A stretch of 64,000 nt of DNA from Sulfurimonas sediminis (GTDB taxonomy: Bacteria > Campylobacterota > Campylobacteria > Campylobacterales > Sulfurimonadaceae), in contig NZ_CP041235.1 of NCBI RefSeq assembly GCF_014905115.1, positions 2,046,001 to 2,110,000 of the forward strand. Direction: 5' to 3'. Position numbers and translations under genes: made by a program. The notes under the pieces are model-generated. The model had not been told where the DNA came from. It saw nothing but the letters and a program-made list of their open reading frames with translations, and ran no database searches. Of this stretch, positions 1 to 64,000 are shown in pieces (within the stretch, counting starts at the first letter, position 1; each line of letters opens with the position of its first letter).

Positions 1-22
1 AATTGTTTTTTAAGGAGCTGAT

Positions 23-637
23 TTGTTTACAGGTTTAATCAGAGAAGTTGCAACAGTGAAAAGTTTTGTAGGTTCCTCTCTCAGTATCAGAGCAACATAC
101 AAAGCCAATATCGGTGATTCAATTGCCGTAAACGGTGCCTGTTTAACCGTAGTAAAAGTAAATCCAGACGGCTTTGCCGTAGAACTCTCTCCTGAGAGCC
201 AGAAACTTTTGGCCATTGAAAACTATAGAAACGAGGTGCATATAGAACCTGCTATGAAAATGGGTGACCGTTTTGAAGGGCATATCGTTCAGGGGCATAT
301 TGATACCGTCGGCACCATTAAAGACATCAAAAACAACGGTAACTCCTATGATGTTTTTATAACGGTAGAGAAGAAATTCATTCCCTATATTGTGCCAAAA
401 GGCTCCATCACCATAGACGGCGTAAGTTTGACTGTCAATGATGTCAATGAAAACAGTTTTCGTCTGACTATCATTCCGCATACCATGAAAGAGACGCTTT
501 TTAAGAACTACCGCAAAGGCAGTCGTGTCAATGTCGAGACAGATATGTTTGCCCGGTACGTTGCACATATTATCAATCATCAAAAATCAACTTCACTCTC
601 ATGGGATGAAGTAGATCGAATAAGTGCAAATTATTAA
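23..637 (+). CDS. ribE: riboflavin synthase, alpha subunit
   Basis: Cytoplasmic last step of riboflavin synthesis: dismutation of two 6,7-dimethyl-8-ribityllumazine molecules into riboflavin and a pyrimidine. The 204-residue protein opens with the family motif MFTGLI and has two tandem lumazine-binding halves (about residues 1-95 and 96-195), each with the characteristic motif (VNGACLTV in the first, IDGVSLTV in the second). The start is TTG at 23, fixed by AAGGAG at 12-17 and by the conserved MFTGLI. Length is normal for the family. It is the first gene on the left edge, so its upstream context is unknown; recQ follows in the same direction after about 70 bases. Confidence 0.95.
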   Translation: MFTGLIREVATVKSFVGSSLSIRATYKANIGDSIAVNGACLTVVKVNPDGFAVELSPESQKLLAIENYRNEVHIEPAMKMGDRFEGHIVQGHIDTVGTIKDIKNNGNSYDVFITVEKKFIPYIVPKGSITIDGVSLTVNDVNENSFRLTIIPHTMKETLFKNYRKGSRVNVETDMFARYVAHIINHQKSTSLSWDEVDRISANY

Positions 638-708
638 TTTTTCAAAACCCGTACTTTTAACGCTAAGCTGAGAGTCAACGCAACAACAGTCGGCAGTGCA
701 AAAAAAAG

Positions 709-2505
709 TTGACAACAAATGGAGTACAAATCAAAAATCAGGTTTTAAAAGACAATTTCGGACACAATAGTTTCAGAGAGTTGCAAGAAGAAGGTGTGGA
801 TGCCATCTTAAACGGACAGGATTTACTGATGATACTGCCAACCGGCGGCGGGAAATCTCTTGTTTATCAACTTCCAACCATGATGATGGAGGGCATTACC
901 ATTGTTATATCTCCGCTTATTGCACTGATGCAAGATCAGGTACGCGCCCTGCAGGCACAAAATATTTCCGCTCAAATGATAAGCTCGGCACAGAGTCATG
1001 AAGAGGTGCAAGATATTATATCACAGGCATACAGCGGGGCTTTGAAATTTTTATACCTCTCTCCAGAGCGCCTGAACAACGGACATACCATTGAACTGCT
1101 TCGGGGTTTACATGTAAACTTTTTCGTTATAGATGAAGCACACTGCATCTCCCAATGGGGGCATGAGTTTCGAGATGACTACCGTGCTTTGGGAAATTTA
1201 AAACATAATTTTCCAAACACGACCATCGCCGCTTTTACGGCAACTTCAACCGACAATGTCACACAGGATATTTTAAGAGAATTGCGTCTTGAAAATCCGC
1301 TTCTACTCAAAGGAAAGGTATTTCGTAAAAATATTTTTATCTCCGCACAAAGACGCATCAGCAACGGGCATGCTCAGCTTAAAAATTTTCTCTCACGCCA
1401 TCAAGACGAGAGTGGTATCATTTATGTCAGTTCGCGTAAAAAAGCCGAAGAGCTAAGTGCTTTTTTAAATGTAAACGGCTACAAATCACTTGCCTATCAT
1501 GCCGGACTGCCTCAACATGTAAGAGAGCAGAATTTTAAAATCTTTGTCAATGACAAAATCAACATCATGGTTGCCACCATCGCCTTTGGCATGGGTATAG
1601 ACAAAAGTGACATTCGTTTTGTCGTGCATATGAGCCTGCCAAAATCACAGGAGAATTATTATCAGGAGATTGGTCGTGCGGGGCGTGACGGAGAAGACAG
1701 TGAAGTGCTACTGCTTTTTAATGCAGGTGATATGGCACAGCATAAACGCTTTTTAGCAGAGATTACAAACGAAGAGTACAAAGCCCATCTTGATAAAAAA
1801 ATAGACAAAATATACAAATATGCCACCAGTGAAATCTGCTTTCACAAACAACTCGCCGAATACTTTAACGATACCCTTGATGCGTGTAAAGAGCGTTGCG
1901 ACAACTGCCTGACATCCGATGACAAACGACAAGACATCACAAAAGAGGCACAAATGGTTCTGAGTACGATTTATAAAACAAATCAGAGCTTCGGGAAAAA
2001 CTATATCATAGATATTTTGCGTGGTTCAAGTGAACAAAAGCTCCTTGCTAACGGTGCTAACAAGCTTTCGGTCTATGGCATTGGGTTGGATTTGAGCAAG
2101 AAAGAGTGGTTTGTCATCATCGAGCGTCTTTTAGAGTTAAAAATTGTCACACTCGGAGATTTCAATGTTTTAAAACTGACTCAGGATGCTATCGCCGTTT
2201 TAAAATCACAAACACTCGTTGACATCAAATCTTCTAGATTGCAAATCAATACCAAAGAGAAAAAAATAAAACAAGAAAAAGAGTTTGACTATGATGAAGA
2301 GTTATTTGAAAAACTTCGAGCAAAAAGAGCTGAACTCGCAAGTGAAATGGGAGTACCTGCCTACATCATTTTTGGCGATAAAACACTCAAACACCTTGCC
2401 AATGATATGCCAACCAATAAAGAAGAGATGCTTGAAGTAAATGGCGTGGGTGAAAAGAAATTCGCACAGTTTGGAAAAGAGTTTTTAGATGTTATTAACG
2501 ACTAA
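709..2505 (+). CDS. recQ: ATP-dependent DNA helicase RecQ
   Basis: 3'-5' DNA helicase of recombinational repair. The 598 residues contain, in order, a DEAD/DEAH ATPase core with Walker A TGGGKS (around residue 46) and Walker B DEAH followed by CISQWGHEFR, a second helicase lobe with motif VI QEIGRAGRDG, a zinc-binding RQC region with cysteines in CKERCDNC, and a C-terminal HRDC domain (about residues 520-598). The start is TTG at 709; no strong ribosome site precedes it and no ATG lies nearby in frame, so the start is less certain than the gene. The last 11 bases overlap the convergent methyltransferase gene. One TTACATGTAA palindrome lies at 1108-1117. Confidence 0.95.
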   Translation: MTTNGVQIKNQVLKDNFGHNSFRELQEEGVDAILNGQDLLMILPTGGGKSLVYQLPTMMMEGITIVISPLIALMQDQVRALQAQNISAQMISSAQSHEEVQDIISQAYSGALKFLYLSPERLNNGHTIELLRGLHVNFFVIDEAHCISQWGHEFRDDYRALGNLKHNFPNTTIAAFTATSTDNVTQDILRELRLENPLLLKGKVFRKNIFISAQRRISNGHAQLKNFLSRHQDESGIIYVSSRKKAEELSAFLNVNGYKSLAYHAGLPQHVREQNFKIFVNDKINIMVATIAFGMGIDKSDIRFVVHMSLPKSQENYYQEIGRAGRDGEDSEVLLLFNAGDMAQHKRFLAEITNEEYKAHLDKKIDKIYKYATSEICFHKQLAEYFNDTLDACKERCDNCLTSDDKRQDITKEAQMVLSTIYKTNQSFGKNYIIDILRGSSEQKLLANGANKLSVYGIGLDLSKKEWFVIIERLLELKIVTLGDFNVLKLTQDAIAVLKSQTLVDIKSSRLQINTKEKKIKQEKEFDYDEELFEKLRAKRAELASEMGVPAYIIFGDKTLKHLANDMPTNKEEMLEVNGVGEKKFAQFGKEFLDVIND

Positions 2506-3277
2506 AAAGTTCGCTGTCTTGTAACGGTCTTACATCTGGGTTACATGTAATCTTGTGTTGCATATCCACTGGTTCAAAGTCACTTAGCTCCCTCAAAGAT
2601 GCCACTGTTGCAGTTCTGTAATCTTCTCCTTTGTTTAAATAAACATAAAATCCGTTTACATGTAAAGCCAAACGCGTTTTGAGTGCTGTTGAGTATGTTG
2701 TCAAAATCGCATCTTTTTTCATACTCTTTTTTATATCGCTGAAATACTCCTGTGTCCAGAGCATCGGATTTGCGTCAGGAGAGAAAGCATCCTGATAGAC
2801 AATGTCAAATTTGTTTTTAAACTTTTTTACATACTCCCGTGCATCCCCTAAAAATAGCTCTATGCAAAGAGTCTCATCCTCATATCTGCCCTGTGTACTG
2901 AGTGCTGTTATTACCTCGTGCAGTACTTTAAATTCGTCCGGGTACTCAAAAGAGGGCAAAGATTGTATCAGTTTTGCATCCAACTCTGGAGAATAGATAT
3001 GCAGTTTTGTATGCGGTGCATATTTTTTGTAATGCAACACTGTTGCCAGAGTATTAAAACCCAATCCATAGCAAATATCCAAAACAGCCAGCTCTTTTTT
3101 CTCCTTTACATGTAAAGAAGCAGGGAGTATATGCTTTTTCAAGGACTCATGCAAAGCCCCGTCTCTTGTTGAATGATAATGTTGGGCGTACTCTTTTGAG
3201 TAGGCTGTATAGCTTCCGTCTTTTGTAAGCTCTAAAGTATGCACATCTGTGTCAAATCTATTTGTATCTTTTTTCAT
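2495..3277 (-). CDS. mnmD: MnmD-type tRNA (mnm5s2U34) methyltransferase
   Basis: Probable SAM-dependent methyltransferase completing the 5-methylaminomethyl group on wobble uridine 34 of tRNA; it corresponds to the methyltransferase half of E. coli MnmC without the FAD oxidase half. Visible features are a Rossmann motif I (LDICYGLGFNT, about residues 66-76) and the MnmC-type block YQDAFSPDANPMLWT (about residues 160-174). Length of 260 residues fits a stand-alone MnmD. The gene is convergent with recQ and overlaps its 3' end by 11 bases. It carries three exact TTACATGTAA palindromes (2541, 2656, 3106), one of the densest genes for that motif. The family is confident; the exact tRNA product is inferred. 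Confidence 0.85.
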   Translation of the reverse strand: MKKDTNRFDTDVHTLELTKDGSYTAYSKEYAQHYHSTRDGALHESLKKHILPASLHVKEKKELAVLDICYGLGFNTLATVLHYKKYAPHTKLHIYSPELDAKLIQSLPSFEYPDEFKVLHEVITALSTQGRYEDETLCIELFLGDAREYVKKFKNKFDIVYQDAFSPDANPMLWTQEYFSDIKKSMKKDAILTTYSTALKTRLALHVNGFYVYLNKGEDYRTATVASLRELSDFEPVDMQHKITCNPDVRPLQDSELFSR

Positions 3278-3387
3278 GGTGCTATTTTACCATTGTGTTA
3301 CTCAAAATATTGCACAGAGAAACAAATTGTTAATATTTTTAATAATAAATAATCGTTTAAGTTTACTTCTGCAATAATAAAGGATAA

Positions 3388-3428
3388 TTATTTTCCATTA
3401 GGAAAATAGTTCTTTAAAGGAATTTATT
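3388..3428 (+). promoter_or_regulatory. katG leader with 8-bp inverted repeat
   Basis: Between the upstream gene and katG lies 150 bases of very AT-rich DNA. At 3389-3396 and 3401-3408 the arms TATTTTCC and GGAAAATA form a perfect 8-bp inverted repeat with a 4-base loop, 20 bases before the katG ATG. GGATAATTATT just upstream overlaps it and resembles a half Fur/PerR-type box. It may be a peroxide or iron operator, or an mRNA hairpin; this is inference from position and symmetry. A ribosome site AAAGGA precedes the ATG. Confidence 0.3.
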
Positions 3429-5591
3429 ATGCAATCATACAAACATACCATTGTAGATGGTGATGAAATCGCAAAATGGTGGCCAAATCAGCTTAATCTT
3501 AAAATACTTACACAAAACAACCCGCGTCTGACGCCTACAGCATCAGAATTTTCTTACAAAAAAGCTTTTGAAACACTCCCTTATGCAGAGCTCAAAAAAG
3601 ACCTTGTTTCGCTTATGACAACTTCCGTTTCCTGGTGGCCTGCAGATTATGGGCATTATGGACCATTTTTTATTCGCATGGCATGGCACAGTGCCGGCAC
3701 CTATCGCATTATGGACGGACGCGGCGGTGCAGCAACCGGTAATCAACGCTTTGCTCCACTCAACAGTTGGCCAGATAATGTCAATCTGGATAAAGCCCGC
3801 CGATTATTATGGCCTCTGAAAAAGAGATATGGAGAGAAAATTTCCTGGGCCGATTTAATGATACTTGCCGGAACCGTGGCGATGGAATCTATGGGTTTAC
3901 AGACTTACGGTTTTGGTGGCGGCCGTGAAGATATCTGGCAGACAGAAGAGGACATTTACTGGGGAGAGGAAGAGGAGTGGCTTGCTGATACAAGACATGC
4001 AGCAGATAAAAAACTCCAAAATCCTTTGGCTGCAGTACAAATGGGACTTATTTATGTAAATCCAGAAGGACCTAACGGCGAACCGAATGTCTTGGCTGCC
4101 GCTGAGGATATACGGGTGAGTTTTCGTCGCATGGGCATGAATGATGCAGAAACAATTGCACTTATAGCAGGCGGTCATACTTTTGGGAAAAGTCATGGAG
4201 CCGCTGATCCTCAAAAGTATGTAGGTCCCGAACCTGAAGCAGCCCCATTGGAACAACAGGGTTTTGGTTGGAAAAACAGCTACAAAAGCGGCAAAGGCGC
4301 CGATACAATATCGAGCGGACTAGAAGGTGCCTGGACGCCTACGCCTACAAAATGGAACAACAGCTTTTTAGAAATCTTATTCAAATACGAATGGAATCTT
4401 CAAAAAAGTCCTGCAGGTGCCTGGCAGTGGGTTCCTGTCAATCCGGATGAAAAAGATTTGACTCCTAATGCACACATTGCGGGGAAAAAAGAAAAAACCA
4501 TTATGTTTACAACCGATTTGGCACTGCGAATGGATCCTGAATTTGAAAAAGTCTCCCGTTCTTTTTTAAAAGACCCGAAACTGTTTGCCCAGAGTTTTGC
4601 AAAAGCATGGTTTAAACTGACACACCGTGATATGGGTCCAAAATCTCGTTATCTTGGTCCGGAAGTCCCAAAAGAAGATTTTTTATGGCAAGACCCACTT
4701 CCTGTGCCTGCTGATGACAAAGTGATAAATGCAGAAGAGACCGAAGCTTTAAAAGAGGAGATTTTACAAAGTTCTTTGCAAATTCCAGAACTTCTTTATA
4801 CAGCCTGGTCCTCAGCTGCAAGCTACAGAGATTCAGACAAAAGAGGTGGAGCAAACGGTGCAAGAATAGCCCTGGAACCGCAAAAAAACTGGCAGGTTAA
4901 CGAGCCTGAACAGTTGCAAAAAGTCTTGTCTGTTTTGCAAAAAATTCGAAAGAATTTCAATGCACATCATACAAATCAGATTTCCCTTGCAGATATCATT
5001 GTCCTTGGCGGTGTGGCAGCACTTGAGAAGGCACTCAAAAATGGTGGCTACACCAAAAAAGTTCCTTTCCTTGCCGGAAGGGTCGATGCCACACAGGAGC
5101 AGACAGATGTTCACAGCTTTGCATACCTTGAACCAAAAGAGGGAGATGCCTTTAGAAATTATCTTCCAAAAGAGTGTAAAGTGCCTGCTGAGCGTCTTTT
5201 ACTTGACAAAGCACAGCAACTGACACTGAGTGTACCCGAGATGACGGTACTCATCGGCGGGCTGAGAGTGCTTGGGGTCAATTATAAGCAAAGTGACCAT
5301 GGAGTACTCAGCGATAAAAAAGAGCGTCTCAGTAATGATTTTTTTGTAAATTTGGCAGATATGAATCTATCATGGTCACCGGCAGATGAGGCCCACAGTT
5401 TGTTTGAAGGTTTCTCTCACGGGAAAATAAAATACAGAGCAACACGTGCAGATTTAATTTTCGGTGCCAATTCCCAACTGCGTGCACAAACAGAATTCTA
5501 TGCACAGGATGACAAACAGGAACAGTTTGCAGATGACTTCATTACAGCATGGGATAAGGTGATGAATTTAGACAGGTTTGATATTTTATAA
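3429..5591 (+). CDS. katG: catalase-peroxidase KatG
   Basis: Bifunctional haem catalase-peroxidase that removes hydrogen peroxide. The 720 residues carry the distal haem site [11 protein letters not shown] (R83, W86, H87), the tyrosine of [11 protein letters not shown] (Y209), the methionine of RRMGMND (M235) and the proximal haem ligand in [10 protein letters not shown] (H250), so the Trp-Tyr-Met adduct that gives catalase activity can form. A second, haem-free peroxidase-like half follows, as is usual. Start ATG 3429 has AAAGGA before it. No signal peptide is seen, so it is probably cytoplasmic. Its stop lies only two bases from the stop of the convergent jetD, with no visible terminator between them. 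Confidence 0.97.
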
Positions 5592-5593
5592 AA

Positions 5594-6757
5594 TTATCTG
5601 ATGGTTTCTTGATGAAGCACTTCTCTTGCCTCATCAAAAGGAATCATCTCCTGTTCCAGTCTGAAATTTTTCCCATAATAATCTGACGCTAAGCGTTTGT
5701 ATACTACGCTCTCTTCTTGGGTCAGATGCTTTAGTTCTGTCTCTTTGGCTCCTTTATAGCTTACACTGCGCTCTTTGTACTGCTCTAATGTCTTAGTATC
5801 CATCATCAATGACTTTGTTTGTGGAAAATATGAACGCATTTTAGAAAGAATGGCAAAGCCGTCCATGTCAATATCACCCCAGTAATATATCTCCTTTGTC
5901 TCAAGCCAGCGTGTATTTTTTAAAATACCAATGTTATATCCGCTCCCAAAAACTGCAATACTGCTTTGAAGCTGAGGCAAAGAGAGAAAGGTTGTTTTGT
6001 TTTCAATCACAAACACTCTTTGACACTCTGTTTCCAAAGCTTCAAACTGCTCAAGAGTCAGTGTAATATCATCACATCCACACATACGCAGCCGTTCATC
6101 CAGAATTCTAAAACGTACCTGTGGCAGTATATATTTGAGCCCGTAGCGTTTTTCAAAGGCAAAATCTTTTATGCTTGCAAGTGGCTCTCTTTCTAAAATG
6201 CAAGAGAGCAAAATATCGAGAATTTTAAGATGTTTTTGTATATATTTCGTGTCAATACCTTTAAGACTTATCTCTCTTATATAGATATTTGGAGATGGAT
6301 TATGGATAAAAAAACCAAGTATCAAAACAAATTTCTCCCACTCTTTTGCATACTCCACAACAAGCCTTGGTTTTACAAAAAAAAGTTCTTTGAGTTTTGG
6401 GTAGTACTTGAACAAATACTCATACCACTGCACAAAAAGAGCGTACTCCTCTTTTGCATTTGTCAGCAAAAGAAACTGCTCTTTATCATTAATAACTACA
6501 AAAACAGGCAGTTTTTGCACGCCCATCTTCTTAAAATGAAACGCCCTGTATTCCAGAGAATACCCTGAGCGTTCAAGTTTTTCTTTTTGCTTTAAAATCA
6601 GAGAAAATGCTTGAAGCAATTCCTGCTCTTTTGGCTTTTTAAGGGGGATTTTCACAGGGCTAAAAGGCTTGTTTTGGATATAGAGGCGAAAAATATCTCC
6701 GCTGTCATACAAGCGTTGTAAGCGTTTTTGTATAGTGGCAACATTATAAAAATCCAT
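5594..6757 (-). CDS. jetD: Wadjet nuclease subunit JetD
   Basis: Nuclease subunit of the Wadjet anti-plasmid system, which cuts circular DNA after the SMC-like JetABC complex has extruded it. The 387-residue protein has a C-terminal Toprim fold like topoisomerase VI A: a catalytic glutamate in VIENKT (about residue 250) and the metal-binding DxD in GDIDMDGF (about residues 293-298). The N-terminal part matches the DUF3322-like region of JetD in character. It starts 3 bases after the jetC stop and is the last gene of the jet run. All the acidic residues expected for metal binding are present, so activity is plausible. Confidence 0.9.
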   Translation of the reverse strand: MDFYNVATIQKRLQRLYDSGDIFRLYIQNKPFSPVKIPLKKPKEQELLQAFSLILKQKEKLERSGYSLEYRAFHFKKMGVQKLPVFVVINDKEQFLLLTNAKEEYALFVQWYEYLFKYYPKLKELFFVKPRLVVEYAKEWEKFVLILGFFIHNPSPNIYIREISLKGIDTKYIQKHLKILDILLSCILEREPLASIKDFAFEKRYGLKYILPQVRFRILDERLRMCGCDDITLTLEQFEALETECQRVFVIENKTTFLSLPQLQSSIAVFGSGYNIGILKNTRWLETKEIYYWGDIDMDGFAILSKMRSYFPQTKSLMMDTKTLEQYKERSVSYKGAKETELKHLTQEESVVYKRLASDYYGKNFRLEQEMIPFDEAREVLHQETIR

Positions 6758-6760
6758 CTG

Positions 6761-9700
6761 TCAGCCCTTTTTATTTTTCACATACTCTTCAATCTGCATG
6801 GAGATAAGCGAAGAGTCCATTCCGCTTGGGTTTGCGACAAAATGAACACTTTTTACAAATGGTTCTATGACATTTATCTTCTGTTTGGGTGTGATAACCA
6901 AGAGCTGAAGTTTGAGTTTTTCAAAAAGACGCAGTGCATAACGGGTACTCTCATCACTTCCTCTTCCAAAGGCTTCATCTATCATCACAAAACGAAAAGA
7001 ACGACTTTGAATTTTTTCATATTCCAAACCAAACTGATATGCCAAAGAAGACGCCAGCACAGTGTAGGCAAGTTTCTCTTTTTGTCCACCCGATTTTCCG
7101 CCACTGTCTTCATAATACTCTTTCGTACTGCCATCACTCATATACTTTTCTATGGCACTAAATGTAAACCAGTTGCGTACATCTGTAACTATTTTACGCC
7201 AGCGTTTATCAACATCCACATACCCCTCGCGTCCGTTAAATCGTGCTATAAGCTCTTTTATCTGCAAAAATTTCTGTTCATCGTAAATGTTATTTTCATC
7301 GACTGCACCCGTAGTGAGTTGTTTGAGTGTCTGTTTAAAATCTTTTATCTCTATATTTGCAGCACTGTTGGCAACAAGTTCTATAAAGGTACCCTCGCTG
7401 TATTCTATGTCTGTGAGCGATTTATTGATTGTATCTATTTTTGTCTTTATCTCACCCGCGTATTCATCCAAAAGGCTTTGAAGCATCACAATGTTTTGGA
7501 TTGTTTTTTCTTTAAAGAGTGCTTTGAATTTTTTCTCCCATTTTGGGAGATTGTCTTTTTGCAGTTCTAAAAGTTTTGCATTAAACTCCTCACAACTCTC
7601 TACAGAAGCATACAACTCTTTGGCTATTACAGGAAAACGGTTGATGAAGCTGTTTTGATGCGCAATGATATTTTGAGAAAGGCGCTGTTTTGTTTTGACA
7701 TTTTTATCAATCTCGTTTTGTATATACTCACGGAGTGTTTTTTGTGCTGTTATTATTGTATTGAGATTAAGCGGTGCAGTGACTAACTCACTTTTGAGAT
7801 TTTGCAGGGCAGCTTCTATCTCACTTGGAAGCTCTTCATTTTCTATAATCAGTTTTGCCCTGCCGAGTTCCAGTTCCCGTGTATCTTGTTTTTGTTTTAA
7901 CTCGCCTATTTTTTGGGTAACGCCGTCAAGTTCCAGTCTCTTTTGCCTGAGCTCTTTTTCTACCTCCAAAAGTCGCTGTTGCAGCGTTTGAATAATATCA
8001 CTGCTGCTTTGTAAAACTTCCATCTCCTCTTGAAGTGCTTCTATCTCTTTGGCATAGCGGTACCAGTCAATTGAAGCAAAATCTTTGTATCGTAAAATAT
8101 CACGCAAAATATCGCGTTTTGTTTGCAGGGCCTGCTCTTTTTGCTCTGTTTGTTGAATTCTTTGTGTTAGATGCTTTGCTTTTTCCTGCGTGCGCATCTG
8201 CTGCTCTTTGAGCTCATGCAATTTTGCAAGATTGTTCCAGCCTAAAACCCAACGCGATTTATCATGAATGTCATACCTGTCATCTTTTTCATGGCGCATA
8301 AAATTTGTTTTAAACTGTCCGTGAATAGTAAGAGCTTTTTTCATCCGCCTGAAATCAGCTATACTCTCCACACAGGTAATGTTAAATCGCTCTTGCAAAA
8401 TTTTATTGACCACGCCGACAAAAGGAGAATCTGCTTTTACCTCAATCTTCTGCAGGATGGAGTTTGGGACTGTTTGGACAAAATCAGTGCTGTTTTTTGT
8501 GGTATCTACTTTGAGATAAACAAGCTTTACGCCCAGTTTTGTCGTCTCTACATAACTGCTCACCGCCTCATAAAGGCCACTCTCAACCAGCAAAGAGAGT
8601 GCACTGTTATGCAGTATCCGCTCAATGGCACCGTTCCATTCTTTGTCCTTTACCGTTACCAATTCACCTAAAAAAGGAAGCTCTTCGCGTCCGACTCCAA
8701 GACCCTCTGCCATAACATCACGCATGGCGGAGATATGGTGAGGAATATTGGAAGGATTGTTTTGAAGATATTCTATCTCCACAGCAAACTCTTGAAGTTT
8801 TTGCTCATAATGAGCAAGACTTACTCTATCCATTGTGAGCTGGTTTTGGTAGCTTGTCCGCTCATCTTCTATCCCCTCAAGTTGTTCATTGAGCATTTGT
8901 CTTGTTTTTAAAAAGCTATGCTCATTTGAAACAGCCTTTAAAGAGAGTTCTTTTAGGAGTGCATTATAGTTTTGGTTGTCTGTTTTTGTCTCTTGTAAAA
9001 AGCGGTTTTTTTGTTCTATCTCCTGCTTCAGTGCATTGAGCCTGTCGGCTCCGTTTTTTTGCAAATCTAACTTTATATCTACTATATCATTGCCAAGTTT
9101 TTCTATCTTCTCATCAAGGGATTTTTTTTGTGACATTCTCTTTGTCAGATCAAGGGCATATTCCTGAAGCTTTTGCTCTAAAAGTTCTTTCTCAAACAGA
9201 CTGAAAAAACGCCCCAACTTCTCACGCATCGTCACAAAAATCCTGTGTTCTTTCTCTATCTTGGTATATTTTTTATACTCTTTTTCTATCGGCAGCAGCA
9301 TACTAATCTGCTCTTTTGCCTCCAGTACCAAATCATGTGCATGGTTGAGCTCTGCAAAATTATTGCACAGTGCATCAACTTCTGCATCTATTTTTGTATC
9401 TTCAAGCATATGTGTTCGGATAAATTCCGTCAGATTTCCGATGGATTTGAGCGAAACAGTTTGATAAAAAAGGTTTAACGCCTGCTCATTTTTAATGCCC
9501 ATCTCCCGACGAAAAGAGTGTGAATAGTCTTTAAAAGTGTCAAATACTTCGGTATGATTTGCTTTTCTTAAAGACTTTTTTAACGTTCTGATGTCGCTAA
9601 AGCCAAAAAAGTCCTCTTTGATGCCAAGATTTGATTTTGAGACAACAAAAAATTTCTGTACCTGCTTGTTGGCAATATAAAAAAACTGTGCAAGTGTGAG

Positions 9701-10090
9701 CGATTCATCGTAGCCGATGTTTTCAAACCGTCCCAAAATCACACTGTAACTCTTCTCATCACGCAGGCTTACCGCTTTGGAATGGCCAAAATTTTCATCC
9801 TGTGTAGTTTTGTATTCGCCGACAATGTAGGAGTAGAGACTTCTCTCTTTCGTTGTTGCCCCGGCTGCTTTATTGAAGATGATTTTATTGTGCGGTACCA
9901 AAAGAGTTGTCAAGGCATCGACTATGGTTGATTTCCCGCTGCCGATATCGCCCGTCAAAAGTGCATTGCTTTTGTCAAGTGGAAGCTTTACGATCTTTTT
10001 ATCATAGGTGCCCCAGTTGTAAAACTCAAAATGTTGCAGGCGAAATCCTGCACTTCTGTCATCCTCTGCAAAATCAAATCTTAACTCCAT
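6761..10090 (-). CDS. jetC: Wadjet SMC-like ATPase JetC
   Basis: Motor subunit of the Wadjet complex, related to SMC and MukB. In 1109 residues it has an N-terminal Walker A GDIGSGKST (residues 47-55), long central stretches rich in E, K, Q and L typical of coiled coils, a hinge-like break around residues 450-620, and a C-terminal ABC signature SGGQKEKLAY (about residue 1000) followed by Walker B VMIDEAFGRG (about residue 1038). Both half-sites of the ATPase are intact. Its start overlaps the jetB stop by 10 bases, suggesting translational coupling. Confidence 0.93.
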   Translation of the reverse strand: MELRFDFAEDDRSAGFRLQHFEFYNWGTYDKKIVKLPLDKSNALLTGDIGSGKSTIVDALTTLLVPHNKIIFNKAAGATTKERSLYSYIVGEYKTTQDENFGHSKAVSLRDEKSYSVILGRFENIGYDESLTLAQFFYIANKQVQKFFVVSKSNLGIKEDFFGFSDIRTLKKSLRKANHTEVFDTFKDYSHSFRREMGIKNEQALNLFYQTVSLKSIGNLTEFIRTHMLEDTKIDAEVDALCNNFAELNHAHDLVLEAKEQISMLLPIEKEYKKYTKIEKEHRIFVTMREKLGRFFSLFEKELLEQKLQEYALDLTKRMSQKKSLDEKIEKLGNDIVDIKLDLQKNGADRLNALKQEIEQKNRFLQETKTDNQNYNALLKELSLKAVSNEHSFLKTRQMLNEQLEGIEDERTSYQNQLTMDRVSLAHYEQKLQEFAVEIEYLQNNPSNIPHHISAMRDVMAEGLGVGREELPFLGELVTVKDKEWNGAIERILHNSALSLLVESGLYEAVSSYVETTKLGVKLVYLKVDTTKNSTDFVQTVPNSILQKIEVKADSPFVGVVNKILQERFNITCVESIADFRRMKKALTIHGQFKTNFMRHEKDDRYDIHDKSRWVLGWNNLAKLHELKEQQMRTQEKAKHLTQRIQQTEQKEQALQTKRDILRDILRYKDFASIDWYRYAKEIEALQEEMEVLQSSSDIIQTLQQRLLEVEKELRQKRLELDGVTQKIGELKQKQDTRELELGRAKLIIENEELPSEIEAALQNLKSELVTAPLNLNTIITAQKTLREYIQNEIDKNVKTKQRLSQNIIAHQNSFINRFPVIAKELYASVESCEEFNAKLLELQKDNLPKWEKKFKALFKEKTIQNIVMLQSLLDEYAGEIKTKIDTINKSLTDIEYSEGTFIELVANSAANIEIKDFKQTLKQLTTGAVDENNIYDEQKFLQIKELIARFNGREGYVDVDKRWRKIVTDVRNWFTFSAIEKYMSDGSTKEYYEDSGGKSGGQKEKLAYTVLASSLAYQFGLEYEKIQSRSFRFVMIDEAFGRGSDESTRYALRLFEKLKLQLLVITPKQKINVIEPFVKSVHFVANPSGMDSSLISMQIEEYVKNKKG

Positions 10091-10653
10091 ACTTTTGCCT
10101 CTTTATACTCTTGCAATTTTTTGTCCAAATCATCCAGCCAGCTTGCATTGACAAAGGCTTTTATGGACGGTTTGATCTCATACGCCTCTTCAACTGTTTT
10201 GAGTTTCTTCAAAAAGCCTAAATCTTCCACTTTTTTGATGGTACTTTCTATCTCTTTTTGCATTTTGAGTTCATTAAAAGTAGTTCCCAAAAAGAGCTCA
10301 AGCGCCCCTTTGATATCCTCTTTGCCTATCACCGCTCTTTCATGTTCTGACTGTACTTCAAATTCGGCAATTTTACGTCGCAGCACCACACACAACAAAG
10401 ATACTTTATAACTTAACTCTCTGCTTTTTATCAACTTCGGCAGTGCCTCTTCGCCCTCTTCAAAAACCCTGTTTTTCAAGTAGGCATACCCGTCATTTTC
10501 CTCTATCACAAGCTCTAAGCCAATCGTTTCGAAGTACTCCGATACAGCTGAGTAACTGTTATAAAGCAGTTCATAAAAAGCTTTTTCATTATCACTTTTA
10601 TAAAATATTCCCTGCAAAAGCAAAATAATAGCCGTTTTGGCATCTCTGTTCAT
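10081..10653 (-). CDS. jetB: Wadjet subunit JetB (DUF4194)
   Basis: Small kleisin-associated (MukE-like) subunit of Wadjet. A longer reading to 10725 is open, but the better start is ATG at 10653 (protein begins MNRDAKTA): it lies one base past the jetA stop, has GGAGAG before it, and gives 190 residues, the usual DUF4194 size. The segment GLELVIEENDGYAYLKNR matches the winged-helix core expected of the family. The gene is sandwiched between jetA and jetC with almost no spacing, as in described type I Wadjet loci. Confidence 0.88.
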   Translation of the reverse strand: MNRDAKTAIILLLQGIFYKSDNEKAFYELLYNSYSAVSEYFETIGLELVIEENDGYAYLKNRVFEEGEEALPKLIKSRELSYKVSLLCVVLRRKIAEFEVQSEHERAVIGKEDIKGALELFLGTTFNELKMQKEIESTIKKVEDLGFLKKLKTVEEAYEIKPSIKAFVNASWLDDLDKKLQEYKEAKVWS

Positions 10654-10654
10654 C

Positions 10655-12097
10655 TCAAGACTCTCCCCGTGTGATAATAATATTTGGTACAAGCACCCAT
10701 TTTGAGTGTTGTTCTTCATCATCAATTTTGATTTTACTCTTTTGGTCCATCTCTATGATAGTGTTTTGGGATTTTTGCACTAAAGAGAGATAGCCAATAA
10801 GCTCGCTCATTCCTTTTGTAAGAGGAAATTTTTCTATCACTTTTTGCAGTGTCACCTGTGGATAGAGTTGCAAAAGTGTGTTGATATTATTTTGCAAAAG
10901 CGCTTCATTTACATAAAACAGATTGTAAAAGCTCTCCAAATCAACGACATTCTCCTCCTCATCTTTTATCTCCTGAAGAAATTTTGTTGCATCTTTTGGC
11001 GTGTAAAGAGACTTTTCAAAAACAGTGTCAACTTTTACACCACTGCCCATCATAAAGGAAAAATCTTTTCTTGACGGGGTATCCTCTTTTATCTCTAAGG
11101 CTGTTTTTTCTATATTTTTGCATAGCTCAAGAATTTTTTTATTTTCTATCCAGACCCTGTCATCTATAAATCTGCGAAGCTGTTCTATCAGCTTAGAAGA
11201 GACCTTGGTGATTTTACCTGCATGCAACAAAAGATCATATTTGAGATTTTTGACGCTTTCATGTTTGTCAAACTCTTTTATCACATCAATTGCATAGAGT
11301 TTTTCAAGCATCTCAGAAAGCTTTTCATTTTTTTGTGCATCAGTTAAAACCTGCCAAAAAGCAAAAAAACTCTTCCCCTGATCACTCTGTCGTATCTGCT
11401 CTTCACTCTCAAAAATGGAGTCCAAAACTCCCTCTTTTGCACCGCTTGCATTGGCGATACTCACCATCGTTTTATGGTTTAATTCTCGAAAATTATACTC
11501 AATCTGTGCAAAATCATATTTGAGTTTACGACTCTGTTCCTCTATAAGCATAAAATGCTCTTTTATACGACTGTTGTCAAAACGCAAGTCTTCTTTGGCT
11601 CTAATCTTGGCAATACGTTCATCAATCGCTTTTTTCTCCTCTTCAAGTGCTGCAATTCGCTCGGTATCGCTCAAATGCGTCTCAAATTCCAACTCCTCAA
11701 GCAATTCAAAAATAATATTGAATTTCGTCCGACTCCCTACAAACTCCCGCTGCTCTAAACTTTCTAAAAATTCAAACACTTTTTGGGTATGGGGTGTAAG
11801 CTCATACATCGCCTCATCTTCACTCCCCTGATACTTCTTCAAGTAGCCGTTTTTGTCACTGACAAAATCATCAAGGTATGCTTTGGCATCTTTTGGATAC
11901 ACATCAGGATCGCTTTGATGAATATCATACAGATAATCTTCCAAATATGCAAGAATGGTAGTGTGATTCAGTGTAACATGGCGTTTTTGGATAAAAACAA
12001 AGTGAAAAAAGCCAACCATCATGGCAAAATTGTCACTGTTGAGCAGCTTAATGGTTTGGTTGTAAGTTTTAAGATTTTTGAGGTATTGGTATGTCAT
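10655..12097 (-). CDS. jetA: Wadjet kleisin subunit JetA (DUF3375)
   Basis: Kleisin (MukF-like) subunit that bridges the JetC heads. The 480-residue protein opens with a helical domain (about 1-130) like DUF3375, continues with a charged coiled-coil stretch (about residues 145-210) and ends in a second helical region. It is the first gene of jetABCD. The start lies 27 bases past the stop of the preceding unknown gene, with no obvious terminator in the gap, so transcription may run in from luxS. The family call rests on sequence character plus its order with jetB, jetC and jetD. Confidence 0.88.
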   Translation of the reverse strand: MTYQYLKNLKTYNQTIKLLNSDNFAMMVGFFHFVFIQKRHVTLNHTTILAYLEDYLYDIHQSDPDVYPKDAKAYLDDFVSDKNGYLKKYQGSEDEAMYELTPHTQKVFEFLESLEQREFVGSRTKFNIIFELLEELEFETHLSDTERIAALEEEKKAIDERIAKIRAKEDLRFDNSRIKEHFMLIEEQSRKLKYDFAQIEYNFRELNHKTMVSIANASGAKEGVLDSIFESEEQIRQSDQGKSFFAFWQVLTDAQKNEKLSEMLEKLYAIDVIKEFDKHESVKNLKYDLLLHAGKITKVSSKLIEQLRRFIDDRVWIENKKILELCKNIEKTALEIKEDTPSRKDFSFMMGSGVKVDTVFEKSLYTPKDATKFLQEIKDEEENVVDLESFYNLFYVNEALLQNNINTLLQLYPQVTLQKVIEKFPLTKGMSELIGYLSLVQKSQNTIIEMDQKSKIKIDDEEQHSKWVLVPNIIITRGES

Positions 12098-12124
12098 TCT
12101 ATTTTTAGGGATGTCACAATTTCA

Positions 12125-12616
12125 CTACAACCCGTTCCCCCACATGTGCATTTTTTTTGCCATGACCAGATCATATTTTGGCAGTATCTCTATAGCATTG
12201 GGGGCACGAAATTCAAACCTTTCCAATAGCTCTTTTGTTTTTGCTGTATTCGTCGTCCCTTTCTTTTGCATGATAATTATATTTGCCGTATTTGCAAGGG
12301 TTGTATAAGCAATTCTTAGTAGTAAGTCAGGATTGCTGTGTTGCGATAGAACATCTTTAAAAATCACCATGTCATTATCACGCGGCAATGCACGAAAAGG
12401 TTTTGTAAAACTATTTATAATTTGTATCTTGGTTTGCTCCAGTGCTTCAGGTATTTTCACTGCATCTTGTGTGTAGAGTGCAAGATGAAATTCACCCTCT
12501 ACTTCTGCAATTATCTTTTGTAAAGCAAGTGTTGTCGCATCAATTTTGTCGGTAATTTGCAGGTAATGATTCCCCGGCAAAGGGTTGAAAAGTTCCAAAA
12601 ACTGTTTTAATTCCAT
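12125..12616 (-). CDS. unknown protein, weak methyltransferase-like C-terminal half
   Basis: I do not recognise this 163-residue protein. The start ATG at 12616 (MELKQFLE) is preferred over a longer reading to 12655, since the longer one would overlap the upstream gene and ATG 12616 has AAAGA before it. Residues about 80-125, with the pattern DNDMVIFKDVLSQHSNPDLL and a following hydrophobic strand, resemble the part of class I methyltransferases after motif IV, but a GxGxG SAM loop is not visible. It lies 13 bases downstream of another unknown gene and 27 bases before jetA, so it belongs to the luxS-side transcript and perhaps to the jet transcript. A link to Wadjet is speculative. Confidence 0.7.
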   Translation of the reverse strand: MELKQFLELFNPLPGNHYLQITDKIDATTLALQKIIAEVEGEFHLALYTQDAVKIPEALEQTKIQIINSFTKPFRALPRDNDMVIFKDVLSQHSNPDLLLRIAYTTLANTANIIIMQKKGTTNTAKTKELLERFEFRAPNAIEILPKYDLVMAKKMHMWGNGL

Positions 12617-12629
12617 ACAAAATCTTTCT

Positions 12630-12932
12630 TTAGTATGCCAAGTCGTGCAGCTCACGAAACAAATAGGCTTCTACTATATCATCAATCGTTTTTTGCGTAT
12701 GTGCCACGAGCACCATCATAGACATATTCATAAAGTCCATAACCGGCTCGCCGTCACTGTTGACAACAACGGCTTCAGACCAGTTCTCAAAACCGTCGTA
12801 TGTGTCGCAATGCAGTACCTCTACAAGTTCCCCCTCTTCTATACGAAGCTGCGCCCAGGTTTTTGCTTCTAAAACAGGTGTAATCTCGGCTTCTTGCACA
12901 TCTGTAGTATTCATCGGTACTAAAACTAACAT
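12630..12932 (-). CDS. conserved hypothetical, 100 residues
   Basis: Unrecognised small acidic protein, no signal peptide and no membrane segment. The start ATG at 12932 overlaps the luxS stop in a TAATG arrangement, a strong sign of translational coupling. The sequence mixes short beta-like and helical stretches, with one Cys (LHCDTYDGF) and a Met-rich stretch MDFMNMSMMV. I considered a NifX/NifB-type cofactor-binding fold, but the similarity is too weak to claim. Confidence 0.7.
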   Translation of the reverse strand: MLVLVPMNTTDVQEAEITPVLEAKTWAQLRIEEGELVEVLHCDTYDGFENWSEAVVVNSDGEPVMDFMNMSMMVLVAHTQKTIDDIVEAYLFRELHDLAY

Positions 12933-13447
12933 TAGCCGTTTATCTCTTTAAGTTTCTTTTTACTCAGTTGCAGTTTTTTGTTATCCATCACACCTATTTT
13001 ATGCGAAAGAATGTCACTGGCAATTTTTTTGGCATTTTTAAGAGAGTGCATTTTATATGTTCCGCACTGATAAATATTGAGTTCAGGAATATCCTTTTTA
13101 CTCTTTACATGTAAGACATCTTCCATGGCTTTTTCCCATGCTTTTGCCACTCTTTTTTCATCAGGCGTACCAATAACAGACATGTAAAAACCTGTACGGC
13201 ACCCCATTGGTGAAAGGTCTATAATCTCAACATTTTTTGAATTTAAATGATTTCTCATAAAACCCGCAAAAAGGTGTTCCAAAGTATGCATCCCGCGTCC
13301 GTCCATTTTATCTTCGTTTGGTTTGTAAAAACGCAGATCAAAAACGGTGATTTTGTCTCCGCACGGTGTTTTCATCACTTTTGCTTTACGCACTGCAGGT
13401 GCAGGCATAATCGTGTGGTCAACTGTAAAACTGTCTAATAGTGGCAT
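12932..13447 (-). CDS. luxS: S-ribosylhomocysteine lyase LuxS
   Basis: Cleaves S-ribosylhomocysteine to homocysteine and DPD, the precursor of autoinducer-2, in the activated methyl cycle. The 171-residue protein has the metal site HTLEH (about residues 54-58) and the third metal ligand Cys in [12 protein letters not shown] (about residue 128), plus the family start [14 protein letters not shown] 13447 is preceded by AAGGAT. It heads a run of minus-strand genes with TAATG overlap to the next, then a second unknown gene and the jet genes. TTACATGTAA lies at 13105-13114 within it. Confidence 0.97.
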
Positions 13448-13577
13448 GGTAAATATCCTTAAGTTTATTGTTAAATATATTTTAGCGAAAAAAATTGATG
13501 ATAAATTGAAGTATGAAAGTAGGTGTCTATTTTAGCCCAGAATGAAGTCTTCATACTATTAAGTTCAGCATTTTTTT

Positions 13578-13603
13578 GGAACCGGCACTGAAGTACCGGT
13601 TCC
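13578..13603 (+). repeat. dispersed hairpin repeat, copy 1
   Basis: The arms GGAACCGG and CCGGTTCC flank the loop CACTGAAGTA, forming a perfect 8-bp stem. It lies in the 290-base gap between luxS and porB. The same loop with matching stems occurs at 13677, 25611, 25694 (inverted) and 42509. No gene is seen in this gap. Confidence 0.85.
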
Positions 13604-13674
13604 GAGAACGCATTAATTTTCTTAACTTAATGGCAGTAAGGTTTTAACCTAGGCCTTAGTCTTTAAAGACACAC

Positions 13675-13700
13675 AGCCCGCACTGAAGTACGGGTTCCGA
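13675..13700 (+). repeat. dispersed hairpin repeat, copy 2
   Basis: The loop CACTGAAGTA at 13681-13690 is flanked by CCCG and CGGG, so both stem sides differ from copy 1 in a compensating way. TTCCGAGAA follows, as in copy 1. It sits 37 bases from the porB stop and could act as a transcript end structure. Confidence 0.8.
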
Positions 13701-13737
13701 GAAAGTTTATAAATGATTCAAAAAAGCCAGATGTTCG

Positions 13738-14694
13738 CTAAACGCGAGCTTCTTCTCTTCTGTTTAGATACTCCCAGTTTGCATCTACACGCTCTTGCCA
13801 CTCTTTTATAAGGTGTTTGTATTCATCTTTGAACAGGTGCTTAAAGCGTCCCTGTGCAGCCAAATACTCTTCTACCGGAATAACATTTTTTGGTCTGTAT
13901 GTTATGTTTAACTCATGCCCGTCAATGATTTCATACAGTGGAAATACCAGTGAATCAGTCGCAAGATCCGTTAACAGCATCGTGTCTTTTGGATCAAATT
14001 TCCACTCAGTAGTACAAGGAGAAACCGCATTGATAAATACAGGCCCTTCAACCGCCATACCGTGCTGAATTTTTTTCACCATATCTTTCCATTTGTTTGG
14101 AGCCACCTGCGCCGCATACGGAATACCATGGCTTGCCATAATACTTACCATATCTTTTTTGTTTTTCTTTTCACCGTAGCTTACACGACCTGCCGGTGCA
14201 GTTGTTGTGCTTGAACCGATTGGTGTTGAAGAGGAGCGCTGTCCGCCTGTATTTGCATAGACTTCATTATCCAAAACAACATGCATCATATTGTGCCCAC
14301 GCTCCATACAGCCTGAAATCCACTGAAAACCAATATCGTAAGAAGCACCGTCACCGGCAAAAGATATAAATTTAGGATTACGCTCTGGCTGCTTGAGACG
14401 GCCTTTTCTTTTAAGGGCTTTATGCATAGCTTCAGCCCCTGCAACAGCAGTTGAGCCATTTTCAAAACCGATATGAATCCATGAAGCATCCCATGAAGTA
14501 TAAGGATACACTGCTGTACAAACTTCTAAACATCCGGTAGATGCTGAAAGAACCAGGTCATCATTTGTTGCATTCAAAACTTCACGAACAATGATAGAGT
14601 GTGCACAACCAGGGCAAAGAAGGTTTGCCCCTTCAAAACGGTCTGCTGATGTAGAAAACTCTTTTAAGTTTTTAATTTTTTTCATTTCACTCAT
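13738..14694 (-). CDS. porB: pyruvate:ferredoxin oxidoreductase, beta subunit
   Basis: Thiamine-diphosphate subunit of the enzyme that interconverts pyruvate and acetyl-CoA plus CO2 with ferredoxin; in this lineage it can serve the reductive TCA cycle. The 318-residue protein has the cluster-binding Cys pair CPGC (about residue 28), TGCLEVC (about residue 54), the ThDP/Mg loop GDGASYDIG followed by N-E-V-Y-A-N-T-G-G, and a C-terminal Cys in AVSPC. It is last in a four-gene operon after porG, porD and porA, with 9 bases to porA. Confidence 0.94.
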   Translation of the reverse strand: MSEMKKIKNLKEFSTSADRFEGANLLCPGCAHSIIVREVLNATNDDLVLSASTGCLEVCTAVYPYTSWDASWIHIGFENGSTAVAGAEAMHKALKRKGRLKQPERNPKFISFAGDGASYDIGFQWISGCMERGHNMMHVVLDNEVYANTGGQRSSSTPIGSSTTTAPAGRVSYGEKKNKKDMVSIMASHGIPYAAQVAPNKWKDMVKKIQHGMAVEGPVFINAVSPCTTEWKFDPKDTMLLTDLATDSLVFPLYEIIDGHELNITYRPKNVIPVEEYLAAQGRFKHLFKDEYKHLIKEWQERVDANWEYLNRREEARV

Positions 14695-14703
14695 CGTTTT
14701 TTC

Positions 14704-15927
14704 CTATAAAAATTGTAATTTCGGTCCACGAACACCGATAAATTGTTGTAATGGAGTAAGCACCTTGCCAGCATCAGCATTTGCCTGCAGTTCAGTATAC
14801 AGGTCTGTGAGATGTCTTTTTGTCAAATCTCTCCCGCCTAGACCATAAATGTAACCCGAAAGCAAGGCTTTTGTATCTGTGTTAAAGAGTGCACCCGCAA
14901 TTTCATTAAAAAGCATACCCGGCGCTCCGTTTGGAGACGAACGGTCAAGTGCTGCTATCGCTTTTACATCTTTAAGCGCTTCTTGAATTTCAAAAAACGG
15001 GAACGGTCGAACAACGCGAAGTCCGACAACACCGGCTTTGATACCCTTTTCTCTCATCTCTGTTGCCACTTCACGAGCAGTTTCCACTGAAGTACCCATG
15101 CAAACCACGGCAACATCCGCATCATCCATATCATATTTTTCAACGATATTATATTTTCTGCCTGAGAGTTTCTCGAACGCATCAAAGGCTGCTTGAATCT
15201 TTGGCATTACTTTTGTCATAAGGTCATGGTGTTGACGCGCTTTATGCTCAAAATGCCAGTCTTCTTCTGTTTGTACCCCGTGTGTTACCGGATGTTCAAA
15301 ATCAAGCATATCGTTCATAGGTTTGAAATCACCTACAAAACTATAGGCTGTATCATCATCTAAAGTATGAACCCCTTGTGCAGTATGTGAAGTCATAAAA
15401 CCGTCCTGATGTACCATACATGGAAGTCTTACATCATGATCTTCCGCCACTTTAAAAGCGATAAAGTTCAAGTCATACGCATCCTGAGGACAGTATGCAT
15501 CAAGCTGTATCCAACCGCAGTCGCGTCCAAGATACATATCCGAATGATCACCATTTACGTTCAACGGTGCAGCCAATGCACGGTTTACAACATTTAAAAC
15601 AATCGGCAAACGCATACCAGAAGCCTGGTAAAGTGTTTCAACCATTAAAGCAAAACCCTGTGAAGATGTTGCAGTAGCAACACGTCCGCCAGCCGCTGCA
15701 GCACCGATACATCCAGACATTGCGGCATGTTCAGACTCAACCATTACAAATTCACCCTCGACATAGTTATCTGCCAAAAATTTTGCATATCCCTCAACTA
15801 TAGGAGTTGACGGCGTAATCGGGTATGCGGAAACAACATCAATCTGACACTGTCTCATTGCCTGTGCAGCTGCAAAGTTTCCATCCCATACTTCAATATC
15901 TCTTAATTCCATTTTATCAAATGCCAT
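14704..15927 (-). CDS. porA: pyruvate:ferredoxin oxidoreductase, alpha subunit
   Basis: Substrate and ThDP pyrimidine-binding subunit of the four-subunit enzyme. The 407 residues carry AYPITPSTPI (about residues 36-45), the VESEHAAMSG block and TATSSQGFALM, all typical of the alpha subunit. The start abuts the porD stop with no gap. The subunit set gamma, delta, alpha, beta fits pyruvate rather than 2-oxoglutarate specificity, but substrate is inferred from the family. Confidence 0.94.
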   Translation of the reverse strand: MAFDKMELRDIEVWDGNFAAAQAMRQCQIDVVSAYPITPSTPIVEGYAKFLADNYVEGEFVMVESEHAAMSGCIGAAAAGGRVATATSSQGFALMVETLYQASGMRLPIVLNVVNRALAAPLNVNGDHSDMYLGRDCGWIQLDAYCPQDAYDLNFIAFKVAEDHDVRLPCMVHQDGFMTSHTAQGVHTLDDDTAYSFVGDFKPMNDMLDFEHPVTHGVQTEEDWHFEHKARQHHDLMTKVMPKIQAAFDAFEKLSGRKYNIVEKYDMDDADVAVVCMGTSVETAREVATEMREKGIKAGVVGLRVVRPFPFFEIQEALKDVKAIAALDRSSPNGAPGMLFNEIAGALFNTDTKALLSGYIYGLGGRDLTKRHLTDLYTELQANADAGKVLTPLQQFIGVRGPKLQFL

Positions 15928-16323
15928 CTATTTCTCCTCTTCTTCTTTTGCCGGCCAATTAGCAATCTCTGTCTCTTCGTCTGCTTGTTCCGGGAACATT
16001 AAAAGTGATTTCGGATTTGTCGGACAAACCTCAACACAGATTGCACACCCTTTACAGTGATCCATATCTATTCCTATCATTTTTTTATCTCTTGAAATAA
16101 TTGAAATATCCGGGCAGTAGACCCAGCAAAATTGGCAATCAATACAAAAATCCTTATTAAAAACCGGTTTTTCAATTCTCCAGTCAGCAACACTTGCAGA
16201 AAAAGAGCTGTTTTGTGAGTATGGGCGGTCTTCTTGGAGTGTACCCGCAATATCTTCTACTGCACCATCAAACGTACGAAGCATCGCTCCGATTTCAAAT
16301 TCGTCCCAACCTGTATTTGCCAT
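15928..16323 (-). CDS. porD: pyruvate:ferredoxin oxidoreductase, delta (ferredoxin) subunit
   Basis: Electron-transfer subunit with two [4Fe-4S] clusters: CIDCQFCWVYCP and CKGCAICVEVCP, each CxxCxxCxxxC. The 131-residue length has an N-terminal extension of about 50 residues before the first cluster. It lies between porG and porA with 10 bases and no gap respectively, consistent with one operon. Confidence 0.94.
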   Translation of the reverse strand: MANTGWDEFEIGAMLRTFDGAVEDIAGTLQEDRPYSQNSSFSASVADWRIEKPVFNKDFCIDCQFCWVYCPDISIISRDKKMIGIDMDHCKGCAICVEVCPTNPKSLLMFPEQADEETEIANWPAKEEEEK

Positions 16324-16333
16324 CTATAGCTCC

Positions 16334-16891
16334 TTACTTTACTTCGTCATATGCGCGCTGTATGGCGATCATATTTGCATCAACAATTTTCTTAGGCAGT
16401 TTATCTAATATTCTCATCATATTCTCTTTAAAGAATTCAATATCATACATACCCGATATCTTCATAAAAGCACCAAGCATCGGTGTATTAGGAATAGGAC
16501 GTCCAATCGTTTCTTGTGCAATTTTAATACAGTCAACCGTGTAAACATTTTTGCCTTCAAGTTTTGGCACAGAGGCGACAAGTTCTTCTGTACTCATATG
16601 TGTTGTGATGATGTATTTTGTATCATCTTTCCCGTTTACCGTCACATCTGTTGTGTATACCAAGGCAGGATCTATAACAAAAACATAATCAGGTTCCATA
16701 TATTTTTCATGATTCATAATTACTTTGTCATCCACACGATTATATGCTGTCATCGCAGCTCCACGTTTTGCAGAACCGTAAAACGCAAATGCCTGTACAT
16801 GTTTACCAGTTGTAGAAATAACGTCTGCCAAACCCTTGGCACCTGTAACAGCACCTTGGCCGGCACGACTATGCCATCTAATCTCTAGCAT
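16334..16891 (-). CDS. porG: pyruvate:ferredoxin oxidoreductase, gamma subunit
   Basis: Gamma subunit and first gene of the por operon. The start ATG 16891 (MLEIRWHSRAGQGAVTG) is chosen over a longer open reading to 16930, because GAAGGAG stands just before it and the family begins at this point. The motif RAGQGAVTGAKGLAD is diagnostic. The 185 residues match the family size. The upstream 110-base gap should hold the operon promoter; I could not fix its position. Confidence 0.94.
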   Translation of the reverse strand: MLEIRWHSRAGQGAVTGAKGLADVISTTGKHVQAFAFYGSAKRGAAMTAYNRVDDKVIMNHEKYMEPDYVFVIDPALVYTTDVTVNGKDDTKYIITTHMSTEELVASVPKLEGKNVYTVDCIKIAQETIGRPIPNTPMLGAFMKISGMYDIEFFKENMMRILDKLPKKIVDANMIAIQRAYDEVK

Positions 16892-17004
16892 AAATTCTCC
16901 TTCAATTTTCAAGAAACTTATCTTTAACAATTTTTTTTAATTCTTAAGCTCAATTTTAGAACAGAGCCACTTAAAGTTAGCTTGATAATATGATTAAGAT
17001 TAAC

Positions 17005-17658
17005 TTATACTGTAAAATATGCGGTTTTTCTACTTTTCAGGTAACAGATTGCATCCAAAGAATCATTAAATATAATTTCAGAAAACTTTTTTAAACTTTT
17101 TTCCTCTTCATATCCGCTTAAAACACCAATGGAATTGACACCGGCATTTTTTGCCGACAAGAGATCCATCTGTGTATCTCCGATCATCCATATCTCTTTG
17201 TTTTTTGTATCAAAACTCTGCAGAGCTTTTAAAATCGGTTCCGCATGCGGTTTGGGATTTTGCACATGTTCTCTGCCGACAAGGACCTCAAATTTATCCA
17301 TTAATCCGAAGTGTTCCATTAAAATCCGGGAGTATTTTCCTGTTTTTGTTGTCACTATTCCCAAAGATGCAAATGCGGCTGCCGCTTCTACGGCCTCTTT
17401 GGCATTTGGCAGGAGTTTTGTTTTTTGTGTAGAGATTTCTCTGTAATGCTCTTTATAGGTAGTGACAAAGTCCAAAACAAGTGCTTCATCCACCCCGAGT
17501 TCTCTGTACATTACATCCAAAGGATGTCCGATAAGTGCCTTTATCTGTGCATCATCGGGTACAGAGAAGCCGTGCACTGCAAAGGAGTTGTGAAAACTCT
17601 CCAAAATTGCCTCTGTAGAGTCTATAAGTGTACCGTCCAAGTCAAATAATATTATCAC
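17005..17658 (-). CDS. gph: HAD-family hydrolase, phosphoglycolate phosphatase-like
   Basis: Cytoplasmic HAD phosphatase of the Gph type, probably dephosphorylating 2-phosphoglycolate or a similar small phosphate ester. Motif I is FDLDGTLIDST (residues 5-15) with the nucleophile Asp and the acid Asp, motif II is TTKT (about residue 104), the Lys of motif III falls in NPKPHAEP, and motif IV is IGDTQMDLLSAKNAG. A helical cap lies between. Length 217 is normal. It begins 1 base after the next gene's stop, so they are likely cotranscribed. Substrate is inferred. Confidence 0.85.
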   Translation of the reverse strand: MIILFDLDGTLIDSTEAILESFHNSFAVHGFSVPDDAQIKALIGHPLDVMYRELGVDEALVLDFVTTYKEHYREISTQKTKLLPNAKEAVEAAAAFASLGIVTTKTGKYSRILMEHFGLMDKFEVLVGREHVQNPKPHAEPILKALQSFDTKNKEIWMIGDTQMDLLSAKNAGVNSIGVLSGYEEEKSLKKFSEIIFNDSLDAICYLKSRKTAYFTV

Positions 17659-17659
17659 G

Positions 17660-19177
17660 TCAGTTTTTCTCCCATTGTATGTAGTTGTGCCATATACCGC
17701 TTTGTGCCGGTTCTATATGCTTTATCTTTTTGTTCACAGCCGTAATGGCATTTGGAATATACAAAAAAAGATAAGGATTGTCATCTGCAATGATTTTAAA
17801 CATCTTTCTCCACAGCCGTCCCAGTTTTTTTCTCTCAATCGTCGCCTGTGATTTTTCTATCATTGCGTCTATTTCACTGTTGTGATAACCTACAAGGTTA
17901 AAACCGCCCGGTTTGTCACTTTTTGAGTGCCAGAACATATAGGGGTCGGGTGTAGGCGAGAGTCCCCAGCCCAAAAGAACCGTGTCAAATTTATGCGGAA
18001 AAACCACCATATTTAAAAAAGCCTGCCATTCCATGACTCTCAGCTTGACAATTACACCGGCTTTTTGGAGCTGATACTGCAGTATTTCTGCCGCATACGG
18101 ACGAATGGAGCTGGCATTTGAAGTGGCTATCTCAAAAGTAAAGGGATGGTCTGCATCATACCCTGCCTCTTTTAAAAGTCTTTTTGCCTCCCCAATATTT
18201 TGCGTCGGCGCTTTAACATCAGGATTAAAGGCAATGGTTCCTGGCAAAAAAGGACCCGTGCAGACCTTTGCATGTTTTAAAAAAAGAATGTCGATGAGTT
18301 CCTGTCTGTCAATCGCCAAAGAGAGTGCACGTCTGACTTTGGGATTTTGAAACTTCTTTTTTCGCAGATTAAACCCGAGATATGTATAGGAGAGAGTGAT
18401 TTTTTCATATATATTAAAGTTTTCAAAAAATTTCTGTGTAAGCTGTCTTTCATAAACGAAAGGCTCTACACTTCCGATATCGAGTTGTCCTGATTTAAGC
18501 ATCAAAAATCTTGTCATTGCATCACCGATAACATGAAAAGAAACAGTATCTATCTTTGGTCTGCCCTCAAAATACGCATCAAAAGCAGAAAGCTCTATGT
18601 TTTTTGAGTATTCAAGACGTGTCAGTCTATAGGGACCTGTACCTGTCGGATGTGTATTAAAAGAGGCGTTCATCAGGTTTTTTTCGTTTTTTAGAATATG
18701 TTCGGGGAGTATCCCCATCATCCATGTCTCAAGTGCTTTAAAGTAGGGTTTTGTATATCGTACTTCTACCTTGTAGTCATTGATAATCCTGACACTTTTG
18801 ACAAAACGAAAATCTGAACTGTAAGGCGAAACTATTTTATCTGAGAAGAGTGTCTTATAGGTAAAGAGCACATCCTTGGCAGTGAATTTTTTGCCGTCAT
18901 GCCACAAAACATTTTTTTTGAGTTCAAAAACAAGTGTCTGTCTGTCTTTAAAATAAAACTTCTCTGCCAAATCCCCTATAATCTCTTTGGAATCTTTGTC
19001 ATATTTGACAAGCCCGTTAAATATAAAAGAGCTTATTTCCGAGGAAGAGGAATCTGTCGCCAATACAGGATTGAGCCTTGAAGGATTTGAAGATGTGGCC
19101 AGATGCAGGGTGGCTCCGTTAAGAGTACCTAAGAAAAAACCCAAGGAAATAAAAAGAAAAAAAAACGTCTTTGCCAT
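17660..19177 (-). CDS. ABC transporter substrate-binding protein, peptide/nickel type
   Basis: Periplasmic solute-binding protein of family 5 (OppA/DppA-like). The first about 20 residues (MAKTFFFLFISLGFFLGTLNGA) form a Sec signal peptide; there is no lipobox Cys. The mature part shows family landmarks such as FELKKNVLWHDGKKFTAKD and VRRALSLAIDRQELI. No permease or ATPase genes lie beside it, so it is either an orphan binding protein or paired with a transporter elsewhere. The ligand cannot be told from sequence. Its ATG overlaps the stop codon of the DUF945 gene upstream. Confidence 0.9.
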   Translation of the reverse strand: MAKTFFFLFISLGFFLGTLNGATLHLATSSNPSRLNPVLATDSSSSEISSFIFNGLVKYDKDSKEIIGDLAEKFYFKDRQTLVFELKKNVLWHDGKKFTAKDVLFTYKTLFSDKIVSPYSSDFRFVKSVRIINDYKVEVRYTKPYFKALETWMMGILPEHILKNEKNLMNASFNTHPTGTGPYRLTRLEYSKNIELSAFDAYFEGRPKIDTVSFHVIGDAMTRFLMLKSGQLDIGSVEPFVYERQLTQKFFENFNIYEKITLSYTYLGFNLRKKKFQNPKVRRALSLAIDRQELIDILFLKHAKVCTGPFLPGTIAFNPDVKAPTQNIGEAKRLLKEAGYDADHPFTFEIATSNASSIRPYAAEILQYQLQKAGVIVKLRVMEWQAFLNMVVFPHKFDTVLLGWGLSPTPDPYMFWHSKSDKPGGFNLVGYHNSEIDAMIEKSQATIERKKLGRLWRKMFKIIADDNPYLFLYIPNAITAVNKKIKHIEPAQSGIWHNYIQWEKN

Positions 19178-20532
19178 TACTGTACAACTTTACCATTTAC
19201 CGTAAGTTTACTGTCTTTAAACACTATGTCAAAATAGACACTCTGCGCATCCTCTTTTGCATAGGATACAATCACCGCTGCCGCAGGAGTATCTTCTATC
19301 ATTTTGAGATAAAGAGCCTTTGCCATTCTTATCTTCATATTCATCTCTTCATTTTCCAAAAGCAACAGAGGCGACATCTTGAGTTTTTTGGAAAAATCTT
19401 TGTCCTGTGCTATTTTCAAATCACTTTGAATTTTCATACTGCCAAGTTCTTCAATGCTGTTGAGTGTTATATTTTCAAAAGAGAGGTCCGACACCTTTAC
19501 ATGTAAACCGTGTGCAAGCATTGCAAGCAAGACCTGCTGCCTTATCTGCTTTGACTGTGCGAGTAACTGCGAAAACTTTTCATAGCTTTGTTTGTCCAAA
19601 TCCTCAATAGAGATATCGCTGTTCAATGCTTTAAGAGAAAAGTCTAATTTATTTGTGTGAAATACCAAAGTATCTATGAAGCTTTTGGAATGCAATACCA
19701 CTTTGTCATCTTTTTCAGAAGCAGAGGAAGCCATATCCGCATTATCAAGAGATATATTGATATCATCCTGAGAATTTTTCATCAAAAACCTGATTTGAAA
19801 TACTTTAGTATCTGTTGTATAGTGGGAAAAAGATGTAAATTCACTCCTGTTTTGCAAATTATTTATCTCAAAAGAGAGTGCATTTGCAGCATCTTCCAAA
19901 GCAAGTTTCATTGTCTGTATATGAAAAGTCAGCTTTTGTGCTGCAAAAATGTTTCCCTCTCCGCTGAACCTGGCACCTTCTAACTGCATACGCATATTTG
20001 CATTCTTCTTCACACTGTAATTTGCATCTATATCTTTGACAAAGCCGTTAAAATCATTACTGAGCACATTGTACTCTACATGATACAAAAGCCCTTTTGC
20101 ATCAAGAAAGTCACTGAAATATCTGTAGGCCTGTGGATTGTTTTTTTTCATCTCCTGCATAAGCGTATTTACAAGCTGCAAAGGATACACCTCTACAGTC
20201 ACAGCCTTTGAAAAGGGGATATTGCTGTAGGCGACATCTGCGCCTATTGTCGCACCTTGAAAAATTTTCTCTACAGCCGGCGGCACTGCTGATTTTGTGT
20301 AAGAACGTAAATAGTTTTGCAGTGCCTGTGTATCTTGCAAAACAAATTCAAAATGCTGTTTTGTGTTAAGATAACCGGTCTCTTTTGTGCTCTTTTTAAG
20401 TACCAGACCCTGTGACTGCAAAACCTGAATATTTTCATCTATAAGTTTTTGCATGAAACTGTTGCCGAAAAACGGAAAAAGAAAAATTATGAGTAGAGTA
20501 ATGAGTGTTAGAATGAGTGTTGTTTTTTTCAT
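19177..20532 (-). CDS. DUF945 (YdgA-like) family protein
   Basis: Large protein of unknown role with an N-terminal hydrophobic segment (about residues 5-20) that should anchor it in or across the inner membrane, the rest periplasmic. The 451-residue length and the many short beta-strand blocks fit DUF945 proteins such as E. coli YdgA; the assignment is by overall character. It overlaps the next gene by one base. One TTACATGTAA palindrome lies at 19497-19506, encoding LHVK. Confidence 0.7.
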   Translation of the reverse strand: MKKTTLILTLITLLIIFLFPFFGNSFMQKLIDENIQVLQSQGLVLKKSTKETGYLNTKQHFEFVLQDTQALQNYLRSYTKSAVPPAVEKIFQGATIGADVAYSNIPFSKAVTVEVYPLQLVNTLMQEMKKNNPQAYRYFSDFLDAKGLLYHVEYNVLSNDFNGFVKDIDANYSVKKNANMRMQLEGARFSGEGNIFAAQKLTFHIQTMKLALEDAANALSFEINNLQNRSEFTSFSHYTTDTKVFQIRFLMKNSQDDINISLDNADMASSASEKDDKVVLHSKSFIDTLVFHTNKLDFSLKALNSDISIEDLDKQSYEKFSQLLAQSKQIRQQVLLAMLAHGLHVKVSDLSFENITLNSIEELGSMKIQSDLKIAQDKDFSKKLKMSPLLLLENEEMNMKIRMAKALYLKMIEDTPAAAVIVSYAKEDAQSVYFDIVFKDSKLTVNGKVVQ

Positions 20533-20614
20533 AGAAATACCTGCTTTTTTATGGAACAGACATTATATACTAATAGAGTTAATTTATTCCAGTCAGGCAC
20601 TTACTTTGCAAAGA

Positions 20615-20654
20615 GGAGATAAAAAAGAATTTTACCAATGCAAAAAGCATTGAT
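20615..20654 (-). terminator. rplM-rpsI terminator hairpin
   Basis: Read on the minus strand just after the rpsI stop, an 8-bp stem (ATCAATGC / GCATTGGT, loop TTTTT) is followed by AAAATTCTTTTTT, the form of an intrinsic terminator. Confidence 0.6.
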
Positions 20655-20666
20655 AAAAGAAACGAA

Positions 20667-21059
20667 TTAACGTTTAGAGAACTGGCGAGAACGACGAGCT
20701 TTACGCTTACCTGGTTTCTTACGCTCTACAACGCGTGAATCACGAGTCATCATACCTTCAGGTTTGAGTACTGTTTTGAGTTCAGGATTATATGCTACCA
20801 AAGCACGAGAAATTCCGTGACGAAGTGCATCTGCTTGACCACCGAAACCACCACCAAGAGTAGTTGCCACGATATCTACATTCGAGTCTTGTTTTGTAAG
20901 AACGAGTGGTTGCTTTACACGAAGTTTTTTCGCTTCAAGTCCACCTAACCACGCATCTAATGAAAGACCATTGATAGTAATTTTTCCTGTTCCAGGAGTT
21001 AACCATACTTTTGCTATAGACGCTTTACGACGACCTGTTGCATAAATTTTTGTTGCCAT
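20667..21059 (-). CDS. rpsI: 30S ribosomal protein S9
   Basis: Small-subunit ribosomal protein uS9, whose C-terminal tail reaches the P-site tRNA. The 130 residues start [20 protein letters not shown] and end in the basic [14 protein letters not shown] tail with the conserved S-K-R end. It follows rplM with 8 bases between them, the normal two-gene operon. Confidence 0.98.
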
Positions 21060-21067
21060 AATAATCC

Positions 21068-21490
21068 TTACTTAGCTATTTGTGCAGTGTGAGGATGCTC
21101 AGCACCTGCATAAATTTTTAATTTTTTCAGCATTTTAGCACCAAGCTTAGTTTTAGGAAGCATACCGCGAGTTGCTAATTTATATAGTTTCTCAGGGTTC
21201 TTTTCTAAAAGCTCAGTCATTTTAACACTCTTAGTGCTACCGAAGTACCCAGAGTGAGAAAAATATTCTTTATTTGCTATTTTTCCAAGACCGTTAAATT
21301 TTGCCTTAGAAGCATTGATGATAACTACATAGTCACCACAGTCTATATTAGGAGTAAAACATGGTTTGTTTTTTCCACGAAGTATAGTAGCTACTTCAGT
21401 GATCATACGACCAAATGTTTTACCCTCAGCATCAATCAAAACCCATTTTTGATCGATTTGTTCAGGAGTTGCAATTTTTGTAAATTTCAT
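21068..21490 (-). CDS. rplM: 50S ribosomal protein L13
   Basis: Large-subunit protein uL13, an early assembly protein. The start ATG 21490 ([13 protein letters not shown]) is preferred over a TTG at 21505, because this is where family members begin. The 140 residues include DAEGKTFGR and [10 protein letters not shown], typical landmarks. A minus-strand -10 TATACT lies at 21524-21529. ISAs1 copy 1 begins 90 bases upstream and leaves this promoter intact. Confidence 0.97.
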
Positions 21491-21523
21491 TCTCGAACCC
21501 TTCAAGTAATTTTATTTGATGGA

Positions 21524-21550
21524 AGTATAACTACATAAACTTATAAACAA
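21524..21550 (-). promoter_or_regulatory. probable rplM-rpsI promoter
   Basis: The minus strand shows TATACT (21524-21529) and TTGTTT (21545-21550) with a 15-base spacer, shorter than ideal. The -10 is 34 bases from the L13 start codon. Confidence 0.4.
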
Positions 21551-21579
21551 CTGAATTTAAGTCATTTATAAGCTTTGTC

Positions 21580-22888
21580 TAGGTAAATCCCACGAAAAAT
21601 AAAACAAATCTTAATCAATATAGTTTGATTCAATCAATTGAACACTAAAATCATCACGATAAAGAGCATTTCTTTTAATATCTGCCATTGTAGTTTTACC
21701 GGTTAGGAGTACCTTTTTATCTTTGTTCTCATTTAAAAACAACTGATAAAGATTAACAGTAAAACTTCTAAGAATAGCTATAGAGAAAGGCTCTTTATAT
21801 GCTATATGGTCATCTTCTTCAGTAAGCATATCTAAGTGATAGTGATATGTTTCCACTCTCCAATGTTGCAGTATCTTTTGAAGAAACTCTTTTGCAGTTG
21901 TTTTAAAGTTAGCCATTAAATATTGAGTTGAAATTGTAACTTCACCAGTCTGTGCATTTGTTAATGTTTTCGTCACTTTAATGAGTGATTGAATATTTTG
22001 AAAGTTCTCATGATACATAACTAAATCAGCACTTTTATTTTGAAAAACTTCTACTTTTCGAGAGACTCTTTTGTTGTTTTCAGTTAAATAGCTATCTTCA
22101 TCATCAACTCTATCTGTAGGCTGATTAAACTCTTCTATGGTCTTTATAGCTTTCTCTTTGAGGTGTTTCTGGTTATCTTTGAGTTTTGCTATATATCTGT
22201 TACCTTGCTCATCAATAGTGTTGAGAATCTCTGATTGAGTAAGCAGTGCATCAAAGGAAAATATCTGTCCTTCATTGCTAAAAATATTATCGTTTAAAAC
22301 CTCTTTGAGTGCAGTAATTTCGCTACTCTTATTTTTATCTAAAAACTTGTGAGCAAACACTATTTTTATATCTTTATCCAAGATATTTAGTATTGCTTTA
22401 TGTCTTTCCTGTGTGTATTGACCATTCACGTCGCTACCTCTCAGCCACTTCCCGTCAATAGCAATATTTTCTTGTGCAATGAATGGAAAAAAGAACTCTC
22501 TAAATACTTTTTCCAAAGCATTATTATCTGTGTTTATCAATAAACGATGATATGTTGATTTGGAAGGAATCGTTATCTCTTCTTTATCAAAAATCTCTTT
22601 GAGTATTGCATTGTCTTTGTTATATATCATCCATGAAAATATATCCTTAAAAGTTGTATTTCCTTTGATAAGTGCAAAAAGTGTCATGAAAAGAACTTCG
22701 TGCAATGAATATTCTATCTTCCCTGTATCTACTCTATAGTCTGGGATACTTTTTAGCGATTCAAGTAAGGCTTTTGTGCGTGTTAATTTGATGGTAAACT
22801 CCTTGTTTTAGGAGTCTAAGCAATATTTCTTCCAGTTCTTTTGAATCTATTGATTAAGATTTATTTTATTTTTCGTGGGATTTACCTA
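21580..22888 (-). mobile_element. ISAs1-family insertion sequence, copy 1
   Basis: A 1309-base element bounded by inverted ends that begin TAGGTAAATCCCACGAAAAA and match over about 40 bases. It is flanked by the 9-base direct repeat AGCTTTGTC (21571-21579 and 22889-22897), a proper target-site duplication of ISAs1 size. It sits between the divergent rplM and modA genes, only 26 bases upstream of the modA -10 box. Its transposase reading is identical in protein sequence to that of copy 2 at 38794, so one copy is recent. Confidence 0.93.
21611..22792 (-). CDS. ISAs1-family transposase (copy 1)
   Basis: DDE transposase of the ISAs1/H-repeat group. The catalytic residues fall in IAIDGKWLRGS, FSFDALLTQ and WRVETYHYHLD. 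A reading from the first standard start (TTG at 22705) gives 364 residues but loses the N-terminal domain: the upstream frame is open and encodes LLESLKSIPDYR, as ISAs1 proteins do. The only well-placed start before it is ATC at 22792, six bases after AAGGAG, giving 393 residues; TAA closes the frame just beyond. The non-standard start is my inference. Confidence 0.85.
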   Translation of the reverse strand: MKLTRTKALLESLKSIPDYRVDTGKIEYSLHEVLFMTLFALIKGNTTFKDIFSWMIYNKDNAILKEIFDKEEITIPSKSTYHRLLINTDNNALEKVFREFFFPFIAQENIAIDGKWLRGSDVNGQYTQERHKAILNILDKDIKIVFAHKFLDKNKSSEITALKEVLNDNIFSNEGQIFSFDALLTQSEILNTIDEQGNRYIAKLKDNQKHLKEKAIKTIEEFNQPTDRVDDEDSYLTENNKRVSRKVEVFQNKSADLVMYHENFQNIQSLIKVTKTLTNAQTGEVTISTQYLMANFKTTAKEFLQKILQHWRVETYHYHLDMLTEEDDHIAYKEPFSIAILRSFTVNLYQLFLNENKDKKVLLTGKTTMADIKRNALYRDDFSVQLIESNYID

Positions 22889-22892
22889 AGCT

Positions 22893-22920
22893 TTGTCGAT
22901 TAGGGTTTCTCTGCTATAAT
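22893..22920 (+). promoter_or_regulatory. modA promoter, probably giving a leaderless transcript
   Basis: TTGTCG (22893-22898), 16-base spacer, TATAAT (22915-22920). The modA ATG starts at 22927, where transcription is expected to begin, and no Shine-Dalgarno sequence is visible. The -35 box overlaps the right-hand target duplication of ISAs1 copy 1. Confidence 0.55.
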
Positions 22921-22926
22921 CTTGGA

Positions 22927-23673
22927 ATGAAAAATTATCTTATTATACTTTTATTCTCCTTTACAACTGTTTTGGCAGGCACTCTCAACATTGCAACTGC
23001 GGCAAATGTCAGCTATGCCCTTCCTCAGTTGATAAAAGAGTTTCAAAAAACACATCCGCAAACAAAAATACAAATGACCATCGGCAGCAGTGGAAAACTC
23101 ACAGCACAGATAATGCACGGCGCACCTTATGACATTTTTCTCTCTGCAAATATGGCCTATCCAAAAAAATTATACGAAAAAGGCTTTGCTCTGAGTAAAC
23201 CTATTGTGTATGCCCGGGGCGCGCTTGCTCTTTTTAGCACAAAAAAAAGAGACTTTTCTCAGGGAATTGCGCTGGTTCTTGACAAAAACATCAAAACTAT
23301 AGCCATAGCCAATCCGCAAACCGCACCTTACGGAATAGCAGCGCGTCAGGCACTGCAAAATGCCTCTTTATACAGTAAAATCAAAAAGAAACTGATTTAC
23401 GGAGAGTCTGTCGGACAGACTGTTGCCTATGCAGTTACGGCAGCTGATTTGGGCTTTATCGCCAAGTCTGCACTCTTTTCTCCCAAAATGAAACAGTATA
23501 AAGAAGCTGTCAATTTTAAAGATGTCGATCCTAAACTCTACACACCTATTGCACAGGGCATAGTTTTGCTCAAGCATGCCACAGACAATGCAGACGCACA
23601 ATCTTTTTACACCTTTTTACTCTCACAACAGGCAAAAGAGATTTTCAAAGCCTACGGATACAGTGTACAATGA
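22927..23673 (+). CDS. modA: molybdate ABC transporter, substrate-binding protein
   Basis: Periplasmic oxyanion-binding protein that delivers molybdate (or tungstate) to ModBC. Signal peptide is residues 1-18 (cleavage near TVLAG), followed by the ModA start TLNIATAANVSYALPQL and the ligand motif GSSGKLTAQI with GAPYDIFLSAN. The 248-residue length is normal. Downstream genes overlap by 4 bases each, so modA, the TOBE gene, modB and modC form one operon. Supply of molybdate would feed molybdopterin enzymes such as nitrate reductase, not present in this window. Confidence 0.95.
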   Translation: MKNYLIILLFSFTTVLAGTLNIATAANVSYALPQLIKEFQKTHPQTKIQMTIGSSGKLTAQIMHGAPYDIFLSANMAYPKKLYEKGFALSKPIVYARGALALFSTKKRDFSQGIALVLDKNIKTIAIANPQTAPYGIAARQALQNASLYSKIKKKLIYGESVGQTVAYAVTAADLGFIAKSALFSPKMKQYKEAVNFKDVDPKLYTPIAQGIVLLKHATDNADAQSFYTFLLSQQAKEIFKAYGYSVQ

Positions 23674-24068
23674 GTACAATTACAGCAAAAGTAGCAGCAA
23701 TCCAAACAGTACAAAACTTACATGTAGTACACTTTACATGTAATGAGAGCACTCTGGGTATGATGAGCCTTGAATTACCAAAAGCACTCACACGCAACAC
23801 AGAAGTTCTCCTTACATGTAAACCCACAGCCATCGCCATCGCAAAAAATCTCCAGGGAGAGTTGAGCCATGCAAACCAGTTACATGTAATGGTACACTCC
23901 ATTGAAGTCGGAGAGCTCTTGTCTGTTGTAGTGTTACAATTTCATGACGATATTTTAGAATCCATCATCACAAGTGATTCTTTGAAAAGAATGCAGTTAC
24001 ATGTAGGGGAATCTGTCATCGCTCTGATAAAATCAAGTGATCTGTCACTCAAGGAGATACTCTCATGA
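23670..24068 (+). CDS. TOBE/Mop-domain molybdate-binding protein
   Basis: Small 132-residue protein made of two Mop-like (TOBE) repeats, about residues 1-65 and 66-132, each with a T/S-x-x-S type loop region. Such molbindins bind and store molybdate or sense it. It overlaps modA and modB by 4 bases. It might be the ligand-binding half of a ModE regulator without its DNA-binding half; no helix-turn-helix is visible. It holds an unusual density of the ACATGT palindrome: 3 exact TTACATGTAA and 2 near copies in 290 bases. Confidence 0.85.
23718..24006. repeat. cluster of TTACATGTAA palindromes
   Basis: Exact copies lie at 23734, 23812 and 23880; one-mismatch copies (TTACATGTAG) at 23718 and 23997. 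A further exact copy lies at 24787 in modC. Other exact copies in the window start at 1108, 2541, 2656, 3106, 13105, 19497, 40289, 40360, 55221, 60148 and 61096, with near copies at 40667 and 53831. All lie inside genes and code for LHV(K/N) or (L/F)TC(K/N) depending on frame. Confidence 0.9.
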
Positions 24069-24736
24069 GTTTTGAGCCCTTTATACTCTCCTTCAAACTT
24101 GCAGCTTTGACAGCTTTTATACTCTTTTGTATTGCCCTGCCGCTTGCCTGGTTTCTCTCGCAGACAAAATCACGAACAAAACCTTTTTTAGAAGCCCTCA
24201 CTGCTCTGCCTATTGTATTGCCCCCTTCTGTTTTGGGATTTTATCTGCTTTGGGCATTTGCATACAGTTCCCCAATCGGTCACTTTTTTGAAGAGACTTT
24301 TGGTGTCAAACTTGTTTTTTCTTTTACAGGGCTTGTTGTGGCAAGCTGTTTTTATTCTTTGCCCTTTATGGTCCAGCCTCTGCAAAACGGTTTTGAGAGT
24401 CTTAACAAAAATATACTTGATGCCAGTTACATTGCCGGTAAAAGCAAACTCCAAACGCTGTTTTTTGTCGCCCTGCCAAATATGAAACCGGCGGTACTGA
24501 CTGCCGTCATTGTCACTTTTGCCCACACGGTCGGAGAGTTCGGCGTTGTCTTGATGGTAGGCGGCAGCATACCGGGTGAGACAAAGGTAGCCTCTGTTGC
24601 CATTTATGAAATGGTGGAAAATATGGACTACACTGCCGCACATATCTACAGCGCCATAATGGTGGGCATCTCTTTTATAGTGCTTCTGAGCGTTTACATC
24701 TTCAATGCCAGACACAACAGAAGGTTTGGATTATGA
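24065..24736 (+). CDS. modB: molybdate ABC transporter, permease
   Basis: Inner-membrane permease, 223 residues with about five hydrophobic segments. The cytoplasmic EAA loop that contacts ModC is [20 protein letters not shown] (about residues 120-140), and [16 protein letters not shown] near residue 50 is typical of ModB/CysTW permeases. Start ATG overlaps the TOBE gene stop by 4 bases and its end overlaps modC by 4. Confidence 0.95.
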
Positions 24737-25587
24737 TACATATAGATGTCACAAAAACACTCCACGGAGCCGAGGGCATTATGCCTTTACATGTAAAGCT
24801 TAGCATAAAAGAGGGCGAATTTGTAGCACTTGGAGGAAAAAGCGGCAGCGGAAAAACAACACTGCTTCGCATCCTCGCAGGACTCGAAGAAGCACAAGGG
24901 AAGATAAAAGTACATAACACATTTTGGTTGCAAAAAAACAGATCACTTCCAGTGCAACAAAGAGAAATTGGTTTTGTCTTTCAGGATTATGCCCTTTTTG
25001 AAAATATGAGTGTAGAAAAAAATCTGCTTTTTGTCAACAATGACAAAAAATTAGCCGAGCATCTTTTAGGACTCACCGAACTCTCCAGTCTCAAAGAACG
25101 CTATCCAAACAGCCTCAGCGGCGGCCAAAAACAAAGAGTCAGCATCTGCCGTGCCTTGATGAAAAAACCAAAAATATTACTGCTTGACGAACCACTCTCT
25201 GCACTTGACCCCGCCATGCGGACAAAACTGCAAAACGAACTGCTTGTGCTGCATAAAGAGTTTGGCACGACATCCATTATGGTCAGTCATGACCCGAGCG
25301 AAATATACCGCCTTGCCTCTCGTGTCATAATGTTACAAAACGGAAAAATTATCAATGACGGCGCACCAAAAGAGGTTTTACTCAAAACACAGGGCAGCCA
25401 AAAGTTTTCTTTTGAGGGAGAACTGCTCGATATTAAAAAAGCAGATGTCATCTACATTGCCATTGTAGCTATAGGACAGCAACTCGTCGAGGTTGTCGTC
25501 AGCTCCGCAGAAGCCAAAAATCTCCAAATCGGACAAAGTATCAGACTCAGTACAAAGGCTTTTGCTCCGACTCTCACACAAAACTAG
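24733..25587 (+). CDS. modC: molybdate ABC transporter, ATPase
   Basis: Cytoplasmic ATPase energising molybdate import. The 284 residues show Walker [12 protein letters not shown] (about residues 34-44), signature LSGGQKQR, Walker [14 protein letters not shown], the switch His in MVSHD, then a C-terminal TOBE-like domain (about residues 220-284) that could sense cytoplasmic molybdate. It ends the mod operon. A 27-bp inverted repeat lies 24 bases downstream. Confidence 0.95.
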
Positions 25588-25610
25588 AATTTTTCTGCAG
25601 TGCAAACACC

Positions 25611-25720
25611 AGCCGGCACTGAAGTACCGGTTCCGAATTTGTTTTTTCAAAAAGCCCATATTTCAATATTAATTTTGTTGAGTTGGACAGTTTTTCGGAA
25701 CCGGTACTTCAGTGCCGGCT
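25611..25720. repeat. perfect 27-bp inverted repeat made of two hairpin repeats
   Basis: Left arm 25611-25637 begins AGCCGGCACTGAAGTACCGG; right arm 25694-25720 is its exact reverse complement, with 56 bases between. Each arm is itself a copy (3 and 4) of the dispersed CACTGAAGTA hairpin. It could form a 110-base cruciform or a two-way terminator for modC. It fills most of the 304-base gap before the IS4 element; no gene is seen there. Confidence 0.85.
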
Positions 25721-25839
25721 TTGCGTCTGTAAAGCCTAAAACCTAAATTACAGCAAAAAATTTAGTTTTTCTCACAAGTCACGCTTTAGCATAGAAAGTA
25801 GCGGTTATTACACAATATTAATAATTCTACCCCCCCCCG

Positions 25840-27424
25840 CAACGCCATTAAGTTAAGCCTACAACCACCTAATTTACGAACTTCCTGCTGATTAGTTTCC
25901 AACATTTTTCTTCTTCATTTTAAGATAATTTATCGAATTGGTGGCTATGGTGGACTTTTGTATATCTTTATCCAGCCGTGGTTTTGATTTCCTATTTGGT
26001 CGAATTACTATTGTATTTGTCAGAAAAAGTTTCTCCATCTGCTCAAGCATATCTTCTATTGGTTCATCCAAATAAAAAAGGTCAAATACCTTATGTTTGA
26101 TGATATTAAAAGAGACTGCTTTATTTACTTTTTGGATATATTTATTCTCTTTGGTTTTCTCTTTTAGGTCTTGGTTTATGTCGTATGTCATGGCAGATTC
26201 ATAGTTTGTCAAAAAGATAGTTGCAAAGAAATCTTGTTTTACTGATAATGCACTTTGACCTGTAAAGTTTTCTAAAGAGAGTCTATTTTTTATCAAATCA
26301 AAGTATGTCTCAATTCCCCATCTAAGAGAGTATAACTCTTTAAACTCTGATGTTTTAAGTACTTCTCTATCAAGTACATTTGTTGCCAACACTTCTACAG
26401 TACCGTTATCTAAAATTACCTGTACAAATCGTATTTTTAACTTTGTAGGTAAATTCAGACTTTTTAGATCATCTCTTATGATTTTAGGAGCATTTATCTC
26501 AAGTATCACATCTTTTTTTTCACTATGTGGAGCAAAAAGAAACTTAGCTTTTGAGAAGCTATTTGTTCTAATACGACAAACTATTTTTGTTTTATTATAA
26601 GCAACTGCAAAGAGTTCAAATGATGGATAACCTCTATCCATAAGCACTAAATCATCCTCTTTACAATACTCAAAGTGATTCATCGCTAGAGTTCGCTCAT
26701 CATAAGCTATAAGCTCATTTATTTGACTACTATTTTTATTCTCAATACAAGAATCAAGTGCAATATTATTAAGCACATCAAAGAGGCAAGATACTCGTGC
26801 TTGAGAGACATCTTTAGCATAATCTTTTATCTGACATTTAACCTTCATAGGATTAAACTCTTTTTTTACATCCTCTGTATTTGGAAGTGTTACAATAGAA
26901 CCATCTACAGCTAAGATTCTATATCCTTTATAGGTTTCATAATCTCCATCTTTGTAAAAGATTTCAGCTGCCATCTGTGCAAACTCTTCAAATGCTGTAT
27001 AGTTAAGTTTCGCTCGTGCTTGCGTATATGCACTATTAGAGATAGTGACATCTTCACCTAAAGCAAGTTGTGTATCATTAATGCTGTTTTGTAAAGATTT
27101 ATTACTCTTTTTAATCATCATAGTCATAATTTTAGCAAACCCTAGCTTTCTATCCCTTGTAAAAGAATTTATTCCAATTTTATGTTTCATCTGGAAAGAT
27201 TCTTCTCTTTTTTTGTCTTTAAAAACTCCCGAAATTTCGATAGTTTTTTTTAACATAACCAACCCTTAATATATAAATATATTATACTCAAATAACACTT
27301 TCAGATAGCTTTGAAATCCCTATATTAAGTGGTTTGTAAAGATTTTACAAAATGTTTTTTATAGTTTTTTTTAAAACTTCAAGCTATTTTTTAGTTCTTC
27401 TCATTGCTTAACTTAATGGCGTTG
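25840..27424 (-). mobile_element. IS4-family insertion sequence with 11-bp target duplication
   Basis: A 1585-base element with 19-bp perfect terminal inverted repeats CAACGCCATTAAGTTAAGC (25840-25858, inverted at 27406-27424). Each side is flanked by ACCCCCCCCCG (25829-25839 and 27425-27435), an 11-base duplication, the size typical of IS4 elements. The target was therefore a run of nine cytosines. One transposase gene fills the interior; the right-hand 145 bases between gene start and end are non-coding. Confidence 0.95.
25892..27256 (-). CDS. IS4-family transposase
   Basis: DDE transposase of 454 residues from ATG 27256, which AAGGG precedes; a TTG two codons upstream is also open. Catalytic Asp residues lie in ILAVDGSIVTLPN and VLMDRGYPS. 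The IS4 signature Y-x2-R-x3-E-x6-K is complete in YSLRWGIETYFDLIK. No frameshift or stop is visible, so the element looks able to move. No TTACATGTAA palindrome is present. Confidence 0.95.
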   Translation of the reverse strand: MLKKTIEISGVFKDKKREESFQMKHKIGINSFTRDRKLGFAKIMTMMIKKSNKSLQNSINDTQLALGEDVTISNSAYTQARAKLNYTAFEEFAQMAAEIFYKDGDYETYKGYRILAVDGSIVTLPNTEDVKKEFNPMKVKCQIKDYAKDVSQARVSCLFDVLNNIALDSCIENKNSSQINELIAYDERTLAMNHFEYCKEDDLVLMDRGYPSFELFAVAYNKTKIVCRIRTNSFSKAKFLFAPHSEKKDVILEINAPKIIRDDLKSLNLPTKLKIRFVQVILDNGTVEVLATNVLDREVLKTSEFKELYSLRWGIETYFDLIKNRLSLENFTGQSALSVKQDFFATIFLTNYESAMTYDINQDLKEKTKENKYIQKVNKAVSFNIIKHKVFDLFYLDEPIEDMLEQMEKLFLTNTIVIRPNRKSKPRLDKDIQKSTIATNSINYLKMKKKNVGN

Positions 27425-27425
27425 A

Positions 27426-27434
27426 CCCCCCCCC
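27426..27434 (+). repeat. C9 homopolymer tract upstream of the first EAL gene
   Basis: Nine cytosines, duplicated at 25830-25838 by the IS4 insertion. Before insertion there was one tract between modC and the EAL gene, about 70 bases ahead of its start codon. Long C or G tracts are common phase-variation sites in Campylobacterota; here it would affect transcription, not reading frame. Confidence 0.8.
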
Positions 27435-27503
27435 GTTTATTATAAATAAATATTAATTATATATATGCTAAGCTATATTCAATCAAGATTAGGAAGTATA
27501 ATG

Positions 27504-29180
27504 ATGTCTGAAAAATATTGGGAAATTTTAGTCGTTGATGATGATGTTGCTGTGCATAATGTGATCAAAAAAGAACTGCAAAATATTTCAATTCAAAACA
27601 AACCTGTAAAAATCCTCCATGCACATAATGCTCAAGAAGCCAAAGAACTCTTAAAAGACAACTCCGATACTTCAATCGCTTTTATAGACATATCTATGGA
27701 AACACCAGATGCTGGGCTGAAGCTTGTAGAACACATAAGAAATGTTTTGCACAATACAAACTTAAGAATCATTATGATAGACAGCGGAAACTCCCCTGTT
27801 CCTGCAAATAAAATTTTTGATTTTTATGATATTAACGGGTACAAAGAGAGAGCAGAGATACTGAGTGACAAATTCTATCTGATTGTCAGAACTGCCCTCA
27901 AACAGTACGAGCAGTACAAAGAGATAAAATCCAGCAGAGATGAAATCTACAAGAAAATGACAACCAATAATGTCACCAATCTGCCAAACAGAATCAAACT
28001 CTCAGAATATCTCGACACAATGGGAGAAAAATCTCTTATACTCATCAATATAGATGACTTCAGTCTCATCAATGAACATAACGGATTTGACTTCGGCAAT
28101 GAAGTACTGCGTGCTTTTGCAAAATTTCTGGAGAAAAAATACGGCAGATATGCCCAGGTTTTTCATCTGCATTCCGATAATTTCGCACTCTTGTGTGTTA
28201 AACTCGAAAATGAAACAACCGAAGAGAATATTTTACGCATCAAAGACGATATTGCAAAATATATTTTTACCGTCAACGATATAAAAACACGCCTTACCGC
28301 AAGCATAGGGATTGCACTCTATGAACGGGGCAATATCATCCAAAAAGCGGAGTTTGCCCTCAAAGAGGCACGCCGTTACGGCAAGAACAGTATTCAAAAA
28401 TATACAGATAATTTAAACATACTCCGGACAATTCATACCAATTCATTATGGAGCACACGAGTACGCGATGCCCTGCACAACCATAAAATGCATACCTATT
28501 TTCAGCCTATTTTGGAAGTAAAAACCGGTAAAATCATTAAATACGAAGCCCTTGTCAGACTTGAATACGAGAATGAAATCTACTCTCCTTTTCATTTTTT
28601 GGATGCGGCACTCTACAGCGGGCAGATATTTAAAATATTTCAGTTTGTCCTTGAAGAGGCCTGTAAAAAAGCCACCCAAAGCACTTGCTTTTTTACGGTA
28701 AATATCAGCCAGTATGATATGCAGTACCCTGATTTTTTGCAAACAGCAAAAAGAATACTCAAAAAGTACAATCTGCCACACTCCAGAATAACATTTGAAA
28801 TTCTCGAAAATGACAGTATTGCCCACAATAAAAACATTCAGGCACTTTTAAATGAACTCCATACAGAAGGCTTCCGTCTTGCCATAGATGACTTTGGTGC
28901 CCAGTGTTCAAACTTTGGACAGCTGAACAACCTGCCCATAGATTTTATTAAAATTGACGGAGCCTACATCAAAAATATCGTAACAGATGAAAACTCTCAG
29001 ATAGTTACTACCACTATTATTGACTTTGCCCACAAAAAAGGCATTCCGGTGATTGCCGAGTATGTCTGTTCCAAAGAAGTGTATGATTATGTAAAAGCTT
29101 TGGGTGTAGAATATGTGCAGGGGTATGAAATAGCAGAACCGAAACCTGAGTTACAGGAATCAGACTCCTTGTCTCCTTAG
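27504..29180 (+). CDS. REC / DUF3369-like / degenerate GGDEF / EAL regulator, copy A
   Basis: Probable c-di-GMP phosphodiesterase with a receiver input, cytoplasmic. The start is placed at ATG 27504 (MSEKYWEILVVDDD) or the ATG one codon earlier, after AGGAAG at 27491; an upstream ATG at 27465 lacks such a site and the paralogue begins at the same motif. Domains: receiver (1-130; acidic pocket DDD and phospho-Asp in FIDISME), a DUF3369-like link (FYDINGYKERAE), a GGDEF-like domain whose signature reads HSDNF instead of GGDEF, and an EAL domain with EALVR (about residue 345), DDFG (about 461) and IAEYV. The cyclase is likely dead and the esterase likely active. Confidence 0.9.
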   Translation: MSEKYWEILVVDDDVAVHNVIKKELQNISIQNKPVKILHAHNAQEAKELLKDNSDTSIAFIDISMETPDAGLKLVEHIRNVLHNTNLRIIMIDSGNSPVPANKIFDFYDINGYKERAEILSDKFYLIVRTALKQYEQYKEIKSSRDEIYKKMTTNNVTNLPNRIKLSEYLDTMGEKSLILINIDDFSLINEHNGFDFGNEVLRAFAKFLEKKYGRYAQVFHLHSDNFALLCVKLENETTEENILRIKDDIAKYIFTVNDIKTRLTASIGIALYERGNIIQKAEFALKEARRYGKNSIQKYTDNLNILRTIHTNSLWSTRVRDALHNHKMHTYFQPILEVKTGKIIKYEALVRLEYENEIYSPFHFLDAALYSGQIFKIFQFVLEEACKKATQSTCFFTVNISQYDMQYPDFLQTAKRILKKYNLPHSRITFEILENDSIAHNKNIQALLNELHTEGFRLAIDDFGAQCSNFGQLNNLPIDFIKIDGAYIKNIVTDENSQIVTTTIIDFAHKKGIPVIAEYVCSKEVYDYVKALGVEYVQGYEIAEPKPELQESDSLSP

Positions 29181-29281
29181 TACAGACAAAAAGCCTTTCC
29201 TTCTGACAATCCTCATTTAATTGATTAATAAAAGTTTTATGAGCAGCGATATATAATAGTTACTAACGCATGGAGTTCATA

Positions 29282-30934
29282 ATGTCTACAAAATTTTGGG
29301 AAATACTACTGGTTGGCAATGATGCTTTTGTCCACGATATTTTAAAGGAAAAGTTGGGAGATGCCGTCATTTTCCATAAAAAACTCAAAGTACTCCATGC
29401 ACACAACGCAGAAGAAGCACGAAAAATCATTCAAGACAATAAAGATATCGCTGTTGCCTTTATAGATATCAATATAGAAAAGCTGAGCGGCGGACTGCAG
29501 TTAATCAACTACATTCGGGCACAAATCAGTACTACTATGCGCATAGTCATTATAGACAGTGTAGACTCAGCTGTTCCAACTGATGAAATTCTTGAGCATT
29601 ATGATATAAATGACTACAGATCACGCGCCTGCATAGAGTCTCAAAAATTCTTTCTGACTGTACGCGCAGCCATCAAACAGTACCAGCAGTTTAAAGATAT
29701 CCAAGACAAAAAAGATGAAATTTACACGAAGATGACTACAAACGAGGTGACAAAACTGCCAAATCGGCTCAAACTCTCTGAAAATCTCAGCAGTACAGGA
29801 AAGAAATCTCTCATCCTTATCAATATTGATGATTTCAGTGTTATTAACAACCACAACGGATTTGATTTTGGAGACAAGGTTCTGCGGGCTTTTTCCCGAT
29901 TTTTATTGGAAAAATATACACAGGATGCCCAGATTTTTCACCTTGAAGCAGATGTTTTTGCCATGCTCTATACACAGGGGGACACGCTCACAACCGAGCA
30001 GAGAATTACAAAAGTAAAAGATGACATCTACAACCATCTTTTCTCCATCAACGGTATTAAAATACACCTGACTGCCAGTATCGGCGTGGTACTTGATGAC
30101 TATGGAAACATTATACAAAAAGCAGAATTTGCCTTAAAAGAGGCCCGTCTGTATGGAAAGAACAACCTGAAGAAATACAGTGATGACTTGACAATTCTTC
30201 GAACCATTCATTCAAATTCCCTGTGGACAGGAAGAATCCGGGATGCCCTGAGTGAGCATAGGATTCTTACCTATTTTCAGCCTATAAAAAATCTTAAAAC
30301 AGATAAAATTGAAAAATATGAAAGTCTGGTCCGCATAGAGTATGAGGGTGAAATCTATTCTCCCTACCATTTTTTGGATGCCGCCCGCTACAGCGGACAG
30401 CTCTTTGAAATATTTAAAATAATCCTTGAAGAGGCCTGTAAAAAAATTCAGACCAGTGTTTATAATTTTACTGTCAACATCAGTGACTATGACTTGAAAC
30501 ATCCGCAGTTTATGGCAGTTGTGAAAAAAAATATCGAAAAATACAGCATCAGTCCGGAACGACTGACCTTTGAAATTTTGGAAAACAACAGTATCGCAAA
30601 ACACAAAGAGATTCAAAAAACGCTTAATATTTTGCATGATCTCGGGTGTAAACTAGCCATTGATGATTTCGGTGCAGAATGTTCAAATTTCGGACAACTC
30701 AACAACCTAAAAATTGATTTTATAAAAATAGACGGGGTATTTATAAAAAATATCGTTGCAGACAAAAACTCTCAAATCACTGCAAAAACAATACTCGACT
30801 ATGCTCACCAGAAAAATATTCCTGTAATTGCCGAATTTGTCTGTTCCTTGGAAGTTTATAACTATGTAAAAAAAATGGGTATAGATTATGCCCAGGGTTA
30901 TGAGATATCGGAACCTAAACCTGAACTGTCTTAA
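29282..30934 (+). CDS. REC-like / degenerate GGDEF / EAL regulator, copy B
   Basis: Tandem paralogue of the preceding gene with the same domain order; 550 residues from ATG 29282, after GGAG, with TATAAT at 29252-29257 as its own likely promoter. The receiver has lost its acidic pair (GND where copy A has DDD) but keeps an Asp at the phosphorylation site (FIDINIE). The GGDEF signature reads EADVF. The EAL domain keeps the Glu of the signature (ESLVR), the DDFG metal site and IAEFV. It thus looks like a second phosphodiesterase with a receiver that may not be phosphorylated. Divergence between copies is clear throughout, so this is an old duplication. Confidence 0.9.
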   Translation: MSTKFWEILLVGNDAFVHDILKEKLGDAVIFHKKLKVLHAHNAEEARKIIQDNKDIAVAFIDINIEKLSGGLQLINYIRAQISTTMRIVIIDSVDSAVPTDEILEHYDINDYRSRACIESQKFFLTVRAAIKQYQQFKDIQDKKDEIYTKMTTNEVTKLPNRLKLSENLSSTGKKSLILINIDDFSVINNHNGFDFGDKVLRAFSRFLLEKYTQDAQIFHLEADVFAMLYTQGDTLTTEQRITKVKDDIYNHLFSINGIKIHLTASIGVVLDDYGNIIQKAEFALKEARLYGKNNLKKYSDDLTILRTIHSNSLWTGRIRDALSEHRILTYFQPIKNLKTDKIEKYESLVRIEYEGEIYSPYHFLDAARYSGQLFEIFKIILEEACKKIQTSVYNFTVNISDYDLKHPQFMAVVKKNIEKYSISPERLTFEILENNSIAKHKEIQKTLNILHDLGCKLAIDDFGAECSNFGQLNNLKIDFIKIDGVFIKNIVADKNSQITAKTILDYAHQKNIPVIAEFVCSLEVYNYVKKMGIDYAQGYEISEPKPELS

Positions 30935-31019
30935 TGGCAGTGAACTTCCAGGTCATACTAACACTCAAATGGTACCAGTTTTTAAATATCGTTTTGAAAG
31001 TTTGTTAAATAGGGGATTA

Positions 31020-31103
31020 TGGTGCGCAGAGGGGGATTTGAACCCCCACACCCGAAGGCACAACGACCTCAACGTTGCGTGTCTACCGTTCCACCACCTG
31101 CGC
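31020..31103 (-). tRNA. tRNA-Leu(GAG)
   Basis: Read on the minus strand, the gene starts GCGCAGGTGG and ends CTGCGCACCA with CCA encoded. The acceptor stem, D arm (GGTGGTGGAACGGTAGACAC), anticodon stem CAACG/CGTTG with loop TTGAGGT, a long variable arm (TGCCTTCGGGTG) and T arm GGGGGTTCAAATCCCCC are all present. The anticodon is GAG, for CUC/CUU codons; the long variable arm is as expected for leucine. Confidence 0.95.
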
Positions 31104-31130
31104 TTATATTATGCTATTTTTAACAGTTAT

Positions 31131-31175
31131 CACACCCACCTCAACGTTGCGTGTCTACCGTTCCACCACCTGCGC
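31131..31175 (-). pseudogene. 5' half of tRNA-Leu, broken copy
   Basis: From the acceptor 5' strand to the anticodon loop (38 bases, 31138-31175) this repeats the neighbouring tRNA-Leu exactly; after GTTGAGGT twelve bases are missing and seven more match (GGGTGTG) before similarity ends. It lies 27 bases upstream of the intact gene on the same strand and directly behind a TATACC -10-like box, so it may be transcribed with it. It cannot fold as a tRNA. Confidence 0.85.
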
Positions 31176-31194
31176 ATTTGTGTGGTATAAAAGT

Positions 31195-31219
31195 GACCTG
31201 ACTCGTAAAGAGTCAAGTC
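31195..31219 (-). terminator. hairpin after atpE
   Basis: Read on the minus strand, a 10-bp stem GACTTGACTC/GAGTCAGGTC with loop TTTAC, followed by ACTTTT. It lies about 30 bases past the atpE stop and could end its transcript; the T-run is short. Confidence 0.4.
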
Positions 31220-31246
31220 TGAGGTATATTTAGTAATCTTTAAAGA

Positions 31247-31561
31247 TTATCCTAAATACGGGTTAGCATAAAGTGCGATTAACGCAATTACCAATGCATA
31301 AATAACCTGTGCTTCGATCATTGCAAGAGCGATGAACATTGTAGTCATAAGTTTAGCACCAAGACCTGGGTTACGTGCAGTACCAGCGATAGTTGCAGCA
31401 GCAGTGTGACCCATACCGATAGCTCCACCTAATGCAGCAAGACCAAGACCGAGACCGGCAGCGATCATTGAGTATGCTTTAAGAGTTTGGTTGGCAACCT
31501 CACCGTCATTTGCGAATGCAGCAGCAGAAAAAGCTACTAAAAGAAAAAGAATTTTTTTCAT
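31247..31561 (-). CDS. atpE: ATP synthase F0 subunit c
   Basis: Proteolipid ring subunit of the F-type ATP synthase. The 104-residue reading opens with a cleavable-looking hydrophobic leader (MKKILFLLVAFSAAAFA), a feature of this phylum, then the usual two-helix hairpin: first helix rich in Gly and Ala (LGLGLAALGGAIGMG), polar loop GTARNPG, second helix with the ion-binding Glu in ALAMIEAQVIYAL. It stands alone, away from other atp genes. Confidence 0.95.
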   Translation of the reverse strand: MKKILFLLVAFSAAAFANDGEVANQTLKAYSMIAAGLGLGLAALGGAIGMGHTAAATIAGTARNPGLGAKLMTTMFIALAMIEAQVIYALVIALIALYANPYLG

Positions 31562-31702
31562 AATATATTCCTTGAAATAATTACAATCCGTTCGGATAGC
31601 GTAACCTCATTATATGTAATGAAGCAACCTAAACATAAATGCCCAGATTTCCCTACTAGAAATTGATAAGCGCATTATATGAAAGTTTTGCTAAATATTC
31701 TC

Positions 31703-33883
31703 TTATGCAAGACCTAAAGATATTTTATTTCCTTTAAATTCTAAAATTTCCACCTTCACTTTATCGCCTTCGCTTAAAATATCGCTTACATTGTCCACAC
31801 GTTTGTCTTTTGAAAGTTTGGATATGTGCAACAGGCCGTCTGTTCCGTCAGGCAACTCTATAAAAGCACCAAAGTCAACGATTTTTTTCACAGTCCCTTC
31901 GTATTTTCCGCCTACTTCATATTTTATTTTTTCTTTTTTCGGTGCATTGACAATTTTTTGAATATGCTCTTTTGCTCCCTCTACACCATTTTTGTTTTTA
32001 CCGGTAATTTTAACTTTTCCCTCTTTTTTATCTATATCTATCGCCACTTCAAATTTTTCAATCATTTCACGGATTGTCTTTCCTGCCTGACCTATAATTT
32101 CACCGATAAATCCCGGATCAATATGAAAAAATTCTGTAACAGGGAGTACACCGTCATTAAATTCTATTTTAGCCTCTGCATCAAGCATAATATCAATAAT
32201 ATGCGCACGTCCCTCTTTTGCCTGATACAGTGCTTCTTTTAAAATGTTCAGACTTACACCACCGAGTTTGATATCCATCTGCATAGCGGTAATGCCCTCT
32301 TTTGAACCGGTAACCTTGAAATCCATATCTCCATCATGATCTTCAAGACCCATAATGTCAGAAAGAATGGCATAACGCTCTCCATCACTTATCATACCCA
32401 TGGCAATACCTGCAACCGTATCACTTGTCTCAAGCCCTGCAGCTTTAAGCGCGAGATACCCGCCACACACAGTTGCCATTGAAGAAGAACCGTTTGACTC
32501 CAGTATTTCAGACACCAGACGCACTGTCTGTCCATCAAGGTTGAGTATCGGCTCAAGCGCACGTTTTGCTAAATTTCCGTGTCCGAGTTCACGTCTTTTT
32601 GTTCCCATAACAGGAGAAGCTTCCCCTACCGAAAATCCCGGAAAGTTATAATGCACCATAAAGTTTTCATTTTGGGTGCCCGAATCTGTCAAGCCTTCAA
32701 ACATTTGTGCATCTTTTGGTCCGCCCATTGTTAAAACAACAAGAGCCTGTGTCTGTCCACGGGTGAAAAGACAAGAGGCATGCGCAGCAGGCAATACATT
32801 TGTGTCAATACTGATAGGGCGTATTTCTGTCAGAGTACGTCCGTCGGCTCTTACTTTCTCATTGAGTATCTGTGCACGTACCTGTTCTTTTTTGACTGCT
32901 TCTATGGCTGCTTTGAGCTCAAGCTCATCCCATTCCAGATTATTGGTAAGAATTCTTTTTCTCAGGTTTCGCAAAGCAGTTGAACGCTCGGATTTTGCCA
33001 TTTGATTCATAGCATCTATGATATCTTGCATATGACGTTCTTTCACAAAAGCCACCATCTCTTCATTTAAACCGTCTGTTTTGAGTTCCAGAGGTTTTAT
33101 CTCTTTTTGGTACGGTCCAAAGGCCACTTCATATTCAACATTTGAAGCAAAAAGAATTTTTTCTGTTTTATCAAGCACTTCTATCAGTTCATCTTCAGGC
33201 ATTGCATTGGATACATGTGTATCTACCACTATTGTACCGAGACTCGGGTCCATCATCGGGTCAAGCATCGGCTCGTAGGTCTCTTCAACCTCAACCTTTT
33301 CACTGCCGATAGAACGCATCTCTATCATCAGTAAATCTTTCTTCGTTCCTGAAAGGTACAAATCCAGTGTAGAGTTCTTCAGCTGTGAGAGTGTTGGATT
33401 CAATACAAGCTCCCCGTCTACTTTTGCTGCGCGAACCGCACATACACTGCTGTTTATATCTATGTCCGAAGTAAAAAGTGCAGCCGAAGCGGCATTAAGA
33501 GCAAGGACCTGCATATCAGACTCTGCATCTGCCGAAAATACCATAATGGTAATTTGTGTCGGGTGCCCGAATCCTTTTGGAAACAGGGGACGCAGACTTC
33601 TGTCCACTATTCGTGATGTCAGGGTCTCAAAATCACTCGGCTTTGTTTCACGTTTAAAAAATCCTCCCGGAATTTTTCCGGCTGCATATGTTTTTTCTAT
33701 ATACTGTACAGTCAGAGGCAAAAAATCGTCTTTGACAATTTCAGTCTCATCAATCACTACTGTCGCAAGTATTACAGTTTTACCTGATTTAAGCCATGCC
33801 GAACCGTTTGCCTGTTTGGCAACATCACCAAAGGAGTATTCTTCCACTCTGTTTTCTAATTCTAATTTTACATCATACGTCAT
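31703..33883 (-). CDS. pnp: polyribonucleotide nucleotidyltransferase (PNPase)
   Basis: Phosphorolytic 3'-5' exoribonuclease, part of mRNA turnover. The 726 residues contain two RNase PH-like domains, a linking helical domain, then a KH domain (GFIGEIIGQAGKTIREM, about residues 600-616) and an S1 domain (YEGTVKKIVDFGAFIEL to the end). Phosphate and catalytic residues of the second PH domain lie around the segment RRELGHGNLAKRAL. It overlaps the phosphoribosyltransferase gene upstream by 4 bases. Confidence 0.97.
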   Translation of the reverse strand: MTYDVKLELENRVEEYSFGDVAKQANGSAWLKSGKTVILATVVIDETEIVKDDFLPLTVQYIEKTYAAGKIPGGFFKRETKPSDFETLTSRIVDRSLRPLFPKGFGHPTQITIMVFSADAESDMQVLALNAASAALFTSDIDINSSVCAVRAAKVDGELVLNPTLSQLKNSTLDLYLSGTKKDLLMIEMRSIGSEKVEVEETYEPMLDPMMDPSLGTIVVDTHVSNAMPEDELIEVLDKTEKILFASNVEYEVAFGPYQKEIKPLELKTDGLNEEMVAFVKERHMQDIIDAMNQMAKSERSTALRNLRKRILTNNLEWDELELKAAIEAVKKEQVRAQILNEKVRADGRTLTEIRPISIDTNVLPAAHASCLFTRGQTQALVVLTMGGPKDAQMFEGLTDSGTQNENFMVHYNFPGFSVGEASPVMGTKRRELGHGNLAKRALEPILNLDGQTVRLVSEILESNGSSSMATVCGGYLALKAAGLETSDTVAGIAMGMISDGERYAILSDIMGLEDHDGDMDFKVTGSKEGITAMQMDIKLGGVSLNILKEALYQAKEGRAHIIDIMLDAEAKIEFNDGVLPVTEFFHIDPGFIGEIIGQAGKTIREMIEKFEVAIDIDKKEGKVKITGKNKNGVEGAKEHIQKIVNAPKKEKIKYEVGGKYEGTVKKIVDFGAFIELPDGTDGLLHISKLSKDKRVDNVSDILSEGDKVKVEILEFKGNKISLGLA

Positions 33884-34548
33884 CTGTTATCCTTTAAATC
33901 TTTACTGAGTATTTCTTCTATTTCTTCATCGTCCATTATTGTTAAATTCTTATAATATAATGATGTTTCTACATAATCATCTATGTCATACAGAAAAAAT
34001 ATATCATCTACGAATGTTTCTAACAACTCCAAAACATCTCTTGGCAGTACAGGACTGGCAATATAAACTGCTTTTGGTTTCTGGGCCAAAACTGTTTTGA
34101 GTGCAGTCATAAACTTGCTTCCTGTCTCACTTCCCTCATCTACAAGTAAAACAATCTTGTTTTTCATAGGAGGAAACGGTCTTCCTTTGCGATACTTGTA
34201 TATATAGCTAAGTATATCTTCTTCATGCTTTCTATGAGCTTCTCCGTAGATATAATCATACTGTATTCCAAAGGCATTAATCAACTCTTCATTAAGAACA
34301 ATCTCCTCTGTTTCACTGACTCTGGCAACTTCACATTCAGGATTGTTTGGTGCCATAATTGCTTCTGAAAAAAGAATTTCCAGGTTGTTTTTCAACTTGC
34401 CTTTTATCAGTGAAGCCAATTCAAGTCCGCCTTTTGACACTGCAACAATATTCCACGCTTCTTCTTTTAATTTTTGCATAGGCAGTATATCACGAAGCTT
34501 TTGTGCTGCATCTTCTCTGTCTTGTAAAATATGCTTATACTTTTGCAT
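33880..34548 (-). CDS. phosphoribosyltransferase family protein
   Basis: Type I phosphoribosyltransferase fold with the PRPP loop VLLVDEGSETGSKF (about residues 133-146), 222 residues. Members of this kind act in nucleotide salvage or are of unknown use; the substrate is not visible. It begins 11 bases after the lptD stop and runs into pnp with a 4-base overlap. Confidence 0.8.
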   Translation of the reverse strand: MQKYKHILQDREDAAQKLRDILPMQKLKEEAWNIVAVSKGGLELASLIKGKLKNNLEILFSEAIMAPNNPECEVARVSETEEIVLNEELINAFGIQYDYIYGEAHRKHEEDILSYIYKYRKGRPFPPMKNKIVLLVDEGSETGSKFMTALKTVLAQKPKAVYIASPVLPRDVLELLETFVDDIFFLYDIDDYVETSLYYKNLTIMDDEEIEEILSKDLKDNR

Positions 34549-34559
34549 CTTTTTGCATC

Positions 34560-36752
34560 CTATTTTGTATCATCCGGCAATTTATACGATAAAAAAGAGC
34601 TGCCGGCATTTGCTTTCATTAAAGGTTTCAATACAACAGTCAAGTATATAAACCTGTCATACACAGAGGAACTTGTACTCCCGACTGTAGTCAAAACAGG
34701 TCTGTTGTTTTCGGTATACTGCACTCCAAAATCCCAACATCGCTTTGTGTACAAAAATCCGAAAGAGAAACTTTTTCTCTCTTTTGATTCTAAATCATAA
34801 TTATAGCTTGTATTGTAGGAATAGTGTTTGTTGTAAGTATATTTTATATTTGATGTGAGATAACTTGTATAGGGTGTATAGGTGGCTGTTTTTGGCAAAA
34901 AAGTATTTTTATACAAATGTGAGAGTGCAATTTTCACGCCATACCTGTTGAATGACACCTGATTCAAAATCTTTGAAAACTTCTTTTCTTTATAATTATA
35001 AAACATGTTATTGTAATAGGACAAAAAACTTGTTATTTTATAGTCGAGCTCATTTTCCAAATCTCCATACCGTTCTTTTGTATTTTCGTAAGAGATGTTT
35101 TGGGAGAGTCTGTGATAAGCAATCTCCCGTGCAGAACTGTCATAAAAATATTGCTGAAAGTTTATCTGTGTATCATTCTCAATTGTTGCTATATTATAAA
35201 ACTCACATCTTTGTGCATAATTTGGATCTGCCTTATTTGTAAAATCTGAACAGTACTCCATATTATCCTGATAAAAACCATCTTTTTTACTCCAGCCTTT
35301 TGCGTTATAACGCACTTCCAGTCCTACAACATGACTAAAGTTTTCGTATCCCTTTGTCAACTGTGTTGAAACAGCAACAGTATGGTAGTTACTTGCATAA
35401 AAACCGTCATGATATTCAAAACCAGGAATTGGATTTTGTTCATGTCCGCTAAATTGAGAATGCTGCAGATACAGATTTGCCTTGTATGAAAGATTGATAT
35501 ATTCACCAAACAATGGCGTCTGAAGTGTTACAGGCAGGTTTACATCTGTTTGAATTACTTTTTTGTTTATGATTCTTTGAATATTATTACTCTGCACATC
35601 AAATGAGTACAGCATATGATCTTTAAAAAAAGTATCTACATAATGATGGTATTGAACGGTTGGAAGTTTTTGCAGTGTATTGTCATTTGTCTGGAGTGTC
35701 AAATCTTCATAATATTTAAAATAGGTGCCTATATAGTTGTCGTTTGTATTGTAAAAAATGTTTACTCTTGAGAGTACCTGTGTTGCGGTTGCCTGCTGCA
35801 GGGCATTGTTGTTTTGCGCAAGGTTAATGTAGTCAACATCATTCATATGGTTAATATCTGCATATATGCCGGACTGTCCCGGCAAGTCCAGTCCAAGCCA
35901 TTGATTCAGAGGATTTGTATTGTCATACTTAAAATTAAATCCGTAATGGGATTGGTTTTGCAGATTATATCTTAAATAATAGTCCTCGTTTTCTTTAAAA
36001 TATCCTGCTTTGAATTCTCCGTGTGAAACAGCAGAATCCACAAACCTGAAAGTAGTATAGAGTCCCTTTCCTCTTGTGGTTCTGATTTGTGGATTGATTT
36101 CCAAATCCCACCAGTTTTGTTCGGCAATGTAAATCGGCTGTTCATAATAAAATCCTTCAGTTGAAGATATGCCAAATGATGGTTTGAGAAGCCCAGTTCT
36201 TCGTGTTGTATCTAAAGAATAACCGAAATATGGCGTGTAAAATACCGGGATATCATAAATATAAAGCCGTGCGTTGTATAAATTAATCCATTTGGAATCT
36301 GTATTGTAGTCTGATGAGGAAAACTCCATTGTCCATAAAGGGTCTACAGGGTCACATCCACTGACTGAACCTGAAGTGATATCCAGAAATACCCCTTTTG
36401 ATTCACCCTCATTTGCACTGATCCAGACATCAGATTTGTTCTCAAGCAGATAAAGCGGTTTAAAATACCGCTCTTTTTTTGCCAAATTGAGTTTTGCATA
36501 TTTTCCGAGTATCTTGTACTTTTTGTTATGATTGAGCCGTACCTTTGTAAAGAGTTCCAAATCTTGCGTCTTTTGATTATACACCGCTCTTTGGGCAGTT
36601 AAAAAATAATCTTTGTAAACAACAGTGACTCCTCCGTCCGCATACACAATATTGTTTTTTGATTTGACAGAGGATGCGTATATTTCAATCTTGTCATCTG
36701 CAGTCAGAATGCTCATACAGGCAAGCAGGAAAAAAAGAAAATATTTAAGCAT
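34560..36752 (-). CDS. lptD: LPS-assembly protein LptD
   Basis: Outer-membrane beta-barrel that inserts lipopolysaccharide with LptE. Signal peptide residues 1-18 (MLKYFLFFLLACMSILTA), an OstA/LptA-like jellyroll (about residues 20-140), then a long barrel with alternating aromatic strands and a C-terminal aromatic end. Cys residues occur mainly in SGCDPVD and the CSDF...CEF loop. The 730-residue size is normal. It overlaps the preceding RDD gene by 8 bases. Confidence 0.92.
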   Translation of the reverse strand: MLKYFLFFLLACMSILTADDKIEIYASSVKSKNNIVYADGGVTVVYKDYFLTAQRAVYNQKTQDLELFTKVRLNHNKKYKILGKYAKLNLAKKERYFKPLYLLENKSDVWISANEGESKGVFLDITSGSVSGCDPVDPLWTMEFSSSDYNTDSKWINLYNARLYIYDIPVFYTPYFGYSLDTTRRTGLLKPSFGISSTEGFYYEQPIYIAEQNWWDLEINPQIRTTRGKGLYTTFRFVDSAVSHGEFKAGYFKENEDYYLRYNLQNQSHYGFNFKYDNTNPLNQWLGLDLPGQSGIYADINHMNDVDYINLAQNNNALQQATATQVLSRVNIFYNTNDNYIGTYFKYYEDLTLQTNDNTLQKLPTVQYHHYVDTFFKDHMLYSFDVQSNNIQRIINKKVIQTDVNLPVTLQTPLFGEYINLSYKANLYLQHSQFSGHEQNPIPGFEYHDGFYASNYHTVAVSTQLTKGYENFSHVVGLEVRYNAKGWSKKDGFYQDNMEYCSDFTNKADPNYAQRCEFYNIATIENDTQINFQQYFYDSSAREIAYHRLSQNISYENTKERYGDLENELDYKITSFLSYYNNMFYNYKEKKFSKILNQVSFNRYGVKIALSHLYKNTFLPKTATYTPYTSYLTSNIKYTYNKHYSYNTSYNYDLESKERKSFSFGFLYTKRCWDFGVQYTENNRPVLTTVGSTSSSVYDRFIYLTVVLKPLMKANAGSSFLSYKLPDDTK

Positions 36753-37194
36753 CTATCACCAAAGTTTTTGCGGTTTTATCATGCCATGCCTGGCGCTGCG
36801 GATCAAACATCCCCCATACAAAACCAAGATAAAAAATCATTTCACTTATAATCCTGAAAACTGCTCTGTTAAGGGCCACTGCAAAGTTCGGATTGTCCAA
36901 TGTGCGTATATCAATAACCTTTATTTTCATTGCCAGTTTCCCCAGAGTAGCCCCGTACTGCATTACAAAAAAAGTCTGATAGACTATTTTCATCGCAATA
37001 TACTGCATAACATAGGTATTTGTCAGAATAATAATATCTTCAACCGTCTGTGCATTGGCAAATGAATCAGACATTGCGATAATAAGCAAAAAAGAGAGAA
37101 GCATTTCATCTATAAAAAATGCCATTGCCCTTTTTTTAACAGAGGCGAGCTGTAAATGTTCTCGGTTAAGAAGTTTTTCAATCTCTTCATTCAA
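36745..37194 (-). CDS. RDD-family membrane protein
   Basis: 149-residue inner-membrane protein of the RDD family with about three hydrophobic segments: near 30-50, 70-95 and 115-135. The family motif Arg-x-x-x-Asp-Asp appears here as KKRAMAFFIDEML. Members are often coupled to transport or lipid systems, but role is unknown. It lies between purD and lptD with an 8-base overlap to lptD. Confidence 0.85.
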   Translation of the reverse strand: MNEEIEKLLNREHLQLASVKKRAMAFFIDEMLLSFLLIIAMSDSFANAQTVEDIIILTNTYVMQYIAMKIVYQTFFVMQYGATLGKLAMKIKVIDIRTLDNPNFAVALNRAVFRIISEMIFYLGFVWGMFDPQRQAWHDKTAKTLVIDA

Positions 37195-37205
37195 AATTCA
37201 AATTC

Positions 37206-38483
37206 CTAAAGAGCTTGGTAGGCGATATCTGTACGAAGTTTTTTTCCTGCAAAATGAACCTGTCCACATCTCATGTAGGCTCTGTCACGGGCCTCTTTGA
37301 TACTCTCACCCAAACCGACACATACCAGGACACGTCCACCCGTTGCGTAGAGTTTCCCGTCCTCCATTGTAACACCGGCAAAAGAGATATGTGTATTTTC
37401 TTCTATTTCTTTATGCTTGACATCATCCAAAATAATTTCAGCAGGTGTTGATGGTCCGTAGGGATAATTTTCACTCGCCATAACCACACCGACAGCATAC
37501 TGGTCTGAAAATTCTACTTTGATCTCGCCCAAACGCTTTGTTGCCGCTTTGTAAAACATGTCAGAGACACTTGAGGTCATTAACGGCATAAGAATTTCAC
37601 ATTCAGGATCTCCAAAACGTACATTAAACTCCAGAGTAACCGGCTCACCGTTTACCACCATAATACCGATAAAAAGCACACCCTCAAAAGGGGCACCCTC
37701 TTTTTGCATTCCCTCAAGCGTCGGACGGATAATACGCTCTCGTACTTTTTGGTACAGTGCTTCATCTACAAGCGGAGTCGGGGCATAGGCACCCATTCCC
37801 CCTGTATTTGGACCTTTGTCGCCGTCAAGCAGGCGTTTATGGTCCTGTGCAGCCGGAAGTAAAATATAATCTTTCCCGTCACATACTGCAAACATAGAAA
37901 GTTCATATCCGTCTAAAAACTCTTCCACGATTACTTTTTTACCCGCATCACCAAAACTTTTTCCGCTGAGCATTTCAGAAATTGCTTTTTTTGCCTCATC
38001 ATGGGATTGTGCAATAATAACACCCTTTCCTCCACACAGACCATCTGCTTTTACAACGATCGGTGTCTGCAGTCTGTTTGTAAACGCAAACAGCTCTTCA
38101 ATCGAATCGCTCTCTATGTATTTTGCTGTAGGAATGTCATATTTTGCCAAAAAGTTTTTCATATAAACCTTTGAACCCTCAAGCTGTGCGGCTTCTTTGC
38201 CTGGTCCGAAAATTGTCAATCCCTCTGCCTTAAATATATCAACAACACCATCCACCAAAGGCGCTTCAGGACCTACTATAGTCAAATCAATCTCATTTTC
38301 TTTAGCAAATGCTGCCAAATCATTGTAATCTTTGATATCGAGATTTGTTCCCAGATTGTTTGTTGCACCGTTTCCAGGCTGAAAAAAAAGCTCATGTTCT
38401 GCTTCTTCATTTTTTATAGCACGGGCAATAGAGTACTCTCGTCCACCGCTCCCCAATATCAATATTTTCATTTGTATCTCCAT
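37206..38483 (-). CDS. purD: phosphoribosylamine-glycine ligase
   Basis: ATP-grasp enzyme of purine synthesis joining glycine to phosphoribosylamine. The true start is probably ATG 38471 ([19 protein letters not shown]), four codons into the open reading; both give about 421-425 residues. Motifs: GSGGREY at the start, the ATP-grasp block [17 protein letters not shown], and [21 protein letters not shown]. The 6S RNA gene lies immediately upstream, an arrangement known across Campylobacterota. Confidence 0.96.
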
Positions 38484-38537
38484 AAGTTGTTAAAAAATTT
38501 ATTTGTCTCACCGTAATAAAACAAATAAATTTTTTTG

Positions 38538-38740
38538 CATTAACCCGAGCAGCCGTCGCACTATTGGCTTGGTTCTAAAAGCCGAATTTGGGTGAAGAGA
38601 GGGTTGTCTAACGGCGGCAATTTCATCGGCAGAGTCAACATACCTCAAGCGAAACCACCGACACACAACAACCCTACTGGTTCACGTTGTGAATATGTAG
38701 AACCCGCATATATGTGCTGACACGAACTACTCAGATTAAC
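38538..38740 (-). ncRNA. ssrS: 6S RNA
   Basis: About 203 bases read on the minus strand. The 5' end (TTAATCTGAGTAGTTCGTG) pairs with the 3' end (CGACGGCTGCTCGGGTTAA) along 17-18 positions with several G-U pairs. An inner stem joins AGGGTTGT to ACAACCCT, and further inside TGTCGG to CCGATGA. The unpaired middle on each side gives the central bubble that mimics an open promoter. Position directly before purD is the conserved place for 6S RNA in this phylum. It binds the housekeeping RNA polymerase in stationary phase. Promoter -10 TATAAT is at 38747-38752. Assignment is by structure and neighbourhood; no sequence search was possible. Confidence 0.8.
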
Positions 38741-38746
38741 AGAATA

Positions 38747-38752
38747 ATTATA
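38747..38752 (-). promoter_or_regulatory. -10 box of the 6S RNA gene
   Basis: TATAAT on the minus strand, 6-7 bases before the expected 6S start. Upstream is an AT-rich run, not a clear -35, as is usual in this phylum. ISAs1 copy 2 ends 41 bases further upstream. Confidence 0.65.
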
Positions 38753-38793
38753 CTAAAAATATGCTTGTTTTTATTTTAGGATACCTCTAAATA

Positions 38794-40102
38794 TAGGTAA
38801 ATCCCACGAAAAATAAAATAAATCTTAATCAATAGATTCAAAAGAACTGGAAGAAATATTGCTTAGACTCCTAAAACAAGGAGTTTACCATCAAATTAAC
38901 ACGCACAAAAGCCTTACTTGAATCGCTAAAAAGTATCCCAGACTATAGAGTAGATACAGGGAAGATAGAATATCCATTGCACGAAGTTCTTTTCATGACA
39001 CTTTTTGCACTTATCAAAGGAAATACAACTTTTAAGGATATATTTTCATGGATGATATATAACAAAGACAATGCAATACTCAAAGAGATTTTTGATAAAG
39101 AAGAGATAACGATTCCTTCCAAATCAACATATCATCGTTTATTGATAAACACAGATAATAATGCTTTGGAAAAAGTATTTAGAGAGTTCTTTTTTCCATT
39201 CATTGCACAAGAAAATATTGCTATTGACGGGAAGTGGCTGAGAGGTAGCGACGTGAATGGTCAATACACACAGGAAAGACATAAAGCAATACTAAATATC
39301 TTGGATAAAGATATAAAAATAGTGTTTGCTCACAAGTTTTTAGATAAAAATAAGAGTAGCGAAATTACTGCACTCAAAGAGGTTTTAAACGATAATATTT
39401 TTAGCAATGAAGGACAGATATTTTCCTTTGATGCACTGCTTACTCAATCAGAGATTCTCAACACTATTGATGAGCAAGGTAACAGATATATAGCAAAACT
39501 CAAAGATAACCAGAAACACCTCAAAGAGAAAGCTATAAAGACCATAGAAGAGTTTAATCAGCCTACAGATAGAGTTGATGATGAAGATAGCTATTTAACT
39601 GAAAACAACAAAAGAGTCTCTCGAAAAGTAGAAGTTTTTCAAAATAAAAGTGCTGATTTAGTTATGTATCATGAGAACTTTCAAAATATTCAATCACTCA
39701 TTAAAGTGACGAAAACATTAACAAATGCACAGACTGGTGAAGTTACAATTTCAACTCAATATTTAATGGCTAACTTTAAAACAACTGCAAAAGAGTTTCT
39801 TCAAAAGATACTGCAACATTGGAGAGTGGAAACATATCACTATCACTTAGATATGCTTACTGAAGAAGATGACCATATAGCATATAAAGAGCCTTTCTCT
39901 ATAGCTATTCTTAGAAGTTTTACTGTTAATCTTTATCAGTTGTTTTTAAATGAGAACAAAGATAAAAAGGTACTCCTAACCGGTAAAACTACAATGGCAG
40001 ATATTAAAAGAAATGCTCTTTATCGTGATGATTTTAGTGTTCAATTGATTGAATCAAACTATATTGATTAAGATTTGTTTTATTTTTCGTGGGATTTACC
40101 TA
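38794..40102 (+). mobile_element. ISAs1-family insertion sequence, copy 2
   Basis: A 1309-base element with the same ends as copy 1 (TAGGTAAATCCC at 38794, inverted at 40102) and an identical transposase. Orientation is opposite to copy 1. Flanks CTCTAAATA (left) and CTATTTGCA (right) do not match, so no target-site duplication is present: the flanks have been altered since insertion, by deletion or rearrangement. The right end supplies the last codons of hemD. Confidence 0.92.
38890..40071 (+). CDS. ISAs1-family transposase (copy 2)
   Basis: Same protein as copy 1. The open frame from ATC at 38890, six bases after AAGGAG, gives 393 residues with the full N-terminal domain; the first standard start in frame is TTG 38977 and would drop 29 residues. 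Catalytic residues are as in copy 1 (IAIDG, FSFDA, WRVETYH). No stop or frameshift is visible. Confidence 0.85.
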   Translation: MKLTRTKALLESLKSIPDYRVDTGKIEYPLHEVLFMTLFALIKGNTTFKDIFSWMIYNKDNAILKEIFDKEEITIPSKSTYHRLLINTDNNALEKVFREFFFPFIAQENIAIDGKWLRGSDVNGQYTQERHKAILNILDKDIKIVFAHKFLDKNKSSEITALKEVLNDNIFSNEGQIFSFDALLTQSEILNTIDEQGNRYIAKLKDNQKHLKEKAIKTIEEFNQPTDRVDDEDSYLTENNKRVSRKVEVFQNKSADLVMYHENFQNIQSLIKVTKTLTNAQTGEVTISTQYLMANFKTTAKEFLQKILQHWRVETYHYHLDMLTEEDDHIAYKEPFSIAILRSFTVNLYQLFLNENKDKKVLLTGKTTMADIKRNALYRDDFSVQLIESNYID

Positions 40103-40727
40103 CTATTTGCATACAACTCTCGATAGTTGTCTCATCAGAAAGAGTATAGGAGCAGTTTTTTGGCAGTGCTTTTGCCGTCGTTTTGCCAATAACTATTATT
40201 TTGTGTGTGTGCAGCAAAGTATGCCTGCTTAAAAAACACTCTACACTTGAAGGAGAGGTAAAAATAAGTATAGCCTCCTGCGGCACTGTTACATGTAACA
40301 ACGCTTCACTGCATTTGCTTGCATAGACAATTTTTTCATCTATGCAGTATCCCTCTTCTTTACATGTAAGGACAAAATCAGAGGCAACAAGTTCAGCACG
40401 CAGATAAAGCCATTTTGTCTCTTTTGGGTATTGTTTGATTTTTTCCACAAGAGTATCGCCATATCCTTTACCGACAGCCAGAACCTGCCCCCCTAAATCT
40501 TCAAAACTCTTTGCACTCTGTTTTGAAATACAGAGCGCCGGCTTCTTTATATACTCTTTTTTCTCATACTGTTGCAACGCTTTTGATGCCTGCTTTGAGG
40601 TAATAATAAAATAATCATATTTGGAAAAATCAATTTCAGGCTGAAAAAAAGTAATATCCAAAGAGTTTACATGTACAGCGTCAGGATGAGAAGATACAGA
40701 AAAAAGGTAAATGGGCTTATTATGCAT
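40080..40727 (-). CDS. hemD: uroporphyrinogen-III synthase, 3' end rewritten by IS
   Basis: Cyclises hydroxymethylbilane to uroporphyrinogen III in tetrapyrrole synthesis. The start ATG 40727 (MHNKPIYLFS) follows GAGGAAA; an upstream open stretch to 40796 has no such site. The 215-residue protein shows the weakly conserved HemD pattern, with IIVIGKTTAKAL and DETTIESCMQI near the C-terminus. The last seven residues, VGKSHEK, and the stop codon come from the terminal repeat of ISAs1 copy 2. Only a few native residues are likely lost, so function is probably kept. Two exact TTACATGTAA palindromes (40289, 40360) and one near copy (40667) lie within. Confidence 0.85.
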   Translation of the reverse strand: MHNKPIYLFSVSSHPDAVHVNSLDITFFQPEIDFSKYDYFIITSKQASKALQQYEKKEYIKKPALCISKQSAKSFEDLGGQVLAVGKGYGDTLVEKIKQYPKETKWLYLRAELVASDFVLTCKEEGYCIDEKIVYASKCSEALLHVTVPQEAILIFTSPSSVECFLSRHTLLHTHKIIVIGKTTAKALPKNCSYTLSDETTIESCMQIVGKSHEK

Positions 40728-40853
40728 TGAAATTTCCTCGTTTATGGAAATCGTAAAAAGTTTGATGTAATTTTGAATGTTTTTAGGTTGAGGCATAGTT
40801 AATCTATGCCGATGCCTAAATCATTTCAAAGTGCATTGAAATTTTTCTCGATT

Positions 40854-42404
40854 TTATTCCCATTCGATTGTTGCAGGTGGTTTTGAAGATATATCATAAA
40901 CTACACGGTTTATCCCATCCACTTCATTGATAATACGTCTTGAAATTCGCTCCAGCAGATCATGTGGCAGATGTGCGAATGTTGCTGTCATCCCGTCAAC
41001 CGCCTCTACAACTCTGATACATACCGTGTTGTCATAGGTACGGTTGTCACCCATTACACCTACTGATTTTACATTTAAAAGCACGGCAAAAGCCTGCCAT
41101 GTTTTTGCATAATATCCGCTTGCTTTGAGTTCATCGAGTAAAATAACATCTGCTTCGCGCAGAAGATCCAAATCAGGAACATTTACATCTCCCATGATTC
41201 TAATGGCAAGACCAGGGCCAGGGAAAGGATGACGGTTAATCATACTCTCCGGAAGTCCCAGTTCCAGTCCGATTTTACGCACTTCGTCTTTAAAAAGTTC
41301 ACGCAGCGGCTCAATCAGTTCAAAATCCATCCAGTCAGGAAGACCGCCGACATTATGGTGAGATTTAATCACTTCTGAGGGACCGTTGACAGAGATAGAT
41401 TCGATAACATCCGGATAGAGTGTTCCTTGTGCCAAAAACTTAATACCGTCATGCTTTTTCGCCTCTTTTTCAAACTCTTCTATAAACGTATGCCCGATAA
41501 TTTTACGTTTTTGTTCAGGGTCACTCACTCCTGCCAGTTTTGTCAGGAAATTATCCGCTGCATCCACAGTAACAAGAGGCGCTTTGAGATTTACTTTGAA
41601 AACTTCTTCAACCTGTTCTCTCTCACCTTTGCGTAACAGTCCGTTATCTACAAACACAGGAATAAGCTGATCACCGATTGCTTCATACAGCATTGCTGCC
41701 ACAACAGAACTGTCAACGCCTCCGCTTAATCCGCAAAGCACTTTGGCATCGCCGACACGTTCACGGATGGATTCAATCTGCTGCTTGAGAAAATGCTCCA
41801 TTTTCCATTTTTCTGTCACTCCGCAGATATTTTTTGCAAAGTTACGAAGCATCAGGTAGCCTTCTTCAGAGTGCTGTACTTCCGGGTGAAACTGAAGCGC
41901 ATAGACACGTTTTTCATCATTTGCAATGGCCGCATACGGTGAATTGTCAGATGTGGCGATTACCTTAAAACCCTCAGGAAGTGTTTCGACTCTGTCCGAG
42001 TGGCTCATCCAGACTGTAGTGTGATTGTCACAATCTTTAAAAAGAGGGGAAACATTGTCAGGGTAGCCGACTATGCCAAGTTCTGCTTTTCCGTATTCAT
42101 GGTGGTCAGAACGTATAACCGAACCGCCAAAATCTACCGCAATTCTTTGCATTCCATAACAGATACCAAGAATCGGAATACCCATTTTATAAACCTCTTT
42201 GTCAACTTCATAGGCATCTTTGTTGTATACAGAAGATGGGCCTCCGCTGAGTATGATTCCCTGAGGATTTTTCGCTGCAATATCCTGGGCTTTTGTATGA
42301 AAAGGAAGGATTTCACAGTATATTTTATCTTCACGAAGACGACGAGCGATGAGTTGTGTGTATTGAGAGCCAAAGTCTAAAACTATAATGCTAACATTTG
42401 TCAT
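40854..42404 (-). CDS. guaA: GMP synthase (glutamine-hydrolysing)
   Basis: Converts XMP to GMP with glutamine. The 516 residues have a glutamine amidotransferase domain with the catalytic Cys in GICYGMQ (about residue 83) and His/Glu in [11 protein letters not shown], then an ATP-pyrophosphatase domain with the P-loop LSGGVDSSV (about residue 229), and the dimer domain with [15 protein letters not shown]. The start ATG has a weak ribosome site. Confidence 0.97.
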
Positions 42405-42508
42405 TGAAATGCCTTTTTACTTTTATAAATAATTATGAAAGGATACAATAAATAAGATTAATGTTTGATTTGTTCTTTGAAATCCAGACCTTGGTCATAA
42501 AAGAGACA

Positions 42509-42531
42509 AAGCCCGCACTGAAGTACGGGTT
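42509..42531 (+). repeat. dispersed hairpin repeat, copy 5
   Basis: AGCCCG, loop CACTGAAGTA, CGGGTTA, the CCCG/CGGG stem version. It lies in the 169-base gap between the nhaD stop and the guaA start, close to the nhaD 3' end, so it may act as a transcript end structure. Confidence 0.8.
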
Positions 42532-42573
42532 ACAAAAATTTGGATTCGAACTGTGATTTGTTTAAAACTATTT

Positions 42574-43881
42574 TTAATAAAGCCCCATAATTTCAAACTG
42601 AACGTACCAGATTATAATAGAAACCGCATATCCTACCAAAATGGTCCAGGCATGCTTCATGTGTGAACCAAAAGTATAAATACCGCGAAGTTTTCCCATA
42701 ACTCCGACACCGGCTGCTGAACCAAAAGAGATCAGGCTGCCACCGATACCCGCTGTCATGGTGACAAGCATCCACTGGTCTATTCCCATACTTGGAGAAG
42801 ATTTTAAAATGGCACTCATCACCGGTACATTGTCTACAATTGCAGAAAGGAATCCGACACCGATATTGGCTGTAGTTGAGCCAAGCAACTCATACAGGTG
42901 ATGAATATATTCCAAAAAGCCTAAAAAGTGTAATGCACCTACGGCAGAAAGAATACCAAAGAAGAAAAGAAGTGTGTCATTTTCCACTTTTTCCATATTG
43001 ACATAGATATTGAAGCTATGCTGTCCTGATCTTTCCAATTGAAAGGCATAAAGTTTTAAAATTGCCAAACCAAACATCATACCCCACATTGCCGGAAAAT
43101 GGAAAAAAGTATGTCCAAGAACAGCAATTGCAATGGTCAAAACTCCCAAATAGGCAACCATCATTCCTCCATCTTGCACTTGTGGTTTCTTTTCAGTCGC
43201 TGCATCAAATGGCGGTTCTCCCGAGGGAACAGACAAAGAGAGTAAAAATGCCGTAACAACCCAGCCGACAACAGAAGCAGGAAAGAGAAAGAGAAAGTCT
43301 ACAAATTCCCCTTTGCCGGCAGTCCATGCCATGAGTGTTGTAATATCACCAAACGGAGACCATGCACCGCCTGCATTGGCAGCTACGACAATATTTATGG
43401 CACCCGGAACCAAAAATGCAAGATTTTTCTTATCGATTGTAAAAAGCACGGTGGAAAGAATCAAGGCAGTTGTCAGGTTATCTGCGACTGGGGAGATAAA
43501 AAACGCCAACAGGCCAGTCAGCCAAAAAAGCTTTTTATAGGTGTACCCTTTTGAAACAAGTTTATACTTTAGCAAATCAAAAACACCGCGTTCTAAAAGC
43601 GTCTCAATAAAAGTCATTGCAACAAGCAGGAAAAAGAAAATTTCAGCTATCTCCAAAATCAGCTTTTCCAGTTCATCATGCAGCGGATCAGGATCCAATC
43701 CGTTAATAGCATAATAAATACCGATCAGCATAAACATAAATGTACCGGCAAAAAGTGCCGGTTTTGCTTTGTTTATCTCATATTTTTCTTCTGTAGCGAT
43801 AAAATAATACGCTATAACAAAGACAGCTAAGCTCAGCCATCCTACCCAGGTTGTTGCAAGATTTATTGCTTCGTGTTCCAT
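42574..43881 (-). CDS. nhaD: sodium:proton antiporter NhaD
   Basis: Inner-membrane Na+/H+ antiporter of the NhaD type, 435 residues with about 11-13 hydrophobic segments. Landmarks are ISPVADNLTTALI (about residue 130) and SAIVDNVPVMSAILK (about residue 350), the paired Asp-Asn motifs of the ion transporter fold, and AANAGGAWSPFGDITTLMAW between them. The start ATG abuts the nadB stop by one base. Sodium extrusion fits a marine or brackish habitat. Confidence 0.93.
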   Translation of the reverse strand: MEHEAINLATTWVGWLSLAVFVIAYYFIATEEKYEINKAKPALFAGTFMFMLIGIYYAINGLDPDPLHDELEKLILEIAEIFFFLLVAMTFIETLLERGVFDLLKYKLVSKGYTYKKLFWLTGLLAFFISPVADNLTTALILSTVLFTIDKKNLAFLVPGAINIVVAANAGGAWSPFGDITTLMAWTAGKGEFVDFLFLFPASVVGWVVTAFLLSLSVPSGEPPFDAATEKKPQVQDGGMMVAYLGVLTIAIAVLGHTFFHFPAMWGMMFGLAILKLYAFQLERSGQHSFNIYVNMEKVENDTLLFFFGILSAVGALHFLGFLEYIHHLYELLGSTTANIGVGFLSAIVDNVPVMSAILKSSPSMGIDQWMLVTMTAGIGGSLISFGSAAGVGVMGKLRGIYTFGSHMKHAWTILVGYAVSIIIWYVQFEIMGLY

Positions 43882-45332
43882 TAATTCTCCTCTTGTATTG
43901 TATGAACCCCTATGGATTCATGCCTGTTTAATGCAGATATTACTATCTCTTTTGCCGTTAGTAAACGAAATTTTAGTAGTTTACCAATATTTTCATTTAA
44001 AAGTGCATTAATTGTGGATAAAGCATCGTTTAATCCGCTTTTTGTACGAATTATAGAAACATTTTCCCACATTATTCGTCTGAGTTGGTCTTTTTTCGCC
44101 TTGTCATCTTTGAGACTCATCACCTCATCGTGCAATTCAAATGTTTTCATATTTTTTGGCGTGTCAATGTTTTTTAAAATATCATCTACTGCCCTTTTTG
44201 CAAAAACCAAACCTTCCAGCAGTGAGTTCGATGCCAGTCTGTTTGCACCATGCACTCTTGTTGAAGCAACTTCACCGACAGCATACAAATTTTTCACATT
44301 TGGCACTCTGGCATTCAGGTCGGTGCGAATACCCCCGATGGCATAATGAAAAGCAGGCGATATCGGAACCCTTTTCGCAGGAACATTAAAGCCCAGTTCC
44401 CTCAGATTCTTGCAAATATTTGGAAATCTGTGTTCAAAATACTCTTTATCAAAATTTTCACAGTTGAGATACACATGCATACCTGTCTTCTTTTTGTATT
44501 TGTATATTGCCTTGCTGACAATATCGCGTGAGGCCAACTCGCCTCTCTCATCATAATCAAACAGGAATCTTCTTCCGGTTTCATCCTCTATAGTTGCTCC
44601 CTCTCCGCGAAGGGCCTCTGTCAAGAGCATTTTTTGGGCATTGTTAGAGTTTACAAATACAGTGGGATGAAACTGCAGCATTTCCATTCTGTCAAGGGCT
44701 ACGCCTTTCATCACACAAAGTCCTTGTATATCAGCACTGATGCAAGGTGCATTTGTATGGTATTCATACAAAGAACCAACACCTCCGCTTGCAATAATGA
44801 CATTTTTTGCATATATGTTTCTGCGTTGTCTGTGATCAAGTACGGTAACGCCGTAACATTCGCCATTATCAATCAGCAGATCAACGACTCTTGCATCACT
44901 GAGCATCGCATGGGCAGTATGTTCAAGAAGAAAATGGTGCAGATACCTTCCCGTCGCATCACCGCCTGCATGCAGTATCCGTTCACAGGAGTGTGCCGCT
45001 TCTTTTGTATAAAGAAGTTCTCCTTCTTCATTAGTATCAAAACAAAAGCCCTGTTCTATCAAATCATCAATCGCCTGACGTGAATTCTGGCTCAGAACAT
45101 CCACAGCTTCCGGATCACACAGCCCGTCACCGGCGGCAAGTGTGTCTTTGATATGCATCGGAATATCCGCTTCATCACGGGCCAACGCCACTCCACCCTG
45201 TGCATAAAATGTATTGCATTTAAAAGTTTCCCGCTTATTAATAATAAGCACTTTTTTCTCGGCAGGAATATTCATACTTGCATAGAGTCCTGCCACACCT
45301 GCGCCTATTATTACTACATCATATTCAGTCAT
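43881..45332 (-). CDS. nadB: L-aspartate oxidase
   Basis: FAD enzyme that oxidises L-aspartate to iminoaspartate for NAD synthesis with NadA. The 483-residue protein has the FAD fold start VVIIGAGVAGLYAS, QGGVALARDEAD, the active-site block HAGGDATGRYLHHFL, and the C-terminal VHGANRLASNSLLEGL. The start overlaps the stop of the lipoprotein gene upstream by one base. nadA is not in the window. Confidence 0.95.
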   Translation of the reverse strand: MTEYDVVIIGAGVAGLYASMNIPAEKKVLIINKRETFKCNTFYAQGGVALARDEADIPMHIKDTLAAGDGLCDPEAVDVLSQNSRQAIDDLIEQGFCFDTNEEGELLYTKEAAHSCERILHAGGDATGRYLHHFLLEHTAHAMLSDARVVDLLIDNGECYGVTVLDHRQRRNIYAKNVIIASGGVGSLYEYHTNAPCISADIQGLCVMKGVALDRMEMLQFHPTVFVNSNNAQKMLLTEALRGEGATIEDETGRRFLFDYDERGELASRDIVSKAIYKYKKKTGMHVYLNCENFDKEYFEHRFPNICKNLRELGFNVPAKRVPISPAFHYAIGGIRTDLNARVPNVKNLYAVGEVASTRVHGANRLASNSLLEGLVFAKRAVDDILKNIDTPKNMKTFELHDEVMSLKDDKAKKDQLRRIMWENVSIIRTKSGLNDALSTINALLNENIGKLLKFRLLTAKEIVISALNRHESIGVHTIQEEN

Positions 45333-45526
45333 TACGGTGCACAGCTTTCATTTGTATCATTACCAAACTCTTTTTTTTGAATAATAAACTTCACATTTTT
45401 ATCCTCTTTGGGTACACTCTGTTCATAATAAGGGGGTGCTTTATAGCCGCACCCGCTTACGCTTAATAAAAAGCTTGCTATAATTAGCCTATGAAAAACA
45501 GCAGTGATATTCTCAACTCTCTTCAA
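45332..45526 (-). CDS. small lipoprotein, LptM-like
   Basis: Short protein with a clear lipoprotein signal: hydrophobic LIIASFLL then lipobox SVSGC and the sequence CGYKAPPYY, resembling the CGxKxPLY start of LptM/YifL, which helps LptD disulfide maturation. No ATG lies in a sensible place. I prefer TTG 45526, giving 64 residues ([14 protein letters not shown] before the hydrophobic core), over a longer reading to 45604. The gene overlaps nadB by one base and its 5' part overlaps the divergent DciA-like gene. The lipobox is firm; the name is a guess. Confidence 0.6.
   Translation of the reverse strand: MKRVENITAVFHRLIIASFLLSVSGCGYKAPPYYEQSVPKEDKNVKFIIQKKEFGNDTNESCAP
45457..45484 (+). promoter_or_regulatory. 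promoter of the DciA-like gene, probably leaderless
   Basis: TATAAT at 45479-45484 sits six bases before the ATG at 45491, so the transcript should start at or next to the start codon. TTACGC at 45457-45462 is a weak -35, 16 bases away. No ribosome site is visible before the ATG. Confidence 0.5.
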
Positions 45527-45946
45527 AATAAACCTCAATTTTCTAAACTCTCTCAATACAAATGTATCCATAAAATACAATCGGCATTCAGCCCCCCTTT
45601 GCAAAAGATGATTAAGTTTTCATATATAAAAAACAAAATACTTTTTTTCGTTCTCAATCATCCCGGTGCCAAACAAGAATTTGATAATAGTATACAAAGC
45701 ATTAAAAGTGCTTTAAAGTTTCACACTCCCGCAGAATGCGAAAATGAAACCATAACAGATATAAAGGCTTTTGTTACACACAAACCTACTTTACACAGAG
45801 ACACAGAAACATTGACACACCCCAGAAAAATTGTATCTTACAGGGAAAGAGCAACGGGAAACTTTGACATTCCTGTTCATGATGAAAAACTCAGAGAACT
45901 TATTCTCTCTATTCAAAAAATTATAAAAGAAAAAAATGACACTTAA
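45491..45946 (+). CDS. DUF721 / DciA-like protein
   Basis: 151-residue protein with a helical N-terminus followed by a KH-like DUF721 core (about residues 40-95) typical of DciA, the replicative helicase loader partner in bacteria without DnaC. The divergent C-terminal half is charged. Such a gene in this phylum is a reasonable DciA candidate, but assignment rests on weak similarity ([10 protein letters not shown] start and the hydrophobic strand [17 protein letters not shown]). It overlaps uvrC by 11 bases. Confidence 0.65.
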
Positions 45947-47738
45947 AGAAAAAATCCAACAACTGCCGGACAAACCAGGGGTCTATCAGTATTTTGACAA
46001 AAACGGCCATCTCCTGTATGTGGGCAAAGCCAAGAACCTTGCCAAGCGGGTAAAAAGCTACTGGCAGTTTACTCCAAAGCTTTGTGCAAATCCGCAGCTC
46101 TCTTTGCGCATTTCAAAAATGATCAAGCAAACAGTTTCCATGGATTATATCATCGTAAATTCCGAACATGATGCGCTCATACTTGAAAATTCACTGATCA
46201 AACAGCTGGGTCCGAAATACAATATTTTACTCCGTGATGACAAAACCTACCCCTACATTTACATAGACAACTCTCAGGAGTACCCTCGGTTCGACATTAC
46301 AAGAAAGGTGATCAACTCCAAAGATATCACCTACTATGGTCCCTACTCTGTCGGTGCGAGAGATATTCTCAACTCCATTTATGATATTTGCAAACTTGTG
46401 CAGAAAAAATCCTGTCTGAAGTCAAAAAAACTTTGTCTCTACTATCAGATAGACAAGTGTCTCGGTCCCTGTGAACTGCCAATCTCCAAAGAGCGTTATC
46501 AGCAGGAAGTAACACTTGCATCGCAGCTGATTAAAAACAAAAAACTGCTTCTTGGCAGACTGGAAGAAAAAATGGAGTTTTATGCCCAGGAGTTACGCTT
46601 TGAAGAAGCCGCCGAGCTCAGAGACACTATAGAGAGGATAGAACGCTCCCAGATTAAAAGCGAAATTGATTTTGCCACAAATGAACATTATGATATTTTT
46701 GCGATAGAAAGCTCTGAAAAAAGAGCGGTTGTTGTGAAAATATTTATGCGCCACGGCAAAATCATCTCTTCTTCCCATGAGTATCTGCAGCTGCATGAAG
46801 GCTTGGATTTGAATGAGCTCTATTCAAGAGCGCTGCTTGGATTTTACAAAGATGAAAAGCCTCCCATCACTGCTCCGATTCTTCTTCCTCAGAGTTTTGA
46901 GGACAAAGAACTCATAGCGCATCACCTCACAAAAGTATTTGGTCAAAAAGCACACATTCTCATCCCTCAAAGAGGAAAGAAAAAAGATTTAATCGCTTTG
47001 GCAAAATTAAATGCAAGGGAGTTGTTGAAAAAAGACAGAGAAACACTGAATGTCAAAATACTCGAAGAACTCCAGGAACTGTGTCAACTGCAAAAAATTC
47101 CAAACAGGGTGGAAATATTTGACAATTCACATATGTCCGGTGTCGCAACAGTCGGGGCTATGGTCGTATATGAAAATGCAAAGTTTGACAAAAAATCCTA
47201 CAGAACCTATCATCTCGAAGCAAAAGACGAATACTCCCAAATGCGCGAAACACTTACAAAAAGAGTGGAGAGTTTTTCTAAAAATTCACCGCCGGACCTG
47301 TGGATACTCGACGGAGGAGCAACACTGCTTAAACTTGCACTTGACATACTTGAATCAAACGGTATCAACCTTGATGTCATAGCCATTTCAAAAGAAAAAG
47401 TTGATGCAAAAGCACACCGAGCCAAAGGAAACGCTCAGGATATTCTCTATACAAAAGAGCAAATTTTCAGACTCAAAACAAGTGACAAACGTCTGCAGTG
47501 GGTCCAAAATTTACGGGATGAAGCACACAGAGCAGCGATCACATTTCACAAAAAAACAAAACTCAAACTTGATCAAGAAAGCAGACTTTTAAGTTTACAT
47601 GGAATATCAGCTGCAAAAATTCAAAAACTGCTCAACCATTACGGTACTTTTGAAGCACTCAAAAGTGCCACATTTGATGATATTCGTTCACTTTTAAATA
47701 CAAAAGATGCAAAAACAATCAAAAATTTTTATAAATAA
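45936..47738 (+). CDS. uvrC: excinuclease ABC subunit C
   Basis: Dual-incision nuclease of nucleotide excision repair. The 600-residue protein has an N-terminal GIY-YIG nuclease ([21 protein letters not shown]), a Cys-containing region ([20 protein letters not shown]), a UVR domain ([22 protein letters not shown], about 205-230), an RNase H-like nuclease domain (IFDNSHMSG with WILDGG), and a helix-hairpin-helix tail. It is translationally linked to the gene before it by an 11-base overlap. Confidence 0.97.
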
Positions 47739-47807
47739 GTTTTTTTTTCACTCCTTTATGATATATTTGTGATAATGCTAGTAAGTAACTAATTATAAGG
47801 TTTTTTA

Positions 47808-48224
47808 ATGAGTAAGATTATCCCTGTAGACGAAGAGTATTTTTTTGACGGAAATGTCATTATTTCTCAAACAGATTTAAAAGGTGTTATTACCTATGCA
47901 AACAAACTGTTTTGCAGTGTATCCGGCTATAAAGCCGATGAACTGGTAGGACAACCCCACAACATACTCAGACATCCGGATATGCCACGCAGTATATTTG
48001 CAAAAATGTGGGAAACTATTCAAAGTGGACAGGCTTGGAACGGACTTGTAAAAAACCTTAGAAAAGACGGTTTGTACTACTGGGTAGAGACAGAAATTCT
48101 GCCAATCAGAGATAATGATGAAAATATAACAGGTTATATTGCTGCCAGAAAAGCAGCCTCTCGCAAAGATATTCAAGAAACAGAAGAAACATACAAAAAA
48201 ATGCTTGAGACAGAAGAGGAATAA
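47808..48224 (+). CDS. PAS-domain sensor protein
   Basis: 138-residue soluble protein that is nearly all one PAS domain of the Aer type (NKLFCSVSGYKADELVGQPHNILRHPDMP). Aer-type PAS domains bind FAD or haem and sense redox or oxygen. No output domain follows. It is the first gene of a four-gene run, 11 bases before the Hpt gene, and may relay to it by protein contact. Confidence 0.85.
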   Translation: MSKIIPVDEEYFFDGNVIISQTDLKGVITYANKLFCSVSGYKADELVGQPHNILRHPDMPRSIFAKMWETIQSGQAWNGLVKNLRKDGLYYWVETEILPIRDNDENITGYIAARKAASRKDIQETEETYKKMLETEEE

Positions 48225-48235
48225 GGGATGGAAGA

Positions 48236-49705
48236 ATGCTAATTTATAATTTTCAAAAAGAGTTTTTGGGTATTGACGAAAAAAACCTGCGTACACTGGG
48301 GTATAAAGATTTGGCTGATCTGCGCGCAGAAGTGACGGATTTCGCAGATTTGTTTGTAAAAACACCAGGATATATACATAATTTTCAGCATGTGCACTGG
48401 ATTGACTATATTACATGCGCAGAGTCAAATGAAGAATCCAAAGTCATCATTCATGCCAATTCAAAAAATTACAAAGCAATAATTACAATTACAAATGCCT
48501 ATCTTGTGGACAATCCGACTCAAAAAGCCTATATAGTACACTTAAACAATTTGCGAACACTGACAGCACAGGAATATGATGCTATTTCAGGAGATATTAC
48601 GCAAAGAACAATACCGGAAACAGTATCTCCGCAGCAGTCGCAACCAATCCTCCAAACAGAAGAAACAACAGTTATACAAGATGAGTATGACACTCCGTTA
48701 CATGTGGAAACCAAAGAGAAAGAAGACCTGGATGCACTACTGGATGTAGGTGACTTGAGTATCGAAACCCAGGAAGTAAAAAAGAGAGAGCCTTTGGTCC
48801 AAGAATCTCCTCAAAAACCGAAAAGCACCTATGTTTTTGACCCCAATATTGCATCCAAAGAGCTTGGTCTGCCGCTTGATTTGATTGAAGAGTTTATACA
48901 GGATTTTATAACCCAGGCAAACGACTTTAAAGATGAACTTTACAGATCACTTGAAGAAGGAGATACAGACAATGTTAAAACTCTTTCGCATAAGCTTAAA
49001 GGAGTTGCAGCGAATCTTCGCATTGAAGATGCACATGAAGTACTTTCAATTATAAATGCCACTTCTGATGTCGATATTATAAAGACAAACCTGGATGATT
49101 TTTACAGGATTATTGCAAAATTAGCCGGGGAAGAAGATCTTGGAACCATAAAAGACGATGAAGTGCCTCAAAAAATTGAGATTCCGGAACTTTATGATGA
49201 TGATTTTGTTGCACCACAGGAATCTGAAGAAATTCTGACTTTTAAAGATGATGAGCCTGAACTGACTTTGGAATTTAAAGAAGAGCCGCAGCCCCAACTT
49301 GAAACAGAGCCGGAAATTCAAGAAGAACAGGAAATTCAGGAAGAGACAGAGCAGCAGGAAGAATCACAAACGCAGGAAGAATCAGAAAATGAGAAAAAAT
49401 ATTCTAAAGAAAAAATTGCCAATGAAATAGGCCTGGATTTAGAGAGTTTCAATGAACTCTTTGAAGACTTTATAAAAGAAGCACATGCTATAATTGCAAA
49501 AATAAATGATGCTCTCGCCACCCAAGACTATCCTGCACTGAAGCGGCAAGCCTTAAAATTAAAAGGAATGAGTGACAATATGAGAATGCACACTTTTACA
49601 AATGAACTTGAAACACTAACACACTCTACAGATAAAGAGACACTGACACAAACTGTAAAAGAGATAGAAAATATACTGACAGCAATTTCAAAAGAAGAGG
49701 AATAG
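48236..49705 (+). CDS. PAS / double Hpt protein, second Hpt lacks its histidine
   Basis: 489-residue soluble protein. Residues about 1-125 look PAS-like (PGYIHNFQHVHWIDYI), then an acidic, low-complexity linker. The first Hpt domain (about 215-290) has the phospho-acceptor His252 in LSHKLKGVAANL. The second (about 410-480) matches in pattern but reads ALKLKGMSDNM with Leu440 where the His should be, so it cannot take phosphate. Between them lies a long E/Q-rich stretch (about 360-400). It lies 3 bases before the hybrid kinase gene, so they should be partners. Confidence 0.85.
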   Translation: MLIYNFQKEFLGIDEKNLRTLGYKDLADLRAEVTDFADLFVKTPGYIHNFQHVHWIDYITCAESNEESKVIIHANSKNYKAIITITNAYLVDNPTQKAYIVHLNNLRTLTAQEYDAISGDITQRTIPETVSPQQSQPILQTEETTVIQDEYDTPLHVETKEKEDLDALLDVGDLSIETQEVKKREPLVQESPQKPKSTYVFDPNIASKELGLPLDLIEEFIQDFITQANDFKDELYRSLEEGDTDNVKTLSHKLKGVAANLRIEDAHEVLSIINATSDVDIIKTNLDDFYRIIAKLAGEEDLGTIKDDEVPQKIEIPELYDDDFVAPQESEEILTFKDDEPELTLEFKEEPQPQLETEPEIQEEQEIQEETEQQEESQTQEESENEKKYSKEKIANEIGLDLESFNELFEDFIKEAHAIIAKINDALATQDYPALKRQALKLKGMSDNMRMHTFTNELETLTHSTDKETLTQTVKEIENILTAISKEEE

Positions 49706-49708
49706 GCA

Positions 49709-52700
49709 ATGCAAATAGGACTAAAAAACAGACTTCGACTTATTAGTTTATTACCGATTATTATTTTAATTTCTATTACAAGTTATTTTGTATATAACTC
49801 ATACGAAAACTATAAAGCGGCGCAACTTCTCCAGGATAAGCTTTCCACAAACAGGCAACTCAACAACCTTCTGAGAAATGTTTCCCGGGAAAGAGGTATG
49901 ACCGTAATGTACCTTGGTAATTCCTCACCAAATACATTAAAATCACTCTTAAAGCAGAGAAAGATTGTTGACAAACAGGAAAAACTCTATTTTCAACAGC
50001 TACAGGCACTTTCACAAAAAGACACGGCATTAAAAAATGCGATGCAAAGTATAAAACATGCCAGAACATTGGTTGACGCACATAAAATAAACTTTGAAGA
50101 TATATATACCAAAGTATACGGCAAAGCAGAGCAGATAATTATTAAACAACTCGAAACCATTACATCCCACCAACTTGATAATAAAATCAACACATATGCA
50201 TCGATTTATATTTCACTGGTCCGTGCAAATGCCTACACCGCAGATGAACGTGACTTCATCTCTTATACACTTGCCCGCTCAACAGAAATGGACGAAGAAG
50301 AGATTAATCAATGGCTCTCCTTAATAGCAAAAGCAGATGCCATCGATTTCTATAACATTAAAGACAAAAAACTTGAAACCAAGCTGAATGAATTGTTTAA
50401 AAGTGATGATGCTCTTGAACTCTTTGATGACCTTAACTCAGAACGTGCTTCCATTTTAATTGCTGCAGCAAGCGGAGAGTATGAAACAAACCCGGGTGTC
50501 TGGTTTGCCATGCTTTCAGAAAAAAGCAACCTTATTTCAGAGGGAGAAAATGTTGTTCTGAGTGCCATGGACAGCAGAGCCGTTCAGGTAAAAACAGAAG
50601 CTTTACAGTTTTTGACCATTACATTGACAATTTGGCTGATTTCAATCATATTGGCAGTTTTAGGCTTTTTGCTCTCTAATGAAATTGCCAGAAATATTCA
50701 CAACCTTGAAGGTGTCCTCAGAAAAGTGGCAGAAGACACAAATGAGAGTGACAAAGCAATTGAGATCAATCTTCATACAGCCAAAGGAACAGAAGAGGCC
50801 TACAGTCTTTTGGAAAAAATTATTGAGCAGACGAAAAGAGATAAAGAAGCAGCACAGGAAGCAAGTGAAGCAAAATCAATGTTCCTTGCAAACATGTCAC
50901 ATGAAATTCGTACACCGCTCAACGGAATCGTTGGTTTTACAGAACTTCTTAAAGATACAGGACTCAAAGAAGAGCAACAGGAGTTTGTTGAAATTATCGA
51001 AAAATCTTCAGAAAACCTCCTTGAAATTATCAACAATATTCTTGACCTTTCAAAAATCGAGAGTAATAAACTTGAAATTGAAGATGTTATCTTTAATCCT
51101 ATAGAAGAGTTTGAAAGTGCCGTTGATGTATATGCTGTCCGTGCAAGTGAAAAGCATATTGATCTGGGATGTTTTATTGACCCTGAACTTGAGCAGCCAC
51201 TCAAAGGTGACCCGACAAAAATCAAAGAAGTTCTCATCAACCTGCTCTCAAATGCAGTGAAGTTTACAAGCAGTTCCGGAGCTATCAATGTCGATATCAG
51301 AAAACTGCAATCACCGCAGGAAGGAACAACACGTATCAGATTTGAAGTGCAAGACAGCGGTATCGGTGTTACAAGCGAACAAAAATCCAGAATTTTTGAA
51401 GCTTTTTCACAAGCAGATACATCCATTACACGTAAATACGGCGGTACAGGTCTTGGTCTTACAATTTCTGCGCGTTTTATTGAACTGATGGGAGGACAGC
51501 TTGATCTGCACAGTGAGCCGGGAGAAGGAACAACTTTCTTCTTTACACTTGATTTTGAAGAGATAGAAGTAATCAGTGAAAGTGCCAAAGAACAATATCT
51601 GGGAATCAATGCTTTAATTTTAGAGTCTACTCATAAAACAAAAAGACAAGACACCTATCTCAAAGAGTATCTTGATTTCTATGGAGTAAGTTATACAACA
51701 TTTAAAAATAAAAATGAAATTGAAACGCTCCAGCGACAAATAAATTATGATATGCTTTTTGTAGATTATGAATATGCAAATGAAGAAGAGTTAAAAGCAT
51801 ACAGCACTCTTCCGCAAAAGCTGATACTTCTTACAAAATCTTATTTTATGAGAAAAATCGACTCTATGGGTATAGAGATATTTAAAACCATATATGAGCC
51901 ATTAAACAATACCAAACTAAAAGCAGCACTTGAAAATTACCAAAGTCAAAATTTTACAGCACCAAAAGTAAAACCAACTTCAAACAAAGTCTTTACAGTC
52001 GGTTCATCTAAATTTGCGGCAAAAGTACTTGTTGCAGAAGACAATATAATCAACCAGAAGCTGATAAAACGGACACTTGAAGACCTGGGGCTCACTGTTG
52101 GTATCGCATCCAATGGGCTTGAAGCATTCCAAAAACGCAAAGACAATAACTATGATCTGATTTTTATGGATATCCAGATGCCTTTCCTTGATGGTATAGA
52201 AGCGACACAGGAGATTCTTGAATATGAAGAGGTATACAACCAGCCCCATGTTCCGATAATCGCTTTAACGGCAAATGCACTCAAGGGGGACCGTGAAAGA
52301 TTTTTAGCAGCCGGACTTGACGAATATACAACAAAACCATTAGTACGTGAAGAGATCATAACACTGCTGAATCATTTTTTAGCAGACCACATTGTGGATG
52401 TAGATGAAGCAAAGGCAGAAGAAGAGAAAACAAAAAAAGTAGAGCAGCAGAAAGAAGAAGCAAAAGAGCAGAAAAAAGAAGAAAAAGCGGTGCAGGAAGA
52501 AGTTCCGGTAAAATACAAAGCTGATATTCTTCTTGCTAAAAAAAGTCCCTTTGAAACAAAGCTTTTTACAAAAATTCTCAGTTCGCTTGGATATACTTAC
52601 GAAGTCATAGACAACATAGATGAATTGCAAAAGAAAATTGAAGAGGAGAGCTATAAACTTATTTTATTTGACAAAGAGACTGAAACTTTAGACTTGAAAG

Positions 52701-52876
52701 ATTTCGCCCACTCAGTCAAAGAGAAAAGTCAGAAAAACAATCTTTCCAGCTACCTGGTAATGATTGTAGATCCTGCTGTACCTGTAAGTGAAGAAGATTC
52801 GAAATATGTAGATGAAACGATTAAAAACATTATAAACAAAGACTTGCTGAGACTTGTTATAGAAAAATTTATTTAA
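49709..52876 (+). CDS. hybrid histidine kinase with NIT-type sensor
   Basis: 1055-residue membrane kinase. Order: transmembrane segment (about 12-30), extracytoplasmic NIT-like domain (about 40-295; SRERGMTVMYLG as in nitrate- and nitrite-sensing NIT domains), second transmembrane segment (about 297-325), HAMP-like stretch, HisKA with phospho-His398 (MSHEIRTPLNG), HATPase with GTGLGLTI, a receiver-like domain without a clear phospho-Asp (about 630-730), a canonical receiver with Asp821 (FMDIQMPFLDG), an E/K-rich linker, and a third receiver-like domain (about 930-1050). The ligand is inferred from family only. Confidence 0.88.
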   Translation: MQIGLKNRLRLISLLPIIILISITSYFVYNSYENYKAAQLLQDKLSTNRQLNNLLRNVSRERGMTVMYLGNSSPNTLKSLLKQRKIVDKQEKLYFQQLQALSQKDTALKNAMQSIKHARTLVDAHKINFEDIYTKVYGKAEQIIIKQLETITSHQLDNKINTYASIYISLVRANAYTADERDFISYTLARSTEMDEEEINQWLSLIAKADAIDFYNIKDKKLETKLNELFKSDDALELFDDLNSERASILIAAASGEYETNPGVWFAMLSEKSNLISEGENVVLSAMDSRAVQVKTEALQFLTITLTIWLISIILAVLGFLLSNEIARNIHNLEGVLRKVAEDTNESDKAIEINLHTAKGTEEAYSLLEKIIEQTKRDKEAAQEASEAKSMFLANMSHEIRTPLNGIVGFTELLKDTGLKEEQQEFVEIIEKSSENLLEIINNILDLSKIESNKLEIEDVIFNPIEEFESAVDVYAVRASEKHIDLGCFIDPELEQPLKGDPTKIKEVLINLLSNAVKFTSSSGAINVDIRKLQSPQEGTTRIRFEVQDSGIGVTSEQKSRIFEAFSQADTSITRKYGGTGLGLTISARFIELMGGQLDLHSEPGEGTTFFFTLDFEEIEVISESAKEQYLGINALILESTHKTKRQDTYLKEYLDFYGVSYTTFKNKNEIETLQRQINYDMLFVDYEYANEEELKAYSTLPQKLILLTKSYFMRKIDSMGIEIFKTIYEPLNNTKLKAALENYQSQNFTAPKVKPTSNKVFTVGSSKFAAKVLVAEDNIINQKLIKRTLEDLGLTVGIASNGLEAFQKRKDNNYDLIFMDIQMPFLDGIEATQEILEYEEVYNQPHVPIIALTANALKGDRERFLAAGLDEYTTKPLVREEIITLLNHFLADHIVDVDEAKAEEEKTKKVEQQKEEAKEQKKEEKAVQEEVPVKYKADILLAKKSPFETKLFTKILSSLGYTYEVIDNIDELQKKIEEESYKLILFDKETETLDLKDFAHSVKEKSQKNNLSSYLVMIVDPAVPVSEEDSKYVDETIKNIINKDLLRLVIEKFI

Positions 52877-52886
52877 GGAAATAACT

Positions 52887-53264
52887 ATGAAAAAAACTGA
52901 TTTGGTTGTGCTTGCAGTTGATGATGATCTCATTAATTTGAAGCTTTTAAAATCTATGCTGATGAAAAGCGGAAATGTAAAAGAGGTTGTCGAAGCAAAA
53001 AACGGCTCAGATGCCATAGGCATTTTAAAAAGCCGTGATGATATTGACCTGATTCTCTTGGATATCATTATGCCTATCATGGGTGGTATCGATATGCTTA
53101 AAGTCGTGCGTGCCGATGAAAGTTTGCGTCAACTCCCTATTTTGGTTCTTACAACAGATGAAACAAAAAAGGCAGAAGCTTTGGAGTGCGGCGCAAATGG
53201 GTTTTTAATGAAACCTATACGCAATGACGATTTGATTGCGAAAATAAAAACAGTCATCGTCTAA
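52887..53264 (+). CDS. single-domain response regulator
   Basis: 125-residue CheY-like receiver alone: acidic pair DDD near the start (AVDDDLIN), phospho-Asp in LILLDIIMP (about residue 57), Thr in VLTTDE and Lys in FLMKPI. It lies 10 bases after the hybrid kinase gene, so it is the likely end acceptor of this phosphorelay or its diverter. No output domain, so the effect must pass through protein contact, for example motors. Confidence 0.93.
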   Translation: MKKTDLVVLAVDDDLINLKLLKSMLMKSGNVKEVVEAKNGSDAIGILKSRDDIDLILLDIIMPIMGGIDMLKVVRADESLRQLPILVLTTDETKKAEALECGANGFLMKPIRNDDLIAKIKTVIV

Positions 53265-53286
53265 AATATAAACAGGTTCTACCCGT

Positions 53287-56004
53287 TTAAACGGTCTCTA
53301 TCTTAATGGTATCTGCCAAGATATAGCAGATATAGCCACGCACTTCATCTCCCGTTATCTCTTTGACTGCTTTTACATAGTATCGAACCTGCTTGCGATG
53401 CTCTTCGGTAAAATGCATCGCACTTTTATAGTCTATCACACTCCACTCTCCTTTTTCATGCTTGACCAACAAATCAAGATAACGCAGATTGTTTTTATAG
53501 CGCAGGGCCTTTTCTTTGTAACATACTCCCCGGGTCAAAGTCAAAAACTCCGGTGTAGTGACAAGCCTCTCTATTCTCTGCTGTATATCATCGACCTCTG
53601 ATTCTGTGAGCATAAAGCCATATTTGTTCAGCATCATATCTTTGGCATCCAGCAGTGCTTCTTGTGTAAACTCCTGCATCATTTCCAGGGTATAGTGCAA
53701 GGCAATACCAAAATTAATAGCTTGCAAATCCTCTTCATTTTGTCTTTCTAATGCCAACAAATCACTCTGTGTCCCGTAATAGATATTTTCAAACGAAAGT
53801 TTTTTATGCACCTGCGGTACATTTCTGGCTTTACATGTAGAGCGTAGTTCTCCGAAGCTTTGAGGTTGCAAATCCAGCAGTGCAAACATGGAATCTTTTG
53901 GTTTTGCAAGTATGATCAGATTTTCTCTTGCTCTGGTAAAAGCAACATACAGAGCATTTAAACTGTCTTCTCGTATAAGCTCTTTTTCTTTGGCAAGAGC
54001 ATAGGCATAATCATGGTCAATAAGCTCTCTGTTTTTTGTTCTCAGGTAAAGATTTTGCAGTTTGATACCGTCATAATTGTAAATAATGGCATCTCTTGGG
54101 GCAGGAGCTTTCTTCAGTCTGTCCATGACAATGACATGCTCATACTCCAGACCTTTTGATTTATGTACCGTTAAAACCCTCACTCCGCTGATGTCAGCTG
54201 CCGCTGCAGAAGTATCAAGTCTTTCATATTCAAACAAAAGCGCTTCAATATCTGCATATTTGGATACAGCACTTAAAAAGCGAATAAGATGAAAATCATC
54301 CTGAAAAAGCCGGTACTCCTCTATACATCTCTTCACAACATCCACAAGTCTGACACTGTTAAAATCTACATTGGCAACAGCCCTGACCTCCTGATTTATC
54401 AAAGCAAAAAAATTCTGTCTATAAATCTCTTCTCTGAAATAGAGATATTTCAAGTACTCCAAAACAGCCTTGACACTTCTTTGGTTGATGAGCTTCGTGG
54501 TTGTTTCTGTGACAACCTCTATATTTTGTGCGTCAAGTCTGTTTTTAATGACCTGTCCGTCGCTGTTGGTTGCACATAAAACGGCAATGTCATTCACATC
54601 TGCGCCCAGATCTATCAAGCGCTTTACCTGCTCAACCAGTGCATCCAGAAGCTCCTCGTCTGCAATCACTTCGACAAAACCGCCCTGTGCCTCTTTGCGA
54701 ACAAGCTGAGGGGTGTAGTTTTTTATTTTATCCGCAAAGACTCTGTTGACAAACTCTATGACCTCTTTTTGCGAACGGTAATTTGTCAAGAGTTTCTTCA
54801 CCTCGGTACGGTGCTCTTTTGCCACCTCCCCAAAAAGTGCCGACACACCTCCTCTAAAACGGTAAATAGACTGTTTCACATCCCCCACAAAGAAAAAACT
54901 TCCCTCACTGCAGACACCCGCACCCGAAGTTATCTCTGTAATAAGCGGTTTTAAAATCTCATACTGCAGCACGCTGGTATCTTGAAACTCATCAAGCAGC
55001 ATGTGCTCTATCGTTGCATCGAGGCGAAAGTATAAAAATTCACTTTCATTAAGACGGTGCAAAATTTCATACACCAGAAGCGTCACATCAGAAAAGCTGA
55101 GTTCCCCCTCATCAACATAGAGTGCTTTTTTTGCTTTTTTGTAAAGTTCTACAAGTTCATTCAAAGCATAAAAGAAGTTCTGCTCTTTTGCCTTTGCATG
55201 TGCTTTGATGGCATTTTGGATTACATGTAACTGTGCATCCATCTCAGGTGTAAAACATTTTTTAAAGACCCAGTAGTTCAGACTCTCTTTATAGACCCAT
55301 GTTTTTGCTTTGAGTGCTTCAAAATTTTGAGCAACAACGGCTTTTTGCAGTGTCGCCGATGCCTCTTTGCAGTTTTTTACAATATTTTGCAACAAAGAGA
55401 GCCCCTGCATCGCCTCCTCTTCATACGCCTGTGTCGATTTTTTTTGAAACTTCAGATGAGAAAGTTCCTCTTTTTTAAGATAAAAATCATCCAGCAGTGC
55501 AAAAATATCACTGACACGTTTGTTTGATTCCAAAGAGAGATTGATAAGCGTCTTGCGTTTGTTGGCAACACTCACCTCTTTTAAAAAACGAGACATCAGT
55601 TTGACTTCATGCTGGGCATTCGCCGTTGAAAAATCGGGCATCAAAGAGGCATACAGAGAAAATTTTCTCAAAATCTGCGCAAAAAAGCTGTCTATGGTCA
55701 TAATCTTTGTATGGGCATTCAAAAACTCGGCCAAAATTTGCGACCGTTTTGCCAGAATCTCTTTTTCGGACATCCCGCACTCTTTGGCAATCTCATACAG
55801 TTCCATACGTGATTCCAAGGCCTGCAGTGTCTCAACAATCCGCTCACTCATCTCGGCAGCCGCTTTGTTTGTAAAAGTAAGCGCCAAAACCTTCGCAGGC
55901 TCCGCCCCTTTAAAAAGCAGAGCAAGATAGCGCACAACAAGCATAAAAGTCTTCCCACTCCCCGCACTTGCTTCGTAGGCAAGATTATTTATAAACTTAG
56001 ACAT
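53287..56004 (-). CDS. addA: AddA-like helicase-nuclease
   Basis: UvrD-type helicase with a C-terminal nuclease domain; with AddB it resects double-strand ends and degrades linear foreign DNA. The 905 residues have Walker A ASAGSGKTFML (residues 11-21), DEFQD near residue 340, motif V/VI blocks (GVRVLTVHKSKGLEYEHV; YVAFTRARENL), and a PD-(D/E)XK nuclease with VIDYKSA (about residue 870). Its ATG at 56004 overlaps the hepT stop by 8 bases (ATGTCTAA). In this window the partner addB lies 3.5 kb away, separated by defence genes. TTACATGTAA at 55221 lies within. Confidence 0.92.
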   Translation of the reverse strand: MSKFINNLAYEASAGSGKTFMLVVRYLALLFKGAEPAKVLALTFTNKAAAEMSERIVETLQALESRMELYEIAKECGMSEKEILAKRSQILAEFLNAHTKIMTIDSFFAQILRKFSLYASLMPDFSTANAQHEVKLMSRFLKEVSVANKRKTLINLSLESNKRVSDIFALLDDFYLKKEELSHLKFQKKSTQAYEEEAMQGLSLLQNIVKNCKEASATLQKAVVAQNFEALKAKTWVYKESLNYWVFKKCFTPEMDAQLHVIQNAIKAHAKAKEQNFFYALNELVELYKKAKKALYVDEGELSFSDVTLLVYEILHRLNESEFLYFRLDATIEHMLLDEFQDTSVLQYEILKPLITEITSGAGVCSEGSFFFVGDVKQSIYRFRGGVSALFGEVAKEHRTEVKKLLTNYRSQKEVIEFVNRVFADKIKNYTPQLVRKEAQGGFVEVIADEELLDALVEQVKRLIDLGADVNDIAVLCATNSDGQVIKNRLDAQNIEVVTETTTKLINQRSVKAVLEYLKYLYFREEIYRQNFFALINQEVRAVANVDFNSVRLVDVVKRCIEEYRLFQDDFHLIRFLSAVSKYADIEALLFEYERLDTSAAAADISGVRVLTVHKSKGLEYEHVIVMDRLKKAPAPRDAIIYNYDGIKLQNLYLRTKNRELIDHDYAYALAKEKELIREDSLNALYVAFTRARENLIILAKPKDSMFALLDLQPQSFGELRSTCKARNVPQVHKKLSFENIYYGTQSDLLALERQNEEDLQAINFGIALHYTLEMMQEFTQEALLDAKDMMLNKYGFMLTESEVDDIQQRIERLVTTPEFLTLTRGVCYKEKALRYKNNLRYLDLLVKHEKGEWSVIDYKSAMHFTEEHRKQVRYYVKAVKEITGDEVRGYICYILADTIKIETV

Positions 56005-56377
56005 GAAGATCTTTTATTATTTCAACAGTTGCTTCTAAAAGATTTTGTATGTCATTTTGACAAATTTCAAATATTACCTCCGCATCCAAATCAAAATAGT
56101 GATGAGATAAGACATCTCGCACCCCCTTTACCTGTCTCCACGGAATATTTGGATACTGAGGCAATATTTTTCCCTCAGACAATTTATCAATATTTTTAAA
56201 GCCCTCTCCAATAGCAATTAGTCTCATTGAGATACTATCAAGTTTTAAAAGTCCCTCATCGTTTTTTAAAAAATCATCACTTGAATTTATTCTTTGGCAT
56301 CTTTGAATAATGAGTTCTAATGATATTCGTATATCATCAAGTGTGGACAAAATCATTCTTTGTTTATCACTAAGCAT
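55997..56377 (-). CDS. hepT: HepT-like toxin (DUF86, HEPN family)
   Basis: Toxin half of a HepT/MntA system: a HEPN ribonuclease. The 126-residue helical protein has the active motif R-x4-H-x-Y at R87, H92 and Y94 in RDVLSHHYF. It overlaps mntA by 8 bases upstream and addA by 8 bases downstream, so translation of the toxin and AddA are linked. In described pairs MntA adenylates a Tyr near this motif and blocks activity; Y94 is the candidate. Confidence 0.9.
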   Translation of the reverse strand: MLSDKQRMILSTLDDIRISLELIIQRCQRINSSDDFLKNDEGLLKLDSISMRLIAIGEGFKNIDKLSEGKILPQYPNIPWRQVKGVRDVLSHHYFDLDAEVIFEICQNDIQNLLEATVEIIKDLHV

Positions 56378-56657
56378 AAATCAAATCTTTTTGAATCATT
56401 TCTAAGAAAAAAGGTTTCATATTTTTATGTTCACGGACAATATCAACTTTTGTATGCAAATCATCTTCTATCTGCTCTTTTATAGCAATCATATCAAACA
56501 TATTAGGTCTCATTTTTACAAAAATATCTATATCACTCTGCGGTGTTGCTTCATCTCTTGCATAACTTCCGAACAACCCAATTTTTTCAACCGCATATTG
56601 TTTATGAAACTCGGGATAATGTTCTTTTAAATAATTAAGTACATCACGTTTTGTCAT
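56370..56657 (-). CDS. mntA: MntA-like nucleotidyltransferase antitoxin
   Basis: Minimal nucleotidyltransferase of 95 residues with the full GS-x10-DxD motif, G30-S31 to D42-x-D44 (GSYARDEATPQSDID), and a further acidic residue later (VDIVRE). It precedes hepT and should neutralise it by AMP transfer, the mechanism known for this pair. It sits between mcrB (67 bases upstream) and hepT. Confidence 0.9.
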   Translation of the reverse strand: MTKRDVLNYLKEHYPEFHKQYAVEKIGLFGSYARDEATPQSDIDIFVKMRPNMFDMIAIKEQIEDDLHTKVDIVREHKNMKPFFLEMIQKDLIYA

Positions 56658-56723
56658 AATAATATACCTCTTTTTGCTTTCTTAAGTGTATTATAGCATT
56701 TCTGTAAATAACAAACTTAGCCA

Positions 56724-58316
56724 TTATTTTTCTCTCAAGACCTCTTTCATTATCTCATCTGCACTTTTTTCATCGGCATAAAAATACTCTTCTAAAAGCG
56801 GTTTTATTTTATACTCTTTTACAAATATTAAATCTTCATCATTTTGTACATTCATAAAATAACTATGCCCAAGTTGGTAATCTTCACTTAACTTTGCAGT
56901 AATGTAATTGTTTAGTTCCTGCATACATTCTCTAGCACTGTCGTTTTTAACTAATTCAAGATTTGGTTTCATCTTTAAAAATGTAAATCTTCGTCTCAGT
57001 GCTATATCTATTGTCGCTATTGATTTATCAGTTGAATTCATCGTTGCAATAATATAAAGATTTGAAGGCACTTTAAATTTCTCCTTAGAGTATGGAAGTG
57101 TCACTTCATAAATATCTCTCTTATCTTCTTCTATAAGCGTGATAAGTTCACCAAAAATTTTAGATATATTCCCTCTGTTTATTTCGTCTATTACTATGTA
57201 AAAATTCTTTTCATTTTTTACATCAACTCGATTTTTCTTAATTATCTCAACAATTTTTTTGGCTAATGGATAATAAAAATCTGATAAAGAAATAGTATCT
57301 TTTTTTACATCTAAATTTTTAATATCTACTGGTTTATGAATCTTATCCCGCAACATTGCATTCACCACGGTTCCTAAATCATTCTTTTTAACATATTGAG
57401 AATCTTTAGCATTTTCAGATTGAAGTAAAATTGTTTTTTCTTTTACATCATGAATGATAATACTAGCACCCGTCACTTTTTTTAATGTTTCTAATTCTTC
57501 ATTTATAAAACTCGTTCTAAATATATCGTACGCTTCATCAAAAGAGATATGTTTAAGCTCTTTTTCTTTCACTTGATTTATAGCTTTAGCTGACACTCTT
57601 TTAAATATTCCATCTTCTAACTCAATATTTCCATTTTCATTCGGTCGGAAACCTTCTATAAAATCTTCATAAGAATAACTCTGATGAAATGTTACAAATT
57701 CTACTCTTTTTTCGTCTTGTATGGTTTGAAAAATTTCATCATTTAAACTCACTTTTTCATTTTGTGAAATAGTGTCAAATATCTCTTTTTGACTTTTTCC
57801 CTCTTCAATCATAGAAATTAGATTTTGGTAATTATGAGTTTTACCAACACCTGGAGCACCATAAAGGATTATGTTTTTAATATTTAATATATTTTTATCT
57901 TCTCTAATTAAATCTTTTTCTTCCTCATTAATACTGTCTATTTCTATCTCATAGTGCAATTCATTTTTTGCAAATTCTAAAAATCTTTTTTTATTTCCTT
58001 CTTTAATTTTTCCACTCTTGGAATCTTGCCAATCTCCACCCCAACCTTGATTTATATATACTTCATCATTTGCTAGCTTAACAATCTCATTATCTTTTAT
58101 AAAAAATCTTTTTTCAGGATCTTTAATATTTTGTTTCCAAATCTCAAAATCTTGTTTATTTTTAATAATTCCTCTTGATCCACCTATTTCATCTCGAAAT
58201 ACTTTTTTTAAATCAATATATGAAATATTTGGATGTTCACTTACATATTTTTTAACAATTTCTATAACCAATCTATTTAACGCATTAATGCGTTTTCCAT
58301 TAAAATAATATGCCAT
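56724..58316 (-). CDS. mcrB: McrB-like AAA+ GTPase of a McrBC restriction system
   Basis: Motor subunit of a modification-dependent restriction enzyme. AAA+ domain (about residues 145-510): Walker A GAPGVGKT (153-160), Walker B VIDEINRGNISKIFGE, the nucleotide sensor MNSTDKS as in the McrB-specific MNxxDRS, and arginine finger ALRRRF. The N-terminal 125 residues hold no DNA-recognition domain I can name (no SRA or EVE pattern) and should set substrate choice. It starts inside the mcrC 3' end (17-base overlap), the reverse of the E. coli mcrB-mcrC order. Confidence 0.9.
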   Translation of the reverse strand: MAYYFNGKRINALNRLVIEIVKKYVSEHPNISYIDLKKVFRDEIGGSRGIIKNKQDFEIWKQNIKDPEKRFFIKDNEIVKLANDEVYINQGWGGDWQDSKSGKIKEGNKKRFLEFAKNELHYEIEIDSINEEEKDLIREDKNILNIKNIILYGAPGVGKTHNYQNLISMIEEGKSQKEIFDTISQNEKVSLNDEIFQTIQDEKRVEFVTFHQSYSYEDFIEGFRPNENGNIELEDGIFKRVSAKAINQVKEKELKHISFDEAYDIFRTSFINEELETLKKVTGASIIIHDVKEKTILLQSENAKDSQYVKKNDLGTVVNAMLRDKIHKPVDIKNLDVKKDTISLSDFYYPLAKKIVEIIKKNRVDVKNEKNFYIVIDEINRGNISKIFGELITLIEEDKRDIYEVTLPYSKEKFKVPSNLYIIATMNSTDKSIATIDIALRRRFTFLKMKPNLELVKNDSARECMQELNNYITAKLSEDYQLGHSYFMNVQNDEDLIFVKEYKIKPLLEEYFYADEKSADEIMKEVLREK

Positions 58317-59451
58317 CTAAAATATCCTTTACTCTCAATTTAATTTCTTTTATATACTCACCATACCCACACCCATCAAACCCTAAATCCAAACTTTTTA
58401 TCTTCATATTAATCCCGTTTTCATTGACACCCAGAACCAAATCATTATCAAAATTCTTTAAATGTTTTGGATACAATAGCATTGTATTTTTTATTTTATA
58501 ATTATTGCCATAAACATACATCTGAAACTTATCATCTCTTTTAATGTCTCTTAGTGCGTTTAACTTCTTATATTTTGTATCTATTATCAAGTTACCTACA
58601 ATGATGTCAGGTTTTAAAGTCAAATCTTTATAGACATCATAACTTTGTAATTGTGTGTTTAGCTCACGCGCTTTTATCATTTTACCAACAAATCGTTCAA
58701 AAAGTATATTCATATCAAATAAAAAGGCAAAACTTTTTTTATCTTTTTCAAAAAGTGGAATTAATTGGCGTAATAATAAAAGTGCAAACTCAAAATTCGC
58801 TTTAAACCTGTTATTGAGTCGATTAAAGTTTATATCTAATCTATTTATATCAAACTGTTTCACTTGAACTTCGTCAAGTACAAGTTCACACTGTTTTAGC
58901 AACTTTTTATTTTTAGCAAATGATAGTAAACTTTTAATGGCATACAAGAAAAATTGATTAAGTCTGTTGTCCATACTAAACTCATCATATTCACAATAAA
59001 TTTTGTTTTTTACAAAGTTATATTTCAGATTTTCATTTATGAGATACTTTCCCCGTAATGTCGTTAAGTTCTCTTTTTCGGTAACATACTCCTTATAAAT
59101 CCCTGCCTGAAATTCTTTAAATAGCCCTCGTGCAAAGAGTTGTATAAAAACTTCTAAAATATTGTGTTTTTCATTTTTACAAGAAGCAATATTTTCATTT
59201 TCTAACTTTATATCATACACATACATCAACATATAAATAAAAATATCTAAATTAATTTCATCATCTTTTTTGATAATTTTAGGCAATAAATAAAAATCTT
59301 CATCCCCAAAATTCAGTATCCCGCAATATTGTTGTGATTTTAAGATATTCCAATCAAGTTTAAAATATTTATGAAGTTTAGTGGTATTAACGATGTGGCT
59401 TTTCAGTTCTTTATTTTCAATTTCACTATATTCATAAATAATATTTTGCAT
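58300..59451 (-). CDS. mcrC: McrC-like nuclease of a McrBC restriction system
   Basis: Nuclease partner of McrB. The 383-residue protein has the McrC-type N-terminal part and a C-terminal PD-(D/E)XK site: LKPDIIVGN then IIDTKYKKL (about residues 278-295). Base composition is visibly AT-richer than addB and addA on its sides, and no TTACATGTAA palindrome is present, both hinting at separate arrival. It starts 11 bases past the addB stop. Confidence 0.9.
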   Translation of the reverse strand: MQNIIYEYSEIENKELKSHIVNTTKLHKYFKLDWNILKSQQYCGILNFGDEDFYLLPKIIKKDDEINLDIFIYMLMYVYDIKLENENIASCKNEKHNILEVFIQLFARGLFKEFQAGIYKEYVTEKENLTTLRGKYLINENLKYNFVKNKIYCEYDEFSMDNRLNQFFLYAIKSLLSFAKNKKLLKQCELVLDEVQVKQFDINRLDINFNRLNNRFKANFEFALLLLRQLIPLFEKDKKSFAFLFDMNILFERFVGKMIKARELNTQLQSYDVYKDLTLKPDIIVGNLIIDTKYKKLNALRDIKRDDKFQMYVYGNNYKIKNTMLLYPKHLKNFDNDLVLGVNENGINMKIKSLDLGFDGCGYGEYIKEIKLRVKDILDGILF

Positions 59452-59462
59452 TGTACTTACAA

Positions 59463-61808
59463 TTAATCTCTATTGCACATAATGGCATATTCACAAAACT
59501 GGCAGGGTTTTGTCTCTTCACATTTTTCAAAGTTGACGGACTCTATGGCAAGGAGATCTTTGATGTGAGATTTTAGTATTTCTGTTTTTTCTTGCAAAAA
59601 TGCTTCCGGGATGATTTGGCACTCTTTCAAATCATAAAAACCGCAACGCTCGACATTTCCAAAACCACCGGCTAAAAGAGCATAAAATTCAAGCTGAAAG
59701 TCCGTTGCCTCTGTATAGTTGTTTTTATTGTAAAGCGTGTAGGCACCTGTTTTGTAGTCAAGGACCTCGATAAGATTCTCTTTTTTGTCTATTCTGTCGA
59801 TTTGACCGACAATTTTCATGCCTGCAAAATTCGTTTCCAAAAGCTCTTCTGTTTTAAATACTCTCCAGCCTTTTTCAAACCGTTCTGTTTCAGCCTCTGC
59901 AAAAGGCTCCAGACGCTTTTTTTGCATCGCAACAAGATACTTGTCAAGCTCACTCTCCCCGCAAAATTCATCCAGAGCTTTGTTGATATCTTTTTTGAGT
60001 TTTTCGGCATCCGTGTAAAAATTCTGTTTTTCATAGACTGCTTTTAGGGCACTGTGCACAACATTGCCTATTTCGTACTCCTGAGGCATATCTTTTGGAA
60101 TTTCATGGTTTTTTATATGTTGAATGTATTTATAATAATATTTACGCTTACATGTAAGGAAGGTTTTCAGCCTGCTGGCAGAGAGTGCTACATTTTTAAA
60201 ACTGTACTCTTGCACTATCTCCTCTTCTTTTAGCAAACCTGATTCTCTTCGCTGAAAGAGAATTTCAGCGTAGTCCAGCTCGCTGTGCTCGTTTTTCTGT
60301 GTAATGCCGAGTTGTTTTAAAAACCTCGAACCGCTGCTCTCACTTGAGTTGACATAGGCGATTGCCACCTCTTTTGAGCGTGATATCAGCATTTGGTAGT
60401 AATGTTTTTGCAGGCTTTCTCTGTCTCCCATCGTCGGCAAAGAGGCGGCTTTTCGTATCTGTGTATTTAAAAACATATCTTTGTCACTGCGTTTTGGGAC
60501 ATTTTTATCATCAAAATCTATAATAATCACCGCATCAAAATGGACACTTCTTGTCTCAAGTACCCCCATTACCGTCACTTTGCCCCCACGGACATCATCC
60601 ACAGTTCTCAAAGCCAGACGCTGCATAAAAATATTTAAGAGTGATTTTACGCCCATATCCTGCATAAAAGGCAAAAGTTTTTCTATTTTATGCAACTCCT
60701 CGTTCAATATTTTCTTCTCCTGTCTGTTGGTAAAAAAACCAGCCACTTCCTGCATTTTTTGTATAAAATCAATCTCTGAAACTTTTTTATAATAGAGTCC
60801 GTGCAGAAGTAAAAAAAGTTCATCCCCCACTCTTTGCATACGCGCCTCATTCTCTTTGGAGTCCTGTTCTATGGCGTTTAATGTTGCTTCGATTTTTTTA
60901 TAGACTCCGGAGTGACGAAACGACTCTCCCATTGCAAAGTTCAGATTACATTTTTGATCAAAACTTTTGAGTATCGGTGCTGCGGTTTCATTGGGCAAAA
61001 TAACGGCTATGTTTTGGGGGTTGTAGCCTTTTTGTACAAATTCATAAATTTTCTGCTGCACGAAGGCAACCTGCAAAAGAGATTCGCTGAAACTGTTACA
61101 TGTAAGCTGATAATTTGTAGGGATTTTTTCTTTTGTGAGTGTTTTGATGCTGTTGAAATCGAGTTCATATATGAATCCGGCTTCCAGTGCAAACCCAAGT
61201 TCACCCAGTTTGTTTTGCATCTTTTCATTAAAACGCGTCGCCCAGAAACGAAGTTTTATGGACATAAACGACTTCGCCTTTTGCAGCAGTTCAAGCTCAA
61301 AGTTTGTCAGATGCCCGTCTAAATAAATCGTCACATTTTGATGTGTTTTTGCATAGCTAGCATTAAATTCATAAAGTTTGGGCAGAAATATTCTATCGAG
61401 CAGTTTTTTTTCATTGCACAGCTTTTCATAGCGTTTGTAAAGCTCTTGCAAAATGGCAATATGCTCTTCATACTCTGCATAAACATCGGCACTGCTTAAC
61501 AGATTGATATCATAAAGTTCTGCACTCAGTTCTTCGTAAAATTTAAAGATATACGAAGAATTTTTGGTAAAGGTAAAAAAATTACGCTCAATCTGAAGAT
61601 TTGCAAAGCCTTTAAAATCCGATGCTTCAAGCAAAAGCAGTATTCTGCTCTCATCATCTATAAATTTATAGCCTTTGACAAGCGTAAGTTTGGCGATAAA
61701 ATCGCTCATGGTAATGTAGTTGGGTAAAAAGAGCGTCTGCTCCTGTGTAGCAAGCTGCTCGTGACGAATAGCACGAGCAGTCGGAAGGACTATGGTTGTC
61801 TCCTCCAT
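59463..61808 (-). CDS. addB: AddB-like nuclease with Fe-S cluster
   Basis: Second subunit of the AddAB recombination nuclease. The 781-residue protein has a degenerate helicase fold and a C-terminal PD-(D/E)XK nuclease (VLDYKTG, about residue 685). Four cysteines for a [4Fe-4S] cluster lie in FLTCKRKYYY (about residue 560) and the end CQFCEYAIMC (C-x2-C-x5-C). The N-terminal P-loop is not evident (PTARAIRHEQ), as is usual for AddB. It starts 2 bases after the FixH gene. TTACATGTAA copies lie at 60148 (at the first cluster Cys) and 61096. Confidence 0.9.
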   Translation of the reverse strand: MEETTIVLPTARAIRHEQLATQEQTLFLPNYITMSDFIAKLTLVKGYKFIDDESRILLLLEASDFKGFANLQIERNFFTFTKNSSYIFKFYEELSAELYDINLLSSADVYAEYEEHIAILQELYKRYEKLCNEKKLLDRIFLPKLYEFNASYAKTHQNVTIYLDGHLTNFELELLQKAKSFMSIKLRFWATRFNEKMQNKLGELGFALEAGFIYELDFNSIKTLTKEKIPTNYQLTCNSFSESLLQVAFVQQKIYEFVQKGYNPQNIAVILPNETAAPILKSFDQKCNLNFAMGESFRHSGVYKKIEATLNAIEQDSKENEARMQRVGDELFLLLHGLYYKKVSEIDFIQKMQEVAGFFTNRQEKKILNEELHKIEKLLPFMQDMGVKSLLNIFMQRLALRTVDDVRGGKVTVMGVLETRSVHFDAVIIIDFDDKNVPKRSDKDMFLNTQIRKAASLPTMGDRESLQKHYYQMLISRSKEVAIAYVNSSESSGSRFLKQLGITQKNEHSELDYAEILFQRRESGLLKEEEIVQEYSFKNVALSASRLKTFLTCKRKYYYKYIQHIKNHEIPKDMPQEYEIGNVVHSALKAVYEKQNFYTDAEKLKKDINKALDEFCGESELDKYLVAMQKKRLEPFAEAETERFEKGWRVFKTEELLETNFAGMKIVGQIDRIDKKENLIEVLDYKTGAYTLYNKNNYTEATDFQLEFYALLAGGFGNVERCGFYDLKECQIIPEAFLQEKTEILKSHIKDLLAIESVNFEKCEETKPCQFCEYAIMCNRD

Positions 61809-61810
61809 AT

Positions 61811-62338
61811 TTAGTACTGTGAAGCTTCCTGGATGCTTCTGTCGTTTATGATGCGGGTATCTGTTTTGATAGCATAAAATCTACTCTTGTCACCGACATC
61901 AACTTTTAACAGCAGGTTCCAAACACCTGTTTTTGGAAATTTCACATCATGAAACACATAAAGACCCTCTTCAAAGAGAGGATCTTTGAGCGTTTTTGTG
62001 TAGGTCTCAACTTCAGGACGGCTGATTTCCAAAATCATTTTTGCGCCCTTGACGGCTTTGCCCTCTTTCGTTGTAAGGGCATACTTCACATCCGAACCAT
62101 TTTCTGAAATCCTGTCTGAAACAAATTTCAGTTTATATGCTTTGTCAAAAGCTATTCTCTGTTTAATCAGTTTGTTTGCATTTGCATCTGCATCCTGGTA
62201 TTTTGTCATATAATCATCACTTGGCTGTATGTCGGCCTTGCTTGTTTCTATAATTGTCCATACGCATAAGCCAAAAACACCTGTAATTGCCAGCCCTATT
62301 GCATAAGGCCAGAGTCTACCACTTTTTATAATGCTCAT
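61811..62338 (-). CDS. FixH-family cbb3 oxidase accessory protein
   Basis: 175-residue protein with one N-terminal transmembrane segment (about residues 10-30, WPYAIGLAITGVFGLCVWTI) and a periplasmic FixH-like beta domain (KGAKMILEISRP and FPKTGVWNLLLKVDV). FixH proteins act with copper handling or assembly of cbb3 cytochrome oxidase. It overlaps the TPM-like gene upstream by 23 bases and is followed closely by addB. Confidence 0.88.
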   Translation of the reverse strand: MSIIKSGRLWPYAIGLAITGVFGLCVWTIIETSKADIQPSDDYMTKYQDADANANKLIKQRIAFDKAYKLKFVSDRISENGSDVKYALTTKEGKAVKGAKMILEISRPEVETYTKTLKDPLFEEGLYVFHDVKFPKTGVWNLLLKVDVGDKSRFYAIKTDTRIINDRSIQEASQY

Positions 62339-63035
62339 TTTTATGCCTCATTTTATAAATTCTTCTTTTAAAAAGCATTACTATACCATATAAAATAAAA
62401 CCGTAGAATAATACTCTTACATAAAACAGAGACGTTTGATTTGCATCACTGTCAAACCCGTGTCCCAACTTGACACCTTTTGCTTTGGCTATCTGCTGCG
62501 CTATATCCAGATAACCGTTAAACATTGCGGCAGAGTATTTGTCGGCAATCATGCCTTTTTTTGCTTTTCCGCCTAAAAGAGGCAAAATAGTACCTCCCGT
62601 ATTGCTCATTATACTGACAAAATCATCCCAGCTTTTGGCATAAAAGGCCGCCATCATAAAAGCCTGTACATAGGAGGTAACCGGACTCAGAACCTGCTTT
62701 TTGTCAAAATATTTATATAAAGATTCGTCGTTTGCTTCTATATCTACCTGTGAATTCATCTCTGAAAATGTCAACACTACTGTAGGTTCGCTAAACTGCT
62801 CCAGTATTTTTTTTTCATATTCATACATGGTCACATTTTTTGGAAGTTCTTTGAGCATCATCAGGCGTAAAGAAATCCCTGTTTTCTTATAAAGTGCACT
62901 TCCCAAAGTTTCCACCTCTTCGGTAAATTTCGGGTTATGAACTACTTCATCTTTATATAAATACTCTGCAAATAATTGGGTTTGAAATAACAGTGTGAGG
63001 GTGAGGGCAAAAAGCCCTCTTCTTAAAAGTTTCAA
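62316..63035 (-). CDS. TPM-domain-like membrane protein of the cco operon
   Basis: 239-residue protein with a signal peptide (about 1-23, LTLLFQTQLFA), a TPM-like domain outside the membrane (about 35-130; LGSALYKKTGISLRLMMLKEL and PTVVLTFSEMNSQVDIEAND), and a C-terminal transmembrane segment (about 205-225) with a basic tail. TPM-type domains occur in photosystem II repair and respiratory accessory proteins. Its position among cco genes suggests a role in oxidase assembly; the precise job is unknown. Confidence 0.75.
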   Translation of the reverse strand: MKLLRRGLFALTLTLLFQTQLFAEYLYKDEVVHNPKFTEEVETLGSALYKKTGISLRLMMLKELPKNVTMYEYEKKILEQFSEPTVVLTFSEMNSQVDIEANDESLYKYFDKKQVLSPVTSYVQAFMMAAFYAKSWDDFVSIMSNTGGTILPLLGGKAKKGMIADKYSAAMFNGYLDIAQQIAKAKGVKLGHGFDSDANQTSLFYVRVLFYGFILYGIVMLFKRRIYKMRHKNEHYKKW

Positions 63036-63044
63036 ATAGAGTTC

Positions 63045-63134
63045 CTAACCAACGTAAAGATGATTCGGAGTTACTACAGCCCAAAGAGTGTATGCGGCCA
63101 TGATTACAAGGCCCCAAGAAATAATTTTTTCCAT
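63045..63134 (-). CDS. 29-residue membrane protein in the cco operon
   Basis: Tiny gene, ATG 63134 to TAG 63045, with AAGGAGT before the start. The product (MEKIISWGLVIMAAY then TLWAVVTPNHLYVG) is one transmembrane helix followed by a short tail. It lies 10 bases after the DUF4006 gene and 9 bases before the TPM-like gene, all in one direction. The ribosome site, spacing and composition support a real gene. It may be a small stabilising subunit of the cbb3 oxidase, comparable in size to CcoH/CcoQ-like peptides. Confidence 0.8.
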   Translation of the reverse strand: MEKIISWGLVIMAAYTLWAVVTPNHLYVG

Positions 63135-63144
63135 TCTGAACTCC

Positions 63145-63354
63145 TTACTTCACATCAACAACATGCTTAGCATTCTCAGTGCTAAACATTTTGATTGATT
63201 TTTCATCTTTTATCTGATAAAAGTTTTCAGCATTTGCATGTTGTACGCTTAAGGCATTTACAGTTAAAAAAACTAATATGCTGAGCAGTAAAACAGTTGC
63301 AATCAGCATACCCGTTACACCGTCAAGAGCAAAAACACTTCTATTTTCATTCAT
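63145..63354 (-). CDS. DUF4006 family cbb3-associated protein
   Basis: Small membrane protein found next to ccoP in Campylobacterota. The start ATG 63354 (MNENRSVFALDGVTGM) is chosen over a longer reading to 63369 because GGAG precedes it and the longer one runs into ccoP. The 69 residues have a single transmembrane segment (about residues 14-36) and a charged tail. Role in oxidase assembly or stability is inferred. Confidence 0.85.
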   Translation of the reverse strand: MNENRSVFALDGVTGMLIATVLLLSILVFLTVNALSVQHANAENFYQIKDEKSIKMFSTENAKHVVDVK

Positions 63355-63355
63355 G

Positions 63356-64000
63356 CTATTCTCCTTCACTCAAGCTCATTACATATGCTGCAATTGCTTC
63401 TTTTTGTTTAGGGTTCAGTCTGTCCATTGCAGGCATTTTTCCGATTGCACCTTTTTTACCATAGTCTAACACATTGATAATAAGCTGTTGGTTCCAAGTC
63501 GCAATATCCGGAGCAACATAAGCCATACCTTTACCGTCAGGACCATGACAAGCCGCACATACATTGGCAAACACTTTTGCCCCTGCACTGTTTGCATCTT
63601 TTAATCCGCCTGCAACATAATCAGCCACTTCATCAATCTCTTTATCAGTGATTAATGCACCTGTTGCCGCATTGAAAAGACCGTTACGATCCGGCATTGG
63701 CATTTCAGTTCCTAAAAGTTTGTTGTTAGAACCGTGGTTTATTACATACTTGACACTTTTAGCAGATATTCTGCGATTTAAATCTGCAGCATCCACTTCA
63801 CTGTTCCCGTCGGCATTAAGACCGTGACAGGCAACACACTCAACCAGATACACAGATTCACCCATGTTTACAAGTTGTTCACCCTTGATGTTTGCATATT
63901 TCTTTTCAAATGCAGCATCTTTTTCTTTTACTTCTTCATTGTACTGACCGATTTGAGAAAATGCATTTACCGGATACCCTATTGTAAAATACCACATACC
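63356..64000 (-). CDS. ccoP: cbb3 cytochrome oxidase, diheme subunit CcoP (5' end outside window)
   Basis: C-terminal part of the diheme c-type subunit of the high-affinity cbb3 oxidase. Two haem sites, CVACH (in ECVACHGLNADG) and CAACH (in VCAACHGPDGKG), each in a cytochrome c fold, with methionine ligands in TEMPMPDRNG and IGKMPAMDR. The reading frame is open to the edge of the window, so the membrane anchor lies beyond it. The ORF leads into DUF4006, the small peptide, the TPM-like gene and FixH. Confidence 0.93.
   Translation of the reverse strand, partial: GMWYFTIGYPVNAFSQIGQYNEEVKEKDAAFEKKYANIKGEQLVNMGESVYLVECVACHGLNADGNSEVDAADLNRRISAKSVKYVINHGSNNKLLGTEMPMPDRNGLFNAATGALITDKEIDEVADYVAGGLKDANSAGAKVFANVCAACHGPDGKGMAYVAPDIATWNQQLIINVLDYGKKGAIGKMPAMDRLNPKQKEAIAAYVMSLSEGE

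Follow-up and report, generated by a model that had tools for sequence, protein, structure and literature searches.

A probable hotspot for restriction and toxin-antitoxin cassettes between the addB and addA genes of Sulfurimonas

The junction between addB and addA in the genus Sulfurimonas is, in our assessment, quite probably a recurrent, high-turnover insertion hotspot within a core operon. It would be one of at least two such junctions in these genomes (the other being hypD-hypE, with a site between murG and dedA as a likely third), which appear to draw on a shared pool of low-GC cassettes that lie in the orientation of the operon. In the 64,000-nucleotide stretch of Sulfurimonas sediminis DNA that we analysed (the window; contig NZ_CP041235.1), the hotspot presently holds, on the best reading of the genes there, a type IV McrBC restriction system together with a type VII HepT/MntA toxin-antitoxin pair.

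Results

A low-GC insert separates addB from addA in the window

The ORF list and the sequence give the gene order addB-mcrC-mcrB-mntA-hepT-addA, all on the minus strand. They thereby confirm the layout of the original prediction, which had described six genes in one direction, with the coordinates of addB and addA and with spacings of 11 and 8 bases. The upstream flank, addB (59463-61808; PDDEXK_1, E 2e-36), ends with codons for Cys-Asn-Arg-Asp followed by TAA, and 11 bases separate this stop from the ATG of mcrC (58300-59451), which overlaps mcrB (56724-58316) by 17 bases. After a spacer of 66 bases (56658-56723) come mntA (56370-56657) and hepT (55997-56377), which overlap by 8 bases, and the stop of hepT in turn overlaps by 8 bases (ATGTCTAA) the start of the downstream flank, addA (53287-56004), whose product matches the RecB-like helicase model NF010485 with 1047 bits (cut-off 650). 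(Beyond addA, on the opposite strand, lies a gene for a hybrid sensor kinase with a nitrate/nitrite-sensing NIT domain, at 49709-52876.) The insert of 3.46 kb has a GC content of 27.3%, against 39.2% and 41.0% in the adjoining 900 bases of addB and addA, respectively; in windows of 500 bases the values are 25-30% for the insert and 36-46% for addA and addB. We considered insertion by target duplication as a route; a search of the insert borders found no direct repeats that bracket the insert.

Long addB-addA gaps are common in the genus

The original prediction described addB and addA as usually lying side by side and proposed a comparison of their spacing in relatives as a check. We searched for AddA and AddB in 149 relatives and then in all 135 genomes of the genus, and found both genes on the same contig and strand in 96 of the 135 (the 39 genomes without a linked pair, mostly fragmented drafts, are outside the counts). 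Among the 96 linked pairs, the gap was within 20 bp in 47, between 21 and 500 bp in 10, and greater than 500 bp in 39, with a maximum of 20.2 kb. Thus the expected adjacency holds for about half of the genus. As a control we used the genes for the alpha and beta subunits of an enzyme that NCBIfam identifies as a 2-oxoacid:ferredoxin oxidoreductase. Wherever these two share a contig (104 genomes), 12-21 bp separate them; gaps greater than 500 bp were therefore found in 39/96 cases at addB-addA and in 0/104 at this control, which is a single gene pair (Fisher p 2.4e-15). In the 71 genomes measurable at both sites, a long gap was present at addB-addA in 32 and at the control in none. A further comparison used 40 loci of 20 kb around addB-addA, a set enriched for inserts. 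Here 14 other conserved co-directional gene pairs gave 230 instances, of which 4 had an insert greater than 700 bp; in three of these 4 the insert lay immediately upstream of addB. The junction between addB and the YtkA-domain gene (61811-62338, minus strand, 2 bases upstream of addB in the window) carried such an insert in 3 of 32 loci. The addB-addA junction combines conserved flanks, variable cargo and some empty relatives with an insertion rate above that of these comparison junctions. In other families of the order, a gap greater than 500 bp was found in 3 of 29 genomes with the two genes within 5 kb (Fisher p 0.003 versus the genus), which argues that insertion at addB-addA is mainly a trait of the genus Sulfurimonas.

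The cargo is variable, and much of it is defence-related

We classed 22 of the 39 inserts as restriction, toxin-antitoxin or candidate defence cargo and 17 as other, a division of our own for which representatives were scanned and the remainder placed by sequence likeness. Five of the 22 assignments are soft, comprising a lone PDDEXK_2 protein (G049), lone methyltransferases (G073, G168) and remnants accompanied by a Y1 transposase (G052, G068). Apart from mcrC-mcrB, the defence-class cargo includes KAP NTPases (PDC-S49), MqsRA, C5- and N6-methyltransferases with HATPase proteins, AAA_14/DUF4143 proteins (PDC-S01), an AAA protein with its partner (PDC-M62A/B), YhcG (PDC-S02), ORF6N (PDC-S05), GmrSD, a type IIG enzyme, Bro-N (PDC-S13), FRG (PDC-S15) and PemK. 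Together with PDC-S09, the class matched by MntA of the window, the PADLOC candidate classes at the junction include PDC-S01, S02, S05, S09, S13, S15, S49 and M62. Other occupied junctions carry what resemble, by sequence likeness, genes for NO reductase, zinc transport, potassium uptake and adhesin export. With 17 of the 39 inserts outside the defence class in our reading, the junction cannot be called a locus dedicated to defence. MntA/HepT is present among the 39 occupied junctions only in S. sediminis (G000) and its sister G011.

Two properties set the defence-class inserts apart. The GC content was below that of the flanks in all 22 (means of 29.1% and 36.7%), compared with 12 of the 17 other inserts, and among their ORFs of at least 100 amino acids, 59 of 60 were co-directional with addB and addA, compared with 34 of 50 in the other inserts (Fisher p 8e-6). 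Integrase or recombinase families were absent from the 40 junction proteins that we scanned with Pfam; a Y1 transposase was identified in G068 by Pfam and in G052 by likeness.

Two further kinds of protein were seen at the junction. A small VF530 (PF09905) protein is often encoded directly before addA, either alone or after defence cargo (L018, L019, L020, L011, L022, L027-L030, L129, L131 and others), and also occurs in inserts of the hyp region. Unassigned proteins, one of 463 amino acids (G086) and others of a 239-amino-acid type (G007, G149, G174), are encoded at L012:1043-2434, L031:927-1646, L123 and L124; those that were scanned matched no Pfam family.

The same cassettes occur at hypD-hypE and beside murG

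A search for McrC gave 55 places in 47 of the 135 genus genomes. We examined 20 copies of the window type (377-409 amino acids, 157-191 bits; that of G157 is cut by a contig end), plus two others (G072, G188). Seven of the 20 are at addB-addA, eight at hypD-hypE, three between murG and a DedA-like gene, and two elsewhere. Note that four of the seven lie between the two genes (G000, G047, G153 and G185), whereas the other three (G078, G157 and G192) were seen next to addB where the contig stops, with no addA on the other side within that contig. The hyp copies were confirmed by position against the places of HypD and HypE; in the loci scanned, HypC, HypD, HypE and MurG scored above their NCBIfam cut-offs, and the DedA-like proteins at the murG sites scored below theirs.

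The hypD-hypE gap exceeded 500 bp in 31 of 69 genomes, a figure that overstates foreign insertion because the gaps include ordinary genes (SixA-, AKR-, CHAD- and Fic-like). We fetched 28 of these 31 long junctions (leaving out G040, G075 and G178); of 20 further hyp junctions, 11 matched defence-class cargo of addB-addA by blastp, with up to 92% identity, and PDC-M62, YhcG and KAP also occur there. Occupancy of the two sites was not significantly associated (14 genomes with both occupied, 12 with addB-addA only, 12 with hyp only and 19 with neither; p 0.29). On inspection, hypD-hypE appears as variable as addB-addA, with cargo common to both (L103, L105, L108, L109, L113, L115, L116, L120, L236-L255).

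The association of McrBC with toxin-antitoxin genes is also found away from addB-addA. Toxin-antitoxin genes were present in the same insert in 12 of the 20 window-type McrC loci (eight by Pfam and four by likeness), and McrC occurs together with an NTase/HepT-like pair away from addB-addA in at least G056 and G068. At the murG/DedA-like sites of three genomes (L106, L107, L111), McrBC is accompanied by NTase/HepT-like or Phd/ParE pairs. Across the loci, then, one McrBC family is seen with toxin-antitoxin partners of changing type, and the McrB proteins appear highly dissimilar in their N-terminal parts. The genome of S. sediminis contains nine HepT-like (PF01934) matches, of which one alone is at addB-addA.

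Cassettes have been exchanged between sites and partly lost

We built a tree of 79 rows from the C-terminal part of AddB and the N-terminal part of AddA (four branches are long, and the G162 row is misframed). On this tree the presence of any insert requires at least 23 changes, and that of McrC seven changes for nine rows, counts that cannot separate gain from loss. Sister species differ in occupancy (G055 is occupied and G032 is empty) and also in cargo. Label shuffles gave little sign that defence cargo clusters on this tree, a result that fits rapid turnover and also poor resolution. Copies from the two sites interleave in a tree of McrC: one clade (100/100) unites the McrC of the window with five copies from hyp, and another (100/99) contains three addB-addA copies along with two from hyp. 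McrC of the window is 72-75% identical to the five hyp copies of its clade and 63-65% identical to the five full-length addB-addA copies. We also considered a single ancestral insertion of McrBC; McrC needs seven changes for nine rows, and the addB-addA copies form no clade.

Partial loss can be read directly in G011, the nearest relative, whose AddB is 96% identical to that of the window. In this genome about 2.5 kb of mcrC-mcrB is gone, with remnants left, while the preceding sequence, mntA (two amino acid changes) and hepT (four amino acid changes) have been kept. The first bases of the insert are common to G047 and G052, and likewise to G002, G005 and G171.

Expression signals at the junction

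A consensus scan found no terminator-like sites on the minus strand between 56005 and 59462, and one at the end of addA, a terminator-like hairpin at the addA stop (53289-53269) that is the likely transcript end. Coupled expression, which the original prediction had offered beside the guarding of AddAB, is plausible because the genes are on one strand, the junctions are short or overlapping and no internal terminator-like site was found on that strand. The spacer upstream of mntA contains a perfect extended -10 sequence (TGCTATAAT, 56690-56698), also present in G011, that is a possible separate promoter; such motifs occur in the window no more often than by chance (6 observed, 3.8 expected). 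A sigma-70 promoter scan was uninformative (39 observed, 37.9 expected).

In the 25 empty sites that we read, the end of addB is rich in purines, frequently with GGGAGAGAG or a similar sequence, and the addB stop codon in many cases overlaps the start of addA or directly abuts it (TAATG, TAGTG, TGATG). Of the 33 occupied sites that have a co-directional ORF, 12 have the start of the first such ORF no more than 25 bases from the final sense codon of addB. In the window we saw no purine run before addA, just the overlap with hepT, and so we only infer that translation of addA may be coupled to that of hepT.

McrBC and HepT/MntA of the window match their families but score below the equivalog cut-offs

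The window McrC matches PF10117 with 181.6 bits (cut-off 23.9; E 2.4e-53), resembles the solved McrC 6ut5_G (E 3.6e-24) and contains a PDII...DTKYK stretch, which we take to be the PD-(D/E)XK core residues of a predicted type IV restriction nuclease subunit. McrB scores above the AAA_5 cut-off, as expected of the AAA+ NTPase subunit, and resembles the solved structures 6ut3 (E 1.1e-52) and E. coli McrB 6hz4 (E 2e-36); a Pfam scan matched no family to its N-terminal part (about residues 1-130). Both proteins miss the NCBIfam cut-offs for the E. coli-type equivalogs (129.1 of 637 bits for McrB and 79.1 of 338 for McrC). On these scores the window McrBC belongs to a distant branch and is no ortholog of the E. 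coli-type proteins, and its family membership suggests that it would restrict modified DNA.

The hepT product, a predicted HEPN RNase-like toxin, matches PF01934 (E 2.4e-18), and that of mntA, a minimal nucleotidyltransferase and predicted type VII antitoxin, matches Polbeta/NTP_transf_2. HepT carries the RX4HXY motif (RDVLSHHY) and MntA the GSX10DXD motif (GSYARDEATPQSDID), as these are defined in the motif description of PMC7641770. MntA is related to PDB structure 1wot (E 1.7e-4), a search for PDB relatives of HepT at E 0.001 found none, and both miss the NCBIfam equivalog cut-offs (33.5 and 46 bits versus 60). By analogy with the account of HepT adenylylation in the same source, MntA of the window may adenylylate HepT.

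Discussion

We propose that restriction, toxin-antitoxin and candidate defence genes, along with some metabolic cargo, would lodge co-directionally at the junction and then be lost quickly. Transcription may run from addB through the cassette into addA, with translation of addA possibly coupled to that of hepT via the 8-base overlap. McrB would recognise modified foreign DNA and drive cutting by McrC, and the broken ends might be consumed by AddAB and other exonucleases, much as RecBCD acts after McrBC cuts in E. coli. Adenylylation by MntA would hold the HepT RNase inactive, and the pair may resist deletion of the cassette. A more specific version, which we put forward tentatively and regard as rather doubtful, is that these are integrase-free cassettes that ride on the operon and land at tightly coupled operon junctions. 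A ribosome-binding purine run in the last codons of the upstream host gene would drive their first gene, and their last gene would re-initiate the downstream host gene via the 8-base overlap, making AddA translation dependent on the cassette. A swappable toxin-antitoxin pair would block loss, and cassettes would move among a few operon junctions through homologous exchange, either of the flanks or between cassettes that resemble each other.

The setting of McrBC within addB-addA might instead reflect a functional partnership, in which McrBC and other cutters are kept beside AddAB so that breaks are degraded or repaired and co-expression tunes cutting to end-processing. In E. coli, according to the relevant portion of PMC2614495, DNA broken by McrBC is then degraded by RecBCD, and at low methylation the breaks are repaired by RecBCD and RecA, which would suit such an arrangement. 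Many cargoes of addB-addA are predicted DNA cutters (McrBC, GmrSD, the type IIG enzyme, YhcG and the AAA protein with HNH of PDC-M62), and seven of the 20 window-type McrC copies are found there. However, the same families are as frequent in the hydrogenase-maturation operon at hypD-hypE (eight of the 20 McrC copies), which points to a preference for a type of site rather than for AddAB, and RNA toxins, transporters and respiratory genes use the same slot. We therefore rejected partnership with AddAB as the main explanation, and consider it improbable. The preferred reading, a hotspot, is also challenged by the view that insertion happened only a few times, long ago, and that vertical inheritance with loss in many lineages followed. 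The blindness of our change counts to the direction of change, and the first insert bases held in common within two groups of genomes, would allow this view. Nevertheless, differences in cargo between sister species, the interleaving of addB-addA and hyp copies of McrC in the starred clades, and the sharply lower GC content of every defence-class insert make it very unlikely.

The guarding of AddAB, as suggested in the original prediction, would mean that inhibition of AddAB, for instance by a phage inhibitor, releases the toxicity of HepT. Guarding of RecBCD by other systems is known, and the overlap of hepT with addA could allow AddA output to track hepT translation. Yet HepT has a dedicated neutraliser in MntA, whose motif is intact; NTase/HepT-like pairs occur at hyp and murG sites without AddAB; and MntA/HepT is confined to two of the 39 occupied addB-addA junctions examined. 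A guard would be expected only together with addB-addA, and the same gene families are found at unlinked sites (McrC at hypD-hypE in eight genomes and beside murG in three), a result that the original prediction had itself named as refuting its interpretation; the cargo of the junction in relatives is often unrelated. The guard was rejected on this basis and appears extremely unlikely; coupled expression is the part of the earlier interpretation that stands as plausible.

Accounts of defence hotspots usually place them on mobile elements or in the spaces that separate transcription units. Here the site is inside the operon of a two-subunit enzyme, is occupied in about 40% of measurable species and has cargo in common with a hydrogenase operon. 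The addB-addA junction may therefore offer a simple system in which to study how defence genes spread, apparently without an integrase, and how they gain expression, and the several PADLOC candidate classes present make it a practical hunting ground for new defence families. It also urges caution, as an operon neighbourhood is not the same as a functional partnership; in this case the neighbour seems to serve as a landing site. Our literature search, in which most matches were judged by their listing, found, among the matches listed, no paper on defence genes inside the addB-addA or hyp operons of the genus Sulfurimonas.

Restriction-modification systems have reportedly been described as mobile by the Kobayashi laboratory, including cases of insertion with long target duplication. 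The window resembles those systems in that restriction genes are found among host genes, apparently without a dedicated integrase, and differs from the long-target-duplication insertions in that its insert is not flanked by a direct repeat. With McrBC of E. coli and Thermococcus gammatolerans it shares an AAA+ McrB and a PD-(D/E)XK McrC; it differs in that mcrC is 5' of mcrB, the N-terminus of McrB is without a Pfam match and the scores fall far below the NCBIfam cut-offs for the E. coli-type proteins. The HepT/MntA pair agrees with the type VII system, so far as PMC7641770 details it on these points, in that mntA is 5' of and overlaps hepT, both motifs are present and a PF01934 protein is paired with an NTase, and departs from it in falling below the equivalog cut-offs and in its place inside addB-addA. 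The adjoining of restriction and toxin genes recalls Makarova et al. 2012 (PMC3506569, in its passages on such genes), from which our case differs in that a single McrBC family is found with complete toxin-antitoxin pairs whose type varies. Finally, like the defence-island hotspots between core genes of E. coli (PMC10121019, in its passages on such sites), the junction has conserved flanks, variable defence cargo and many empty strains. In those passages mobile elements with integrases or recombinases are the usual case, and the word operon is absent from the main text, whereas in Sulfurimonas the slot separates the genes for two subunits within a single operon, the cargo is co-directional and the 40 scanned proteins are without an integrase or recombinase.
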